Assembly: GCF_000478195.2 (NCBI RefSeq)
Contig: NZ_AUZM01000040.1
Span: forward strand, 1 to 59,219
DNA from: Lyngbya aestuarii BL J
GTDB taxonomy: Bacteria; Cyanobacteriota; Cyanobacteriia; Cyanobacteriales; Microcoleaceae
Length of the DNA stretch: 59,219 nt
Direction of reading: 5' to 3'
A program made the position numbers and the translations under genes. The notes under the pieces were generated by a model that saw only the letters and a list, made by a program, of their open reading frames with translations, made no database searches and was not told the origin of the DNA. Below are positions 1 through 59,219 of the stretch, one piece after another (within the stretch, counting starts at the first letter, position 1; every line of letters begins with the position of its first letter).

Positions 1-1
1 G

Positions 2-388
2 ATCGGCACCTCTGGACTAATCTTACCTCAACGTCGGGCTGTCGGCATTACCTCGACGGTGATGAAAGTAGCCGCAGGCGCATTAGAAACGTTTCCCGTT
101 GCTCGCGTTGTCAATCTCAATCGCGCTCTCGAAGAACTCAAACAAGCTGGTTTTTGGATTTATGGTACATCTGCAACTGCGGCTCAACCTTTATATACGG
201 TTAAGTTTAGTGGCCCTGTGGTTTTAGTGGTGGGGAGTGAAGGTCAAGGTTTAACTCGGTTAGTTGAGCAGAGTTGTGATATTTTGGTGTCAATTCCTTT
301 GATCGGACAGACCCCTAGCCTGAACGTTTCAGTAGCGACAGGAATGGCACTCTATGAGATTGATCGTCAGCGTCGGTCTGGTCAATAA
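2..388 (+). CDS. TrmH/SpoU-family RNA 2'-O-methyltransferase, C-terminal part
   Basis: The gene enters from the left edge, so only the C-terminal 128 residues are seen, starting in mid-domain. The visible part holds the hallmarks of the SPOUT (trefoil-knot) fold: the glycine-rich motif GSEGQGL and the final knot motif [17 protein letters not shown]. The family transfers a methyl group from S-adenosylmethionine to the 2'-OH of a nucleotide in rRNA or tRNA. The C-terminal sequence resembles RlmB (23S rRNA G2251), but the N-terminal substrate-binding domain lies outside the window, so the target cannot be fixed. The frame is open from base 2 and ends in TAA. Family assignment is firm; the exact substrate is inference. 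Confidence 0.88.
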
Positions 389-696
389 TTCTCCAACTCC
401 GTCTTGATTAAACCGTATAAATCAACTCTGTCTGAGAGTAGAAGATTAAGATAAAGTAACGATGTAAGATCGGCTTCTATGAGGCACTGAAGAAGGGTGT
501 CTGTGGAGAAAAGGTGAACGTGTCGCAAGTCCGATGACATGATTGAAAAAAGAAATGCGAGACTGGTATAACAAAGTGTGAAGACTGATTCTAGTAGAAC
601 TTGAGAGAACATCATTACCCACTTGATCCGCTCGCTGACCGATTTGATTCAGTTGCAAACAGACATTTCTAACATTTGATCAAGGGAAAAACAGAC
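389..696. other. Intergenic stretch, no gene recognised
   Basis: About 308 bases between the methyltransferase stop and the DUF1816 start. Short open frames on the minus strand have no recognisable protein character and no convincing ribosome binding site. It presumably holds the promoter of the DUF1816 gene, but no clear -35/-10 pair stands out. Confidence 0.5.
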
Positions 697-981
697 ATGA
701 AAGAACTTTTGATTAACTTGCTCAATTTCTTGGGGTTGGCATTTTGGGTAAAAATCATCACGACAGATCCAGATTGTACTTATTACTTTGGCCCGTTTTT
801 GACCGCCCAAGATGCCCATTTTGCGAAAGTCGGTTATGTAGAAGATATTGAAAGTGAAGGCGCGAACACCTACACAGTTTTTGTAAAACGTGATAAACCG
901 TCTCGCCTAACGGTTGCTGAAGATCTCGAAACCCCAATAATTGCTCAAGGCGTTATTCCCGCTTTTAGTCCTCAACCTTAG
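697..981 (+). CDS. DUF1816 family protein
   Basis: A 94-residue soluble protein of a small family known mainly from cyanobacteria (DUF1816), of undefined function. The sequence has the typical core: an N-terminal hydrophobic helix (LLNFLGLAFWVKI), then the YYFGPF and FAKVGYVEDI segments. I chose the ATG at 697 rather than the in-frame TTG at 676 because AAGGGA sits about 10 bases upstream of the ATG. It stands alone, with the next gene convergent. The family assignment is from memory of the pattern and is fairly confident; the function is unknown. Confidence 0.72.
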   Translation: MKELLINLLNFLGLAFWVKIITTDPDCTYYFGPFLTAQDAHFAKVGYVEDIESEGANTYTVFVKRDKPSRLTVAEDLETPIIAQGVIPAFSPQP

Positions 982-1008
982 TTGAGCAAACAGAAAACAG
1001 GGTACTGG

Positions 1009-1824
1009 CTAGAGAATTTCAGTATTTAGCCAGTTTTCAATATCGCTTTGAACCTGTTGCGGAATTTCCCAGGGAAAAAGATGAGCCGTTTGAGGATAAC
1101 AAAAAAACTGAGCATTTTGGAGATGTTGAGCGGTAGCTTGGCTCGACTCGGCGGTAATATGGCGATCGGCTTCACCTGCTAACACCAAACAGGGACATTG
1201 GATCTGATCGAGATCGGCTTGACGGTTATATCTCGATCTCAGGGCTTGATTTAAAGCTTGAGTCGCATAACGTGAGGTTTGCAGATAAGCAGGTAAGGCT
1301 TCGCGAGCGAGGTATTGGTAGGCGGTGGGTGTATGCTGTTGAATCAGATATCTAAACAGCGATCGCTTCCCAAAGGTATTAATATTCCAATCCCAACCCG
1401 GAATAAACCCGTTAATGATTCCGGCTAAACCTGTATAAATATTATCGAGCAACGTGATGGGAGGATGGTTTCCTCGGGGATAAGCAGCGGTAGCCACTAA
1501 AATTAACCCTGTAATTCGTTGAGGAAATTTTAATGCCAATTCCAGGGCGAGTATTCCGCCTAAAGACCATCCTAAAATGAGACAATGCTGAATATTAAGT
1601 TGATCGAGTAAGTTCTCTAAATCAATTAAATGATCTTGCATTTGAAAGCTTTGAGAAGTCCGACTTTGACCATATCCGCGTAAGTCTGGCGTAAGGGTTT
1701 GAAACCGACGAGATAAATAATCGGTAAAAACAGACATACATTGACGAGAACCCGGATGACCATGAAGACAAAGAATGGGAAATCCTTCGCCTTGAATTTG
1801 GAGATTAAGCGGTAAAGGTTCCAT
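1009..1824 (-). CDS. Alpha/beta-fold hydrolase
   Basis: A 271-residue alpha/beta hydrolase. Near the N-terminus is the oxyanion-hole motif HGHPGS. The nucleophile elbow reads GWSLGG (Ser). The acid is probably the Asp in GEADRHI, and the catalytic His lies in TAHLFPWE near the C-terminus, so the triad is complete and correctly ordered. There is no signal peptide, so it should be cytosolic. The substrate is unknown; hydrolases of this size include esterases, BioH-like and MenH-like enzymes. It lies 28 bases downstream of the beta-lactamase-like gene on the same strand, so the two are probably cotranscribed. Confidence 0.85.
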   Translation of the reverse strand: MEPLPLNLQIQGEGFPILCLHGHPGSRQCMSVFTDYLSRRFQTLTPDLRGYGQSRTSQSFQMQDHLIDLENLLDQLNIQHCLILGWSLGGILALELALKFPQRITGLILVATAAYPRGNHPPITLLDNIYTGLAGIINGFIPGWDWNINTFGKRSLFRYLIQQHTPTAYQYLAREALPAYLQTSRYATQALNQALRSRYNRQADLDQIQCPCLVLAGEADRHITAESSQATAQHLQNAQFFCYPQTAHLFPWEIPQQVQSDIENWLNTEIL

Positions 1825-1852
1825 CGTTCCAAATAATCATTAAAAACAAGAA

Positions 1853-3163
1853 TTAAAGATGACCATTTTGTTGAAGATGATCGGCGATTTTAGAGATCGC
1901 TTTACGAATTTCAGGAATCTTACCTGTATTATTATCAATCACCGTAATTACATAGGGTTCTCCATCAATACTCACGGCTAAAGTTGTACCAATCATACGA
2001 GAATTTTGACCTGTTTTTTCACCCAACCATTGAGCGTCTACTAAGTCCTCTAAAGCCTGATAACCAATTTCTCGATCATACTGACGATTAAGAGCTTGAA
2101 TTAAAGCATCAGCATTCGGATATTCGTGATTATAGGTTTTAATCATCATTTCCGTTAGTTCGCTACTGGTGAGGCGATTTTTACCACTTCCGGGGCGTTT
2201 TGGCATAATCCGATCCCCCATTAATTTGAATTTAACTTTAGTTTCTTTATAGCCTTGTTTTTCCAGGGTTTGATTAATATAATCTTGACCTAAATAATCA
2301 ATCAGTTGATTAGTCGCAATATTACTACTATGATCGATCATCTCTCCCATTAATTGATTGAGAGAATAGCTAGTTCTGGCTCTAATTGAAGACGCATCTT
2401 CGGTGAAGTTTCCGCCATCGACATAGACTTGTTCTTCGAGACTAATATTGTCTTTGGAAACCTTCTCTAAGAGTGCAACAGCAATCGGAACTTTAATCAA
2501 ACTTGCCGGACTAGCGGGAGGATCTTCACCTCGCAGATGAGCGCAATCTCGATTGAGATTACAAACACTAATCATCGCTGTTGTTGATAATCGGCTTTCC
2601 GTGCGAATATTTTCGAGGAAAGATGCTTGAGCGAGTTGAATATCTTGGATTAAGTAAGTTAAGCTCGTCTCATAGTCTTTGATTTTTTGAGACGCTTGAG
2701 CGGCAATTAATGAAGTTTTAGGGATTTCTTCGAGATTACCGATTGCTTGTTGCCAAAGAACTTTAATTTGTTTTTTATGAGCAAGGGAATCTGAAGCGTT
2801 TGAGTTATCTTTTGTGGCTTCTGTGGCTAAATGAATGGCTTGTTTCCAGTTGTCATTGGAGCGCTGTTCAATTAAAATTTGTAGTTCTACATCTTTTAAC
2901 TTTTGAAATAAGATTTTATCTGGATTCGATGCGGGAGATTCAGATAATAAAGAATTTAAAAAACCCGATTCAGAAGCATCTTGAACTGGAGTTTCTAATT
3001 CCTGAATAATTTGATCGCGCAGTTCAATTAATTCACTTAAGGAACGCGCACCATAAACATCATTGGATGAACCCCACATCGGTAACGTTTGAGTTAACCC
3101 CATACAAAAGGCGATCGCCAAACTACTGATCCCCGTGGTGGCCCAACGAAATAGTCGTGGCAT
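1853..3163 (-). CDS. Class A beta-lactamase-like serine hydrolase, exported
   Basis: 436 residues. The N-terminus has basic residues then a hydrophobic stretch (ISSLAIAFCMGL), which reads as a signal peptide or anchor. After a roughly 180-residue helical region comes the penicillin-recognising fold: SLIK (the SxxK nucleophile motif), HSSN at the SxN position, and EKTGQN (the KTG box) near the C-terminus. All three active-site motifs are present, so it should be an active D-Ala-D-Ala-interacting enzyme of the periplasm. A true beta-lactamase is possible, but the long N-terminal extension points to a cyanobacterial cell-wall homologue. ATG start with a strong AAGGAGA upstream. First gene of a likely two-gene unit with the downstream hydrolase. 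Confidence 0.85.
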   Translation of the reverse strand: MPRLFRWATTGISSLAIAFCMGLTQTLPMWGSSNDVYGARSLSELIELRDQIIQELETPVQDASESGFLNSLLSESPASNPDKILFQKLKDVELQILIEQRSNDNWKQAIHLATEATKDNSNASDSLAHKKQIKVLWQQAIGNLEEIPKTSLIAAQASQKIKDYETSLTYLIQDIQLAQASFLENIRTESRLSTTAMISVCNLNRDCAHLRGEDPPASPASLIKVPIAVALLEKVSKDNISLEEQVYVDGGNFTEDASSIRARTSYSLNQLMGEMIDHSSNIATNQLIDYLGQDYINQTLEKQGYKETKVKFKLMGDRIMPKRPGSGKNRLTSSELTEMMIKTYNHEYPNADALIQALNRQYDREIGYQALEDLVDAQWLGEKTGQNSRMIGTTLAVSIDGEPYVITVIDNNTGKIPEIRKAISKIADHLQQNGHL

Positions 3164-3307
3164 TTAGTTCTCCTTATACAACCCTCACACAATACCGTTA
3201 ATTAAACCTCACAAACTAGAGTTCTGTAAATGTCGCTGAGTCACATTCGGTATGCTAACGGTTTTCACCCCTGATAGAAGCATCCTGTTGTGAGATACTA
3301 TGAATTA

Positions 3308-3720
3308 GAGAGAGTCAGCGAAGGCAATTGCGGACTCAAGACCTGAGTCTGAGGAAAGTCCGGACTCCCAAAAGACTAAACCTGCTGGATAACGCCCAGT
3401 GCGAGTGATCGTGAGGATAGTGCCACAGAAAAATACCGCCTTTTCAGTCAACCGTGAACAGTTCTTTGATCACTGATCATTGAAAACGGAAAAGGTAAGG
3501 GTGCAAAGGTGCGGTAAGAGCGCACCAGCAACGTCGAGAGGCGTTGGCTCGGTAAACCCCAGGTGGGAGCAAGGTCGGAGGAACTAAGGTTGGTCTTTTC
3601 CCCGTTCCGGTTTAAGAGGTACCGCTTGAGGTGTTTGGTAACAAACATCCCAGATAGATAATTGCCTTCTTGACTGTATACAGTTGAGAAAACAGAATCC
3701 GGCTTATGTCTGGCTCTCTC
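3308..3720 (+). ncRNA. rnpB: RNase P RNA (bacterial type A)
   Basis: The catalytic RNA that trims 5' leaders from tRNA precursors. Diagnostic segments are the conserved GAGGAAAGTCCGGACTCC block near 3350 and the AGCAACGTCGAG and GGTAAACCCC segments in the second half. The ends pair as P1: GAGAGAGTCAG at 3308-3318 against CTGGCTCTCTC at 3710-3720 with one G-U pair. The P12 arm is closed by CCTTTTC against GAAAAGG around 3440-3496. A T-run follows at 3719-3725. Length of about 413 nt fits the type A class. The rnc gene, another RNA-processing nuclease, starts 45 bases downstream. Ends are good to a few bases. Confidence 0.95.
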
Positions 3721-3764
3721 TTTTTCGGAAAACTCCGAACTAATGATACTTGAGAAAAGTTAAG

Positions 3765-4493
3765 ATGAAAATCGGCTATCCAAACCGCCAACGCCAGTTA
3801 CAGAAGCTGGTTGAACGTTTGGGACTGTCGGAACAAGACGCCATTCAGTGGCATTTGTTAGATTTGGCCCTAACGCATCCTTCGATCTCCATGGAAGCTA
3901 ACTATGAGCAGTTAGAATTTGTGGGAGATGCTGTTGTACGACTAGCTGCTTCTGAGTTTTTGTGGGAAACTTATCCCCAGCAACCAGTCGGAGAGTTTAG
4001 TGCAATTCGCTCAGTGTTGGTTAGCGATCGGTTTTTGGCAGAAATTGCTGAAAGTTATGGCATGGGTCGATATTTGCTGATTGGCGGGAGTGCGGCGCAA
4101 GATCGCATGGGTGAACAGTCTCGTCTGGCTGACTGTTTGGAAGCAATATTGGCGGCTTTTTATTTGAGTACCCACAATTTACAACTGATCCATCCTTGGC
4201 TGGAACCTCACTTCCAAAAGGGTGCGACCCAGATTTTACGTGATCCGGCTCGTCAAAACTACAAAGCGGCATTGCAAGAGTGGACGCAAAGTCATTATAA
4301 AGTTTTACCGGAATATACCGTGACTGAAAGTGGGCCGATGGGCGATGAGGAGCGGTACACGGCGCAAGTTTGGTTTCAAGGTAAATCGGTGGGTGAAGGT
4401 CGCGGACGTTCAATTAAAGCAGCGGAACAGGTGGCGGCTCAAGAAGCGTATACGGCTTTGGTGATTTCTCCGAAGAATCAAAATTCAGATTAA
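3765..4493 (+). CDS. rnc: Ribonuclease III
   Basis: Double-strand-specific endoribonuclease that matures rRNA and cuts structured RNAs. The catalytic domain carries the family signature EQLEFVGDAV with the metal-binding Glu and Asp, and the second acidic pair in DCLEAILAA. The C-terminal 75 residues form a double-stranded RNA-binding domain ending in KAAEQVAAQEAY. The length (242 residues) is typical. I prefer the ATG at 3765 over an in-frame TTG at 3750, which has no better ribosome binding site. It lies directly behind rnpB and 15 bases before an oxidoreductase gene, probably as one transcript with the latter. Confidence 0.93.
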   Translation: MKIGYPNRQRQLQKLVERLGLSEQDAIQWHLLDLALTHPSISMEANYEQLEFVGDAVVRLAASEFLWETYPQQPVGEFSAIRSVLVSDRFLAEIAESYGMGRYLLIGGSAAQDRMGEQSRLADCLEAILAAFYLSTHNLQLIHPWLEPHFQKGATQILRDPARQNYKAALQEWTQSHYKVLPEYTVTESGPMGDEERYTAQVWFQGKSVGEGRGRSIKAAEQVAAQEAYTALVISPKNQNSD

Positions 4494-4508
4494 TTTGAGG
4501 GTTGTATT

Positions 4509-5573
4509 GTGATCACAAATCCAATCAAGATTGCTATTTTTGGAGCGGGTCGCTGGGGAACGCATCTGATTCGCAATTTTAATCAGCATCCTCACGCGGA
4601 ACTGATCGCGATCGCTGATCCTCATTTTCAACGCCTACAAACGGTGAAGGAACGTTTGAACTTGAATGAGCGAGTCAAGTTGGAGACGGATTGGTTAAAG
4701 GTGATTCATGGTTATGAACTGGATGCGGTTGTGATTGCAACTCCAGCCTCAACGCACTACACTTTGATTTCTGAGGCTCTAGAGCGAGGTTATCATGTTT
4801 TTGCTGAAAAACCTCTCACGCTCAAACTCTCGGAGTCACAGAGCCTTTGTAACTTGGCTAAACAGCATAATCGTCAACTGTTTATTGATCATACCTATTT
4901 GTTTCATCCTGCGGTTGCTCAAGGTCAAGCGGTGATTGAACAAGGACGCTTAGGACAATTGCGCTATGGGTATGCGACGCGAACTCACCTCGAACCGATA
5001 CGACAGGATGTAGATGTGTTGTGGGATTTGGCTATTCATGATCTGGGAATTTTTAGCACTTGGTTAGGACAAAAAGCAGTTGAGGTACAAGCGACAGGGA
5101 CGGTTTGGCTACAACCGGATCGCAGTTTTGATCTCAATAGTCCGAGTTTTCCGGTTTCTAATCAGATTTCGGGGTTGTCTGATTTGGTGATGGCGACGAT
5201 TCGCTATGAGTCGGGTTTTCAAGCTTTTTTACATTTTTGTTGGTTAAATCCAGATAAACAGCGACGTTTAGCGGTGGTTGGGAGTGAAGGAACGTTGATT
5301 TTTGATGAGATGTTAAAAGATCAACCGTTAACTTTGCAACGGGGGTATTTAGAGACAATTAATGACGGTTGGAAAGCAGCAGGAGTTGAATGTGAAAAAG
5401 TGGAAGTTGAACCGAGGGAACCGTTAGCCCAAGTTTGCGATCGCTTTTTAAATTGTGTTCGTCAAAATCAAGTGTGTTCGGTTTCTTCCGGTGAAGTCGG
5501 AACGGATTTAGTTCGGGTTCTTTGTGGTTTAAGTGAATCTCTCCAACAAGGTGGAAAACCAATTAAACTTTAG
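4509..5573 (+). CDS. Gfo/Idh/MocA family NAD(P)-dependent oxidoreductase
   Basis: 354 residues. The N-terminal Rossmann fold begins with IFGAGRWGTHL (GxGxxG-type nucleotide loop), followed by the family motif AEKPLTL with its conserved Lys. The C-terminal alpha/beta substrate domain has the HDLGIF helix, where the conserved His/Asp sits. Members oxidise or reduce sugar-type substrates (for example UDP-sugars, inositol); this one's substrate is not readable from sequence. GTG start at 4509 with a GAGG about 8 bases upstream. It follows rnc by 15 bases, so expression is probably coupled, though a functional link is not obvious. Confidence 0.87.
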   Translation: MITNPIKIAIFGAGRWGTHLIRNFNQHPHAELIAIADPHFQRLQTVKERLNLNERVKLETDWLKVIHGYELDAVVIATPASTHYTLISEALERGYHVFAEKPLTLKLSESQSLCNLAKQHNRQLFIDHTYLFHPAVAQGQAVIEQGRLGQLRYGYATRTHLEPIRQDVDVLWDLAIHDLGIFSTWLGQKAVEVQATGTVWLQPDRSFDLNSPSFPVSNQISGLSDLVMATIRYESGFQAFLHFCWLNPDKQRRLAVVGSEGTLIFDEMLKDQPLTLQRGYLETINDGWKAAGVECEKVEVEPREPLAQVCDRFLNCVRQNQVCSVSSGEVGTDLVRVLCGLSESLQQGGKPIKL

Positions 5574-5586
5574 CTTTTAGCAAAAT

Positions 5587-7296
5587 TTATTCTTCTTTCA
5601 ATCGGGCTAACTCCCACAACTGATTTTGTTGAGGAGGAAAGCCAAATACCGCCAGAAACCAATACAAAATCCAAGAATTCTGTCGAGGATGAATGGAAAA
5701 CTCGGACTCTGCAACTTTCAATAAATAAGATAAATAACTAACTTGATCTTCAAAACACTCTGATTTTAACCCGGCAATTTCTCGCGACCACGCTAACACC
5801 GGAACACTTTTTAAGCCTTGTTCTTGCAGAAAAATCTTGGCTTCTCGACGCGCAATTTCTGGAGAAAGTTGTAGAAAATAACACTGTTCTAACAGGGTTC
5901 TAAAGGCTTGATGAACTGATTTTTTTGCATTACTATGAAATAGTAACTTGAGTTCATCTTCCGGTTCAGGTCTTTCTAAAGAGGGGAATTCATACCCACA
6001 ATGATCACATTGTTTTTGAGATAATCTGATTACATGACCACATTCAGGACAAGCTTTAACCGCAGATTCTCCTCGGTTTTGAGATAACTCTAACTCGGTC
6101 AAAGGTTCATACTCAATTTCCTCAACTGACCCATGACGCTGAATATTTCCGCCCTGATCTAAAATCAAACAATCTGATTTTCCTTGCTGCGGACATAACC
6201 TCATTCCTCGACCAATCATCTGAACATAAAGGGCTTTAGATTGAGTTGGTCGTGCGAGAATAATACAACTGACTTCGGGTCGATCAAAACCCGTCGAACA
6301 AACCCCCACATTAATCAGGATTTTAACATCACCTTGAGAAAAAGAATCAAAGATTTTTAATCGTTCTTCATCGGATGTTTTAGCAGTGACTAAAGCTGAA
6401 GGATGACCTCGAGTTGTAAACTCTTGAAAAAGAGATTGAGCGTGTTTTACCCCGACTGCATAAACGAGAGTTAAGCGCTGAGGACACAATCTTTCATAGT
6501 TGTCTACCGTCGCCTTAACCACCCCAGGGGCGTTACATCGGAGTTCGAGTTCACCAATGGCAAAGTCTCCTTGGCGAATTTTAACCCCTTTGATATCTGC
6601 CCCGGCTATGCCATAATAAACAGTTGGAACTAAATCACCCTTTTCTATTAAACGGGCGGGAGATTGGCTGGCAATTTGAACTTCAAAAATATGACCAAAA
6701 TTTTCCCGTTTACTCAGTCTCCAAGGACTCGCTGTAAACCCAATTAACAATGGAGAATAGGTTAATGAATCTGGGGTTTTATTCAGACGCGGAAATCGTT
6801 TTTTTGCCCATTTTGACCACATGACTTGATGACATTCATCAATTATCACCAGATCAGGATCAAACCATGTTTCTCGACGACCTCGTTCGAGGGTTTGTCT
6901 CATCGCAACTTGAATTGTAGCTTGTCGATCTTCTTTCCAACCTCCGGCGATGACCCCGGCTTTGAGATCAAATAATGCTAGACTTTTTAAAACTTGTTGA
7001 ATCAGGGCTTGAAAGGGAACAACAATTAAAACTTTACCGTTTTTTTGAATAGCATCATAGGCAATTGAAGAAAAGACAATAGTTTTCCCATAAGCACAAG
7101 GCGCAACAAATAAGACTCGCTTGTATCCGTTTTGAATCAGTTGATAGAGTTGTTGTTTGTCCTGTTGTTGATAATCTCTCAGTTGGATTAAGGATTGTCT
7201 ATCCCGTTTAGATTGGACTTGGATTGTTGTCGGCGGGGTTTGCTGTTGAGATCTTTGGGACTTCACTCCGGTTAACAGAGAGTAAGGATTAGACAT
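5587..7296 (-). CDS. DEAD/DEAH-box superfamily 2 helicase with zinc ribbon
   Basis: About 569 residues. Superfamily 2 motifs are in order: Walker A-like APCAYGKT, motif II DECHQ, motif III FTASPWRL, and motif VI QMIGRGMRL. Two CxxC pairs (CPECGH, then CDHCGY) follow and form a zinc ribbon; a small helical tail ends the protein. The layout matches the SSL2/type III restriction-like group of ATP-dependent helicases. I chose the ATG at 7296 (MSNPYSLL); a TTG at 7365 would add 23 residues but runs into the region upstream of aroK. It is convergent with the oxidoreductase and divergent from aroK. The exact DNA or RNA role is unknown. Confidence 0.85.
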   Translation of the reverse strand: MSNPYSLLTGVKSQRSQQQTPPTTIQVQSKRDRQSLIQLRDYQQQDKQQLYQLIQNGYKRVLFVAPCAYGKTIVFSSIAYDAIQKNGKVLIVVPFQALIQQVLKSLALFDLKAGVIAGGWKEDRQATIQVAMRQTLERGRRETWFDPDLVIIDECHQVMWSKWAKKRFPRLNKTPDSLTYSPLLIGFTASPWRLSKRENFGHIFEVQIASQSPARLIEKGDLVPTVYYGIAGADIKGVKIRQGDFAIGELELRCNAPGVVKATVDNYERLCPQRLTLVYAVGVKHAQSLFQEFTTRGHPSALVTAKTSDEERLKIFDSFSQGDVKILINVGVCSTGFDRPEVSCIILARPTQSKALYVQMIGRGMRLCPQQGKSDCLILDQGGNIQRHGSVEEIEYEPLTELELSQNRGESAVKACPECGHVIRLSQKQCDHCGYEFPSLERPEPEDELKLLFHSNAKKSVHQAFRTLLEQCYFLQLSPEIARREAKIFLQEQGLKSVPVLAWSREIAGLKSECFEDQVSYLSYLLKVAESEFSIHPRQNSWILYWFLAVFGFPPQQNQLWELARLKEE

Positions 7297-7392
7297 TCTT
7301 GAGCCTGAACTGAGCCTTGTCAAGTTTACGAGATTTATTGCAGTTTGAAAAGGGTTGAGTGTCAATGATAACCTGTTTGAATTGATTTCCCT

Positions 7393-7420
7393 TTGTGTTT
7401 GGGGAGCAGATTGCTATAAT
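7393..7420 (+). promoter_or_regulatory. Sigma70-type promoter of aroK
   Basis: A perfect TATAAT (7415-7420) lies 16 bases after TTGTGT (7393-7398), a fair -35 match. It is about 28 bases before the GTG chosen for aroK. Inferred from spacing only. Confidence 0.5.
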
Positions 7421-7447
7421 AATTGCAGTTTTTTGAAAACAAATCTC

Positions 7448-8029
7448 GTGAATGATTTATTGAGAGGAATTAATCTCTATCTCATCGGTATGATGGGTGC
7501 AGGTAAAACGACTGTCGGAAAATTGTTGGCAAAAGAGTTTAATTATCGCTTTATCGATACGGATGAGGTGATTACTCAAGTCGCGGGTCAGTCTATTAAC
7601 CAAATTTTTGCAGAACAAGGCGAGGAAGCGTTTAGAACGTTAGAATCTCAGGTATTATCAGGATTATGCGCCCATCAACGTTTGGTCGTGGCGACAGGAG
7701 GAGGTATTATTCTCCAACGGGCGAACTGGGGTTATCTCCGTCATGGTTTAATTGTTTGGTTGGATGTTTCTCCTGAAGACCTTTATCAACGCTTAAAAGA
7801 AGATACAACCCGACCTCTACTCCAACATGATAATCCTTTGGGTCGATTGCAAGAATTGCTCGAACAGCGCTCCTCTCTTTATGCTGAAGCGGATGTGAAA
7901 GTGACGATTACTCCCCATGATACCCCAGAACAGGTGGTGGATCATATTCTCGAAAAAATTCCGACTGCTTTGAAAACAGAATCTCCAAAACCCCCTCAAT
8001 ATAATCTAAATCCCAATGACTTATCGTAA
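7448..8029 (+). CDS. aroK: Shikimate kinase
   Basis: 193 residues. Phosphorylates shikimate with ATP in the chorismate pathway. The P-loop GMMGAGKTT lies at residues about 14-22, followed by the shikimate-binding DTD (IDTDEV), the FR of EEAFRTLE, and the GGG loop (VATGGGI). The TRPLL segment is the lid region. The frame is open further upstream, but the GTG at 7448 gives the family's usual N-terminus ([15 protein letters not shown]) and leaves room for a TATAAT promoter just before it. The last 14 bases overlap the Nudix gene, which indicates translational coupling. Confidence 0.93.
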
Positions 8030-8444
8030 TCCTACTCCGACTGTTGATATTATTATTGAATTGAGTGATAAACCTCAACGACCGATAGTTTTGATTGAAC
8101 GTCGTAACCCGCCTTATGGTTGGGCAATTCCGGGCGGTTTTGTTGATTATGGAGAATCTGTAGAAGCTGCGGCTAAACGAGAGGCTCAAGAAGAAACGGG
8201 TTTGGAGGTAACATTAATTGAACAATTTTATGTTTATTCTGACCCGAATCGTGATCCACGTCAACATACTTTATCAATTGTGTTTTTAGCAACTGCAAAA
8301 GGAGAACCTGTCGCAGCCGATGATGCTAAAAATTTAGAAACTTTTGAACCGTGGCGTATTCCAACTAATCTTTGTTTTGATCATGATCGGATTTTAGAAG
8401 ATTATCTACGTTATCGTCATTTTTCGCTTAGACCTCGACTTTAA
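8016..8444 (+). CDS. Nudix hydrolase
   Basis: 142 residues. It carries a full Nudix box, from GGFVDYGES through REAQEETGL, with the metal-binding REAQEE core. Such enzymes hydrolyse nucleoside diphosphates linked to another moiety; the short single-domain form and the [11 protein letters not shown] segment resemble the ADP-ribose pyrophosphatase/MutT-like group, but the substrate is not determined. Its ATG lies inside the end of aroK (14-base overlap), so it is translated from the same messenger. Confidence 0.9.
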
Positions 8445-8472
8445 CTGTGATTAGCGATCTCCGTTTCCCCTG

Positions 8473-11400
8473 CTATAGTTGATATTGCCAATCCTCTTGA
8501 AATAATGTGGTTAAAGCGTCTACCGTTAAAGGTTTAGCAATTAAGTAACCTTGAGCAAAGGGACATCCGATGTTTTTTAAGTATTCAAACTGCGTTCGGG
8601 TTTCAATTCCTTCTGCAATTACTTCTAGGTTTAACTTCGTTGCCAAAGTCATAATAATGTCTATAATTGCGCTATTTTCTCCCTGTTCTCCAATACAATT
8701 GACAAAAGATTGGTCAATTTTGATAGTATTTAACGGCAGTCTTTGTAAATAACTCAGAGAAGAATAACCCGTACCAAAATCATCGATACTGAGTTGAATA
8801 GAATGGGAGCGAATGTTAGAGAGTAGTGTAATAATATTTTCGACATCATCTAATAACATACTTTCAGTCAGTTCTAAAGTTAAAAGTTGGGGAGGAAAAT
8901 ATATCTCAGTTAAGGCTTGATTAATTTGTTCTATTAAAGTCGGTTCTCGTAGTTGTCGCCCGGAAAGATTGACACTGATTTTTAAATTTTGAGTATTTGG
9001 AAAGTGTTGATACCAAGTTTTCATCTGAGAACAAGCCGTTTTTAACACCCACATTCCCATCGGAACAATCAGTCCGGTTTCTTCAGCCACCGGGATAAAA
9101 TCAGACGGAGGAATTAAACCCTTTTGAGGATGTTGCCAACGAATTAACGCCTCCATTCCCGTGATTTTTCCCGTTTCTACAGAAACAATTGGCTGATAAT
9201 ATAAAATAAAATCTTTTTGGTCTAAAGCTTGACGTAAATCATTTTCTAAGTGTAAACGTTTGAGAGCTTGTAGATACATAGACGGATCAAAAATTTCATA
9301 GCGTTCTCCCCCTTTTGCTTTCGCTCGATACATGGCTGCATCTGCATCCCGCAACAAGTCAATTGCTTGGTGATAATCACTCGAACCATACACAATCCCA
9401 ATACTCGGTGTAATAAACACTTCTTGTTGATTTAATATAAATGGAGATTGGAGTTCTGTGATAATACGTTTAGCAATTTGAACTGCTTCATTAATATTGT
9501 CGATTTCTTCGAGTAAAATCACAAATTCATCACCGCCAAACCGAGCCGCCAGATCAACTTGGCGAATTAATCCCTGTAAGGTCTGAGCAACAGAGATCAA
9601 CAGTTCATCTCCGACGACATGACCTAGACTATCATTAATCACTTTAAACCGATCAAGATCTAAAAATAAAATCGCAAACTGAAAGTCTTGATAGCGTTTT
9701 AAACGTTGGAGAGCCAGTTCAATGCGATCAATCAATAGATGACGATTTGGTAATTCCGTCAGAGAGTCATGTAGAGCATCATATCTCAGTTGTTGTTCGA
9801 CTTGGACTCGATCTGTGACATCCCGAGAAGTGGTTTGTAGACGAACGACTTGACCCGTATCATCTAAAATGGGTGTAGTTAGGGTTTCTAGCCAGATATA
9901 GTCTCCTGATTTTTTTCGCATCCGATAGGTCATGGGGATGGATTGACCGATCAAAGCTGCCTGATGAGAAGTTTGAAAGATCTGATCGCAATCTTCGGGA
10001 TGAAAGAATGTATAAGGATCTTGTCCAATCAGTTCTTTGTCGTCATATCCGAGTAGAAGCTGACAAGAAGGACTCACATAGAGATATTGACCTTCTGCAT
10101 TGTGAATACAAACGAGATCACTCATATTTTCGGCCAATAACCGATAGCGTTCTTCGCTTTCGCGCAATGCCATTTCTGCTCGTTTGCGATCGCTGATATC
10201 GAGAATTAAACCTTCCCAAATCACATCACCATTGAGTCGTCGCTCGGGTTTTGCTAAGGTTTGTAGCCATTTTTGACAACCCGAGGGGGTGGTAATTCGC
10301 CATTCACAACTCCAGGGTTCTAGAGTCTCCGCAGACACCTGAAGCGATTCTTGCATTCTAGGTAAATCTTCGGGATGGATCAACTTCCAAAGAACTTTAA
10401 CATCTTGTTCGATTTCGTAGGATTCGATTTCCCAGAGTGTTCGGCTACCTGGACTCATATAAGTCACCGCATCAGAGCCATCAGCAGACAAGACGTAGCG
10501 ATAAATTACTCCCGGTAAATTCGCCGCTAGGTTTTGCAGACGCTTTTCGGCTTGTTTGAGGGCTGTTACCTCTATTATCATCGTGTCCCAAATCACATCA
10601 CCATTGGTTTGTTGTTCGGGTTTACCTGCACTTTGCACATATTTGTGAATACCGGAGGGCATGATAATTCGCCATTCATAAGACCAAGGTTCTAGGGTCT
10701 GAGCCGATAGCAATACTGATTGTTGCATACCGGGTAAATCGTCGGGATGTACGAGCTTCCAGAGAATTTCGGTATTGTGTTCAACTTCCCTGGCTTCAAT
10801 TTCCCAGAGTTTATAACAACCCGAATTCATATAAATAACTGAATCAGAACCATCGCTATGCAAAATATAGCGAAAAATCGCTCCGGGTATGTTGGCGGCT
10901 AGATTTTGAAAACGAGTTTCGGCTTGTTTGAGAGCGGTAATATTGGTTGCTGTTCCAATAATTTGAAAAATTCGCCCAGTGTCATTTTTTAAGGGTGCTA
11001 AACTCGTCAGCCACCAAAGATCTTGTCCGCGAAAGGGAAGAAATTCTTCGTAGGTGATTATGGTTTCTGTTTCTACGCAACGGCGATAGTTTTGTTCAAC
11101 TGCTTGGGCAATTTCTGGGGGAAGAATTTGGGCGGGGGTTTTTCCTTGTATTTCTGCGGTTGAAATTCCGGTTACTTGCTCATGAATGGGGTTCAGTCCA
11201 ACATATTTAAAAATTCCATTTTCTAAAACATTGAGAATAAAGATGCCATCTTGAGTATTATCATAAATTGTCTGTAAAAACTGTTCGTTTTCTTTTAAAG
11301 CAATTTGTGACTGTTTACGCTCGGTGATGTCTCGAAAGTAAACGGAAAGTCCGTCTTCGTCGGGATAGGCATGAACTTCATACCAACAATTAAAGGGAGG

Positions 11401-12216
11401 ATAAAAGGCTTCAAAATCAACGGTTTTATCTGTGTTTAAAGCTTGATGATATTTGTGGTAAAACAGAGTATTTACTGCTTCGGGATAAACTTCCCAAAGA
11501 TTTTTACCGATTAATTCTTCGTTGTCTTTACCGAGCAATGGCTCGGCTTGAGAGTTTAAGTAGGTAATCTTCCACTGACGATTTACTGCAAAAAAACCAT
11601 CACTAATTCGCTCTAAAATTTTCTCTATTTTTGTTTTTTCAGCCTGTTCGCGTGCGAGTAACTTTTCGCGTTTAAGTTCAGCTTGCTTACGTTCTGTAAT
11701 GTGAGTATTGGCAATGACACATTGACTGACTTGTTGCTGAGAGTCAAACAAGGGATAAAGACGGGAAATCGCAAAATGTAGGGTTTGATCTGCACCTCGA
11801 TAAGTAATTTCAACTCCACTAAATGACTTTTTTTCTTGAAAAACTTGGGTGAGAAGTGATTCAAGAGAAGATAAACTTTCATCAGCTAATAGGATTTTCC
11901 AAGACTGACCGATAATTTCTTGATGATAATGATAGTTTTGCTGACAAGCGACATTCCAAATTTTGATTTCACCTTGTTTATTGACTGAAAAGATTGGATT
12001 GGGAGATCTTTCGACAGTCTGACGATAGTCTTCAATTTCTGGTTTTATTGAGCGATCATCGCTCTGAAAATTAGACTTTTTGATTTTATAGATAAAGTAT
12101 ACTATGATGATTAGAATTGAGGAAGTTACTAAATAAGTTAAAGGATTAAAAAAAGTCAAAGTTGAGACAAAATGAACAGGTAAAAAATAATATTTTTTAG
12201 AAAACCAGTAATACAT
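8473..12216 (-). CDS. Membrane-anchored multi-PAS GGDEF/EAL protein (c-di-GMP turnover)
   Basis: 1247 residues. A single hydrophobic segment near residues 22-45 anchors it in the membrane. Six PAS-type sensor domains follow, at roughly 65-175, 195-300, 310-430, 430-553, 555-677 and 685-800. The fourth and fifth are close copies of each other. Next comes a diguanylate cyclase domain with an intact GGDEF (about residue 895), then a phosphodiesterase domain with an intact EAL (MEALIRW, about 1023), ESMLLDD, DDFGTGYSS and AEGIE. Both catalytic motifs are intact, so it could both make and break cyclic di-GMP, controlled by the PAS array. No haem or flavin ligand can be assigned by eye. Likely affects motility or biofilm, which is inference. 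Confidence 0.92.
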   Translation of the reverse strand: MYYWFSKKYYFLPVHFVSTLTFFNPLTYLVTSSILIIIVYFIYKIKKSNFQSDDRSIKPEIEDYRQTVERSPNPIFSVNKQGEIKIWNVACQQNYHYHQEIIGQSWKILLADESLSSLESLLTQVFQEKKSFSGVEITYRGADQTLHFAISRLYPLFDSQQQVSQCVIANTHITERKQAELKREKLLAREQAEKTKIEKILERISDGFFAVNRQWKITYLNSQAEPLLGKDNEELIGKNLWEVYPEAVNTLFYHKYHQALNTDKTVDFEAFYPPFNCWYEVHAYPDEDGLSVYFRDITERKQSQIALKENEQFLQTIYDNTQDGIFILNVLENGIFKYVGLNPIHEQVTGISTAEIQGKTPAQILPPEIAQAVEQNYRRCVETETIITYEEFLPFRGQDLWWLTSLAPLKNDTGRIFQIIGTATNITALKQAETRFQNLAANIPGAIFRYILHSDGSDSVIYMNSGCYKLWEIEAREVEHNTEILWKLVHPDDLPGMQQSVLLSAQTLEPWSYEWRIIMPSGIHKYVQSAGKPEQQTNGDVIWDTMIIEVTALKQAEKRLQNLAANLPGVIYRYVLSADGSDAVTYMSPGSRTLWEIESYEIEQDVKVLWKLIHPEDLPRMQESLQVSAETLEPWSCEWRITTPSGCQKWLQTLAKPERRLNGDVIWEGLILDISDRKRAEMALRESEERYRLLAENMSDLVCIHNAEGQYLYVSPSCQLLLGYDDKELIGQDPYTFFHPEDCDQIFQTSHQAALIGQSIPMTYRMRKKSGDYIWLETLTTPILDDTGQVVRLQTTSRDVTDRVQVEQQLRYDALHDSLTELPNRHLLIDRIELALQRLKRYQDFQFAILFLDLDRFKVINDSLGHVVGDELLISVAQTLQGLIRQVDLAARFGGDEFVILLEEIDNINEAVQIAKRIITELQSPFILNQQEVFITPSIGIVYGSSDYHQAIDLLRDADAAMYRAKAKGGERYEIFDPSMYLQALKRLHLENDLRQALDQKDFILYYQPIVSVETGKITGMEALIRWQHPQKGLIPPSDFIPVAEETGLIVPMGMWVLKTACSQMKTWYQHFPNTQNLKISVNLSGRQLREPTLIEQINQALTEIYFPPQLLTLELTESMLLDDVENIITLLSNIRSHSIQLSIDDFGTGYSSLSYLQRLPLNTIKIDQSFVNCIGEQGENSAIIDIIMTLATKLNLEVIAEGIETRTQFEYLKNIGCPFAQGYLIAKPLTVDALTTLFQEDWQYQL

Positions 12217-12328
12217 GGGTAACTTTCCTATGAATTCTTAGCTTTTGATTTAACTTTAACATTTTTTATGAAAAAGACATTAAAATTATTATGACTAATT
12301 TGTTGTCTTGAAAACATACTCCTAAATC

Positions 12329-13195
12329 TTAGACATAATCTGGAATCGGTAACGTGCGAACTTTAAGATCTTTGTAAAATTCTTCTTGAGTTAATTCGAC
12401 TTTAGATTGAGCCGACAACAATAATAATGCCCAGAATACTCCGACTCGTTCATTAGGTTGATGAACTAAATTGGCTTCATCATTATTGTCATCACTATCT
12501 TCGGAAGACAACTTAGGCGATAAGGCTTCAGGGGCAGTCGCATCTGACCATAACACTAAAAGCTGTTCTAAATCTAACCATTCTGCACTGAAATCTGACC
12601 ATTGATTACTAAGTAACTGTTCGAGTTTAGTTGCGGTTTCAGTTAAATTTTCTTGGTGTGCGAGTTCAGCGATCGCTTTTGCAGCTTGGGCTTTGGCTTG
12701 AGAACTGGTTTGACGACGCTTCGGACGTGCTTTTTGTTCGGCGATCGCAGTTGCCATTAATTGTAACTGATCAATCAATTCTTGCAAAGTCACGCGGCGT
12801 TTTTGGGGGACTTTACCAACAGTTCGTCGTCGAATTTGACGTTCTAGATTTTGGGGGCGTTGCAGCCCATTTAACCCATTTTCAGCATCGATAAATTCTT
12901 CTTCTACAATTATTTCTCCGTCTCCTTCTAAGGGATCAACCGACATTAAACTGTCAGCTTTCAATAAAACCAATATTGAAGCATACAAAAAAGCTTGACC
13001 CGACTGAGACAATTCGGTAAAATTTTGACTCGGAGAAGAATTTTGTTGAGGCGTGAGTTGACTCAAGTAGCGATCAATCACTTCAATCACTTGTACATCC
13101 CAAGGATCGATTTCTCCTCGCTTTGCCAAGTCGATTAACAGGGCGATTCCTTCGGAGAGTTTATTTAAAGCGTCTTGCGGTGTTTCGACAATCAT
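12329..13195 (-). CDS. scpA: Segregation and condensation protein A
   Basis: The kleisin subunit of the bacterial SMC-ScpAB complex, which organises and segregates the chromosome. The N-terminal signature LLIDLAKRGEIDPWDVQVIEV is intact, as is the C-terminal winged helix (FWALLLLSAQSKVELTQEEF). The acidic, low-complexity middle (near SSEDSDDNNDE) is a linker. The frame is open to an ATG at 13255, but the ATG at 13195 (MIVETPQDAL) matches the usual N-terminus better; neither has a strong Shine-Dalgarno sequence. It stands alone, divergent from the helicase gene; scpB is not in the window. Confidence 0.88.
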   Translation of the reverse strand: MIVETPQDALNKLSEGIALLIDLAKRGEIDPWDVQVIEVIDRYLSQLTPQQNSSPSQNFTELSQSGQAFLYASILVLLKADSLMSVDPLEGDGEIIVEEEFIDAENGLNGLQRPQNLERQIRRRTVGKVPQKRRVTLQELIDQLQLMATAIAEQKARPKRRQTSSQAKAQAAKAIAELAHQENLTETATKLEQLLSNQWSDFSAEWLDLEQLLVLWSDATAPEALSPKLSSEDSDDNNDEANLVHQPNERVGVFWALLLLSAQSKVELTQEEFYKDLKVRTLPIPDYV

Positions 13196-13475
13196 TGAAT
13201 TTCTAAGCGTTAAATGAGCGCGAATTTTTACAGTCACCCGTTTGATTGGGATCATTGATCAATTATCCGTGTTAATCCTGTCACCCAGAGTAACCCAGAG
13301 TAAACTAAACTTCTGGCTTCTGACCTCACAGCTTCTGACTTTGGCAATAGTTCACTTGACGACTGATAACAATTAACGATATTGTAATCAACTATAGACA
13401 TTTGGTAAAAGTTTATCCATTTTGTCACACCGAAAAAATCAACCCCCCTCAATATTCTGATAGTAGTCGCTAACC

Positions 13476-15860
13476 TTGACAGACGATTTTGATTCAGACT
13501 TGAATTCACCTTCTAGCTCGACGCAAACCCTCCATCCGGCGTCAGTTTCATTGACTTTGACCGGGAATGACTCAAAAGCGATCCCGGCCTCTAGAGAAGC
13601 AGCATTGCAGGAAATTCGTGACGGTTTGCGCCCAGGACAACAACAAATGGCAGACTGGGAAGGCGGGCCTTTAGCGGTGTCGGCAGTTCCAGGGGCGGGA
13701 AAGTCTACCGGAATGGCATCTGCTGCGGCTATTGCGATCGCCCGTTATCATCTTAATACTCATCGTCAGTTAGTGGTAGTGACGTTTACTCGGGCAGCAG
13801 CAGCGAATATTCGGTCTAAAATTAATGAAAAACTGAAAAATCTGGGTTTACCGATGGGCGGTTTTTTGGTCTATACGTTACACGCCCTGGCTTTGAATAT
13901 CGCCCGCCAACATCCAGAATTATCGGGTTTAGATTTAGAAAACTCCACGCTAATTTTACCGACTCCGAGTAATCGTTTAACCCGAACTTGTGTAGAATTG
14001 TGGATTAATAATTATCCTCGCCACTATCAGCGCTTAATTGAAGGAATGCAGTTTGATGGGGAAGAAACCGAACGGTTGCGGCGTCAATCTGTGTTGAGAA
14101 CAGAAGTGTTACCAGACTTGTCTTGGAAGGTGATTCAAGAGGCAAAAAGTTCAGGTTTAAAACCTTCGGATTTACGAGATTTAGCGACAATTATTCCTGA
14201 TGAATATGAGATTTTAGCGATCGCTGCGGGATTGTATGAAAATTACGAGAAATTGCTAAAAGAACGTCAGTTAATGGATTATGACGAGATGATTTTAGCC
14301 GCCTTGCGGGTTCTCAAAAATGATCGGGTTCGTCAGCAATGGCAACAGCGAGTCTTTGCGGTGTTTGAAGATGAAGCCCAAGATTCGACCCCTTTACAAA
14401 CCGAGTTACTCAAAATTTTAGCAACAGATTCAACTTCAGACAATATTTTAAATTTAGTTAGAGTTGGTGATCCCAATCAAGCGATTAATTCGACGTTTAC
14501 TCCGGCTGATCCGATTTATTTTCGTGACTTTTGTAAAGACTGTAAAAATCAAGACCGTTTGGCAACCATGGATCAAGCGGGGCGGAGTTCACAGATTATT
14601 ATTGATGCGGCTAATTTTGTGTTAAAATGGGTGAATAATTCTCAGTTAGCCGGAAGCGAAAAGCCCTTTCGAGAACAAGAAATTCATCCGGTTTCCGAAG
14701 GCGATCCCCAATATCCCAATCCGGCGGCGACGGGTTTGGGGTTGGAACTCTATCGACCTGTTGATGTTTATCAGACTGTAGAATTAATTGCCGAGCGAGT
14801 GATTCAATTAATTCAAGACAATCCCGAGGGTAAATTTGCAATTTTAGTCCGGGAAAATAAACAAGGGGAATTTATTTCTAATTTGTTGACTCGTCCTGAT
14901 GAATTTAATTTTAAAGTTGATTTAAGAGAATATCCGATTAAAATTTATGATGCGTCTTTAGCCGCCCGAAATTCGCGTATTCCGGCTGAAATATTATCAT
15001 TATTACAGTTTATTGATCGTCCTCATTCTCCAGATTATCTCAAAGCTGCGTTAAAAGTCTTTAGCGATCGCCAATTAATTCCCAATCAAGATTTTAACGC
15101 TTTAGTGATTCAACCGGAAGAATTTCTTTATCCTAGCCCCCTGGAGAGTTCGCCCTCTGATCAGGTGCGAAAATGTCGGCTTTTTTGTCGGGGTTTGTTA
15201 CAAGCCCGTTTAGAGTTAGCCCCGTTTCAACTGATCTCATTTTTAGCATTAACCTTGCAATACGAACGCAGCGAGTTGGCAACGGCTGATAAATTAGCCG
15301 AAAGAATTGTCAAACAAACTGCGGGCAATAATTCAATTCCAGCTATTGTTAACGTGTTGAATGAAATTGTTAGTTCCGAACGATTTGAAACCGTTGATAT
15401 AGACGAAAATAAACAAAATGAGAGCGTCTATACCCGCAAAGGTCAACTGACAATTATTACCATGCACAAAGCCAAAGGTTTAGACTGGGATTATGTGTTT
15501 TTACCGTTTTTACATGAACAAACAATTCCGGGAGGTTTGCGAGTTTTACCTCAAAGTCGCTTCTTAGGAGAGTTTACTCTATCAGAAGTCGCACGGGCGC
15601 AAATTCGGGCTTATTTGCATCAACAAAATCCCTTACCCAATGTAACGCAAGCTTGGGAACAAGCAGGCTATTTAAAAACAGCAGAAGAATACCGTTTATT
15701 GTATGTCGCAATGACAAGGGCAAAACAGTTATTGTGGATGTCGGCAGCGCGTCAAGCCCCTTTTTCTTGGCATAAACCTGAGAATTTACAAGCCCAAAAA
15801 CCTTGTCCGATTTTACCCGCTTTAAAAGAACGTTTTCCTGATTATTTTAAATCCTGTTAA
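13476..15860 (+). CDS. UvrD/Rep-family ATP-dependent DNA helicase
   Basis: About 794 residues. Superfamily 1A motifs are in order: Walker A VPGAGKST, Ia TFTRAAAANI, II DEAQDS, III VGDPNQAI, IV-like QAGRSSQ, V TMHKAKGLDWD and VI LLYVAMTRAK. Such 3'-5' helicases act in repair and replication restart. No nuclease domain is evident at the C-terminus. The start is uncertain: the only early options are TTG codons (13476, 13500), and no ATG appears before the helicase core (MADWEGG). The spacer to scpA holds a tandem ACCCAGAGTA repeat near 13281. Confidence 0.9.
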   Translation: MTDDFDSDLNSPSSSTQTLHPASVSLTLTGNDSKAIPASREAALQEIRDGLRPGQQQMADWEGGPLAVSAVPGAGKSTGMASAAAIAIARYHLNTHRQLVVVTFTRAAAANIRSKINEKLKNLGLPMGGFLVYTLHALALNIARQHPELSGLDLENSTLILPTPSNRLTRTCVELWINNYPRHYQRLIEGMQFDGEETERLRRQSVLRTEVLPDLSWKVIQEAKSSGLKPSDLRDLATIIPDEYEILAIAAGLYENYEKLLKERQLMDYDEMILAALRVLKNDRVRQQWQQRVFAVFEDEAQDSTPLQTELLKILATDSTSDNILNLVRVGDPNQAINSTFTPADPIYFRDFCKDCKNQDRLATMDQAGRSSQIIIDAANFVLKWVNNSQLAGSEKPFREQEIHPVSEGDPQYPNPAATGLGLELYRPVDVYQTVELIAERVIQLIQDNPEGKFAILVRENKQGEFISNLLTRPDEFNFKVDLREYPIKIYDASLAARNSRIPAEILSLLQFIDRPHSPDYLKAALKVFSDRQLIPNQDFNALVIQPEEFLYPSPLESSPSDQVRKCRLFCRGLLQARLELAPFQLISFLALTLQYERSELATADKLAERIVKQTAGNNSIPAIVNVLNEIVSSERFETVDIDENKQNESVYTRKGQLTIITMHKAKGLDWDYVFLPFLHEQTIPGGLRVLPQSRFLGEFTLSEVARAQIRAYLHQQNPLPNVTQAWEQAGYLKTAEEYRLLYVAMTRAKQLLWMSAARQAPFSWHKPENLQAQKPCPILPALKERFPDYFKSC

Positions 15861-15937
15861 ATATAGAAGTGTATAACTTTAATAAAAAGGTTATAAAACA
15901 GGAATATATTGACTCTACAACGTTTCTTTTAGAGTAA

Positions 15938-15946
15938 TGCTATAAT
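15938..15946 (+). promoter_or_regulatory. Extended -10 promoter of the Uma2 gene
   Basis: TGCTATAAT, an extended -10 element, lies 31 bases before the ATG. No good -35 is present at the right spacing, which is usual for extended -10 promoters. Confidence 0.45.
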
Positions 15947-15977
15947 ACAAAAAAACAAATTTTAATTATTTTAAGTG

Positions 15978-16550
15978 ATGGTTTCTCGTTTACAAGAGTC
16001 TTATACTATTTCTCACAAAGATTATCTCGAAGGCGAAAAAGTTAGCCAGATCAAACATGAATATATTCGCGGAGAAGTTTATGCAATGGCAGGCGGAAGT
16101 GATGCCCATGAAACGATTGCGGGTAACTTATTTGTTTTACTTAGAAATCATGTTCGGGGTCAGGGTTGTCGTGCCTATATCGGCAATATGAAAGTCCAAA
16201 TTGAAGCAGCCGATGTTTATTATTATCCCGATTTATTTGTAACTTGTGATTCTCGCGATCAAAATCCTGATGATTTCAAAAAATACCCTCGTTTAATTGT
16301 GGAAGTGTTATCGCCGAGTACAGAAGCCTTTAACCGAGGGAATAAATTTGCAGATTATCGACAAATTGAAACCTTAGAAGAATATATTTTAATTAGTCAA
16401 GATCAGATTAATGTTGAATGTTTTCGCCGCAATGAACAAGGGTTTTGGGTTCTTTATCCCTACAACGCAGAAGACGAACTCGAACTCTCCTCAATTGGCT
16501 TTAAATGCGCTATTCGTGAACTCTATGAGGATGTATTGGGGTTCAGCTAA
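15978..16550 (+). CDS. Uma2 family (DUF820) putative endonuclease
   Basis: 190 residues of a PD-(D/E)XK-fold family that is greatly expanded in cyanobacteria. The core is visible: HEYIRGEVYAMAGG, YYYPDLFVTCD with the first acidic residue, LIVEVLSPST with the Glu, and the following DYRQIETLEEYILI. These are the usual active-site positions. The family is annotated as endonuclease-like, but no physiological substrate is known. ATG at 15978 is preferred to the adjoining GTG at 15975. It is a single-gene unit behind an extended -10 promoter. Confidence 0.88.
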   Translation: MVSRLQESYTISHKDYLEGEKVSQIKHEYIRGEVYAMAGGSDAHETIAGNLFVLLRNHVRGQGCRAYIGNMKVQIEAADVYYYPDLFVTCDSRDQNPDDFKKYPRLIVEVLSPSTEAFNRGNKFADYRQIETLEEYILISQDQINVECFRRNEQGFWVLYPYNAEDELELSSIGFKCAIRELYEDVLGFS

Positions 16551-16623
16551 GTTGTGAGCTTGATCTTCTTAGAGAATAAACACGCTATGATAATAAACTG
16601 AAGATTAAGAAATGTAAAGAGCT

Positions 16624-17244
16624 TTGACTGCTAGCTTAAAATCAACTGACCCGATTCAACAGCCAACCGCTTGGCACCGTCTCCGTACCCACTGGGAGGG
16701 CGGAGAAGAAAAAGTTCGTCAGGGTTTACCCCATAGCCAACTGTCTCCCGCGTGGCAAATTTTGTTACTAGGCGATGGTTCTCCGACTCGTCACTTACAA
16801 CTGTTAACGACCGAACCGACAGAGGTAGATGTGATTGATATGTCGCCTGTGGGGATAGATAGAGATAGCGCCCCGGATGCGATTGAATTAGTACCCGGGC
16901 CACGACTACGACGACAAGTTTGGTTAAAAACCGCTTCAGGACAACGACTGGCTTATGCGGCGTCTTGGTGGGAAGCGAGTCATGTTGATGAGTATTTACA
17001 AAACCGTTCCTTGCCAATTTGGGCGAGTTTAGCCCGTCTGAGAACAGAGTTATACCGGGATGTACAGGGATTATATTATGGGGAGTCGAAGGCTTTAGAA
17101 TTAGCTTTTGGACAAGAGGGGCCGTTTTGGGGGCGTCATTATTTATTTTGGCATCAGGGTAAACCGTTGACGCTCATTTATGAGGTATTTTCGCCTTATT
17201 TAACTCAATATTTAGGGCCGATGCAAGGGGTTATTAAACAGTGA
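16624..17244 (+). CDS. ubiC: Chorismate lyase, Ycf21 type
   Basis: 206 residues. In cyanobacteria this protein splits chorismate to 4-hydroxybenzoate and pyruvate, the first committed step to the plastoquinone ring. Family-specific stretches are clear: EVDVIDMSPVG, LVPGPRLRRQVWL (with the substrate-binding Arg), AASWWEASHVDEYL, and LIYEVFSPYL with the conserved Glu. The same protein is encoded in some algal plastids as Ycf21. The only fitting start is a TTG at 16624, with AAAGAG a few bases upstream. The flanking spacers contain short repeats; no operon partner is evident. Confidence 0.88.
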   Translation: MTASLKSTDPIQQPTAWHRLRTHWEGGEEKVRQGLPHSQLSPAWQILLLGDGSPTRHLQLLTTEPTEVDVIDMSPVGIDRDSAPDAIELVPGPRLRRQVWLKTASGQRLAYAASWWEASHVDEYLQNRSLPIWASLARLRTELYRDVQGLYYGESKALELAFGQEGPFWGRHYLFWHQGKPLTLIYEVFSPYLTQYLGPMQGVIKQ

Positions 17245-17284
17245 AAACAGTTAACAGTTAACAGTGACCAGTTTTTTGCCTTTT

Positions 17285-17314
17285 GCAAGAGCGCCTGTTG
17301 CAAGAGCGCCTCTT
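17285..17314. repeat. Tandem 15-bp repeat between ubiC and prmA
   Basis: GCAAGAGCGCCTGTT is followed at once by GCAAGAGCGCCTCTT, inside the spacer between two convergent genes. It is preceded by a doubled GTTAACA word. It looks like simple slippage or a repeat remnant. Confidence 0.8.
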
Positions 17315-17334
17315 GACTTTTGCCTCTTGCCTAT

Positions 17335-18225
17335 TTAAGACCGTCGAATGTTAAAACAACACCAGTCTTGGCGTTTCCAAAGTGTTGCGACTATCCACCC
17401 ATGTTGTTCGAGAGTATCGGCAATGGGTTTAGCTTGGTCGAGTAAAATTCCACTGAGAATTCCCCAGGTTGTCGGTTTAGTAATCACAGTAAATTTAGGA
17501 ATTAAATCAATAATGACTTCTGCTAAAATATTGCAAAGAATGCCATCAACTGGCTCATTTGCTAACTGAATAATTTCTTCTATTCCTCCCTGTTCTACTT
17601 TCATTTGTGTAGAAGAAAGATTGTTTAGTTTACGATTCTGACGAGCCGAACGTACTGCCATGGGATCAATATCAACCGCGTAGGCTTGAGTCGCCCCCAA
17701 TAGTAACGCCCCAATCGATAATATCCCAGAACCACAGCCAACATCTGCGACAACCAAATTTTCAGGTTTGATACTCAACCGCATTTCAATTGATTCTAGA
17801 CAAAGCTGAGTAGTCGCATGAGCGCCTGTCCCGAAAGCAACACCCGGATCAAGATGTAATAAAATCCGATCAGACTCAGCAGGTGTTTCTAGCCAAGCCG
17901 GATAAATCAAGAAATAATCACCAATCTTTGTCGGTTCCCAATGTTTTTTCCAGCTACTCGCCCAGTCTTGTTCATCAATCAATTTCCATTGAACAACGGG
18001 AAGGCTCGTCTCCATACAAAGCGCATCTTGACGTAGCCATAAGGAAAGTGCGGCTAAATCTAATAAATGAGCTTTTTCTTCAGGAAGATAAGCTGAAACT
18101 AGGCAGGAATTGTTTTGATTCTGACTCGCTGTTCCTCGACAGCCAAAACTCTCCAGACGCCAGAAGACAGATTCTTCTAACACGGGATCGCATAGAACTT
18201 GAATTTCCCACCAGCTATGTATCAT
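17335..18225 (-). CDS. prmA: Ribosomal protein L11 methyltransferase
   Basis: 296 residues. Transfers methyl groups from S-adenosylmethionine to ribosomal protein L11. The Rossmann motif I is [13 protein letters not shown], followed by the acidic DIDPMAV and the NILAEVI catalytic region; upstream is [15 protein letters not shown], diagnostic for PrmA. I chose the ATG at 18225 (MIHSWWEIQ), which has AGGA just upstream, over the longer frame from 18279. It lies about 160 bases downstream of serA on the same strand; this serA-prmA order is also found in Synechocystis. Confidence 0.93.
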
Positions 18226-18385
18226 GTCAATCCTGCAAAATTCGGAATTCGGAATTTGTGATGGCTTGTCGTCAGACATCCATATAGAGTCACCCTGAGC
18301 CTTTTTACCATTGTCCAGTAGAAGCTCAGGAGAACCCCCCGATCACACCTTCCGAACTCCGAATAATTTTTACTGCCAATGTAAC

Positions 18386-19969
18386 TTAGAGAGTAACGGT
18401 ATAAGCATCCCGAATTCCAGGTACTTTCATAATCTCACTTAAGAGACCTTCTGGTAAGGGGTCATCAATACTTAAGACCATAACCGCCTCACCCCGGACA
18501 ATTTTTCGGCCGACTTGCATACTGGCAATATTAACGTTAAAACTGCCCAAAAGAGAGCCAATTTTACCAATAATTCCCGGCATATCCCGGTGTAGGGTAA
18601 ATAGCATATGGTGAGTCGGGGGGACGTTAATCGGGAAACCATCAAGATTGGTAATCCGCATTTCACTTGATCCCAGTAATGCCCCTGTGACTGAATGAGT
18701 ACCTAAAGACCCCTTCGCTTCTAAGTGTAACGATCCGGTGTAGTCATTAGCCGAAGCATCGCGGGTTTCGATTACATGAATCCCTCGTTCTTTAGCTTCG
18801 ATGCTGGCGTTGACATAGTTAACCCGTTCACGCAATGCTTGAGAGAGTAAGCCTTTAAGAGAAGCAACAACCACAGGCTGACTATTGTTTGTGGCGAGTT
18901 CCCCTTGTAGACGAACATCCAAGAAATCAACTCGTCCTCCAGCTAACTGACTAACCAGATTTCCCAAAGTTTCCGCCAACTGAAGATAAGGCTTGAGTTT
19001 TTCGAGGGCGTCGGGATACAAACCGGGAATATTCACCGCAGAACGTGCAGGTAAACCGAGTAATACATCTCGAATTTGTTCGGCGACATCAACCGCAACG
19101 TTAACTTGGGCTTCTTCGGTGGAAGCGCCTAAATGGGGCGTGAGAACCAGTTTTTGATCTAATGCTCTCAGGGGTGAATCTGCTTCTAGGGGTTCATTTT
19201 CATAAACATCAATCGCAGCCCCGGCAATTTGGCCTTGTTTGAGAGCTTCGACTAAAGCCGCTTCATCAATAATTCCCCCTCGCGCACAGTTAACAATTCG
19301 GGCGGTGGGTTTCATCATCTCGAAGGCTTTCGCATCAATCATATGATACGTGTCCTTCGTTTTGGGCATATGCAAGGTAATATAGTCAGACTCTTGCAAC
19401 AATAGCTCTAAGTCTACCAAGCGACAACTGAGTTGATCGGCTCGTTCTTGGGAAATGTAAGGATCAAAAGCGAGAAGTTTCATCCCCATTGCTTTGGCGG
19501 CGGCGGCGACGTGAGAACCAATTTTACCGAGGCCAACAATTCCCAAGGTTTTTTTATAGACTTCAACGCCGATAAACTTTTTACGATCCCATTTACCACT
19601 TTTCACCGATTGGTTGGCTTCGGCAATGTAGCGCGATAAGGATAACATCATCGCCAGGGCGTGTTCAGCAGCAGCAATGGTATTTCCCTCGGGAGAGTTC
19701 ACGACAACGATTCCTGCTCGTGTAGCGGCAGCTACATCGACGTTATCGACTCCGACACCAGCTCGACCGATAATTTTAAGCTGAACGCCCGCTTCAATTA
19801 TTTCTTGGGTGACGCGAGTGCCGGAACGTATCATTAAAGCATCATATTCTGAAATAATTTTGACTAATTCCTCTGCGGGCAAACCTGTTTTAACATCGAC
19901 TTGCGCCACTTGGGAAAGGATATCAATTCCAGCTGGATCGATTGAATCGGAGACAAGAACCTTAGGCAT
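18386..19969 (-). CDS. serA: D-3-phosphoglycerate dehydrogenase
   Basis: 527 residues. Catalyses the first step of serine synthesis from 3-phosphoglycerate. The NAD-binding loop is GLGKIG; catalytic Arg, Glu and His appear in NCARGGIIDE, ENEPLE and TPHLGAS. The long form is complete, with an intervening allosteric domain and a C-terminal ACT domain (RDMPGIIGKIGSLL onward), which usually gives serine feedback control. The ATG at 19969 (MPKVLVSDS) is the family's usual start; a second ATG 21 bases upstream is less likely. Followed by prmA. Confidence 0.95.
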   Translation of the reverse strand: MPKVLVSDSIDPAGIDILSQVAQVDVKTGLPAEELVKIISEYDALMIRSGTRVTQEIIEAGVQLKIIGRAGVGVDNVDVAAATRAGIVVVNSPEGNTIAAAEHALAMMLSLSRYIAEANQSVKSGKWDRKKFIGVEVYKKTLGIVGLGKIGSHVAAAAKAMGMKLLAFDPYISQERADQLSCRLVDLELLLQESDYITLHMPKTKDTYHMIDAKAFEMMKPTARIVNCARGGIIDEAALVEALKQGQIAGAAIDVYENEPLEADSPLRALDQKLVLTPHLGASTEEAQVNVAVDVAEQIRDVLLGLPARSAVNIPGLYPDALEKLKPYLQLAETLGNLVSQLAGGRVDFLDVRLQGELATNNSQPVVVASLKGLLSQALRERVNYVNASIEAKERGIHVIETRDASANDYTGSLHLEAKGSLGTHSVTGALLGSSEMRITNLDGFPINVPPTHHMLFTLHRDMPGIIGKIGSLLGSFNVNIASMQVGRKIVRGEAVMVLSIDDPLPEGLLSEIMKVPGIRDAYTVTL

Positions 19970-20446
19970 AATTATGCAAATGGGTTGCAACAGTAGGGCG
20001 GGAGATGCTACCCCGTTATGGATTGGGGTGTTTACCGTTTGGAGAATCTGTTGAATCAGATCTCTATTCTGGTGTTTATAATACCGCAGTACGTTATTCT
20101 ACCTGGTTTCGGGGACTTTTTTGGGCTGATTGTTGGAAAAAATTAAGCTTTCTGATCCAAAAAATAGTCAATTGATTCGACAGGGTTGCACTCTGGCGAC
20201 TGGATTCCCCAGATTGGACTTTGACGATTGACCTTGAATCCTTAAAAATTCCGCTCGACCCATTTCTCTCTTTTGACAGTTGAAATTCAAGGTTTTGAGT
20301 GCAGATAATTGGTGGATTTTTTTCGGCAAATTGATTGATCTTGATGCTCCTCAATCGTATAAAATCAGGTAAAATGACGGAAGACTGCTTTCTAAAGAGC
20401 AGTTTTTTCATCAATAAAAACGGATTAAAACATTTTTTTTGCATCT
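19970..20446. other. Divergent intergenic region serA / membrane-protein gene
   Basis: About 477 bases holding the divergent promoters of serA and the gene at 20447. Short open frames here have no protein-like character. A TATAAA word near 20359 and a hairpin with T-run (listed separately) lie just before the rightward gene. Nothing else is recognised. Confidence 0.5.
20384..20408 (+). terminator. Terminator-like hairpin in the leader of the 20447 gene
   Basis: ACTGCT (20384-20389) pairs with AGCAGT (20398-20403), followed by a six-T run. It faces rightward and ends only 38 bases before the downstream start codon. It could end a short upstream RNA or act as an attenuator. Confidence 0.55.
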
Positions 20447-20956
20447 ATGAACTATCTCGTAGCCGTATTGAGCGATCGTATCTCTGCCGAAGCCGCTTAT
20501 GTTGCCCTAGAAAAAGAAGGTTTCCCCATGCAGAAAGTAGCCATTTTAGGTCAAGGATACAAAAGTGCTGATGAATATGGCTTAATTGATCCCCAAGAAC
20601 AAGCCTGGAAACAAGTCAAGTTTATGGCATTTTGGTTGATTCCTTTTGGGTTTGTGGCGGGTTATACGTTTAGTTTGATCACCGGATTAAATACGTTTTA
20701 TTGGGCAGGAGAAATTGGTAATCATATTATTGGTGGGATTCTCGGAGGGATTTCTGGCGGTTTAGGAAGTATTGTGGCCGGAGGTGGTGTCGGTTTAATT
20801 GTTGGGGGCGGTGATGCTTTACCTTATCGCAACCGATTAAATGCTGGAAAATATCTGATTGTAGTTGAAGGTTCGGAAAGTTCGACTCGCAAAGCAACCA
20901 GTGTTTTACGTCAGTTTGAACCGGAAAATATTCAAGGTTATGCCGCACCCAGTTAA
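20447..20956 (+). CDS. Conserved cyanobacterial membrane protein, glycine-rich
   Basis: 169 residues. The first about 45 residues form a small alpha/beta unit (YLVAVLSDRISAEAAYVAL, then EGFPMQKVAILG). A transmembrane segment follows (MAFWLIPFGFVAGYTFSLI) and then a very glycine-rich hydrophobic stretch (about residues 96-123) that probably forms a second membrane pass or glycine-zipper. The C-terminus returns to an alpha/beta segment (KYLIVVEGSESSTRKATSVL). This layout, soluble halves flanking a glycine-zipper membrane core, recalls DUF1269/general-stress-like proteins, but I do not recognise a named family. ATG start. Preceded by a terminator-like hairpin. Confidence 0.8.
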   Translation: MNYLVAVLSDRISAEAAYVALEKEGFPMQKVAILGQGYKSADEYGLIDPQEQAWKQVKFMAFWLIPFGFVAGYTFSLITGLNTFYWAGEIGNHIIGGILGGISGGLGSIVAGGGVGLIVGGGDALPYRNRLNAGKYLIVVEGSESSTRKATSVLRQFEPENIQGYAAPS

Positions 20957-21060
20957 CACGATTCATTCTTTGTTCATTGATTTGTGTTATAATAATGGTG
21001 AACTTGAATGTCAAACTTTCAGTCTGCAAAACTCATAGTTTAAACCTCTAAAATCAACGA

Positions 21061-21840
21061 ATGCTGCCTAGAGAAGAACTGTTAAATAGTGTTGAAAATC
21101 GAGATTGTATTGCTCGGGTGATCGATCAAGCCGAACAAGCGATAAAAACCTGGGAAGTCACCTATACAGACTTTCTTTCACCGCCGGAACTGGCAGAGGC
21201 GCAACGCATTTTTAACCGTCTAACTGAGGTACAATTAGTTACAGGAGGCGGTTATCCCCAAGCCGAACGTCAACGCATTGCGATCGCTCGTTCTGAACTT
21301 CCTTTAGATGATTCTAGTGTTGCGGTTGAAGCGATTGATATTTCGGGGAATTTTCTCTTTGATACTGCTACCCATCGAGATTTTTTAGGTTCGATGCTCG
21401 GAACAGGTATTGTACGAGAAAAAACAGGTGATATTATTGTCTTAGGAGAACGAGGCGCCCACGCGGTTGTTGTTCCTGAATTAGTCGAATTTTTAGAAAT
21501 GAGTTTGACTCAAGTTCGTTCTGTTCCCGTCAAAACAAAACGCATAGAATTAAGTGAGTTAAAGATACGTCCACCCAAGAAAAAAGAAATGACAACCGTT
21601 GAAGCTTCCATGCGGTTAGATGCGGTGGCGTCTGCGGGGTTTGGAATGTCTCGTAGCAAAATGGTGAGTTTAATTGATGGGGGTGATGTCAGGGTAAATT
21701 GGAAAGATATTAGTCAAGCGAGTTATCAAGTTAAGTCGGGAGATTTAATCGCAATTCGCGGAAAAGGGCGCTTAGAAGTTGGGGAAGTTGCTGTGACAAA
21801 AAAAGAACGGTATCGTGTTCAGTTAACGAGATATCAATAA
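21061..21840 (+). CDS. Photosystem II S4 domain protein (YlmH-like RNA-binding)
   Basis: 259 residues. The N-terminal two-thirds matches the YlmH-like domain (ILGxGY-type core; here TGGGYPQAERQRIAIA and DFLGSMLGTGIVREKTGD). The C-terminus is an S4 RNA-binding domain (MRLDAVASAGFGMSRSKMV, then LIDGGDVRVNW). In cyanobacteria and plastids this family is annotated as the photosystem II S4 domain protein; the homologues bind RNA, probably ribosome-associated. ATG start at 21061. Downstream comes a repeat-rich spacer, not another gene. Confidence 0.87.
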   Translation: MLPREELLNSVENRDCIARVIDQAEQAIKTWEVTYTDFLSPPELAEAQRIFNRLTEVQLVTGGGYPQAERQRIAIARSELPLDDSSVAVEAIDISGNFLFDTATHRDFLGSMLGTGIVREKTGDIIVLGERGAHAVVVPELVEFLEMSLTQVRSVPVKTKRIELSELKIRPPKKKEMTTVEASMRLDAVASAGFGMSRSKMVSLIDGGDVRVNWKDISQASYQVKSGDLIAIRGKGRLEVGEVAVTKKERYRVQLTRYQ

Positions 21841-21855
21841 AAAATCAGGTTCTCC

Positions 21856-21878
21856 GTAGGGGCGCAAGGCTTGCGCCC
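21856..21878. repeat. Short palindromic interspersed repeat, copy 1
   Basis: A GGGCGCAAG-centred palindromic word (GGCGCAAGGCTTGCGCC). A partly matching copy lies at 22029-22053, bounding a 150-base segment with its own internal repeat. This kind of repeat is common in cyanobacterial spacers. Confidence 0.7.
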
Positions 21879-21901
21879 GAATCATAGCCGTCGAAATATA
21901 A

Positions 21902-22008
21902 AAAAACGCCGATATAAATCCATCTATTTTTATAATAAATACCCAATAACTGTTATTGAAATTTCCAATAAAAACGCCAATATACAGACATCTATTTTTA
22001 TTGTAAAT
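21902..22008. repeat. Imperfect 39-bp direct repeat
   Basis: Two 39-base units, 21902-21940 and 21970-22008, agree at 33 of 39 positions by eye, both starting AAAAACGCC and sharing CATCTATTTTTAT. They are separated by 29 bases. They lie between the two palindromic repeats at 21856 and 22029. Confidence 0.75.
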
Positions 22009-22028
22009 TCCCCCTGGGGGCGCAACCA

Positions 22029-22053
22029 AGGGGCGCAAGCCTTGCACCCCTAC
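22029..22053. repeat. Short palindromic interspersed repeat, copy 2
   Basis: Counterpart of the copy at 21856, with GGGGCGCAAGCCTTGCACC. Placed just before the 3' end of the first KGK gene. The two copies sit at the ends of the repeat-bearing spacer. Confidence 0.65.
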
Positions 22054-22085
22054 ACAACCCTAATAATTGTTCTTGATTATTCTTA

Positions 22086-22559
22086 TTATAAATCAGATTC
22101 AAGTTGTCGGAGTTTATCAAGAGGTGATTGGTATTCGTTGGGTTCGTCGGGAGAGAATTCTAAATCAATTTTGATGATTATTCCAGCTAGTTCTAATTGT
22201 CTTGCTGAAATAACGGGAGCAGTAAAATCAGGATTTTGATAACGAAAATCAACATCTGTTTTAATTCTTAATTTTCCTTTCTTCCATCCTGAATATCCAA
22301 CTCCTAATAATTGACATTCTAATTCTTCTGTGGAAGATTCCCATTGACTTTCAAATAGTTCAAAAGGAACCTTGTTATTAACTAAAATTCCACTTCTCAC
22401 TATACCAATAACTCGAGCATTATCGCAGACATTAGCTCTAATTTTTTCTAAAATCAATTCTGCAAATAATCCGACTGTATATGTTATATCATATGTAAAT
22501 AATAAAACATCTTCATCACAATTTAGAGATTGAAACCCATTATTAAAATTGCTTTTCAT
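22086..22559 (-). CDS. KGK domain protein, paralogue 1
   Basis: 157 residues. It carries the KGK-family features: an N-terminal LNCDEDVLLF and the C-terminal block ECQLLGVGYSGWKKGKLRIKTDVDF with the KGK motif. The C-terminus ends in SPLDKLRQLESDL. The family is found mainly in cyanobacteria and has no established function. ATG start at 22559 with AGGA upstream. It lies 36 bases downstream of a paralogue on the same strand, so the two form a tandem pair; a third copy is at 38786-39295. No catalytic residues are evident. Confidence 0.78.
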   Translation of the reverse strand: MKSNFNNGFQSLNCDEDVLLFTYDITYTVGLFAELILEKIRANVCDNARVIGIVRSGILVNNKVPFELFESQWESSTEELECQLLGVGYSGWKKGKLRIKTDVDFRYQNPDFTAPVISARQLELAGIIIKIDLEFSPDEPNEYQSPLDKLRQLESDL

Positions 22560-22595
22560 AACCCATTATTTATCCTAATCTATTTGTAAGTCTAA

Positions 22596-23021
22596 TTAAA
22601 GTTGTCGAAGCTTGTCAATCGGATCTTGGTATTCATTCTGTTCCTTTAAACAAAATTCTAAATTGATTTGAATAATGACTTTCTGGTGATTACAAAGATC
22701 AATATCTGTTTTAATTCTTAATTTACCCTTTTGCCAAGCGGAATATCCAAATCCTAATAATTGACATTCTACATCTTGAGTACAAAACTTCCAATGACTT
22801 TCAGACGATTGAAAATGAATGTTTCCGCCCGATAATGCGCCAGTCATTTCCCGTAAAAGAAAAAGGTGCTTAGAACTGTTATAATTAGAATATATGTTGT
22901 TTTGAATATTTCTTAAAACTATGTCTTTAAATTTTCTGACTACAAATGTATCCTTTCCCAACATTAAAACATCCTCATCACAGTTGAGAGGCTGAAACCC
23001 ATCATTGAAAATACTTTCCAT
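22596..23021 (-). CDS. KGK domain protein, paralogue 2
   Basis: 141 residues. Closely related to the next gene downstream: both begin with a FNxGFQxLNCDEDVL-type motif and share the ECQLLGxGYSxWxKGKLRIKTD block. It also has DTFVVRKFKDIV, which matches the DTFTVARLKELL of the third paralogue. The protein is soluble, with no signal peptide. ATG start with GAGG upstream. It is probably the first gene of the tandem pair. Family assignment from the KGK block; function unknown. Confidence 0.78.
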   Translation of the reverse strand: MESIFNDGFQPLNCDEDVLMLGKDTFVVRKFKDIVLRNIQNNIYSNYNSSKHLFLLREMTGALSGGNIHFQSSESHWKFCTQDVECQLLGFGYSAWQKGKLRIKTDIDLCNHQKVIIQINLEFCLKEQNEYQDPIDKLRQL

Positions 23022-23274
23022 AACTCATTATCCTCAATAACATTTTCTGTGAAAATGAAAACAAAAGTCCAAGCGTCTCACTTTTTGGATGATGCTTTCA
23101 GTTAAAGAATGTTCTATCAGTTATGAATAAGATTATCATATTAAGGGTTGGATAACTACACAACAATGAGTTCATAGTTAGACTTCAACGCCAAAAACAA
23201 CGACTAAAGCCCAACTACAAACTCATAAGTTTGCAAGACATCAATTTTGAATAGTTATTGATGAGATTACAACA

Positions 23275-23586
23275 TTAACGCTTTGACACATCCAACTCAT
23301 CCGCACTTAACAACAAATTTCGGGCGATGTGTTCCCATTCTTGCTTTAAACTCCCTGAAAATTCCAGTTGTTGGCTGCGTTTATACCAATATCGCGCATT
23401 GGGAATATCCCCTTCCTTGCGATGGAGATAAGCATGAACCCACGCACTCTCAGAATCGCTTTCATCTTGTACTAAAATATGCGCCTGATTCCAATCTCCC
23501 TGTAAGTCATACCACAGCGCTTTTAACGGAATAGATAGAGAAGACGGACATTGATTGAGTTGAGAAAATGCAATAACGTTAATCAT
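23275..23586 (-). CDS. Conserved hypothetical protein
   Basis: 103 residues, no named family that I can state with confidence. The core ALWYDLQGDWNQAHILVQ, then WVHAYLHRKEGDIPNARYWYKRS, is well conserved in character (Trp/Tyr-rich helical hairpins, like a single TPR-type repeat). The protein is soluble and acidic. ATG start at 23586. It stands between the KGK pair and the retropepsin gene, all on the minus strand, with spacers too large to assume one operon. Confidence 0.75.
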   Translation of the reverse strand: MINVIAFSQLNQCPSSLSIPLKALWYDLQGDWNQAHILVQDESDSESAWVHAYLHRKEGDIPNARYWYKRSQQLEFSGSLKQEWEHIARNLLLSADELDVSKR

Positions 23587-23680
23587 AATGTCTAAAATCC
23601 TACTAACTGGATACGATACATAAATTTACATCTTTTGCAAGTGTAGTTTTTTGAGAAGCTTTTCGTCGTCAGTCAAAAGT

Positions 23681-24823
23681 TCAGTGTTGGGAGTTTTGAT
23701 AAATTGGTAACAATATCAAACTTCCCTCAAAATTGTTAGCGTTCCCACTTTTAGACTCATCTGTTAAATTAAACCGCCAATATTGTTCGTAGTGATTGAG
23801 AAAATTCTGACCTAATATTCCATCAACTTCTAACAAATCTAATACCGAAGGAGAAGATAAAATTACTGCTTCTAGATTAGTTTGTTGGCTGTCTCCCATT
23901 TTGACTTGTTTTAACGTCGAACGTTCAGCCATTTCTAACCCACAAAACCCAATGACTTGAATCTCTTGACGAGAGGCTTGATCGAGTTGTAAACTTAAGC
24001 TCAGGGAAGGAGAAATAAAAATCGTATCTGCTCCCGTATCCAACATAAATGTAAACGGCCCTAGACCATTGATTTTGATTTCTGCTAACATTACTCCTAA
24101 GCGACTTTTTAAGGGAATAGCTTGTTGAGTTTGGATAGAATTGAGTTGAGAAGGCGTTAGAAGTTTTAATTGTTGGGTTTTGGGGTTTAAGTTTAGGTCA
24201 AAATGTCGTAAAAAATCCATCCCCAACACTCCCGAAAGTTCACCGGGAATCAGGGTATTTGTAAATTCTAAACCTCTCAATTCTTCAACCCGCACTCCAT
24301 CCATCGTCAGAGTTGGAAGTTGATGTACTGTCGCACTCATTTCAGGACAATCATCACCCGCGACGGCTGAGGTTAACTGTTCATTGGCAACTTTTTCTCC
24401 TTCCAACCCTAACCGTTCAACCATTGGTGTTGATAGCATGGTTGTAGAAGCCCCAGTGTCTAACAGAAACTCACCGGATTGATTTCCAAGGGTAAGTTCA
24501 ACAGTAAAAACCTGACTTCCTTCTAGCTGCTGTTTCAAGGGAATTGTAGCTTGTCCTTGAGTGCGAGGGGGAGGAAAGTCGAGTCCTTTGAGTTGAACAA
24601 TTGCGTTTAATTGTTGTAAAACTGAATCGTCAGTGGTAAGATAACTAAAGTGATATCTTCCTAATGGTAAGGGATAAATTATTTCCGGAAGTGAAACCAA
24701 AAATTGAGTCGATTTTTGAGGTTGCTCAGAATCAAAAACTGAAGCATTGAGGTTGGCACTAACGGGTAATGTTGCGATAGAGACGAATATCGGGAGTAAA
24801 AACCGTTGTAGATTCTGTCTCAC
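23681..24823 (-). CDS. Two-domain retropepsin-like aspartic protease, exported
   Basis: 380 residues. A signal peptide is likely (RFLLPIFVSIATLPVSA). Two retropepsin-type active-site motifs are present: LLDTGASTTML around residue 137 and FMLDTGADTIFIS around residue 257. Each is followed by a GxxG-type segment (GVLGMDFL and GILGQNFL), as in the A1/A2-like fold. Having both halves in one chain is pepsin-like in topology but with retroviral-type motifs; such proteins are common in cyanobacteria and probably act in the periplasm. Start GTG at 24823 with AGAGG upstream. The natural substrate is unknown. Confidence 0.85.
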   Translation of the reverse strand: MRQNLQRFLLPIFVSIATLPVSANLNASVFDSEQPQKSTQFLVSLPEIIYPLPLGRYHFSYLTTDDSVLQQLNAIVQLKGLDFPPPRTQGQATIPLKQQLEGSQVFTVELTLGNQSGEFLLDTGASTTMLSTPMVERLGLEGEKVANEQLTSAVAGDDCPEMSATVHQLPTLTMDGVRVEELRGLEFTNTLIPGELSGVLGMDFLRHFDLNLNPKTQQLKLLTPSQLNSIQTQQAIPLKSRLGVMLAEIKINGLGPFTFMLDTGADTIFISPSLSLSLQLDQASRQEIQVIGFCGLEMAERSTLKQVKMGDSQQTNLEAVILSSPSVLDLLEVDGILGQNFLNHYEQYWRFNLTDESKSGNANNFEGSLILLPIYQNSQH

Positions 24824-24879
24824 ACTTGTCGCCTCTGATCACCAAAAAATATCTCAATCAAAAAAATGAAATAATTGAA

Positions 24880-25758
24880 TTAATCTCGCAAAAAGCTGAT
24901 CAGTTCGCGGTTAACGGTTTGGGGAACTTCTTGTTGAATCCAATGACCACAATCTGCAACTAATTGTAATTTAAACGGTGCTGCAATTAAGCGATCTAAA
25001 CCCTCTAAAAGTTTATGACTAAAAAACTCATCTTCCTTACCCCATAATACCAGAGTGGGAGATTCAACCTTTTGAGGCGATCGCATTGTACTCGAAAGCC
25101 AGTTCGGTGGCCATAATAGTTGACGATAGTAGTTCAATGCTGACGCAATCACGCCTGGTTTTTCTAATGCAGCTTGATAAATTTTAGTTTCTTCTGCGCT
25201 AAAAGCCCCTTTACGAATCGCCTGTCCACGCAGTAAGTCAATCACAAAGTTATTCAAATTTTGTTGAATTAACCATTCGGGTAAATTGGGAACTTGAAAC
25301 GCCAAAACAAACCAACTCCGACGCAGTTGATCTATATTACTCATCAACTCTTGGACAAAGCGATGAGGAGGAGGAGCGTTTAAAACCGCCAGACGGTTAA
25401 CATATTGGGGAAATTTTTGGGCCATGTGCCATGCGATTGTTCCTCCCCAATCATGTCCAACAATATGAGCTTTTGTATAACCCAAACGCTCAATTAAGCC
25501 CTGAATATCAGCACTCAGCGTATCCAAATCATAACCTGTTGCTGGCTTATCAGAATCGTTGTAGCCGCGTAAATCAGGAACAACGACTTTATAATGACGA
25601 GCTAAAGCCGGAATTTGATAACGCCAAGAATACCAAAATTCCGGAAAGCCATGTAGGAGGACAACCAGTTCGCCTTCACCTTGAGTGACCGAATGTAAAC
25701 GAATGTTGTTTGTCTCAACAAACAAGTGCTGCCACTCAGACTCCAATGTTATTGCCAT
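24880..25758 (-). CDS. Alpha/beta hydrolase, epoxide-hydrolase type
   Basis: 292 residues. The oxyanion motif is HGFPE, and the nucleophile elbow is GHDWGG, so the nucleophile is Asp rather than Ser, as in soluble epoxide hydrolases and haloalkane dehalogenases. The catalytic His is in ADCGHWIQQE. WGKEDEFF supplies the acid region. HGFPE and the cap region favour epoxide hydrolase over dehalogenase. There is no signal peptide. ATG start at 25758. It is upstream of the protease gene with a 56-base gap on the same strand, so cotranscription is possible. Confidence 0.87.
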   Translation of the reverse strand: MAITLESEWQHLFVETNNIRLHSVTQGEGELVVLLHGFPEFWYSWRYQIPALARHYKVVVPDLRGYNDSDKPATGYDLDTLSADIQGLIERLGYTKAHIVGHDWGGTIAWHMAQKFPQYVNRLAVLNAPPPHRFVQELMSNIDQLRRSWFVLAFQVPNLPEWLIQQNLNNFVIDLLRGQAIRKGAFSAEETKIYQAALEKPGVIASALNYYRQLLWPPNWLSSTMRSPQKVESPTLVLWGKEDEFFSHKLLEGLDRLIAAPFKLQLVADCGHWIQQEVPQTVNRELISFLRD

Positions 25759-25947
25759 ATACCGCCTTTTTCGATACTTAGCACTGCCCGAAGCTTTTGC
25801 CTACTTTGTCAGATAGACATCACAATCTCAAGCAGTGTCCTTTATTCAAGGTTAACATCTGGAGAAGTGTAACACCAACAACAAAATCAGATAGAGTTGT
25901 ATGAGTAAGTCATTATCGAATCGACTCTATTACCATTGGCTAAATCA

Positions 25948-26283
25948 TTAAGCCAGCTTCGGTAAAACCATAGACGGTTCGACTTTGTACTTGACTAAAT
26001 TCGCTAATTCTTGCAATTGACTAATGGCTTCGGCTCCTTCTAACTTCATCAATTCACGATCATCTCGCATTTCAGTCCAAGTGATGCCATAGTCCGAAAC
26101 CAGGAAACGAATCAGATGATTATCTCCCAAACTGACCATGAAGGAAGCACTATTCATTTGGCCACCACAGGTATAGCAAGAGGCTAGATAGCCTTGACGC
26201 TCTAGCACTATCGCTAAAGCCTGAAGATTCATTACGAGATCCTGTACGAATTTACGGTGTTGTTCCGCTAGTCTAAGAAACAT
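25948..26283 (-). CDS. DUF1815 family protein
   Basis: 111 residues. A very conserved cyanobacterial family of unknown function. The characteristic stretches are FVQDLVMNLQALA, GYLASCYTCGGQMNS (with a CxxC pair), and FLVSDYGITWTEMRD. The CxxC may bind metal or be redox active; this is inference. I chose the ATG at 26283 rather than the longer frame from 26304, because a strong GGAGG sits 8 bases upstream of it. It stands alone with large flanking spacers. Confidence 0.83.
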   Translation of the reverse strand: MFLRLAEQHRKFVQDLVMNLQALAIVLERQGYLASCYTCGGQMNSASFMVSLGDNHLIRFLVSDYGITWTEMRDDRELMKLEGAEAISQLQELANLVKYKVEPSMVLPKLA

Positions 26284-26870
26284 AATCTGCCCTCCTATCA
26301 CCACACTTAAGATTTATTAAAAAATGTAACACAATCTTAAGAAATTGGTGTCTCAATGTTGGCACAGTATAACTCTAATTTCCTAAAAAGATCATCATCA
26401 TTCTGAACTCTTTTTCCGGATATCTGAGAAATCATTCAACTCGTCACCTCGGACAATAGAAGCCTGAAAAACTTTACGCTTAAGACTTTCACTGCCCTGA
26501 TAACAGGGGTTTAACAGTCTTTATCACCCATTTTTGAAGGAAGATTAGAATAACTGATAGTATAAGTATAAGTTATAGATTATACATTTTTTAGAACTCT
26601 TAAAAAGATTTTGATATCAACTGGGCTTTTGGGTTTTAATTAACTTATCTTTTCTTCAAGAAAAACTGATGTTAATTTCTAATGAAGTTGTGTGAAGTTG
26701 ATTGTCCACTTGAAGTTTTAACAGTGATCCGTCAACCGTGAGTCTTAGGGGCGTATGTAACACCCCCTTACCCATAATTTTCAGAAAACCGTGATTCTCT
26801 CAGCAGACAGCTCTAACTCGATTCTTTACCCTATTAGACTCTCAAGTCGCTATTCCGGTTCAAAAATCAG
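26284..26870. other. Long spacer with an orphan hairpin
   Basis: About 587 AT-rich bases between DUF1815 and DUF2839. It contains a nested inverted repeat at 26483-26522 (AAGACT and AGTCTT outside, CCCTG-ATAA-CAGGG inside). A 39-codon minus-strand frame starting near 26780 has no recognisable character. The left end must hold the promoter of the DUF1815 gene. No gene is supported. Confidence 0.5.
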
Positions 26871-27083
26871 TTAATCAACTTCCCACCATCCAAAAGCCGG
26901 GCCAACAAATCGAATCGTCAGCCAGGACAAAATCAAAAGCCCAATTCCAGCCCAAGCCCCTCGGGTTGTCCATTGAACAAACTGTTCGCTTTGAGTTTTG
27001 GTAACTGGGAGCCAAGGCAAGATCTTTTCTTCCTTACCATAGCGATCTCCCATAGCTTCCTTGCGACGCTTGGCATCTCCCAT
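26871..27083 (-). CDS. DUF2839 family small membrane protein
   Basis: 70 residues. It starts with MGDAKRRKEAMGDRYG, the diagnostic opening of this cyanobacterial family, then ILPWLPVTKTQ and a single transmembrane helix (GAWAGIGLLILSWLTIRFVG) ending in FGWW. So it is a small single-pass membrane protein with a basic cytosolic N-terminus; the role is unknown. I chose the ATG at 27083 over the frame from 27107. It ends the minus-strand run that starts with nagA, 55 bases upstream, and may be cotranscribed with it. Confidence 0.82.
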   Translation of the reverse strand: MGDAKRRKEAMGDRYGKEEKILPWLPVTKTQSEQFVQWTTRGAWAGIGLLILSWLTIRFVGPAFGWWEVD

Positions 27084-27137
27084 AATTTTTGTCTGTGAGC
27101 ATCTCACAATTGATATCTGCTATTTTTTTATTATCCC

Positions 27138-28349
27138 TCAAAGGGTACTTTTTGAGAGATTGGGAAACAGGCGTTCCCAACTGAGGGTCAATTCTGGGTG
27201 TTCAGTCCATCGAATCAACTCAGTTGCCGGAGAATTGATCATCCCCGAGATGGCGCGAGCTTCTCTAGGGGCATGAGTCGCTAGAGCGATCGCTTCAGAA
27301 ACCGAACAAACGCCCCACTTGACCAAATTCTGTACCCCGACTAACAGAGGATGAGTGGTTCCAGCGAGAGTTCCGTCCAATAAACGAGCCGTTCCTTGTC
27401 TGACTTCAATTTGCCGTTGATCCCAGGGATAAACGCCATCGGCTAAACCCAAAGGGGATAAAGCATCACTGACGAGAAAAACATCCGCAATCTTTCCTGA
27501 TGTTTCGAGTTTTCCCCGAGCGCTTTGAAGCAACACCTGAATCATCGGGGGAGACACGTGTTGGCCATCGGCAATTAACCCACAGTGAACGTTTGGATGT
27601 ACCAAGGCTGCCCCTAAAAGTCCCGGTTGGCGATGATGTAGACTCGGCATCGCATTAAACGCATGAGTCACCATTGTTGCCCCTTGGGAAAAGGCTAAAT
27701 TGGCTTGCTCAACGGTTGCCTGAGAATGTCCTAAACTGACGGTAATTCCTAAGTTGCGTAAAAACGGAATGACTTTGCCTGTGGGATCTAATTCGGGGGC
27801 GAGGGTAATGATTTTAACAATATCGGCATAATCGCCCAAAACTCGTTTGACGTTATCCAAGGTGAGGGGAAGTAAACAGTCTTGAGGATGAGCGCCGCGT
27901 TTTTCGGCGTTGAGAAATGGCCCTTCGAGATGAACCCCGAGAATTTGGGCAGTGTTGGCGGAAGCGGGAGTTTGCATAAATTCGGCAAAAGTCGCTAGCG
28001 ATCGCTGAAATTGTTCGAGAGTTGTGGTGACAATGGTGGGTAAAAATCCATCAACCCCTTGATTCCACAAATATTGACAAATTTCGTGCAGCTTGAGGTA
28101 ATCTTGGGGAGTTACTTCTGGAAAGGCTAAACCCAAAGCCCCGTTAATTTGCAGATCAATTCCACCGAGAGAAACCCAATCTCCCTCCAAGTCCAAACAG
28201 GGGAAATCGTCTGAATTTTGGGTATTGTGGGCTTGAATCGCTGCAATTTTACCTTGACGAATTAAAATTTGCTGTAGATTGTCGTCTCCTGGCAAACGGG
28301 CATTGATAATATCTATCGAAGCGGCGGTCTGTGTCGCGGTTTGAGTCAT
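27138..28349 (-). CDS. nagA: N-acetylglucosamine-6-phosphate deacetylase
   Basis: 403 residues. Removes acetate from N-acetylglucosamine 6-phosphate during amino-sugar and cell-wall recycling. Family marks: HLEGPFLNAEKRGAHP (metal and substrate binding), SLGHSQA, THAFNAMPSLHHRQPG, and VSDALSPLG with the catalytic Asp. The length is normal for the family. ATG at 28349. It is divergent from purE with only 20 bases between the start codons, so the promoters must overlap the coding regions or lie within them. No nagB is nearby. Confidence 0.93.
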   Translation of the reverse strand: MTQTATQTAASIDIINARLPGDDNLQQILIRQGKIAAIQAHNTQNSDDFPCLDLEGDWVSLGGIDLQINGALGLAFPEVTPQDYLKLHEICQYLWNQGVDGFLPTIVTTTLEQFQRSLATFAEFMQTPASANTAQILGVHLEGPFLNAEKRGAHPQDCLLPLTLDNVKRVLGDYADIVKIITLAPELDPTGKVIPFLRNLGITVSLGHSQATVEQANLAFSQGATMVTHAFNAMPSLHHRQPGLLGAALVHPNVHCGLIADGQHVSPPMIQVLLQSARGKLETSGKIADVFLVSDALSPLGLADGVYPWDQRQIEVRQGTARLLDGTLAGTTHPLLVGVQNLVKWGVCSVSEAIALATHAPREARAISGMINSPATELIRWTEHPELTLSWERLFPNLSKSTL

Positions 28350-28369
28350 AGTAGGTTACAAGTTCAGCT

Positions 28370-28933
28370 TTGAATTCATTATCAAACACAGCACATCAAG
28401 AGTCTTCCCAAGTAGGGATTATTATGGGGAGCGATTCGGATTTACCCAGTATGGCGGCAGCGATCGCCATTTGCGAAGAGTTTGGGGTAGCGCATGAAGT
28501 GGCGATTATTTCGGCTCATCGCACCCCTGAACGGATGGTAGACTACGCCCAAAACGCTCATCTGCGAGGGTTAAAGGTGATTATTGCCGGGGCAGGGGGG
28601 GCGGCTCATCTGCCGGGGATGGTGGCTTCTCTGACTCCGTTACCTGTGATTGGGGTGCCGGTGTCTAGCCGCCATTTGCAAGGGGTGGATTCTCTGTATT
28701 CGATTGTCCAAATGCCTCGAGGAATTCCGGTGGCGACTGTCGCGATCGGCAATGCTCAAAATGCGGGTTTATTGGCGGTGCAAATTTTAGCTTCTCATCA
28801 GCCAGAACTGTTGCAGCAGGTTTTAAACTATCGCCAGACGCTGAAACAATCGGTTCTTGATAAACAACAGCGCTTGGAACAATTGGGCTATTCTCAGTAT
28901 TTGCAAGAACAACAAGAGCAACATTCAGGATAA
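28370..28933 (+). CDS. purE: N5-carboxyaminoimidazole ribonucleotide mutase
   Basis: 187 residues. Moves the carboxyl group of N5-CAIR to give CAIR in purine synthesis. The PurE core is unmistakable: [11 protein letters not shown] at the N-terminus, [10 protein letters not shown] with the catalytic His, [14 protein letters not shown], and GVPVSS. The start is uncertain: the frame opens with TTG at 28370, and no ATG comes before the IIMGSDSD motif. Both the TTG and a GTG just before GIIMG are possible. purK is not adjacent. Confidence 0.92.
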
Positions 28934-29297
28934 AGTCGATTCCTCTGGCTAAATTTCTGTAGTTTGCGATACAAACTTTCGGTCGTTCTACCGCTTTAAT
29001 CGAGCCAGAGATTGTCTAGACAGCGATACAGACCAAAGTGTAGTCTGTCATACAGAAAATTACTCGAATCTGTACGCCAGATCATCAACTCTGAGTGCAG
29101 AGAAAATCTCTCGGTTAGATCTCTTGCCAAAGTTTCCCTCTGTTTGTTCGGGCTGAGTGATGATGAAAAATCCTATAGATGCTCAATTCCCACGGTTCTA
29201 AACCCTAGAGAGAATTCGTGACTTTTGAGGTTGCACTCGAAAAAGTTTAATGTTTTGTGAGCGTGTTTGTTGTATACGCCCTTGATATGGAGTCGTA
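28934..29297 (+). other. amt upstream region
   Basis: About 364 bases between purE and amt. It contains the NtcA-type site at 29040-29053 and a 69-codon frame (29012-29221) with no recognisable character that I take to be spurious. The leader between the NtcA site and amt would be over 200 bases. Confidence 0.55.
29040..29053 (+). promoter_or_regulatory. NtcA binding site upstream of amt
   Basis: GTAGTCTGTCATAC is a perfect match to the cyanobacterial nitrogen regulator consensus GTA-N8-TAC. It lies about 245 bases before an ammonium transporter gene, a standard NtcA target. The -10 box expected about 22 bases downstream is not a clear match, so the exact promoter is unresolved. Confidence 0.65.
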
Positions 29298-30830
29298 ATG
29301 TTTAAAGCAATGTTTTCTAGAAAAAAATCAACACGCCTTAATCAGCGCTCATCTTCTCGGGAAAGTTCTATATCGAGTCGGTTAGCAAGCCGGTTTTCTC
29401 GACTTCATAAACCCAGATGGTTATCTCTAAGCTGGATTGCTTGTATTCCGATATCAGCTCTGATTGTCGGACTGTGGAGTTTTGCCGCAGTTGCTCAAGA
29501 AGATGCCCAACCCCTAACCGCAGAAGATGTTCAGGGCGCTTTAAACACAATTTGGATTGTCGTTGCTTCTGTTCTAGTTATTTTTATGAATGCGGGGTTC
29601 GGAATGCTCGAAACGGGCTTCTGTCGCCATAAAAATGCGGTGAATATTTTGGCAAAAAACCTAATTGTATTTGCGATCGCCACTCTGGTTTTTTGGGCTT
29701 TTGGATTTTCGGTGATGTTTGGGGGCGATAATTCTTTTATTGGCGGAGGGGGTTATTTCCTATCCGGAGAATCGGCAAACTATGGACTTGATCCTTTTCC
29801 GGCGGGTTTACCCGTTAGTGTGTTTTTCTTGTTTCAGGTGGCTTTCGCCGCAACGGGTGCCACGATTGTATCGGGTGCTGTCGCCGAACGGATTGAATTT
29901 GTCGCCTTTTTACTGTTTAGCGTTTTGTTGGTGGGGATTTCCTATCCAATCACGGGTCACTGGGTTTGGAGTGGTAATGGTTGGTTAGGTGTTGCCGGTT
30001 TTTCAGATTTTGCAGGTTCAACTGTTGTACACTCCGTTGGGGGGTGGGCCGCTTTGACAGGAGCCTATCTGCTTGGCCCCCGTATGGGTAAGTATGCTGA
30101 AGATGGTACTCCCCGGGCGATTCCGGGTCACAATATGGGTTTTGCGACTCTGGGATGTTTAATTCTGTGGATTGGCTGGTTTGGGTTTAACCCTGGCTCT
30201 GAATTAGCGGCGAATGAAGCGGTTCCCTATATTGCGGTCACAACAAACTTAGCCGCAGCAGCAGGTGGTGTTGCAGCTACGATTACGTCCTGGGTTAAAG
30301 ATGGTAAGCCCGACTTATCGATGATTATTAACGGGATTCTGGCGGGTTTAGTCGGTATTACGGCAGGTTGTAATGGTGTTAGCTATTCGGGTGCTGTAAT
30401 TATCGGTTTGCTGGCAGGGATCTTGGTTGTCTATTCTGTTGGCTTCTTTGACAAGTTCAAGATTGATGACCCTGTGGGTGCAACTTCGGTTCACTTAGTT
30501 TGTGGGATTTGGGGAACTTTAGCGGTAGGGTTGTTTAATACCGAAACTGGCTTATTCTATGACGGTGGATTTGATCAACTCGCCGCCCAAATTGTAGGGG
30601 TTGTGACGATTGGTGCGTTTACCGTGCTTCTGAGTACCATTTTCTGGCTCGCACTCAAAGCAACAGTTGGAATTCGGGTTCATCCTGAACAGGAATATGA
30701 AGGCCTCGATATTGCTGAACATGGTATGGAAGCTTACAATGGGTTCCTCAAGGAAGTAGGCCCTGCAAGTATTGGTGGAAGTGAAACGGGAATTCCCAGT
30801 AGTGGGGGCAGTATTCTGAGCGATTATTAA
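29298..30830 (+). CDS. amt: Ammonium transporter, Amt family
   Basis: 510 residues. A long N-terminus (basic, Ser/Arg-rich, then a hydrophobic segment ending AVAQ at about residue 66) looks like a signal sequence before the mature channel. The Amt core has eleven predicted membrane helices, with [17 protein letters not shown], the first pore His in [12 protein letters not shown] (about 244) and the second in [12 protein letters not shown] (about 396). It conducts ammonium/ammonia and is normally gated by PII (GlnB). The C-terminal tail ([16 protein letters not shown]) is the regulatory region. Under likely NtcA control. Next gene is an unrelated hydrolase. Confidence 0.95.
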
Positions 30831-31027
30831 CGCTCTCCACATTGTTTAACTGCTAGAATTGTCCTTCGTCCTTGATTCCCTCGATTTTTGGAAAAAGGAC
30901 GATTTTTTTGTCAGCAGAACAGTTTACCGTTTTCTCTCGTCTCTCCATCTCTCCATCTCCAAACTCTTGTTCACTGAAAAGGCGGACAGAATGCTAAATT
31001 TACAAAGGAGATGGATAATTTTCTCAG

Positions 31028-31885
31028 TTGCATCTCGATTCTGTGTCTATTCGCTTGAAAACGATTCCAACTTGGGTTTTGTTGTCTCTGATTAGCAACG
31101 GAGTGCTTCTGTTTGCTGTTGTATTGCTTTTGATGCGAGGTGAAACCTTGCCGGAGAATTCTCAAGCCAATGCTTCGGTGATGAGTAATACAGTGGAAAC
31201 TGACTCCCTTGCAGATCTCGACTCCCGCCAAACTGCTTCTCCCAGAATAGGGCCACGTCATCAGTGGACTTATCAAGAGTGGGTTGCCCAGTTAGAGCGA
31301 GAAGCCGAGGCTGTGGCGATGGACCCCCCAAAACACTTAACGGTTCTAGCCGGAGATTCCTTGAGTCTTTGGTTTCCTCCAGATTTACTGCCAACGGGAC
31401 GAACTTGGCTCAATCAAGGGATTTCAGGTGAAACATCTACGGGTTTACTGAAGCGACTTAAAGCTTTGGATATGACTCAACCCGAGACTGTTTTTATTAT
31501 GATTGGCATTAATGACTTGATTCGGGGCATTGATGATCAAACGCTATTAAACAACTATCGGGAGATTGTACGGGATTTACGTTGGGTTCATCCCAATACT
31601 CAGATTGTTGTGCAGTCTATCTTGCCTCACAGTGCAGAAAAGGCAACCTGGGAAGGTCGCGCGCGCTTGTTAGCCATTCCGAATTCTCGGATTCGTCAAC
31701 TGAACCGAGAACTAGAAGCAATCGCTCTAGCCGAAGGTGCGGTTTATCTGAATTTACATCCTTTATTTACCGATGATCAGGGAAAACTCCAACCTGAACT
31801 CAGTACCGATGGTCTTCATCTCAACGATAGAGGATATTTAGTGTGGAAATCAGGAATACAATTGTTTAGTTTGTTGAAATTGTAG
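31028..31885 (+). CDS. SGNH/GDSL-family hydrolase, membrane-anchored
   Basis: About 285 residues. One membrane segment near the N-terminus (WVLLSLISNGVLLFAVVLLLM), then the SGNH esterase fold: block I AGDSLSLWF with the Ser, block II GISGETST with the Gly, block III MIGINDLI with the Asn, and block V DGLHLNDRGY with the Asp-His. All four are intact, so it should be an active lipase/esterase facing the periplasm. The start is uncertain: TTG at 31028 is the first option and GTG at 31043 the second; an ATG at 31012 is out of frame. The substrate is unknown. Confidence 0.85.
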   Translation: MHLDSVSIRLKTIPTWVLLSLISNGVLLFAVVLLLMRGETLPENSQANASVMSNTVETDSLADLDSRQTASPRIGPRHQWTYQEWVAQLEREAEAVAMDPPKHLTVLAGDSLSLWFPPDLLPTGRTWLNQGISGETSTGLLKRLKALDMTQPETVFIMIGINDLIRGIDDQTLLNNYREIVRDLRWVHPNTQIVVQSILPHSAEKATWEGRARLLAIPNSRIRQLNRELEAIALAEGAVYLNLHPLFTDDQGKLQPELSTDGLHLNDRGYLVWKSGIQLFSLLKL

Positions 31886-31903
31886 GGTAAATTGTAGGGT
31901 CAG

Positions 31904-32971
31904 CTATTTTTGTTCCGGGTGAGAGGTTTCCGGTGTGGTAGCCCCTAAAATATTGATTGTAGAAATGAGTTGATACAATCGACCGATATCGAGTTGATTA
32001 AAATGCAGAACTAAACGGGGTAAATGTTCGCTTTCATCTCCGGCTTCTGCGGGCCGGGCGAGAGATTTCTCGATTTTGCCTTGAACGAGGATATCATGAA
32101 ACTCGTCATTGAGTTTTTCGACATTCTCATCGGAAAGTTCTGATTTGAGGCGAATCACCAGCAACTCTTTAACGTAGCGACTAGAGTGATAAACCCGATA
32201 AAAATCCGAAATAGCTTTACAAGCGGTTTCAATATTATCGGTAATCGTGTAAATACTCGGATCATCGGCTGAAATGAGTCGCCTTCGCAATAATTGTTTT
32301 TCAATAAAAGCGTGCCAATCATGCCAATAATCACCCCCGGGATGATCAATTAAAACCAGTGGTGCGGGGCCAAATTTTCCAGTTTGAGCTAAAGTTAAGC
32401 ACTCAAAGGTTTCATCAAGAGTACCAAATCCCCCTGGAAACATGGCTAAGGCATCGCTTTCTCGTAGAAAAAAGAGTTTGCGAGTAAAAAAGTATTTGAA
32501 GTTAATCAGTTTGTCATCGCCTTCGATAAAGGGATTAGAAGACTGTTCAAAGGGAAGCTGAATGTTTAAACCAAAGGAGCGATCCGCCCCCGCCCCTTCA
32601 TTTCCAGCTTGCATAATCCCGCCCCCTGCTCCGGTGAGAATCATAAAGCCTTGTTGAGCGACAAAGCGAGCAAAATCTGCCGCCATTTGATATTCTTCGG
32701 CTTCGGGTGAAGTTCGCGCTGAACCAAAAATACAAATTTTGCGAACGTGGCGATAGGGATAAAAGATTTGGAATCCTCGCTCCATATCCAGTAGGGAAGC
32801 GGAGAGGATTTTCCAATCAAGGGTATCAAATTCTTCTCCGGCCATGCGAACGAGGCTAGAGAGCGATCGCGAAATCCATTTTTCATGCTTCAAGCCCGGA
32901 AGCTGCTGAATTAATGACCGCATTTCGGCTTGTAAAGAATCGACCGTTAGGTTAGTTCCAGAGGAATCCAT
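31904..32971 (-). CDS. LOG-family (TIGR00730-like) protein
   Basis: 355 residues. The Rossmann-type core is clear: ICIFGSART, ILTGAGGGIMQAGNEGA and the family signature PGGFGTLDE. Small relatives of about 190 residues are cytokinin-activating phosphoribohydrolases (LOG). This form has an extra roughly 90 residues at the N-terminus and over 80 at the C-terminus, as in longer bacterial versions, so the true substrate (a nucleotide 5'-monophosphate is likely) is not certain. ATG start at 32971. Convergent with the SGNH hydrolase, 18 bases apart. Confidence 0.85.
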   Translation of the reverse strand: MDSSGTNLTVDSLQAEMRSLIQQLPGLKHEKWISRSLSSLVRMAGEEFDTLDWKILSASLLDMERGFQIFYPYRHVRKICIFGSARTSPEAEEYQMAADFARFVAQQGFMILTGAGGGIMQAGNEGAGADRSFGLNIQLPFEQSSNPFIEGDDKLINFKYFFTRKLFFLRESDALAMFPGGFGTLDETFECLTLAQTGKFGPAPLVLIDHPGGDYWHDWHAFIEKQLLRRRLISADDPSIYTITDNIETACKAISDFYRVYHSSRYVKELLVIRLKSELSDENVEKLNDEFHDILVQGKIEKSLARPAEAGDESEHLPRLVLHFNQLDIGRLYQLISTINILGATTPETSHPEQK

Positions 32972-33092
32972 ACTTTTCCAAACAAACTTCTATAACGCGC
33001 CTCAGACCTATAATTCCAAGGCGCGACCCCTTGTCACTCTTTAAGGCTCTGGCTTGCTTGACCTGACGGCTACACGCCCAGAGCTATTAACG

Positions 33093-33416
33093 TTAAAGGT
33101 ATTTTTCTATAGTGTTTGCCAATGTACTTTTAGGAACAGCTCCGACTACCATATCCACCCTCTGACCCTCTTTGAAAATCATTAAGGTTGGAATACTGCG
33201 AATTCCGTACTGGTTGGCAACGTTGGGATTCTCGTCGGTATTCAGTTTCACCACCTTGACTTTGCCCGCATATTGTTCGGCAATTTCCTCAACAACGGGT
33301 GCAACCATGCGGCAAGGGCCGCACCAAGGTGCCCAAAAATCTACTAAAACGGGGACGTCGCTTTCTAGAACGTCCTGCTTGAAACTAGCATCTGTAACTT
33401 GTGGGGCTGCTGACAT
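33093..33416 (-). CDS. trxA: Thioredoxin
   Basis: 107 residues. The classical redox site WCGPC is intact, within [11 protein letters not shown], followed by the cis-Pro loop (SIPTLMIF). It reduces protein disulphides in the cytosol, for example in ferredoxin-thioredoxin control of carbon metabolism. ATG at 33416 with AAGG just upstream. A 7-bp inverted repeat (GCTCTGG/CCAGAGC, 33046-33084) follows the stop. Its place next to Yfr1 and guaB3 is a known cyanobacterial arrangement. Confidence 0.95.
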
Positions 33417-33983
33417 GCCTTGCTATCCTTATACACGTCGTATTACTCTTGAGACTTTCCTTGCGCGAACACAAGGCGGAGTCGAACAGAAAGATCTACT
33501 GGTTTGAGATTAACATTCTCGCTGCACAGTTGATCATTGTTCTTTCCGAATCATCGCTTGGGGAGGATTGATCAAGGATGCACGGATTGCGGCATAAGCC
33601 TTGAGTTGATCCTTCCAAATTCACCCCTAACCTCAGCAGAAAAGCACAACAAGTGTGTTCGGTCTGATGGCTCTCCAAATCAAAATCAATCATTTTGGAG
33701 ATAGAGGTTGGCGACTTCTGAGATCTTGAGTCATGTTTATTTTACTCCAGATTGGTACCATTAATATCTGTATATCAGTTACAGAAGGCTAAAAAAGAGG
33801 TAAAACTTGGATTTCAGCGAAGGATTACAAAAAATCTCTTTGGTGTCCCCTCCAGAAAATTATAGATTTCTTGACGAAAAACTTGCATCAACGAACAGGG
33901 TGTGATTATCTTGATAGCAGACTGATTCGTTTGGGGTGTGGTTTTGATCTCCTTGATCTGGCCTGAGCCGGGCATCACAGGGG
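33417..33983. other. Spacer between trxA and Yfr1
   Basis: About 567 bases that carry the trxA promoter at the left end. Open frames at 33496-33693 and 33860-34045 on the minus strand show no recognisable protein; the latter overlaps Yfr1. No further gene is seen. Confidence 0.5.
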
Positions 33984-34057
33984 AATAAGAAACCGCCCGA
34001 ACAATAGTCCAGGCGGAGTGTGGTGTGAGGAGTGAACGGAAACATACGTCTCCGCTT
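33984..34057 (-). ncRNA. yfr1: Yfr1 small regulatory RNA
   Basis: On the minus strand a stem-loop (CGGAGAC-GTAT-GTTTCCG) is followed by the single-stranded core ACTCCTCACAC, then by a second hairpin with GCCTGGAC against GTTCGGGC (33993-34016) and a T-rich tail. This two-hairpin layout around ACUCCUCACAC is the signature of Yfr1, a cyanobacterial RNA that base-pairs with messenger translation-initiation regions, with porin mRNAs as known targets in Prochlorococcus. Its position between trxA and guaB3 also matches known cyanobacteria. A CACAAT -10-like box lies a few bases upstream. The second hairpin doubles as terminator. Exact ends are inferred. Confidence 0.92.
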
Positions 34058-34144
34058 TCTCTATTGTGACATTTTCTTCCAAATAATTCCAGTCGGTAAG
34101 CCCTAATTTTTACGACAAATTAACAAGTTTTGTCAAGGGTTCGC

Positions 34145-34200
34145 GGGGATGGGGGGGAGATGGGGTTCCGGGGGAGATGGGCAGGTGGGGAGATAGGGAG
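34145..34200 (+). repeat. G-tract cluster
   Basis: Six or more runs of three to seven G on the plus strand, joined by AGAT-like linkers, just beyond the 3' end of guaB3. It satisfies the simple pattern for a G-quadruplex. The run looks like an expanded GGGGAGAT-type simple repeat. Confidence 0.7.
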
Positions 34201-34304
34201 TAATAGCAGTACCTATTAAGTCCCGCTAGTTCATCGGCCAATCTCACCGCAGTTCTCCCCATCAACCCCGACAATTTTTTACTGACAATGAAAAGGTGCT
34301 GAGT

Positions 34305-35471
34305 CTATTTCCCCATCCCCAGTTGTTGGGCTTTTTGATAGACTTTTCCTTCAGTCAACAGCGACGGTGCAATCACCACTTCCACTTGCTGCATTTCCTG
34401 AATGCTCTTTGCGCCCAAGGTTCCCATACTGGTTTTTAAGGCACCTAAGAGGTTGTGAGTGCCGTCGTCTAATTGAGCAGGCCCCCGCAGGATTTGTTCT
34501 AATGTGCCTGTGGTGCCAACGCTAATCCGAGTTCCCCGAGGTAAGACTGGACTTGGCGTTGCCATTCCCCAGTGAAACCCTTGTCCGGGTGCTTCTTTGG
34601 CTCGGGCAAAGGGAGAACCAATCATTACCCCATCGGCGCCACAAGCAATACATTTACAAATATCTCCACCTGTAATTAAACCGCCATCTGCAATCACCGG
34701 AACATAACGTCCGGTTTCTTGATAATAATCTTCCCGAGCGGCTGCACAGTCGGCGACTGCGGTTGCTTGCGGTACACCTACACCTAACACTCCGCGAGAG
34801 GTACAAGCGGCTCCTGGCCCAATACCGACTAACACACCCGCCGCACCTGCTTTCATTAAATTCAGGGTGACTTCGTAGGTGACACAATTACCCAAAACGA
34901 CGGGCATGGGCATTTCTTGACAAAACTGATGTAAGTCGAGAGGGGTTACAGAGTCAGCCGACAAAAATGCAGTTGAGACGACTGTTGCTTGGATGAAGAA
35001 TAAATCAGCCCCCGCCTCAGCGACGACTTGACCAAACTTAATTGCTCCGGCTGGAGTCGCACTGACTGCGGCAATCCCACCTTGTGATTTAATTTGCTCT
35101 ATCCGAGTTTTAATCAAATCCGGCTGAATGGGTTGAGCATAGAGTTGCTGCATCAACGGCACAAACTGGGTTTTGTCAACGGAGGCAATTTGCTTTAATA
35201 TCGGTTTGGGGTCTTCATAGCGGGTTTGAACGCCCTCTAAATTCAACACTCCCATTGCTCCTAATTCACTGAGGAGAACGGCCATCTGCACATCAACGAC
35301 ACCATCCATTGCACTGGCAATAATGGGAATTTCTCGCTCAATCCCCCCCAGGGTCCAACGGGTATCCGCTAAACCGGGGTCAAGCGTGCGTGTTCCGGGA
35401 ACTAAGGCAATTTCATCAATACCGTAGGCTCTGCGGGCTGTTTTGCCTCGGCCAATTTTAATATCATCCAC
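34305..35471 (-). CDS. guaB3: GuaB3 family IMP dehydrogenase-related protein
   Basis: 388 residues. The alpha/beta barrel of the IMPDH/GMP-reductase group is clear: [21 protein letters not shown] at the N-terminus, [12 protein letters not shown], and the active-site Cys loop [21 protein letters not shown]. The CBS domains of normal IMPDH are absent. Cyanobacterial GuaB3 proteins have been reported to act as GMP reductase rather than IMPDH. I chose the GTG at 35471 ([10 protein letters not shown]) because it gives the family N-terminus and has GGAAGAG just upstream; GTG at 35486 and TTG at 35489 are alternatives. Sits beside Yfr1 and trxA in the usual cyanobacterial order. Confidence 0.92.
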
Positions 35472-35763
35472 TTGAACTCTTCCCACCAACTGTAGTGTAC
35501 TTCCTGAACTTCAATGACTTTAGGATCTCAAGTGTTGTCAAACTGATTTAAACTGAATTTCGGGTAAAAAAGTTTTGTGTTCACGTTTGCCACGGACTTG
35601 CGATGAACTCCTCCTCAATCTCTGAATGCGATGTCTCATTGAACCCTTCGTACCCGGTGCAGTTTGATCGGTTTTAACCGCTTGAGAACTGAGTCAGCTT
35701 GAAAAAAATGTAAAAATATCCCTTTATTTTAATTGATCTTAGATTCAATTCTCTTTAATTATT

Positions 35764-37158
35764 TTAGGGGAACTCTCCCACTCCGATGATCCCTTGGGCT
35801 TCTAAACACTTTGCGACTCGTAAGATTAAAGCTTCGTTGTACGGTGCGGCGATAATTTGTACCCCTAAAGGCAGTTGACCCGAACGTTTGACCGGAACTG
35901 ACAAAACAGGTAAACCCACAAACGAAAGCGGTTGAGTATACACCCCCAAATTCGGACGAACCAATAATTCAACGCCTTCAATGTTCATTTTTTCTTGACC
36001 GATTTTTGGCGCAACACAGGGCGTTGTCGGAGCCAATAGGATATCGACCTGCCGAAAAATTTCTCGCACCTGCTGTTGATACCAACGGCGAAATCGCTGG
36101 GCTTGATTGTACCACGTTGCGGGAATTAATGCACCGGCTAAAAACCGATCCCGAGTTGCTGGATCAAAATCTTGGGGACGTGATCGCAAATTGGCTAAAT
36201 GTAAGTTACTGCCTTCGCAAGCTGTGATTAAATAAGCCGCTGCTTTGGCTCGATGGGCTTCGGGTATGGTAATCTGTTGAGTAACATTTAAAGCCGTTGC
36301 AATTTGGGCGACAACTTCTAAAACTTCGGGTTCCCAAGCTTCGGCAAAATATCCCCCTAATACAGCTATTTTAACATCCTTAATTCCTGTTTCTAGCTGG
36401 GGTAAACTGAGTTCAGGCGAACGTTTTGTACAGACCGGATCACACTCGTCTTCCCCTTGTAATATATCATAAATTGTGGCAATATCTCGCACCGATTTTC
36501 CAAACGGGCCGATATGATCTAAACTACTTGAAAATAGGGCAACTCCTGCCCTCGATAAGCGTCCATAGGTGGGTTTAAAGCCGAATACTCCACACAAAGA
36601 GGCGGGAACTCGAATTGATCCATTAGTATCTGTTCCGAGTGTAAAAGAGACTAAACCTGCGGCAACAGAAGCGGCTGAACCCCCAGAAGAACCGCCAGAA
36701 ATTCGACTCAAATCATGGGGGTTTGGTGTCGCCCCATAATGAGAATTTTCGGTGACAAAACCATAAGCGTATTCATCCATATTCAACGCCCCAATAAGAA
36801 TCGCACCCGCTTGTTTTAGGCGTTTTATTGCGGTAGAATCTTGGCTTGCGGGAGGGTTTTCTTGGTTTATTTTTGATCCGGCTAATGTAGTGATACCCGC
36901 GATATCAAATAAGTTTTTGACGGCAAAAGGAACACCCGTTAATGGGCCAGGATCTTGTCCTTTCGCGATCGCTTGTTCGAGGGTTTTTGCTTGGGCGATC
37001 GCTTGTTCTGATAAGATTGTTGTAAAACAGTTTAACGTGGGATTTTGTTGGTTAATTTTGTCGAGAGTTCGGGTACAAACTTCTTGGGCGGAGAGTTCAC
37101 CGGAACGAATAGCTAGGGATATTTTTACAGCATCGGCTTGTTTGAGATTAAAAGACAT
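35764..37158 (-). CDS. AtzE-family amidohydrolase (GatA-like amidase)
   Basis: 464 residues of the amidase-signature family. The Ser-cisSer-Lys triad is in place: Lys in PFAVKNLFD, cis-Ser in SGGSSGGSAASVAAGL, and the nucleophile Ser in DTNGSIRVPASLCG. The small AtzG-like gene directly upstream indicates the AtzE branch, in which AtzE with AtzG forms a GatCAB-like complex that acts on 1-carboxybiuret in the known s-triazine pathway; in cyanobacteria the natural substrate is probably another carboxylated urea-type compound (inference). GatA itself is possible but less likely without gatB and with this partner. ATG start at 37158, 25 bases after the partner's stop. Confidence 0.83.
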   Translation of the reverse strand: MSFNLKQADAVKISLAIRSGELSAQEVCTRTLDKINQQNPTLNCFTTILSEQAIAQAKTLEQAIAKGQDPGPLTGVPFAVKNLFDIAGITTLAGSKINQENPPASQDSTAIKRLKQAGAILIGALNMDEYAYGFVTENSHYGATPNPHDLSRISGGSSGGSAASVAAGLVSFTLGTDTNGSIRVPASLCGVFGFKPTYGRLSRAGVALFSSSLDHIGPFGKSVRDIATIYDILQGEDECDPVCTKRSPELSLPQLETGIKDVKIAVLGGYFAEAWEPEVLEVVAQIATALNVTQQITIPEAHRAKAAAYLITACEGSNLHLANLRSRPQDFDPATRDRFLAGALIPATWYNQAQRFRRWYQQQVREIFRQVDILLAPTTPCVAPKIGQEKMNIEGVELLVRPNLGVYTQPLSFVGLPVLSVPVKRSGQLPLGVQIIAAPYNEALILRVAKCLEAQGIIGVGEFP

Positions 37159-37183
37159 TTTTCGGAGTTACACTCAAGAATAA

Positions 37184-37393
37184 TTATTGGAATTTTTGGG
37201 TGGCTTCTGGCTCAAAACTGGGATCGAATACGGGGGCTATTTCTATTTTATCATCTAAGGGGAATTCGGTGATCAGTTTAGCGAGTTCGGCAATTTTTTC
37301 TAAATTATAAATTACACCTTCATGGTATTCTGGGTTAATGGGTAAATCGATTAAATTAGCGGTTTGATGGACGTACTCTGAAATATTGTTCAT
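37184..37393 (-). CDS. AtzG-like small subunit (DUF4089)
   Basis: 69 residues, acidic, mostly helical, with the pattern ADxxxLP-type helix-loop (TANLIDLPINPEYHEGVIYNL) of DUF4089/AtzG proteins. AtzG is structurally like GatC and wraps around the AtzE amidase; it is needed for a soluble, active enzyme in the characterised case. It lies 25 bases before the amidase start on the same strand, as expected for a cotranscribed pair. ATG at 37393; no strong ribosome binding site. The family call rests on size, pattern and position. Confidence 0.75.
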   Translation of the reverse strand: MNNISEYVHQTANLIDLPINPEYHEGVIYNLEKIAELAKLITEFPLDDKIEIAPVFDPSFEPEATQKFQ

Positions 37394-37851
37394 AATTTTT
37401 GAATGGGGTAAGGTGTTGAAATCAATAGCCAGTTTTTAGACAGATTTTGTTTAACAAGTCAATCCTTCTCAAGTCTTAATGATCTCATTAATTTAACCGT
37501 TTGACAAAGAAAAGGTGCGATAGACATTCACCGCATAAATTTACAAACTGTCTACTTTGGTTAACAATTTGATACATTTTATCAGAAAGATAAGTTTTCC
37601 TGAACAATTTTATAACAAATGGCTATAAATCGATGGTAGGCTACATCTGTCGATATTTAACCCGTTTTTCAATAGAAAACTTTCTCAACTGAATAGGATA
37701 TCCCAACACCTCAGTCTAAAAATAGATGAGACTGTGTGTAAATGTATGTATACTAGAGTCATTAGGAAAGATTTTTTGATGGGGTGAAAACTCCAAGTTT
37801 TCAGAAAATAACCAAAACTTCAACGATTATTCAACAACTTTTTAACGATAA
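37394..37851. other. Divergent spacer, promoter region
   Basis: About 458 AT-rich bases between the divergent atzG-like gene and the P-loop gene. A TATACT word at 37749-37754 may be the -10 of the rightward gene, but no good -35 is found. A GTA-N8-TAT sequence at 37738 is not an NtcA match. No gene is recognised. Confidence 0.5.
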
Positions 37852-38733
37852 ATGACAACTGAATTAAAACAAAAACACTCCGCTTTTCAACCGTTAAGCT
37901 TAGGGGTTGGCTTTGGTTCATCGGTTCCTCAAGGTTGGTTATCTTTACTGACACAGCCTGTATTGATTATTGTTGGTTTAACGGGGGTGGGAAAAAGTAC
38001 CGTTATTTCTAATTTAATGGAGGAACGTTTAGACTTATCATTGCTTCCAAATCGGCGCATATTAACGGATGAAATTATTATTCCTCAAATGGCAGAAAAT
38101 GAACAGAACTTATCTTATTTTTGTCGAGTTCAACGGTTTAATTATACTCGTCAATATCGCCAATTTTTTTCGGGTGGAATGGCTCATGTTTTGAGTCAAA
38201 TTTGGATTAATCCTCAACAGCTTCAGACTCAATTAATATTTGATGGTTTACGCGGAAAAGATGAGGTAAATTATGCACTTAAAGCGTTTACCGAGGCGAA
38301 TTTTATTGTTTTAGATGCTCCGAATAAAGTTCGTCTACAGCGGATTTTAAAGCGAAATGACGCTTTTGATTCTGTAAATACCATCAATTCCAACAGTCAA
38401 AATCAAAGTGTAGATTTAGACAAGTTAACCAGTTTTGCAGCGTTGGGAATCTCAGAAGCAAGTTCTGTATTTAACTCAGCAGAAGAACAGGAAATATTAG
38501 GTTGGGTTCGTCAGGGAAGTGTGACGTTGAAAGAGTTAGAACAAAAGCTAAAAATTGTTGTTCTTGAACAACAAAATTATGATGCTGTATCGACTCGGTT
38601 AACGTTAGAAAAAATGGCTCGTGAACGAACTTTGGTGATTGATACAACGGTTTATAATCCTCAACAAGCGGCTTCTCAAATCCTCTCTTATTTAAAGGTT
38701 CGTCAACCGATGGAATGTTTATCTGTGAGTTAG
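37852..38733 (+). CDS. P-loop NTPase / kinase-like protein
   Basis: 293 residues. A clear Walker A motif, GLTGVGKST, at about residues 42-50, in a nucleoside/guanylate-kinase-like setting (VLIIVGLTG... then a Thr-Asp-Glu switch ILTDEIIIP). LIFDGLRGKDEVNYAL, about residues 124-139, probably holds the Walker B-like acidic residue. The C-terminal half has helices and NFIVLDAP, LVIDTT-type strands. I do not recognise a named family. ATG start at 37852. Alone, convergent with a KGK gene. Confidence 0.75.
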   Translation: MTTELKQKHSAFQPLSLGVGFGSSVPQGWLSLLTQPVLIIVGLTGVGKSTVISNLMEERLDLSLLPNRRILTDEIIIPQMAENEQNLSYFCRVQRFNYTRQYRQFFSGGMAHVLSQIWINPQQLQTQLIFDGLRGKDEVNYALKAFTEANFIVLDAPNKVRLQRILKRNDAFDSVNTINSNSQNQSVDLDKLTSFAALGISEASSVFNSAEEQEILGWVRQGSVTLKELEQKLKIVVLEQQNYDAVSTRLTLEKMARERTLVIDTTVYNPQQAASQILSYLKVRQPMECLSVS

Positions 38734-38747
38734 GTTAGTTACACCCG

Positions 38748-38780
38748 AACAACCCGATTTCTATGAGTTACCGGGTTGTT
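38748..38780. terminator. Bidirectional terminator-like hairpin
   Basis: AACAACCCG (38748-38756) pairs with CGGGTTGTT (38772-38780), a perfect 9-bp stem between the convergent P-loop and KGK genes. There is no long T-run on either side, so strength is uncertain. Confidence 0.6.
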
Positions 38781-38785
38781 GTTCC

Positions 38786-39295
38786 TCACACTTCGTTGAG
38801 TTGATTTAATTTTGATTTTAAGTCCTCTAATCTTTCTTCGTTTGTAGATTCTTCTGTAAGATTAGTTTGATCAGGAGAGAATTCTAATTCAAGATTGATA
38901 TCAGCCGAATGTAAACCCTTAATTTTTAAATCACTAACAACTCTAATTTTTCCTTTTATCCATTTTCGCGATTCTAAGTCAAGTAATTGACAGTCTATAC
39001 CCGTTGGAGGAATAACTAACCTAATATCTGAAAGGTCAAAATAAATTGACTTATCGGTTATGGATAGCTTGCAAAATTCATAAAATAAGTAACTAATAGA
39101 AGCTAGATGATTAACACCTGCTATACTTAAATTACATTTAACTCCATCTCGGTCTATTTGTTGTCCTGTTTTCTCGATTAATTCTTTAAGATTTTGACTC
39201 AATAACTCTTTCAGTCTGGCGACAGTAAATGTATCTTTTTCTAGCATGACAATATCATCATCGCAGTCTAAGCGGCGAAAATTTTCTTCACTCAT
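38786..39295 (-). CDS. KGK domain protein, paralogue 3
   Basis: 169 residues. Shares with the pair at 22.1-23.0 kb the N-terminal LDCDDDIVML motif, DTFTVARLKELL, and the block DCQLLDLESRKWIKGKIRVVSD with the KGK-type motif. The middle is longer, with a Cys-rich helical segment. ATG at 39295 is preferred to a TTG at 39334 because it gives the same N-terminus as the other two. It is divergent from the amidase gene. Function unknown. Confidence 0.75.
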   Translation of the reverse strand: MSEENFRRLDCDDDIVMLEKDTFTVARLKELLSQNLKELIEKTGQQIDRDGVKCNLSIAGVNHLASISYLFYEFCKLSITDKSIYFDLSDIRLVIPPTGIDCQLLDLESRKWIKGKIRVVSDLKIKGLHSADINLELEFSPDQTNLTEESTNEERLEDLKSKLNQLNEV

Positions 39296-39363
39296 GGGAA
39301 AACTTGAACTATAATTAACTTCTATCCGATACAATTATAAAGTGTGAGTGAACGGAAGCAAAA

Positions 39364-41190
39364 ATGAAGCGAATTTTAGGACTGGCGGCGTTTGGATGTA
39401 TGATAGTATCACCCGCTTGGGCGGAACAACCCCTCTATATTGCTTATCCCCCGGCTGAACACGAAACCACCTCAAACCGCATTTTTTTCATTGGAAGCGC
39501 CTCTCCCGATGCTGAAGTCACCGTTAATGGTGAAGTAATAGAACGTTCTCCGGCGGGTCATTTTGCACCGTCTTTTTCCTTAGAGATGGGAGAAAATATT
39601 TTCAAACTCCGACACCAAGACGAAGAAATAATACTCAAAATTAATCGCACTTCTAACTTACCTGAAATTCCCGAAGGGGTGGCTTTTGTAGAAGATTCTC
39701 TCCAACCCAAAGTTAATCTATCTAGACTTCCGGGAGAGTTGGTTTGTTTTAGTGCAATTGCGCCGCCTAACGGACGAGTTTCGGTTGAGTTAGGGGGGGA
39801 AACTATACGCTTATCTCGTCAAAATCAATTCTTAGATTTGCCGAGTAACTTTGCAGTTTTAACGGGAAATAATCAACCGATAGCGTTAGAAATTAGTAAA
39901 TATCAAGGTTGTGTAGAAATTGGCAAAATTTTTCCGGTTTCTAACCGCAGAAATCAAGTTAATTTAGGTCAACCGCAATATAAACTCACCTTAAAAGGGG
40001 AAACTGTGACCCAAAATGCACCCGGAAATATTACGATTATCTCTCCGGCTGAATTTGAAATCGCAGAAGTTACAGTTGATGAAGGCGTGGCGCGGACTGG
40101 CCCCAGTACAACCTATTCCCGTTTAACCCCTTTACCCAAAGGAACTCGGGCAAGAATTACGGGGCGAGAAGGAGATTATTTACGCTTAGATTATGGCGGC
40201 TGGATAAAAGTAGATGAAACCCGAACTTTCAAAGGAAAATTACCGCCTCAGTCGTTTATTAGAAGTGCGAGTTCTCGTCAAATCGGAGAGTGGACAGAGG
40301 TTTATTTTCCCCTACAAATTCCAGTTCCAGTAACCGTTAAACAGGACAATCAAAGTTTAACACTAACTCTCCATAATACCACTGCCCAAACAGATACAAT
40401 TCGCTTTGATGATAGTCCGTTAATTGAACGGATGGACTGGGAACCTGTTCTTTCACCGATGGGAGAACAACAGCAGGCGGTTCAATATACCTTTCACTTT
40501 AAAACTAACCAACAATGGGGATATAAACTGAGGTATGAAGGCACAACTTTAGTCTTATCATTAAAGCATCCCCCCGAAATTAAAGAAGTATCTGAGTCGA
40601 GTTTTTTTGGAGATATTTTTAGTCCGAAACCGTTGGCGGGGATGTATATTTTGATTGACCCCGGACATGGAAGCGAGAATGATTTGGGGGCAAAGGGGCC
40701 GACGGGATATCCTGAGAAAGATGTGAATTTGGTGGTTTCTTATTTGTTGCAAAATGAATTGATTAAACGGGGGGCGAGAGTGTATATGACTCGTAAATCT
40801 GAGGAAGATTTATTTCCAAAAGATCGGGTTAAAATGATTAATGAGGAAGAACCGGATTTGGCGATTTCTGTTCATTATAACGCTTTACCCGATAACGGAG
40901 ATGCGATAAATACTAAGGGAATTGGTACGTTTTGGTATCATCCTCAAGCTCACAGTTTTGCGGTTTTTTTACATAATTATTTAGTAGAAACATTAGATCG
41001 TCCGTCTTACGGTGTATTTTGGAATAATCTGGCTTTGACTCGTCCGGCGGTGACTCCTTCTATATTATTAGAATTGGGATTTATGATTAATCCGGTTGAG
41101 TTTGAATGGATTGTTAACCCCCAAGAACAGAGAAAGTTAGCGGTTGCATTGGCGGATGGAATTGTAGAATGGGTGAAAACAACACAGTAA
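39364..41190 (+). CDS. N-acetylmuramoyl-L-alanine amidase with SH3-type domain, exported
   Basis: 608 residues. Signal peptide (LAAFGCMIVSPAWA), then two beta-rich regions, one of them an SH3b-type domain at about residues 235-310 (VDEGVARTGPSTTYSRL). The C-terminal catalytic domain (amidase_3) has all zinc ligands: His in LIDPGHGSEND, Glu in YPEKDVN and His in SVHYNAL, plus the catalytic Glu in LLELGFM. It cuts the bond between muramic acid and the stem peptide during cell separation. Of the AmiC type, but with the extra N-terminal domains. ATG start; Mrr-type gene follows by 30 bases. Confidence 0.93.
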   Translation: MKRILGLAAFGCMIVSPAWAEQPLYIAYPPAEHETTSNRIFFIGSASPDAEVTVNGEVIERSPAGHFAPSFSLEMGENIFKLRHQDEEIILKINRTSNLPEIPEGVAFVEDSLQPKVNLSRLPGELVCFSAIAPPNGRVSVELGGETIRLSRQNQFLDLPSNFAVLTGNNQPIALEISKYQGCVEIGKIFPVSNRRNQVNLGQPQYKLTLKGETVTQNAPGNITIISPAEFEIAEVTVDEGVARTGPSTTYSRLTPLPKGTRARITGREGDYLRLDYGGWIKVDETRTFKGKLPPQSFIRSASSRQIGEWTEVYFPLQIPVPVTVKQDNQSLTLTLHNTTAQTDTIRFDDSPLIERMDWEPVLSPMGEQQQAVQYTFHFKTNQQWGYKLRYEGTTLVLSLKHPPEIKEVSESSFFGDIFSPKPLAGMYILIDPGHGSENDLGAKGPTGYPEKDVNLVVSYLLQNELIKRGARVYMTRKSEEDLFPKDRVKMINEEEPDLAISVHYNALPDNGDAINTKGIGTFWYHPQAHSFAVFLHNYLVETLDRPSYGVFWNNLALTRPAVTPSILLELGFMINPVEFEWIVNPQEQRKLAVALADGIVEWVKTTQ

Positions 41191-41220
41191 ATTTGTGAAG
41201 GAGTTTGTCAAATAAAATCG

Positions 41221-42123
41221 ATGTTTATTCCAGCACATAGTGATTTATTCGAGCCAACTCTTAACGCTTTAAAAGCTTTAGGAGGCTCGGGAAATAATCA
41301 GGAAATCTATGATAAAGTTTGTGAATTAGAAAACTTTTCCGAGGAACAGCAGAGTGTTCTTCATAAAGAAGGGCCACAAACAGAAATTAGTTATCGATTA
41401 GCCTGGGCTAAAAGTTATTTAAAAATCTATGGAGTAATAGAGAGTGTAAGGAGAGGTGTATGGTCTTTGAGTGAGAAAGGACGAAATCTAAAGTCAATTG
41501 ACCCAAAAAAAGTTCAGCGTTTTGTGCAATCAAACGCCAGACAAAAACGCCAGGATAATTCCTCTAATAACTTAGATAATAGTCTAGAAGAAAAAGCTCT
41601 GATTCAAGAGGAGGAGGAAAGTTTAGATTTAATAGATAAATCCTTACAAATGTCTGTAGAATCTGATATTTGGGTGGAGAAATTACTTCAGGTTTTACAG
41701 AAACTTTCTCCTGATGCTTTTGAACGATTATGTCAGCGTCTCTTAAGAGAGTCTGGATTTGTGAAAGTTGAAGTTACAGGAAAAAAGGGGGATGGAGGAA
41801 TTGATGGAATTGGAGTTTTGAAAATTGGTTTGTTGAGTTTTCAAGTTTTTTTTCAGTGTAAACGTTATTCTGGCTCTGTCGGTTCTTCAGAGATTCGAGA
41901 TTTTCGAGGTGCAATGGTAGGGAGAACTGATAAAGGTTTATTTTTAACAACTGGAACTTTTACTCGTTCAGCTCAACAGGAAGCAACCCGAGATGGCGCT
42001 CCTGCGATTGATTTAATTGACGGAGAACAACTCTGTCAACTTCTTAAAGATTTGAAGTTAGGTATTGAAACTAAGACAATAGAAGTGATTGAAATTAATC
42101 AAACCTGGTTTGCTAAACTTTAA
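41221..42123 (+). CDS. Mrr-type restriction endonuclease
   Basis: 300 residues. The N-terminal winged helix of Mrr_N is visible (YRLAWAKSYLKIYGVI, then GVWSLSEKGRNL). An acidic linker follows. The C-terminal nuclease domain has the Mrr_cat motifs: FERLCQRLL and GFVKVEVTGKKGDGGIDGIG, then the QxK segment FFQCKRYSG, in which Asp, Gln and Lys form the PD-(D/E)XK-like site. Such type IV enzymes cut modified DNA. No methylase is nearby, as expected for a modification-dependent enzyme. ATG at 41221, 30 bases after the amidase. A role in defence is likely but inferred. Confidence 0.88.
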   Translation: MFIPAHSDLFEPTLNALKALGGSGNNQEIYDKVCELENFSEEQQSVLHKEGPQTEISYRLAWAKSYLKIYGVIESVRRGVWSLSEKGRNLKSIDPKKVQRFVQSNARQKRQDNSSNNLDNSLEEKALIQEEEESLDLIDKSLQMSVESDIWVEKLLQVLQKLSPDAFERLCQRLLRESGFVKVEVTGKKGDGGIDGIGVLKIGLLSFQVFFQCKRYSGSVGSSEIRDFRGAMVGRTDKGLFLTTGTFTRSAQQEATRDGAPAIDLIDGEQLCQLLKDLKLGIETKTIEVIEINQTWFAKL

Positions 42124-42163
42124 ATTTAAGTGATTTATTTTGATCTATTTTAAATGATTTACA

Positions 42164-43240
42164 TCAACTTTGTATGACCTCAAATAGCCATTTTTCAACG
42201 CGATGACCCCAAACTTCTAAAGAATATTCAGTTTCCGCCTGTTTTCTACAGCACAAACGGTCTATTTTGTCAAGCTTTTGAATCGCTTCCACCAACCCCT
42301 CGACGCTATCGGGTTCAACCAACCAACCTGTTTCGCCCTCTCGGACAATTTCTGTTGGCCCTCCCCGACGATAGGCAATCACCGGCACCCCACAAGCTAA
42401 GGCTTCAATGGCGACATTTCCAAACGCCTCAACCCACCGGGGAGTCATCAATAACGCCCGACAATCTCGCAGGTGTTTTTGTAACTCATTTGTTGATAAA
42501 AATCCCAAGTATTCTATTGGTGCGTTGGGGTAATCTTGATTGATTTTATCCCAATAGGCTTCATCCTGCATTTTTCCCATAATCTTAAGAGGAATTCCGG
42601 TGATTTTTGCCGCTGAAACTGCATCTTCTAGGGCTTTTTCCGGTGCAATTCGACCTAACCAAGCTAACTGATTTTTTGGTTTAGCACAAAATTGATACTG
42701 TTCCAGACTAATTCCACTTTGCAAAAAAATGAAATTTTTCTGACTAAAATTAAAAGTTTCCGCCTGAGTTTTTGTGTGAAAAAAAACTGCTTTCGGAAAT
42801 TGCTCTACTATTTTTTTGATAATATTATCCATCGCTGTTGTTAGCGAACCCATACTAATCCAATGAGCTACTTTAATATGAAAAAATGGTGTTAAATAGA
42901 GTGGCAACCAATCATAGGAAAAATTTATAATTAAATCATAATTATTCTGCACCTGGCGGGCATAATCCCACATCTTTTCTAAAACCGAATCGGGAGGTAA
43001 AATAATCGGAGTATCTCGGTCTTGAGATTGTGCCATGATTTGGAGATTGCCCGAAATTTCCACCACATTAATTGACTCTAAAATTGAACCTTCTGGGGCG
43101 ACAACGGTAACTTGATGACCTCTTTCTTGTAATATATTCGCCAAATTTAATAGCGTTAATTCCACACCACCACCTATTCCTGACCCTAATGGCCCGACAG
43201 GAGTTGAGATTAATAATAGTTTCAGTAAATTAGAACTCAT
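42164..43240 (-). CDS. Family 4 glycosyltransferase
   Basis: 358 residues of the GT-B fold. The N-terminus has the glycine-rich acceptor loop (STPVGPLGSGIGGGVELTLLNLA). The C-terminal half has LAWLGRIAPEKALEDAV and the donor-binding EAFGNVAIEALACGVPV, with the E-x7-E pair. The substrate is not readable. It lies 33 bases downstream of the HEAT-repeat gene on the same strand, so they may be cotranscribed. ATG at 43240. Confidence 0.9.
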   Translation of the reverse strand: MSSNLLKLLLISTPVGPLGSGIGGGVELTLLNLANILQERGHQVTVVAPEGSILESINVVEISGNLQIMAQSQDRDTPIILPPDSVLEKMWDYARQVQNNYDLIINFSYDWLPLYLTPFFHIKVAHWISMGSLTTAMDNIIKKIVEQFPKAVFFHTKTQAETFNFSQKNFIFLQSGISLEQYQFCAKPKNQLAWLGRIAPEKALEDAVSAAKITGIPLKIMGKMQDEAYWDKINQDYPNAPIEYLGFLSTNELQKHLRDCRALLMTPRWVEAFGNVAIEALACGVPVIAYRRGGPTEIVREGETGWLVEPDSVEGLVEAIQKLDKIDRLCCRKQAETEYSLEVWGHRVEKWLFEVIQS

Positions 43241-43273
43241 GTTGTTAGAAAACCCTTTTTAATTTTTAACTTT

Positions 43274-44302
43274 TTATCGAGGAGGTTCATCACCTATTGT
43301 GGGTAATGGACGCATTCGACTTAACTTATCTGCCGCCCATCTAGCCGTTTCTCTCACTTCGCTATCAGGGTCATCCGCCGCCCGTTGTAATAACTGATTC
43401 ATCTGACAAGCTAAGTCATAAATACGGGTTAAATCTCGAATGGCATTTTTTCTAACTTCTGCATTTTCATCTTGTAATGATAGCGTTAACGCCCGACTCA
43501 TGGGTTTTAATGTGCGAGTTCCAATTTCTGAAAGGGCGGCTAAAATCAAACTTCGCTGTTTAGAATCAGAATTATAAATTAAATCTACTAAGGGTTGAAT
43601 CGCCCGAGAATCGCCTTGTTGACCCAATTCCCAAATCGTTTGACTGCGTTTAGTTGGATTCGTATTTTGTAATTCTAAAATCAATTGTTCCACTCGGTCA
43701 AGTTGAGGTAAACGGGGCTTATCGGCGATTAAAAAAGTCTCACCCGAATGAACTTGGGAGGGAATAGATGCTTTTTCTGGAGGTTCTTTTTGAGGGCGAG
43801 GTATATCTACATAGCCGTTATTTTCCCGAGGTTCGTTCACAGATTTATGAGTGGGTGGGGATAAAGTTTCGGGGTCTGTATTGGCATCTTCAAGTTGAAA
43901 CGGAGAAGCAGAACTCGGAGGAGTTAACGTATTTTCAGACTGAACAAGATAGGGTGAAGAATGTTCAACCGTCTCCTCGGGCGAGAGTTGGTCTTCGGCT
44001 TCCGGTTCAGGCTGATGACCAATTAATTTAACAATAATAAAAATAGCTCCTCCGGTCACAATTATTGACCCCACACCGAGTAAAATTAATCCGGTCGGAA
44101 GTTTAGTCGGAAGCTGAAATTTTTGCTTTTCAGAAGTTGAATTTTCTTGAGCCAATATTAACGAACGGGTCGATTCATCGGAGAGAACAGGAGGCTGTAG
44201 GTTAGTCAAATTTTGAGATATCGTACTTTGACTCGGATGGTCGATAAAACCCGAGAAAGTCAAGTAGGTCAGTAGGAGTAGAGGAATGTGGTAAGAAGCC
44301 AT
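43274..44302 (-). CDS. Membrane-anchored HEAT-repeat protein
   Basis: 342 residues. A short N-terminal hydrophobic segment may be a signal. A second, clear transmembrane helix lies at about residues 71-93 (LILLGVGSIIVTGGAIFIIV). A Pro/Ser-rich, low-complexity linker follows, and then 3-4 HEAT-type repeats from about residue 205 (WELGQQGDSRAIQPLVDLIY and similar) to the end. HEAT repeats in cyanobacteria often serve in protein binding, and some belong to phycobilin lyase-type proteins; here, with the membrane anchor, a scaffold is more likely. ATG at 44302. Upstream of the glycosyltransferase. Confidence 0.82.
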   Translation of the reverse strand: MASYHIPLLLLTYLTFSGFIDHPSQSTISQNLTNLQPPVLSDESTRSLILAQENSTSEKQKFQLPTKLPTGLILLGVGSIIVTGGAIFIIVKLIGHQPEPEAEDQLSPEETVEHSSPYLVQSENTLTPPSSASPFQLEDANTDPETLSPPTHKSVNEPRENNGYVDIPRPQKEPPEKASIPSQVHSGETFLIADKPRLPQLDRVEQLILELQNTNPTKRSQTIWELGQQGDSRAIQPLVDLIYNSDSKQRSLILAALSEIGTRTLKPMSRALTLSLQDENAEVRKNAIRDLTRIYDLACQMNQLLQRAADDPDSEVRETARWAADKLSRMRPLPTIGDEPPR

Positions 44303-44416
44303 GAAATGCTATTGAAAATGTTCACAAGTCGGGTGTAACCTTGAGCTAGCTCCATCCTAACTTCTCTGACAGCCAGATTCTCGTTTTTCAACAAAGTAAA
44401 CCCATTAAATTTCCGA

Positions 44417-47080
44417 ATGACAGGAGAGCGCACCCACAAACCGACTCAAAAGTTCATCACCACTGAAGCCTTCAGACCAAGAGGTGAACTCGGTGAACAG
44501 CAAGTTTGGGAAACGATTCGCCAGACTTTTGCTCACCGTCATTGTATCGCATATTGGCGTTATCCGATTTTTTCAAAAACAGGAGCTTTTCGTAAAGAAC
44601 CGGATATTTTAATTGTAGATGCTCAACTGGGATTAATTGTCATAGAAGTAAAGTCTATCACTCTTGATAAAATTGTTACTATTACAGGTCATGTTTGGGC
44701 GTTACAAAATTTTTACACAACTCGCATCACGCCCTACCAACAAGCAGAAAACCAACTCTTTGCTTTGCTGAACTATTGGAATTCTGAACCGATTCTCAAA
44801 CATCAAGTTTTTGGACGGGCGATAGTTGCTTTGCCTTTTATTCTCGCTCAAGATTGGGAAAAACGAGGCTTTGACAAATTACCAAGTTCTCCTCCTATTC
44901 TCTTTCAAAATGACCTTTTAAGTCCATCTTCTCTGATTGAATTAATCACTCAAATCCCTTCTTTAGTTCCGGGAAAAACACTCACGTCACCCCAATGGGA
45001 GCTATTACAAGCCATTATCTCTGGAACCCCTTTATTTCGTCCCCCAACCCGAAAATTCTTTTTCCGAGAACATCAAAAAATGCGGGCGGAAATCTTAGCT
45101 AAAGTTAGAGAACATATTTATAAACTGGATTTAAACCAAGAACGGATTGCGAAACAAATTCCCCCAGGTTTACAACGAATTCGCGGAATAGCAGGGTCTG
45201 GAAAAACTGTATTACTCTGTCAAAAAGCTGCCCAGATGCACCTTAAATATCCGGACTGGGATATTGCCTTAGTCTTTTTTAATCGCAGTTTATATCAACC
45301 AATTATTCAACATTTAGATCAGTGGTTGCGACACTTTAGTTGTCATCAAGTCGGGTATGATGTTCACAATCAAAAATTGCGGGTGCTTCATGCTTGGGGT
45401 TCAAAACAACAACCCGGACTTTATAATACAATTTGTCAAGCCGCAGGTGTTTGGAGTTTGAGTGTTCGTCAAACTAATTCTTCTAAACCCCATGAAGCAT
45501 TAGCAGAAGCTTGTTGTGATTTACTTCAAAAAACAGTTATTCCCGCCTGTTTTGATGCGATTTTAATTGATGAAGGTCAAGATTTAATCGTTAAAGATGA
45601 GTTGAAGTTTGAAGGAAAACAGCCGTTTTATTGGATGGCGTATCAAACTTTACGTCTGGTTAGTTTAGAAGCAAATCAAACCGCTAAAATCTCCCAACGT
45701 CTGTTAATTTGGGCGGCGGATGAGATGCAAAGTTTAGAACTGCAAAAAAGTCCGACAGCTAGTGAATTATTTGGGGATGAATGGGGACATCTGTTAACAG
45801 GTCAATATCCGAAGGAAATCAACAAAACAGAGATTTTTTCTCGTTCTTATCGGGTTCCTCGTCAAATTTTAAATGCGGCTTATGGGATTAGCTTGGGGTT
45901 ACTCCGTCCCTCGGGATTATTAACAGCGATGACCAGAATTGAAGATTGGGAAGTGATGGGTTATCAAGTGAATATTGAACATTCGGTTTATTCTCCTATT
46001 CCGAAAGTGACCTGATCTTTTGCGTCAGAAAACTGTCCTCATCCGGTTTCACAGTTTTGGGAAAATTCTCTGATTGAATTTGAAGCTTATCATTCTCGTC
46101 AAAATGAATTAACTGCCCTTTCTCAACATCTTTACCACAATTTAAAGATAGATGGGCTGCGTCCGAGTCGGGAAATTTTAATTATTATTTTAGGAAATAT
46201 TTTTGAAGCGATGGCGTTGGAAACTTATGTCGCTAATTTTTTGATGACACAGGGATTAGATATTTATATTCCGGGGGCGGTTGATTGTAATATTGTCACC
46301 TCTGAGAAAGAGAAACCTAATCAATTTTGGTGTGAAGGCGGAATTACTATTTCTCGTATTCATCGGGCGAAAGGACAAGAAGCGGATATGGTTTATTTAG
46401 TTGGGTTTGATCAAATAGCCAAAGATGAAGCAAATCTCAGTTTTCGTCATCAATTATTTGTGGCTTTAACGCGGTCAAGAGGTTGGGTGAGATTAACGGG
46501 AACGGGTGCTTATCCGATGTATAATGAAATGGCAGTGATTCAATCTGGCGATAGGTTTAGCTTTACCCAACGACAACCCCGAGTCCGAGAAATTGGCTTA
46601 ACAAATGTAGGGGAAATGTTGCGGTGTTATCATCAGGGAAACCGGAATTTTCGGGGTGTTAATTTAGTCGGAGTTGATTTAACGGGTGTTTGTTTGTCTG
46701 AGGCGAATTTGATGGGTGCGAATTTAGCTCAAGCTAACTTGAAAAATGCTAATCTTGAGGGTGCAAAGTTGTTATTGGCTAACCTTTCTCAAGCGGTAAT
46801 GACAGGCGCAAATTTACACCAAGCCAAGTTAGTTGGTGCTAATCTTTCTCACGCCAAACTGAGTGATGCAAATCTGACTCAAGCTGATTTACGAGATAGT
46901 GATTTGAGTAATGCTCAATTAATGGGTGCAACCTTGGAAGGGGCTAATTTAACTGGAGCAAATTTGAGTTATACAAATCTGAGTCAAGCGAATCTCAAAC
47001 AAGCTGATTTAACTGAAGCGACCTTGCAGGACACAATATATTCCCATTCTACTATAACTGATGGTACAATTTTTCCCTAA
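44417..47080 (+). pseudogene. NERD-UvrD helicase-pentapeptide repeat protein, broken by an in-frame TGA
   Basis: One long frame of 888 codons, cut once at the TGA 46013-46015. Before the stop: NERD nuclease-related domain (about 1-190; EPDILIVDAQLGLIVIEVK), then the helicase core with Walker A GIAGSGKT, motif II LIDEGQD, and LLIWAADEMQSLE. After the stop the same frame continues for 354 codons without interruption: the missing helicase motifs V (ISRIHRAKGQEAD) and VI (FVALTRSRGW), then a pentapeptide-repeat tail of A(N/D)LxxA units ending at 47080. Reading through restores one complete protein. An in-frame TGA with nothing else damaged suggests a recent nonsense change (one base from TGG) or a sequencing error. 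The truncated first part lacks motifs V and VI and should be inactive as helicase. Confidence 0.88.
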
Positions 47081-47188
47081 CTGTGTCAACCCTTTCTACA
47101 TTTTTTAACACTATTTTGATCGAGAAGCGGTAAACTAGAACAGTAACAAAATTTTGTTGTAATTGTTGACGACGACTAGCAAATCAGG

Positions 47189-47719
47189 ATGAACGATTTA
47201 TACGTTTCTTGGTCAGATTATCACCAAGCCATAGAGTCCTTAGCGGCGAAAATCTACCACTCGGGCTGGCAATTTAATCAAATTGTTTGTTTAGCCAGGG
47301 GAGGACTGAGAATTGGAGATTTGCTCTCGCGGATTTATGATACACCGTTAGCGATTCTTTCTGCGTCTTCCTATCGAGGTTCTGAAGGTCGAGTTCGAGG
47401 TCAAATTAAAATCGCGAATCATCTCACAATGACAACAGAAACCCTGGGAAGTCAGGTTTTATTAGTTGATGATTTAGTTGATTCTGGGATTAGTTTACAA
47501 GACTGTCTATCGTGGTTAAAAACGAACTATACTACTGAAATTCAGGAAATCAAAACGGCTGTTTTATGGTATAAAGCTTGTTCGGTGATTGTTCCTGATT
47601 TTTATGTCGAATATTTAGCTGATTCTCCTTGGATTCATCAACCATTTGAACGCTATGAAAAGATGACTCCCGCCGAAGCCGCACAAAAGAGTGAACTGAC
47701 TCAGCAAGCTATTCGTTAA
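47189..47719 (+). CDS. Phosphoribosyltransferase family protein
   Basis: 176 residues of the type I PRTase fold. The PRPP-binding motif is VLLVDDLVDSGIS at about residues 89-101, with the acidic pair, and there is a conserved CLARGGLRIGDLL loop near residue 37. The C-terminal hood (DSPWIHQPFERYEKM) resembles xanthine/guanine-type PRTases, so purine salvage is the best guess. ATG at 47189. It stands between the broken helicase gene and the giant A2M gene and is unlikely to form an operon with either. Confidence 0.88.
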   Translation: MNDLYVSWSDYHQAIESLAAKIYHSGWQFNQIVCLARGGLRIGDLLSRIYDTPLAILSASSYRGSEGRVRGQIKIANHLTMTTETLGSQVLLVDDLVDSGISLQDCLSWLKTNYTTEIQEIKTAVLWYKACSVIVPDFYVEYLADSPWIHQPFERYEKMTPAEAAQKSELTQQAIR

Positions 47720-47779
47720 AAAATGTAGACTTTTCCGGAATTGAGAGAGTTTGATCTGTTATCAAAGGGGTGAGCTTTT

Positions 47780-50700
47780 ATGAAAAACGCTATGGGAACC
47801 CAACGCCAATACCGCAAAATTTGGAAGCGGTTTATATTAATATTTCTGTTTATTGTGACGCTAGCGGGTTGTCGATTTTTGAGTCTGACCCCAACAGAAG
47901 AACCATTCCCGACAGTTTCTGCCCTGCCTGTTCCCCAACTTCCCGACTGGATAGAACAAATTAGTCCAACCGGAGTTGTGACTTCTCAGAGTCCAATTCA
48001 GATTATTTTTAAAAACCCGTTAATTCCGGTTGAGCGTTTGGATTCTCCCCAACAGCGTCAACTTCTCAATCACTTTGAAATTACCCCCCAACTTCCCGGA
48101 CAATTTCGCTTTCTTACTCCGCGAATGGTGGGGTTTCAAGCTGACCGAGCATTACCGTTAGCGACTCGTATTCAAGTCAAAATCAAACCCGGCTTGTCTG
48201 ACCTCGAAAATCACAGCCTAGACCAAGATTTAGCCTGGACGTTCAACACCGACTCAATTGAGCTTACTAATCTACCGGGAACCGAAGAAAATCAAGGGTC
48301 TGAAAACAATCCTGTGGGTTTGACTCCTGATTTGACGTTTAACTCTAACGTCGAACTAGATATAGATTCATTAACGCAACACGTTAAACTCGTTTCACAA
48401 GCGTCAAATCAAGCCGTTCCGGTTAAGGCAGAACTCACGAAAAATCAGTTTAATTCGGAGTCTTTACCCCCTCAGACACAGTACGACCCATCAAACCATA
48501 TCTGGCAGTATACCATAACTCCCACGCAAAATCTACAAAAAAGTACAAAATACACCTTACAAATCACACCTGGACTGCATCCTAAGCAGGGAAATTTAGA
48601 CAGTCAATTTATCATTTCCTCTCAAATAAAAACCTTTGATTCTCTACAATTTGAACCCCTACAATTCTACGGCGAACCGAGTCGAGGGGGAACCTACGGA
48701 CGGTTTGAAAAGGGCAGTCCGCAACTGAAATTTAACAATCAAATTTTAGAAGCATCAGCCCGAGAAAATATTAAGATTAATCCCCCACCGCCCAAAGACG
48801 CACCTCCTCTGATTCAAACCTATGGAAATAGTAATATTATTAACCTCAATCCTTGGGCATTAGAACCACAAACGAACTATACCATTACAATTGGAAAAGA
48901 CCTTAAAGATCAATTTGGTCAAACCCTAGAAAAACCTATTAGCCTCTCCTATCAAACCGGAGACGTTGCGGCTGACCTTTGGGCGCCGACAGGGTTAAAT
49001 ATTTTCCCCTCAACCCAAAATTTACAGCTTAATATTGCCACTACAAACTTACCCCAGTCGAAATATACAGCCGCCTATAAAATCGTTCAGCCAACTGATT
49101 TAGTCTATACCGATGTTGCGTATCCGCGAGAAAACCGCAAAAATCTTTTACCCGCCGAAAGAAACTGGACTTCCTTCTCCGTAAAAACCCCAGAAAACCA
49201 AACCCAAGAAACCTCAATTAATTTACGGAAAAAACTTGGGAAAGACACAGGAATGCTGGCTTATGGAGTTAAAGCGCGAACCACTCGTTATCAAGAAGAA
49301 GGAAAACGGCGCTGGAATGAACCTGAATTTTATGGGTTCGTTCAACTCACAAACTTAGGTGTTTTTTCCCAATGGTTTCCCGAGTCAGGACTTATAAAAG
49401 TTAATCATTTAGAAGACGGTTCCCCGGTGAATAATGCTAGCGTTGAAATTTATCAATCTCAACTCGAAGCCCAAAGCTTTGCTAACCCAAAACCCTGTGC
49501 ATCCGGAAACACGAACGAAAACGGAATATTGGCGTTAACTTCCGAAAATCTCCAACAATGTATGAACGGCGATCGCTTTACGGAAGCCCCAGAATTATTA
49601 GTAATTGCCAAAGAAGGAGACGACTGGGCTTTTGCACGAACTCATTCTTATAGTGGGATGTACGCTTATGGAATTTATAGCGACTGGGAAAATAGCAAAC
49701 CCCTTTCTAGAGGCGTGATTTTTTCTGACCGACAACTCTACCAACCCGGAGAAAAAGTTGCTTTAACAGGAGTTGCGTATTATCTACAAAATGGTGAATT
49801 AAAACAAGATAAAAACGTCAACTATACCGTTATCTTGACAACCTCAGAAGGGACAGAAAAAACCCTCGGCACTTACCCAACCAATGAATTTGGTACATTT
49901 TCTTTTGAATTTACGCTAGATTCTGACCAAGCACTGGGAGATTATCGTTTAAGTGCAAAAGCAGAAAATGAAGTAGAAATTTATGGAAACCTACGAGTTG
50001 CAGAATTCAAACCCCCAAACTTTAAGGTTGAGTTGAACCTCGATAAAGAAACCGCTATTCAAGGGGAAACTCTCACCGTAAACACGAATAGTAACTATTT
50101 GTTTGGTTCTCCGGTTGGAGGTGGAAAGGCTGAATACTATATCACTCGTACCCCAACAGAATTTACCCCTAAAGATTGGCAACAATATAGCTTTGGTAGA
50201 CAATGGTTTTGGCCGGAAGAAAAACCCACTGTTCCTAGTGATGTCTTACAGAAAAGTGAGGTTCTCAACCCAGATGGAAAAGGCATCCAAAGCGTTAAAA
50301 TTGACAAAGATTTATCCTTTCCAATGCAATATCGGGTGGATGTAGAAGTATCCGATGTTTCTAACTTAGCGGTATCTGATTCTCAAAGTGTAATTGCTTT
50401 ACCGAGTAACCGTTTAATTGGGTTAAAAACACCCTTTGTCGCCGAAGCCAACAAAGCTTTTCCCATCGAAGTTATTGTTACCGACCCCAACGGAAAACCA
50501 ATTCCCAATATGGGAGTCCGTTTGGAATTGCAAAAAATGAATTACAGCAACGTTACCCGAGTGGTTGCAGGCGGACAAACCGATAAAAACCAAGTTGAAT
50601 ATAAAACCGTTGCGACAACACAAGTCAAATCAAATCAGACTCCAAAAACCGTTTCTTTAACCCCTCCAGAGTCGGGTTCCTATCGAATTCGTGCCAATTT

Positions 50701-53539
50701 TCTCAACAACTCCGGCGAAGCTACCGCAACAGATTTACAAATTTGGGCGACTGGTAATTCTCCTGTTTTTTGGGGAGGAAATAACGACAACCGCTTACAA
50801 ATTGAACTCGATAAAGACACCTACAAACCCGGAGAAACCGCCACCGCTTTAATTAAATCTCCCTACGCAGAAGGCGAGTTATATTTTGCAGTAGTCCGCG
50901 ATAAACCGTTGTATGAAACCCAAACAACCGTCACGGGCGGCGCCCCGCAAATTCAATTTACTGTTACTTCGGAAATGTTACCGAATGCAGCAGTCGAAGC
51001 GGTATTAGTTCGTACAGGCGAACCCCTTTCAGAAGTCGAACCCGGAAGCGTTGAAAACTTATCTCAAATTGGGTTTGTTCCCTTTAAAACTGACTTAGCC
51101 GAAAAAACTTTACAACTGGAAATTATGCCAGAAAAGTTAGAAGTCGAACCCGGCGCTGAACAAACCCTGCAACTGCAATTAAAAGATGCAAACAACCAAC
51201 CCCAACGCGGACAATTTACCGTGATGGTTGTTAATGAAGCGGTGTTACAACTAACAGGTTATCGCCCTCCCAACTTACTCGAAACCGTCTACGCCGAACA
51301 ACCGATTTCTACTCGTTTTAGTGATAATCGTCCGGAAGTTAACTTAGCAATACCTCAAGCTGCATCAGCAAAAGGTTGGGGATATGGCGGCGGTTTCTCC
51401 GCAGGAATTGGCAACACTCGTATCCGCAAAAACTTTCAACCTTTAGCCTATTATCAAGGTTCAATTGTCACCGACAATAGCGGAAAATCCAACGTTAACT
51501 TTCAACTCCCCGACGATTTAACCACCTGGCGGGTGATGGTTGTCGCTACTGATGGAAACTTTAAATTTGGTTCGGGCGAAACCACATTTATCACCACCCA
51601 ACCCCTACTTTCCAACCCGATTTTACCCCAATTTTCCCGCCCAGGAGACAAAATTTTAGCCGGAGTTTCCGTTACTAACACCACCGGAAACAAAGGAATG
51701 ATTGCCGTCAAAGCCGATGTCGAAGGCGGCGTTAAACTTTCCCCCGGAAACTCCAATACCCAAACGATTCAACGCCCACTCAAAGCTGGAACCCAAGCCT
51801 ACTATTTCCCGGTATTAGTAGAAGAAGTGGGAACCTCTCAAGTGAAGTTTCAAACCGCGTTTAATGGGAAAACCGATGGCTTTGAAGTTCCGTTAGAAGT
51901 CAAACCTGTACTGGTTACAGAACAAGTAGTTGAAAGTGGAACCACAACCAATTCTCTCAATATTCCCATCAATGTGACTCGTGATACTCTGCGAGATACA
52001 GGCGGTTTAACAATCTCCCTAGCCAGTACATTAATTCCTCAAATCACCGCCCCCGCCAAACAAATCTTTAATCAAGATTTACCCTTCCTTGAACCTGCGG
52101 CGAGTCAATTGTTAATTGCGTCCAACTTACAACAGTTAAGCCAAAAATATGGTCAAAATTTTAGTGAATTAAACCTCAATCAACAAGCCGAAAACTCCCT
52201 AGAACAAATCTTCCAACTGCAACAAAACGACGGAGGACTCGCCCTTTACCCCGAACAAAAAACCTCCAATCCTCTCTTATCTGCTTACGCCGGAGAAGCC
52301 TTAGCCCAAGCCTCAAAAGTAGGATTTAAAGTTGATGAAAATAAACTCAATCAACTTGAATATTACCTTAAACAAGCCTTAGCTAACCCCGAAAAAAATG
52401 AATTATGTAGCGATGATTTAGTGTGTAAAAGTCGAGTTCGTTTAAATCTCTTGATGGCGTTAGCAGAAATGGGAGACCAACGCAACGATTTTATGTCCGA
52501 TATTTACGGCTTGCGGGATGAATTTGATACGGTAACTCAAATTAAACTCGCCCGTTATTTATCCAACTTCCCCGAGTGGAATTCGGAATTTAACGAACTG
52601 GTGAATAAACTGCAAGAAATCGTTTATCAAACCGGACGAACCGCCACCGTTAATATTCCCCAACAATACGGCTGGATGAGTTCAGATATCACCGCCCAGT
52701 CGGAAGCATTGCGTTTATTTGTGAGTCAAAATAGTCAACCGGAAACGATAGATAAACTTGTCCAAAGTTTACTCAATCTTCGTCGCGAGGGAACCTGGGG
52801 AAGCACTTACAATAACGCTGAAGCCTTAACTGCATTAGCCGAATATGCAGCCATAGAACCCACTCCCGAAAACTTCCAAGTTCAAGTCAAATTGGGCGGT
52901 AAAAACTTGGGTTTAACCGAATTTAACGGCTTCAAAAATTCCAGTTTCAACCTCAATATTCCCATGTCGGAATTACCCCCAGGTAAGAATAATCTGATCA
53001 TTCAAACCTCTGGAAACGGAAAACTGAATTATTGGATATCCTACGAATATCGCTTGGAAGGAAGCCAACCCGGACGGTTAAATGGGTTAAGAGTTGAACG
53101 CAAAGTTAAACGAGTTAATCAGAGTGAAGTGTTGCAAACAATGGGACTTTCTACAGCAGAAGACCCCCTAGAAGTTCAACCTGGAGAAGTGTTTGATATC
53201 GGCTTAGAAATTATCACCGACCATCCCGTTAACAATGTGATGATTACAGACCCACTTCCGGCTGGTTTTGAAGCCATTGATAACCGTTTTCAAACCAGTA
53301 ATTCTGCCTTAAAAGCCCAAACTGATAGTTGGAATATTAGCTATCAAACTATTTACCGCGACCGCATTCTCGCCTATGCTGACTATCTCCAACCCGGAGT
53401 TTATCAACTGCATTATTTAGTTCGTTCCGTAACACCCGGTGAGTTTATCTGGCCTGGTGCAAAAGCCTATTTACAACAAGCCCCCGAAGAATTTGGACGC
53501 AGTGCATCTTCGAGTTTAGTTGTCTCCGAACAGTCCTAA
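47780..53539 (+). CDS. Alpha-2-macroglobulin-family lipoprotein, thioester-free
   Basis: 1919 residues. The N-terminus is basic, then hydrophobic, and ends in a lipobox LAGC with Cys31, so it should be a lipoprotein of the periplasm. The order of bacterial A2M follows: several beta-sandwich MG domains, the A2M core at about residue 1220 (YYQGSIVTDNSGKS then FQLPDDLTTWRVMVVATD), a helical barrel (about 1440-1720), and a receptor-like end. The place where thioester proteins have CxEQ reads FLEPAASQLL, so the thioester Cys is absent. This resembles the YfaS-type branch. Its partner penicillin-binding protein (PbpC) is not adjacent. ATG start with AAGGGG upstream. Probably a protease inhibitor guarding the envelope. 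Confidence 0.9.
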   Translation: MKNAMGTQRQYRKIWKRFILIFLFIVTLAGCRFLSLTPTEEPFPTVSALPVPQLPDWIEQISPTGVVTSQSPIQIIFKNPLIPVERLDSPQQRQLLNHFEITPQLPGQFRFLTPRMVGFQADRALPLATRIQVKIKPGLSDLENHSLDQDLAWTFNTDSIELTNLPGTEENQGSENNPVGLTPDLTFNSNVELDIDSLTQHVKLVSQASNQAVPVKAELTKNQFNSESLPPQTQYDPSNHIWQYTITPTQNLQKSTKYTLQITPGLHPKQGNLDSQFIISSQIKTFDSLQFEPLQFYGEPSRGGTYGRFEKGSPQLKFNNQILEASARENIKINPPPPKDAPPLIQTYGNSNIINLNPWALEPQTNYTITIGKDLKDQFGQTLEKPISLSYQTGDVAADLWAPTGLNIFPSTQNLQLNIATTNLPQSKYTAAYKIVQPTDLVYTDVAYPRENRKNLLPAERNWTSFSVKTPENQTQETSINLRKKLGKDTGMLAYGVKARTTRYQEEGKRRWNEPEFYGFVQLTNLGVFSQWFPESGLIKVNHLEDGSPVNNASVEIYQSQLEAQSFANPKPCASGNTNENGILALTSENLQQCMNGDRFTEAPELLVIAKEGDDWAFARTHSYSGMYAYGIYSDWENSKPLSRGVIFSDRQLYQPGEKVALTGVAYYLQNGELKQDKNVNYTVILTTSEGTEKTLGTYPTNEFGTFSFEFTLDSDQALGDYRLSAKAENEVEIYGNLRVAEFKPPNFKVELNLDKETAIQGETLTVNTNSNYLFGSPVGGGKAEYYITRTPTEFTPKDWQQYSFGRQWFWPEEKPTVPSDVLQKSEVLNPDGKGIQSVKIDKDLSFPMQYRVDVEVSDVSNLAVSDSQSVIALPSNRLIGLKTPFVAEANKAFPIEVIVTDPNGKPIPNMGVRLELQKMNYSNVTRVVAGGQTDKNQVEYKTVATTQVKSNQTPKTVSLTPPESGSYRIRANFLNNSGEATATDLQIWATGNSPVFWGGNNDNRLQIELDKDTYKPGETATALIKSPYAEGELYFAVVRDKPLYETQTTVTGGAPQIQFTVTSEMLPNAAVEAVLVRTGEPLSEVEPGSVENLSQIGFVPFKTDLAEKTLQLEIMPEKLEVEPGAEQTLQLQLKDANNQPQRGQFTVMVVNEAVLQLTGYRPPNLLETVYAEQPISTRFSDNRPEVNLAIPQAASAKGWGYGGGFSAGIGNTRIRKNFQPLAYYQGSIVTDNSGKSNVNFQLPDDLTTWRVMVVATDGNFKFGSGETTFITTQPLLSNPILPQFSRPGDKILAGVSVTNTTGNKGMIAVKADVEGGVKLSPGNSNTQTIQRPLKAGTQAYYFPVLVEEVGTSQVKFQTAFNGKTDGFEVPLEVKPVLVTEQVVESGTTTNSLNIPINVTRDTLRDTGGLTISLASTLIPQITAPAKQIFNQDLPFLEPAASQLLIASNLQQLSQKYGQNFSELNLNQQAENSLEQIFQLQQNDGGLALYPEQKTSNPLLSAYAGEALAQASKVGFKVDENKLNQLEYYLKQALANPEKNELCSDDLVCKSRVRLNLLMALAEMGDQRNDFMSDIYGLRDEFDTVTQIKLARYLSNFPEWNSEFNELVNKLQEIVYQTGRTATVNIPQQYGWMSSDITAQSEALRLFVSQNSQPETIDKLVQSLLNLRREGTWGSTYNNAEALTALAEYAAIEPTPENFQVQVKLGGKNLGLTEFNGFKNSSFNLNIPMSELPPGKNNLIIQTSGNGKLNYWISYEYRLEGSQPGRLNGLRVERKVKRVNQSEVLQTMGLSTAEDPLEVQPGEVFDIGLEIITDHPVNNVMITDPLPAGFEAIDNRFQTSNSALKAQTDSWNISYQTIYRDRILAYADYLQPGVYQLHYLVRSVTPGEFIWPGAKAYLQQAPEEFGRSASSSLVVSEQS

Positions 53540-53550
53540 TTACACCCCAA

Positions 53551-53579
53551 AACCCGGTAACTTTTAATAAACCGGGTTG
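53551..53579 (+). terminator. Hairpin after the A2M gene
   Basis: AACCCGGT at 53551 pairs with ACCGGGTT at 53571, a perfect 8-bp stem 12 bases after the stop codon. No strong T-run follows. Confidence 0.55.
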
Positions 53580-53603
53580 CCAAATTTGTTGAGAAAAGAT
53601 AAT

Positions 53604-53660
53604 CCGTAAAAATACGGTGATTCAAACCCTTGTATTTTCAACCTCTCCGTAAACATACGG
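53604..53660. repeat. Pair of CCGTA-N4-TACGG palindromes
   Basis: CCGTAAAAATACGG at 53604-53617 and CCGTAAACATACGG at 53647-53660. Both are perfect palindromes outside the 4-base centre. They are 43 bases apart, four turns of the helix, in the spacer before a small gene. They could be operator sites or RNA hairpins. Confidence 0.75.
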
Positions 53661-53800
53661 ATGCAGATCACACCTGAGACACCCATGCTGTCACATCCCC
53701 AGACTGACAACATTCACAAAAACTCAATTAACATATCACACAACATATCTAGCGATCGCGAGATTATAGAGATTGTTAACCTCGAAATTGCAGTTGAACC

Positions 53801-54004
53801 ATGTTAACTGAAACCTCCACCTCCACTCTTAACCTCGAAGCCATCATCAAGCGAGTTCTCACCTTCCGTCAAATCACCCCCCTTGACTACCAACTCCTCA
53901 AATCTGCTATCCTATCGGAACAATCCTTTTCATACAGCACACAAGTTCATCTTGATCAATTGTTTGACAGTCTACAACGAGGGTCAATTTGGATCGCATC
54001 ATAA
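53801..54004 (+). CDS. Small conserved cyanobacterial protein
   Basis: 67 residues. The core IIKRVLTFRQITPLDYQLLKSAIL, then HLDQLFDSLQRGSIWIA, is of a type that recurs in many cyanobacterial small proteins as stand-alone hypothetical genes; it is helical, soluble and of unknown function. ATG at 53801. Upstream is the palindrome pair at 53604-53660, possibly its regulatory sites. hisH begins 63 bases downstream. Confidence 0.72.
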   Translation: MLTETSTSTLNLEAIIKRVLTFRQITPLDYQLLKSAILSEQSFSYSTQVHLDQLFDSLQRGSIWIAS

Positions 54005-54067
54005 CTTTGCCGAGCCAGAAAAGACGTACAATAATAAGGGTATTTCGAGAAAAGGAACGCGAGTTAA

Positions 54068-54733
54068 ATGGCGGTCATCGCAGTAATCGACTATGACATG
54101 GGAAATCTCCACTCCGCCTGTAAAGGTTTAGAAAAAGCAGGGGCTACCCCAAAAATTACGGATTCTCCTGCGGAAATTCAACAAGCCGATGCAGTGGTTT
54201 TACCAGGAGTCGGATCGTTTGACCCAGCCATGCAACATTTGACTTCGCGCCACCTTGTCGAACCCATTAAAAATGTGATTGCAGCGGGCGTTCCCTTCCT
54301 CGGCATCTGCCTCGGTTTGCAAATTTTGTTTGAAAAGTCCGAAGAAGGTAACGAAGCAGGAATCGGCATTTTTTCGGGAACTGTACGACGGTTTCAGTCT
54401 GAACCTGGACTGACAATTCCTCACATGGGATGGAATCAACTGCAATTGACTCAACCCCATCTTCCTTTGTGGAAAACCCTTGATCAAAACCCTTGGGTGT
54501 ATTTCGTTCATTCCTATTATGTTGCCCCGACAAACCCTCAAATTACAGCCGCTACCATTACTCATGGAAGCCAAACTGTCACCGCAGCCGTTGCCCATCA
54601 AAACGTTATGGCGGTACAATTTCACCCTGAAAAATCCTCAACCGCAGGACTGCAAATGTTGAGTAATTTTGTGGAATTTGTCAACGATAAATCTGCTCAA
54701 AAATCCCCGCTTCGGGCAATTTCCCATAGTTAG
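54068..54733 (+). CDS. hisH: Imidazole glycerol phosphate synthase, glutaminase subunit
   Basis: 221 residues. Supplies ammonia from glutamine to HisF in histidine synthesis. The triad is intact: Cys in FLGICLGLQ, and His and Glu in QFHPEKS near residues 184-187. The class I amidotransferase N-terminus (IAVIDYDMGNL, then VLPGVGSFDPAM) is typical. ATG at 54068. hisF is not adjacent. rsmD follows by 30 bases and may be cotranscribed. Confidence 0.95.
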   Translation: MAVIAVIDYDMGNLHSACKGLEKAGATPKITDSPAEIQQADAVVLPGVGSFDPAMQHLTSRHLVEPIKNVIAAGVPFLGICLGLQILFEKSEEGNEAGIGIFSGTVRRFQSEPGLTIPHMGWNQLQLTQPHLPLWKTLDQNPWVYFVHSYYVAPTNPQITAATITHGSQTVTAAVAHQNVMAVQFHPEKSSTAGLQMLSNFVEFVNDKSAQKSPLRAISHS

Positions 54734-54763
54734 TTTAACGGTTAATTGGTTTGTTGTTTTCCT

Positions 54764-55312
54764 ATGAGTTTGAGAATTTACGGCAATCGTCCGCTAAAAA
54801 CTTTGTCTGGACAACAAACTCGTCCAACTCCGGCGAGAGTGCGTGAAGCGGTATTTAATATTTGGCAAAATAGCATCACAGGCTGTCACTGGTTAGATTT
54901 GTGTGCAGGAAGTGGTTCAATGGGTGCTGAAGCCCTCTGTCGAGGGGCATCCCGAACCATTGCGATCGAACAGTCGGGGCCAGCTTGTCGAATTATCCGT
55001 CAAAATTGGCAACAGGTAGCTAGTCCTAATCAAACTTTTGAGGTGATTCGGGGTGATGTGTCGGGAAGACTGAAATCCTTAGCTGGACAGCAATTTCATC
55101 GAATTTACTTTGATCCCCCCTATGCCAGTGATTTGTATCAACCTGTAATAGAAGCGATCGCCAATTATCAATTACTCACTTCTGATGGTGAATTAGCCGT
55201 CGAACATGATCCGAAACGATGGACTGTTCAACCCTTTTCTGGATTACAAATCTGTCGGGAGAAAGTTTATGGAAATACAGCCTTGACTTTTTATTGTATT
55301 TCAGAGGTTTGA
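54764..55312 (+). CDS. rsmD: 16S rRNA (guanine-966-N2) methyltransferase
   Basis: 182 residues. It methylates G966 of 16S rRNA in the 30S subunit. Motif I is LDLCAGSGSMGAEAL; the catalytic motif is FDPPY. The N-terminal RIYGNRPLKTLSGQQTRPTPA segment is the usual RsmD opening with TRPT. I chose the ATG at 54764 (MSLRIYGN) rather than an upstream in-frame start at 54746. It follows hisH by 30 bases. Confidence 0.92.
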   Translation: MSLRIYGNRPLKTLSGQQTRPTPARVREAVFNIWQNSITGCHWLDLCAGSGSMGAEALCRGASRTIAIEQSGPACRIIRQNWQQVASPNQTFEVIRGDVSGRLKSLAGQQFHRIYFDPPYASDLYQPVIEAIANYQLLTSDGELAVEHDPKRWTVQPFSGLQICREKVYGNTALTFYCISEV

Positions 55313-55390
55313 AAACCCGATCCAAGCAATACTAGCAGGGACAAAGGAATGATCATCTTTATTCTCACTTCTGTGTCCCCACCTATTTTT

Positions 55391-55504
55391 TTAACCGTTT
55401 AACTGATTGCCTCGGCGATATTGCTGATAAGCCGCAAAGAACAATCCGGCTAAGGTTACAGTCACTAGACCGAGGACAATGCCAGAAAGTAAAGGTTCTA
55501 CCAC
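55391..55504 (-). CDS. petG: Cytochrome b6f complex subunit V
   Basis: 37 residues. The sequence, [19 protein letters not shown] then [13 protein letters not shown], is the single membrane helix of PetG, needed for assembly of the b6f complex. Start GTG at 55504 with AAGGAG 8-9 bases upstream; stop TAA. The length of 37 codons is exactly that of other cyanobacteria. It is divergent from the CytM-like gene, across about 275 bases. Confidence 0.95.
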
Positions 55505-55778
55505 GTTAATTCTCCTTGATATGATGGAAAGATCTCAATCCTATTAATATCGCATATTCGTTCAGGGTGGCAATCACTCAATTGCTAAATGGAATTTTGA
55601 TTAATCTCCATGAGTTTACAAAACTTGACAAAAATACTCAATTATTCTCTCCAGCCCGATTCCTTTGGGGTTAGTCATTCTAGATTTATGAAGATAACTT
55701 GCTCTGACCGCCTGAAAGCATTAAGCTAGTGAATAAGTAAAGTTTTTTGTAGATATTTCTCAAATAGATAAGGACGCT

Positions 55779-56159
55779 TTGAATAACCAGCTTACTAGCA
55801 CTGAAATCGATGTCCTACTCAGACGGGTTTCCCTCTTCGCCGTCGGGATCATGCTGCTGATATTGCTGTGGGTGGTGGGACAGAACTGGCTTCAGGTTTC
55901 AGATCCCTATATCGAGCAAGTCTTATCTCTCAATGGAGATCCCGTTAAAGGTCATGCCATCTTTGAAATGAACTGTGCAGGCTGTCATTTTCAAAACGTC
56001 AGTCATCAAGTCGGGCCAAGTCTGTTAGACGTTTCTCAACGGAAATCACCCGTCGGCATTATTCATCAGGTGACTAGCGGTCAAACCCCTCCTATGCCTC
56101 AATTTCAGCCTACTCCTCAAGAAATGGCTGATCTCCTGAGTTATCTTCAGAAGCTGTAA
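55779..56159 (+). CDS. cytM: Cytochrome c, CytM-like
   Basis: 126 residues. An N-terminal membrane segment (VSLFAVGIMLLILLWVVGQ) anchors the protein; the haem attachment site is CAGCH, with axial Met presumably in PPMPQF. The VSDPYIEQVLSLNGDPVKG segment before the haem site and the QEMADLLSYLQKL end match cyanobacterial cytochrome M rather than c6 or c550. CytM is linked to regulation of respiration and photosynthesis. The start is TTG at 55779 with AAGGA 5 bases upstream; no ATG fits. Next to petG, divergent. Good but not certain. Confidence 0.75.
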   Translation: MNNQLTSTEIDVLLRRVSLFAVGIMLLILLWVVGQNWLQVSDPYIEQVLSLNGDPVKGHAIFEMNCAGCHFQNVSHQVGPSLLDVSQRKSPVGIIHQVTSGQTPPMPQFQPTPQEMADLLSYLQKL

Positions 56160-56243
56160 GGGAAAATTGAATTTGAGTAATTAATTTACACAAGTTTCAT
56201 TTCTTGTGCTATAGTATTAAAGGTCAAGAAATTGACAAAATAT

Positions 56244-56315
56244 GCTGGCGTAGCACAATGGTAGTGCATCCGACTTGTAATCGGAAGGTTGTGGGTTCAA
56301 ATCCGACCGCCAGCT
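56244..56315 (+). tRNA. tRNA-Thr (TGT)
   Basis: Acceptor stem GCTGGCG / CGCCAGC with discriminator T; D-arm GCAC-AATGGTA-GTGC; anticodon stem TCCGA/TCGGA with loop CTTGTAA, anticodon TGT; T-loop TTCAAAT. One T-stem pair (G-G) is mismatched, otherwise a normal 72-nt molecule without encoded CCA. A strong terminator follows at 56378. Likely attachment site of the element to its right. Confidence 0.97.
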
Positions 56316-56358
56316 TTGATTAGAGGCACTTTCAGACAATACACAATACCCCTTTGAC

Positions 56359-56405
56359 GCGAATTTGGAGCGAATTTGGAGCGAATTGATTTTCGCTCCA
56401 TTTTT
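56359..56405 (+). terminator. tRNA-Thr terminator formed from 11-bp tandem repeats
   Basis: GCGAATTTGGA occurs at 56359 and 56370, with a partial third copy at 56381. The last copy makes a perfect 8-bp stem GGAGCGAA (56378-56385) with TTCGCTCC (56392-56399), followed by A and five Ts. This is a rho-independent terminator for the tRNA. Confidence 0.85.
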
Positions 56406-56468
56406 GATTGTGGGGTCATGGTAACAGAACAGGAGTAAGGAAGTATAGAAATTCACTTAAAAGTCTTA

Positions 56469-56614
56469 TTTAGGCTGTCTAGTTGTCTTGTAAGTCTTAG
56501 GATTAATGTATATCAGTGGTTTCAGAGAAGACAACCCCTAAGACAGCCTTAGACAGGGGGTTGTCTTGTAAGTCTAGAAGTAAGGTATAACAAGGCTTTC
56601 AGAGAAGACAGCCC
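56469..56614. repeat. Nested inverted and direct repeats
   Basis: Two related units at 56482-56538 and 56560-56614 both begin GTTGTCTTGTAAGTCT and end TTTCAGAGAAGACA. In the first unit GTTGTCTT and AAGACAAC are exact inverted repeats. A wider inverted repeat (AGGCTGTCT at 56472, AAGACAGCCT at 56540) encloses it. The whole could extrude as a cruciform. Confidence 0.8.
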
Positions 56615-56625
56615 TATCTCAAAGT

Positions 56626-56650
56626 AAAACACCCCTCTAACAGAAGGGTG
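56626..56650 (-). terminator. Leftward rho-independent terminator
   Basis: On the minus strand CACCCTT pairs with AGGGGTG, one base bulged, followed by TTTT. It lies 26 bases downstream of the minus-strand ORF ending at 56676, which it would terminate. Confidence 0.65.
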
Positions 56651-56675
56651 CTGACTAATGATGCTTAACTTTGCT

Positions 56676-56924
56676 CTACTGACTTAACTTTACTGGCACG
56701 GGCTGATTAACAGATTGCTCTGGCTCATCCTCAATAAAGGAGAGAGGCAAGGGATGGATTAGTCGGGGCGATTGCCAAACTCTTTCTGAGCCATCACCAA
56801 CAATCCAAAGGCGTCGTAACTTAAGTCTTTCAACATGGCCAATACCATTTTTTCTTAGTCTACCTGTTGACAAGATGTAATGACACGTATGTACAACCGT
56901 CAATACACTTGTCAATACAGTCAT
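56676..56924 (-). CDS. Hypothetical protein of accessory region
   Basis: 82 residues from the first ATG, unrecognised. The C-terminal two-thirds (RLRKNGIGHVERLKLRRLWIV, then a Pro-rich, acidic tail) has protein-like character, basic then acidic. The N-terminal 16 residues (MTVLTSVLTVVHT) are encoded by the repeat array itself, so the true start may be internal. A leftward terminator follows directly, which supports a real gene. It is divergent from the frameshift gene. Confidence 0.5.
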   Translation of the reverse strand: MTVLTSVLTVVHTCHYILSTGRLRKNGIGHVERLKLRRLWIVGDGSERVWQSPRLIHPLPLSFIEDEPEQSVNQPVPVKLSQ

Positions 56925-56970
56925 TACAGTCTAGACTGTGTATGTACAGATGTAATGACAGTGTAATGAC

Positions 56971-57243
56971 ATGGCTAAAAAGATGGTATCCTTTCGGTGT
57001 GAAACCGAGTTATTAGAGGCGTTTCAGACGTTTTGTGATGCTAATGAAACTAACCTAACTGAACAGTTGACCGGGTTCATGGAGAGTGTTGTCAATACAG
57101 GCGTACATACAGATGTCAAGACAGATGTACATACAAGCAATGACATCTGTAATGACAAGTATGTACAACCGTCAATACAGGAAATGATAGAGACACGGAT
57201 GGCTGAAATAGAGGCACGGCTTGAAAAAAAGCTGAATCCCTGA
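56971..57243 (+). CDS. Ribbon-helix-helix-like protein, short (zero-frame) product
   Basis: 90 residues. The N-terminus MAKKMVSFRCETELLEAF, then NETNLTEQLTGFMESVV, is a ribbon-helix-helix-like opening (a beta strand and two helices), as in CopG/Arc-like DNA-binding proteins. A threonine/valine/asparagine linker follows, coded by the repeat array, then a helical, coiled-coil-like segment (IETRMAEIEARLEKK) that ends at a TGA right after the slippery site. ATG at 56971. The zero-frame stop is placed inside the hairpin of the frameshift signal. Function unknown; DNA binding to its own repeats is inferred. Confidence 0.75.
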   Translation: MAKKMVSFRCETELLEAFQTFCDANETNLTEQLTGFMESVVNTGVHTDVKTDVHTSNDICNDKYVQPSIQEMIETRMAEIEARLEKKLNP

Positions 57244-57267
57244 GAGCAGAGATTGAGACTCTCAGGG
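57210..57267 (+). promoter_or_regulatory. Candidate programmed -1 ribosomal frameshift signal
   Basis: SD-like AGAGG (57210-57214), a 10-base gap, slippery heptamer A AAA AAG (57225-57231, in zero-frame register GAA AAA AAG), spacer CTGAAT (6 bases), then a perfect 9-bp hairpin, CCCTGAGAG (57238-57246) with CTCTCAGGG (57259-57267) and a 12-base loop. The elements and spacings match the E. coli dnaX signal. No T-run follows, so it is not a terminator. Confidence 0.75.
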
Positions 57268-57455
57268 AAGGTGTCAATACAGGTGTACATACAAGTAATG
57301 ACAGCAGTAATGACACGTATGTACAATGTAATGACAGGTGTAAACACCTAGAGAACTGGCTGGCTGAAACACTCCCCAAACTTAAACGGGAGAGGGGTTA
57401 CACGTCCAACTCAGCAGGGAAGTTGATCAGGTCAATTGAAAACTTGACCCCCTAA
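57231..57455 (+). CDS. C-terminal extension in the -1 frame of the RHH-like gene
   Basis: After a -1 slip at A AAA AAG the reading frame continues with AESLRAEIETLREGVNTGV and stays open for 74 residues to the TAA at 57453-57455. The full product would be 161 residues: RHH-like N-terminus, linker, a longer coiled coil, a second copy of the NTGVHTSNDSSNDTYVQ-type repeat, and a new basic C-terminus (NWLAETLPKLKRERGY, GKLIRSIENLTP). The same coiled-coil pattern continues across the shift, which shows the two frames were one gene. It could instead be a simple frameshift mutation. Confidence 0.65.
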   Translation, partial: AESLRAEIETLREGVNTGVHTSNDSSNDTYVQCNDRCKHLENWLAETLPKLKRERGYTSNSAGKLIRSIENLTP

Positions 57456-57489
57456 AAAATAAACCCCTAACTGCACAACGGTTAGGGGT
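57453..57489 (-). terminator. Leftward terminator of the second RHH-like gene
   Basis: A perfect 9-bp stem, ACCCCTAAC (57463-57471) with GTTAGGGGT (57481-57489), is followed on the minus strand by TTATTTTTT. It lies 77 bases downstream of the minus-strand gene ending at 57566. Confidence 0.8.
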
Positions 57490-57565
57490 AAAACATATCA
57501 GAATCTCTATGCACTGAGAAGCGATCAGATAGAACTCAACTTTAGGTTAACAGTTGCGATCACAA

Positions 57566-57787
57566 TTATTCCTCTGGGGATTCTTCATCTTTTTGTTGAG
57601 CCTCCTCTTTTTGGCGTTTCCGGATGAGAGATTTATAAACTTCAACCTTGTTAAGGTTTTCAATCTCTCGGTAAACACCATCTTTAATCCAGCCAGCACA
57701 CATTCCAGATGTGCTTCTGCCTGTCTGTCTTCCTATTAGTCCAATCAACTCCCCAATGTCGTCTGGAACCACTATGGTTATTTGCAT
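57566..57787 (-). CDS. Small ribbon-helix-helix-like protein
   Basis: 73 residues. MQITIVVPDDIGELIGLIGRQ is a beta strand followed by a helix, then TGRSTSGMCAGWIKDGVYREI forms the second helix of an RHH-like fold, and the C-terminus is a charged helix (KRQKEEAQQKDEESPEE). It resembles small plasmid- and element-borne regulators or antitoxins, but no toxin gene is visible next to it. ATG at 57787. It has its own terminator on the minus strand. It is divergent from the gene at 57940. Confidence 0.75.
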   Translation of the reverse strand: MQITIVVPDDIGELIGLIGRQTGRSTSGMCAGWIKDGVYREIENLNKVEVYKSLIRKRQKEEAQQKDEESPEE

Positions 57788-57939
57788 CTGTAGTTCATAT
57801 AGCTTCTATTTAACTTTAATACACTTGCAATTGGAGAGACAATGTATTATCATTCGTAATTACCGGACGTCCAGGGACTGTTGACGCAGTAACCCCTAGA
57901 CTCCCTCAACAACTGAACCGTTCTCAGGATGAGGTAACT

Positions 57940-58632
57940 ATGACTTTATCAGAATTGAAAGCTCAAGCTCAAGCGCTTGGGCTATCTAAATATTTCATCT
58001 CCCAACATGGAGACTTGCGTAAGAAGTCAACATGGCAAGCAGCCGTTAACGCTTGTGAAGTTTCCGAGTCATTGGAAGAACAGGAAACTGAGGAAACCGT
58101 CTCAGACGACCTGTTTGAGCCGTTGGTTGAACCGGAAATTATCAACATCACCCCAGAGTCTCACCCGGAAACTTGGGAACTGTTACAACCGCCAATCGAA
58201 CCCGGCAAGCTTATCAACAAGTCTGTTGACGGTGACTACTGGGTAGTGATTGGTGATTGGGTCAAACTGGATGAAGCCCACACCTGCCAGGTAACTCACG
58301 TTTTAGCTGAAAACGATGTTGAGATTCAGATTGAGGAAAGCGGGAAAATCCTCAACGTTACACCTGACAGAATCCGACACCTGACAGAAGCCGAACTGGA
58401 TGAGGTAGAAGCACCGGAATTTATGATCGCAACTCAACCGGAAACCCCTACAACCTATCAGGTCATAACGGATAACCCAGAAATCCCCTCACGAGTCTTC
58501 ACCCCCAAATCATTCCTTCACTACAAAAAACCTGAAGAAAGCCTGCATAAACGCACGCCCCCAAAGCTTCCATTGCAGGACTTTTTCGCTGCATTATTTT
58601 CGCCACCGAATCACTATCAAACCAGTCAATAG
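57940..58632 (+). CDS. Hypothetical protein of accessory region with SAP-like N-terminus
   Basis: 230 residues, not recognised as a named family. The N-terminus (MTLSELKAQAQALGLSKYF, then WQAAVNA) has the two-helix pattern of an SAP-like DNA-binding unit. A very acidic linker follows. The middle (about 97-150; YWVVIGDWVKLDEAHTCQVTHVL) is a small beta-barrel-like domain, and the C-terminus is Pro/Lys-rich. ATG at 57940 with a strong AGGATGAGG upstream. It is followed in the -1 frame by a membrane-segment ORF (58566-58778). Likely an element-borne DNA-associated protein, which is inference. Confidence 0.72.
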   Translation: MTLSELKAQAQALGLSKYFISQHGDLRKKSTWQAAVNACEVSESLEEQETEETVSDDLFEPLVEPEIINITPESHPETWELLQPPIEPGKLINKSVDGDYWVVIGDWVKLDEAHTCQVTHVLAENDVEIQIEESGKILNVTPDRIRHLTEAELDEVEAPEFMIATQPETPTTYQVITDNPEIPSRVFTPKSFLHYKKPEESLHKRTPPKLPLQDFFAALFSPPNHYQTSQ

Positions 58633-58778
58633 CGTTAAACAAAACACCCAGATTTGGACTGAGATTTCTCATCAATCTGCTAATACTGGGATTGTTCTGC
58701 GCTGGTTATATTGCGGGTATTGCCTTCACACCCGTAGAAATTCAGATACTTAGATTGGAATTTTCGGAGCGAAAATGA
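58566..58778 (+). CDS. Membrane-segment ORF without a usual start codon
   Basis: An open frame of 70 codons with one clear transmembrane segment (FLINLLILGLFCAGYIAGIAF, about 31 residues before the end) and a charged tail (RLEFSERK). It overlaps the end of the gene at 57940 in the -1 frame and has no ATG, GTG or TTG before the membrane segment. It overlaps the next gene by ATGA (58775-58778). A C CCA AAG heptamer at 58560-58566 could feed it by frameshifting. The start shown is that frameshift point; an unusual start codon such as ATT is the other possibility. Confidence 0.45.
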   Translation, partial: ASIAGLFRCIIFATESLSNQSIALNKTPRFGLRFLINLLILGLFCAGYIAGIAFTPVEIQILRLEFSERK

Positions 58779-58951
58779 ACGAACAGCAATTAGTTGATCA
58801 ACTGTTGACTCAACCTTCAGACTTTCTGAGTGAGTTTTTCTTTTCAATCGTAGAGGAAACAGTCTCTCAAGACCCGTTAGTGCAAGCCGTTCAGCAGCTT
58901 GACCTCAACGCACAGATTCGGATTATTTCGGCAATCAACAACAGTTTCTAG
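58775..58951 (+). CDS. Small hypothetical protein
   Basis: 58 residues, unrecognised. Acidic and helical (QQLVDQLLTQPSDFLSEFFF, then VEETVSQDPLVQAVQQLDL). ATG at 58775 overlaps the preceding frame's TGA as ATGA, indicating translational coupling, and GGAG lies 5 bases upstream. Too short to assign a fold. Confidence 0.72.
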   Translation: MNEQQLVDQLLTQPSDFLSEFFFSIVEETVSQDPLVQAVQQLDLNAQIRIISAINNSF

Positions 58952-59030
58952 TCAATTAAATCAGTGGGATTGGGCGGTTTTGTGGGTAGGTGTAACCCTC
59001 ATCAATTGTCAAATTATCAAGGTAAAAACA

Positions 59031-59219
59031 ATGTCATTATTGAACGCTTTAGGGTTTGTCGCAGAGTCCAGACTTGCACCCGTTGATGGTTCACATAACC
59101 TCGACCATGACCGGATTCATGGAGCCAGTAACGCACAGGCAATCACACCGGATAACGTACCCGATGAAGCTTGGGATACCATTCGTCCCTTCCCGGTTTG
59201 GGCAGGTCAACATTTGATG
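59031..59219 (+). CDS. Hypothetical protein, start only
   Basis: 63 residues before the window ends. ATG at 59031 with AAGG about 8 bases upstream. MSLLNALGFVAESRLAPVDG, then HNLDHDRIHGASN, is not a recognised family; the His/Asp-rich segment HNLDHDRIH could bind metal, but this is speculative. Last gene of the visible accessory region, same direction as the two before. Confidence 0.65.
   Translation, partial: MSLLNALGFVAESRLAPVDGSHNLDHDRIHGASNAQAITPDNVPDEAWDTIRPFPVWAGQHLM

Follow-up and report, generated by a model that had tools for sequence, protein, structure and literature searches.

An in-frame TGA splits a NERD-helicase-pentapeptide gene of Lyngbya aestuarii BL J: a probable recent loss in a widespread gene family

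Background

A gene of Lyngbya aestuarii BL J for a protein with a NERD domain, a helicase and a pentapeptide-repeat tail is cut by a single TGA in an otherwise continuous frame, which raises the question of whether the gene has been lost, is retained in a shorter form, is read through, is really two genes or is only misread in the assembly. The gene lies in the stretch of 59,219 nucleotides analyzed here (the window).

Results and Discussion

The interrupted gene

Translation of the forward strand gave a frame of 888 codons, comprising 886 residues, one internal stop and the terminal stop, with the following features:

44417..47080, + strand: NERD / SF1 (UvrD-type) helicase / pentapeptide gene of Lyngbya aestuarii BL J, split by a single in-frame TGA
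44480..44788, + strand: NERD domain, residues 22-124 (Pfam PF08378, E 9.6e-8, 33 bits, cut-off 22.1)
45185..45871, + strand: helicase motifs I to IV, ahead of the stop (codons 257-485; conservation counts)
46013..46015, + strand: TGA, codon 533, sole internal stop of the 888-codon frame (translation)
46337..46495, + strand: helicase motifs V and VI, past the stop in the same frame (codons 641-693; Pfam and conservation counts)
46613..47077, + strand: pentapeptide-repeat tail, start approximate (PF00805, E 6.5e-40)

After the TGA, 354 codons are open in frame, and the other two frames hold 34 and 33 stops in the same stretch; given the base composition, so long an open run has a chance of about 1e-11. 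The NERD match exceeds the curated Pfam cut-off, placing the gene among the NERD-helicases. The acidic and ExK residues E61, D63, E77 and K79, which we take to be the catalytic residues of the NERD domain, are all present, and they are found in 44, 44, 42 and 40 of 44 homologues, respectively. The conserved helicase motifs correspond to codons 257-267 (I), 381-390 (II), 429-440 (III) and 473-485 (IV) ahead of the stop and to codons 641-661 (V) and 679-693 (VI) past it, where UvrD_C_2 also exceeds its cut-off (E 9.7e-12) and the pentapeptide models match from residue 200 of the second piece. In the window copy the SF1 helicase core, motifs I to VI, is not contained in a single open frame, since V and VI lie past the stop. 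The original prediction, made from the sequence alone, of a single TGA at 46013 with motifs V and VI and the tail following in the same frame agrees with the translation, the Pfam matches and the conservation counts. Homology to an intact member (locus L003) extends over the whole length, with 61% identity over L003 residues 9-921.

The first ATG, GTG or TTG past the TGA is 66 codons on, and the ATG at 46211 opens a frame of 289 codons, as would suit two separate genes. However, 65 codons separate the stop from the first start, and the homologues form one gene in 68 of 74 loci. Since there is no start codon for 65 codons past the stop, the downstream piece is no separate gene, and the two-gene reading, contradicted by the homologues, was rejected as scarcely credible.

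Intact and broken homologues

The N part of the protein finds some match in 32 of 59 relative genomes, its own included, several of them weak, and the whole protein gives a match at E <=1e-60 in 41 of 388 genomes of the class, again with its own genome included. Ninety loci were collected, of which 12 duplicates were dropped and four set aside (L028, L029 and L058 as incomplete, L031 as too distant), leaving 74 to be judged; 15 of the 45 rows of the class-wide search, including partial matches in genomes G367 and G371, came without a fetched locus and stand outside these tallies. Open-frame figures of the genome search read through stops and were not used for calling copies intact. The helicase was open in 68 of the 74 loci, so that the orthologues are not pairs of genes, and broken in six (the window, L082, L032, L055, L030 and L027). 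The tail is reached by 43 of the 68 open copies, a count that leaves out L041, whose tail match holds stops. These counts indicate that the NERD-helicase-pentapeptide architecture is common in cyanobacteria, contrary to the original description of the domain set as uncommon.

Among the broken copies, the NERD-helicase at L082:1510-3675 (- strand; genome G337, 2 contigs) is interrupted by one TGA; the column concerned, window codon 303, holds Trp in 45, Tyr in 6 and Cys in 1 of the other rows, the window among them. L032, from a Planktothrix MAG, has a frameshift near window codon 552. In Microseira wollei (L041, after position 7319) a pentapeptide tail continues in frame beyond the stop of the gene with six stops inside it, as if only the tail were decaying. 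In Limnofasciculus baicalensis (L059:4986-7874) an in-frame insertion of about 250 bases lies between NERD and helicase in a gene that is otherwise open, and the matches in several other relatives are likewise split between these two domains.

The column of the stop and its surroundings

The column of the stop (533), for which a comparison with intact orthologues had been proposed, holds Leu in 33, Ile in 11 and Val in 2 of 46 rows, among which is the N piece of the broken L032; in an alignment enlarged by seven rows but lacking the L032 pieces, the counts were Leu 34, Ile 13 and Val 5 of 52. The column falls in a short predicted strand (residue 554) of a model of the intact Planktothrix rubescens copy. 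Two codons past the TGA, at a column that is Arg in 43 of 46 rows, the window carries Phe, and it also differs at columns 540, 542 and 547, each at least 90% conserved, suggesting that the change at the stop site may involve more than one substitution. The claim that the rest of the gene is undamaged thus stands for stops and frame but not for these positions, which depart from conserved residues. Breaks between motifs IV and V make up three of ten known breaks (window codon 533, L032 at about 552 and a Chondrocystis plasmid copy at about 532), a clustering spotted post hoc.

Such locally odd residues would be expected from a small misassembly or from several bases changing together. The TGA could be a consensus error of the draft assembly, which has 437 contigs, with the gene intact in the cell; the clustering of altered conserved residues beside the stop speaks for such an error.

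Constraint on either side of the stop

A fixed tree of 24 copies served to estimate branch lengths from the ancestor shared with seven copies of the Planktothrix clade, separately for the parts on either side of the stop. The window branch measured 0.416 pre-stop and 0.456 post-stop, a ratio of 1.10, and the post/pre ratios of the seven relatives ran from 0.90 (L004; 0.401 pre-stop and 0.361 post-stop) to 1.13 (L003; 0.373 and 0.420). No faster evolution past the stop was measurable on this tree. Since the two rates are much alike, constraint on the post-stop part was until recently about as strong as on the part ahead of the stop; the same result would also be obtained if the stop were an assembly error.

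Columns conserved in 90% of the other copies were also compared, omitting four distant rows and the L032 pieces. The window departs from them at 14 of 241, against 6 of 236 for L003 and 6 of 237 for L004, and at 7 of the 62 such columns past the stop (>=90%), against 1 of 62 in each of these nearest relatives. On the other hand, departures number 8 to 24 in eight intact copies whose overall divergence is similar (mismatch 0.33-0.39), and at five of the conserved columns where the window departs, L051, itself intact, does so too. The departures of the window are therefore within the range of similarly divergent intact copies and give no verdict on decay either way.

Interrupted genes, TGA usage and tRNAs in the same genome

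A scan for stops flanked by coding sequence in the same frame covered 2.44 Mb, or 35% of the 6.86 Mb genome, and gave 22 candidates with the window included (15 TAA, 4 TGA and 3 TAG); under stricter criteria, 0.84 Mb yielded 5. Some of the 22 resemble two adjacent genes when inspected by eye. When Pfam was applied to 10 of them, a domain spanned the stop in four and in none of the other six. Three of the four carry TAA, namely a PQQ-like propeller, an SDR and a CHASE2 protein, and the fourth, a TAXI-type receptor, carries TGA. Judged by these domains, at least four further genes in the scanned 2.44 Mb are cut by one stop (three TAA, one TGA), and nonsense-cut genes belong to the background of this genome.

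Two of these genes were compared with other genomes. The PQQ-like propeller (G000:C1:24549, L099) has an open frame in 14 of 16 other genomes, whereas G004 and G006 hold it as fragments, and its stop column holds Glu in 11 of 11 aligned copies. The TAXI-type receptor (G000:C2:110762, L115) is open in all four other genomes with a match, where the stop column holds Leu in three and Phe in one.

The clear interrupted genes carry differing stops (TAA in three and TGA in two of five), as ordinary mutations would, which argues against an assembly error at codon 533. Isolated substitution errors are, moreover, uncommon in short-read consensus, although this genome may have been sequenced by another method. 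We regard an assembly error as possible but rather doubtful.

The same gene set bears on read-through of the TGA, by which the full-length protein would be made. The frame is conserved past the stop, and the two clear interruptions among the four TGA candidates fall at columns that are mostly Leu in relatives (33 of 46 rows for the window, 3 of 4 for the TAXI-type gene), so that Lyngbya aestuarii could be imagined to read some in-frame TGA as a hydrophobic residue, yielding a full-length NERD-helicase and a full-length TAXI-type receptor. However, TAA interruptions are at least as common (three of five clear cases) and TGA terminates 151 of 928 long frames sampled in the genome. None of the tRNAs read has the anticodon TCA, 11 of 52 tRNA matches being unread, in a search that scored 150 of 522 first-look candidates and in which three matches gave no gene with ARAGORN. 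Nor did RNA structure at the stop rise above shuffles in three local folds (z +1.1, -0.1 and -0.2). As far as tested, TGA behaves as an ordinary stop in this genome. Read-through of this gene is very improbable, and recoding that would restore both proteins is just as hard to credit; recoding across the genome was rejected, with no support from the tRNAs read, the TGA usage or the scan for interrupted genes. Of the original suggestion that the break is recent, an error or read through, the first two parts stand, a recent break with a remainder that is still conserved being likelier than an error; read-through found no positive evidence.

The tRNA search also returned an array of nine tRNA genes in 2.4 kb (G000:C16:15219-17636, L241), a group of six matches among those unread (G000:C9:116669-117476) and, in the window itself, a tRNA-Thr with anticodon TGT at 56244-56315.

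Plasmid homologues and the truncated form

The N part matched 49 plasmid records, of which the best 20 align over 93-97% of its 532 residues at 27-50% identity; phage records gave no match. At 40% identity or more there are 14 plasmid records, four of them from Leptolyngbya boryana strains that were counted as one lineage, and the C part adjoins the N part in 13 of the 14. At least four of the 14 hold broken copies: an IS4 element interrupts that of Nostoc cf. commune SO-36, an IS5 element that of Deinococcus NW-56, the D. gobiensis copy has a frameshift and the Chondrocystis sp. NIES-4102 copy is truncated. The Nostoc HK-01 copy, the one inspected among the other ten, is open.

The NERD-helicase of the Chondrocystis sp. 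NIES-4102 plasmid (L266:7986-10390) stops, by eye, at the stop column of the window; its annotated frame has 536 codons with the stop, and the helicase C part was not found in this plasmid record. The gene that follows it looks, by eye, like an HNH endonuclease. This homologue and the retained NERD residues would fit a short form of 532 residues that is kept and functions as a NERD protein carrying the ATP-binding half of the helicase. However, it is a single other case, spotted post hoc, the whole helicase is kept in 68 of 74 loci, and the window has kept its post-stop part conserved, something for which a short form of long standing would have no need. A retained short form is thus improbable, though the truncated protein could, judging from its residues, keep NERD activity.

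Probable origin of the stop

We consider it likely that a recent nonsense change at codon 533 broke a formerly intact gene and left a 532-residue product with a non-working helicase. In support of a recent break are the single stop in an otherwise open frame, the single-frame homologues, the unchanged post-stop rate, the other nonsense-cut genes of the genome and the homologues broken elsewhere. The change would have hit the region separating helicase motifs IV and V, which is weakly conserved. The product, if any is made, would consist of the NERD domain and the first RecA-like domain, together with a portion of the second. Since such a product has neither motif V nor motif VI, its helicase should not work. 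This account presumes that the TGA exists in the living genome and not merely in the assembly, and that function was lost; if the role of the family lies in defence or DNA processing, its loss would be tolerated. A search of the genus for a second genome of the species returned only this one.

The gene thus belongs, as an ordinary member, to a widespread family with broken copies in further lineages, and its state looks like the ordinary recent loss of an often-lost gene and not like a new kind of gene. The odd TGA is explained without recoding, and its value is mostly that of a clean negative.

Genomic neighbourhood

Two genes upstream of the interrupted gene were identified by Pfam:

41221..42123, + strand: Mrr-type restriction gene, 2.3 kb upstream
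43274..44302, - strand: HEAT-repeat gene, divergent

Neighbours were surveyed at 30 named loci as frames of at least 150 codons, with flanks shortened at several loci. The HEAT-repeat gene is the neighbour most often conserved (10 of 30). The Mrr-type gene, to which the original prediction had given weight, adjoins the homologue in none of the 30 and appears incidental. A glycosyltransferase occurs as neighbour in 2 of 30, and an amidase, a phosphoribosyltransferase and a macroglobulin gene in none; the names amidase, glycosyltransferase and macroglobulin were assigned by eye. No reverse transcriptase was recognized at 39.4-53.5 kb, where Mrr, HEAT and phosphoribosyltransferase were named by Pfam and the others by eye, and no Gabija-type partner nuclease was recognized among the neighbours inspected.

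Relation to known systems

Plasmids of Leptolyngbya, Deinococcus, Haloarcula and others encode proteins annotated as nuclease-related domain-containing DEAD/DEAH box helicases, in which NERD is likewise followed by an SF1 helicase; the window copy differs in its pentapeptide tail and its internal stop. All 19 aligned homologues match the PADLOC "Helicase" model PDLC03002 and C3a187 (NERD+UvrD), and the two pieces of the window gene match PDLC03002 on either side of the stop; the likeness is to model names, with no defence system assigned. The NERD and ATP-binding region of the window also match the DRT-associated NERD-helicase (PADLOC RTasNERD-Hel, E 8.6e-9), as do 11 of the 19 homologues. The C part of the helicase weakly matches the UvrD-type helicase GajB of Gabija (E 3.1e-7), whose models are matched by 18 of 19 homologues, and for Nhi the window gave E 0.038 and 2 of 19 homologues E <=0.001.

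For the intact Planktothrix rubescens copy, structure prediction gave a model of middling quality (pLDDT 74, pTM 0.44). Among the best 50 of its 1192 Foldseek matches, pentapeptide solenoids rank at the top; Schlafen, RecBCD-chain and Dna2 helicases follow lower down and at low TM. Schlafen proteins (SLFN11, SLFN14) are among the listed long matches, with E from about 1e-8; with TM 0.15-0.19 and rmsd near 20, this likeness may serve as a lead only.

In published work, the domains given for Mokosh type I and Nhi-like defence proteins include NERD (PMC10952713), which is also present in Dnd neighbourhoods (PMC10853773) and in a rare YprA-linked system (PMC12458937). No paper title naming the NERD-helicase-pentapeptide architecture was found in the literature searched. 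From its domains the gene is a probable DNA-processing enzyme, and a defence role for the family is plausible. In intact members the helicase would move on nucleic acid driven by ATP, the PD-(D/E)xK-like NERD domain would cut nucleic acid, and the pentapeptide solenoid would act as a binding or regulatory tail. If the family is a defence system, its breakage across lineages by point changes, frameshifts, IS elements and truncation would fit the rapid turnover expected for genes of this kind.

The Lyngbya aestuarii genome holds a second NERD gene (G000:C26:14399-14719, L001). The family search that listed the NERD of L001 missed that of the window, though hmmscan puts the latter over the cut-off.
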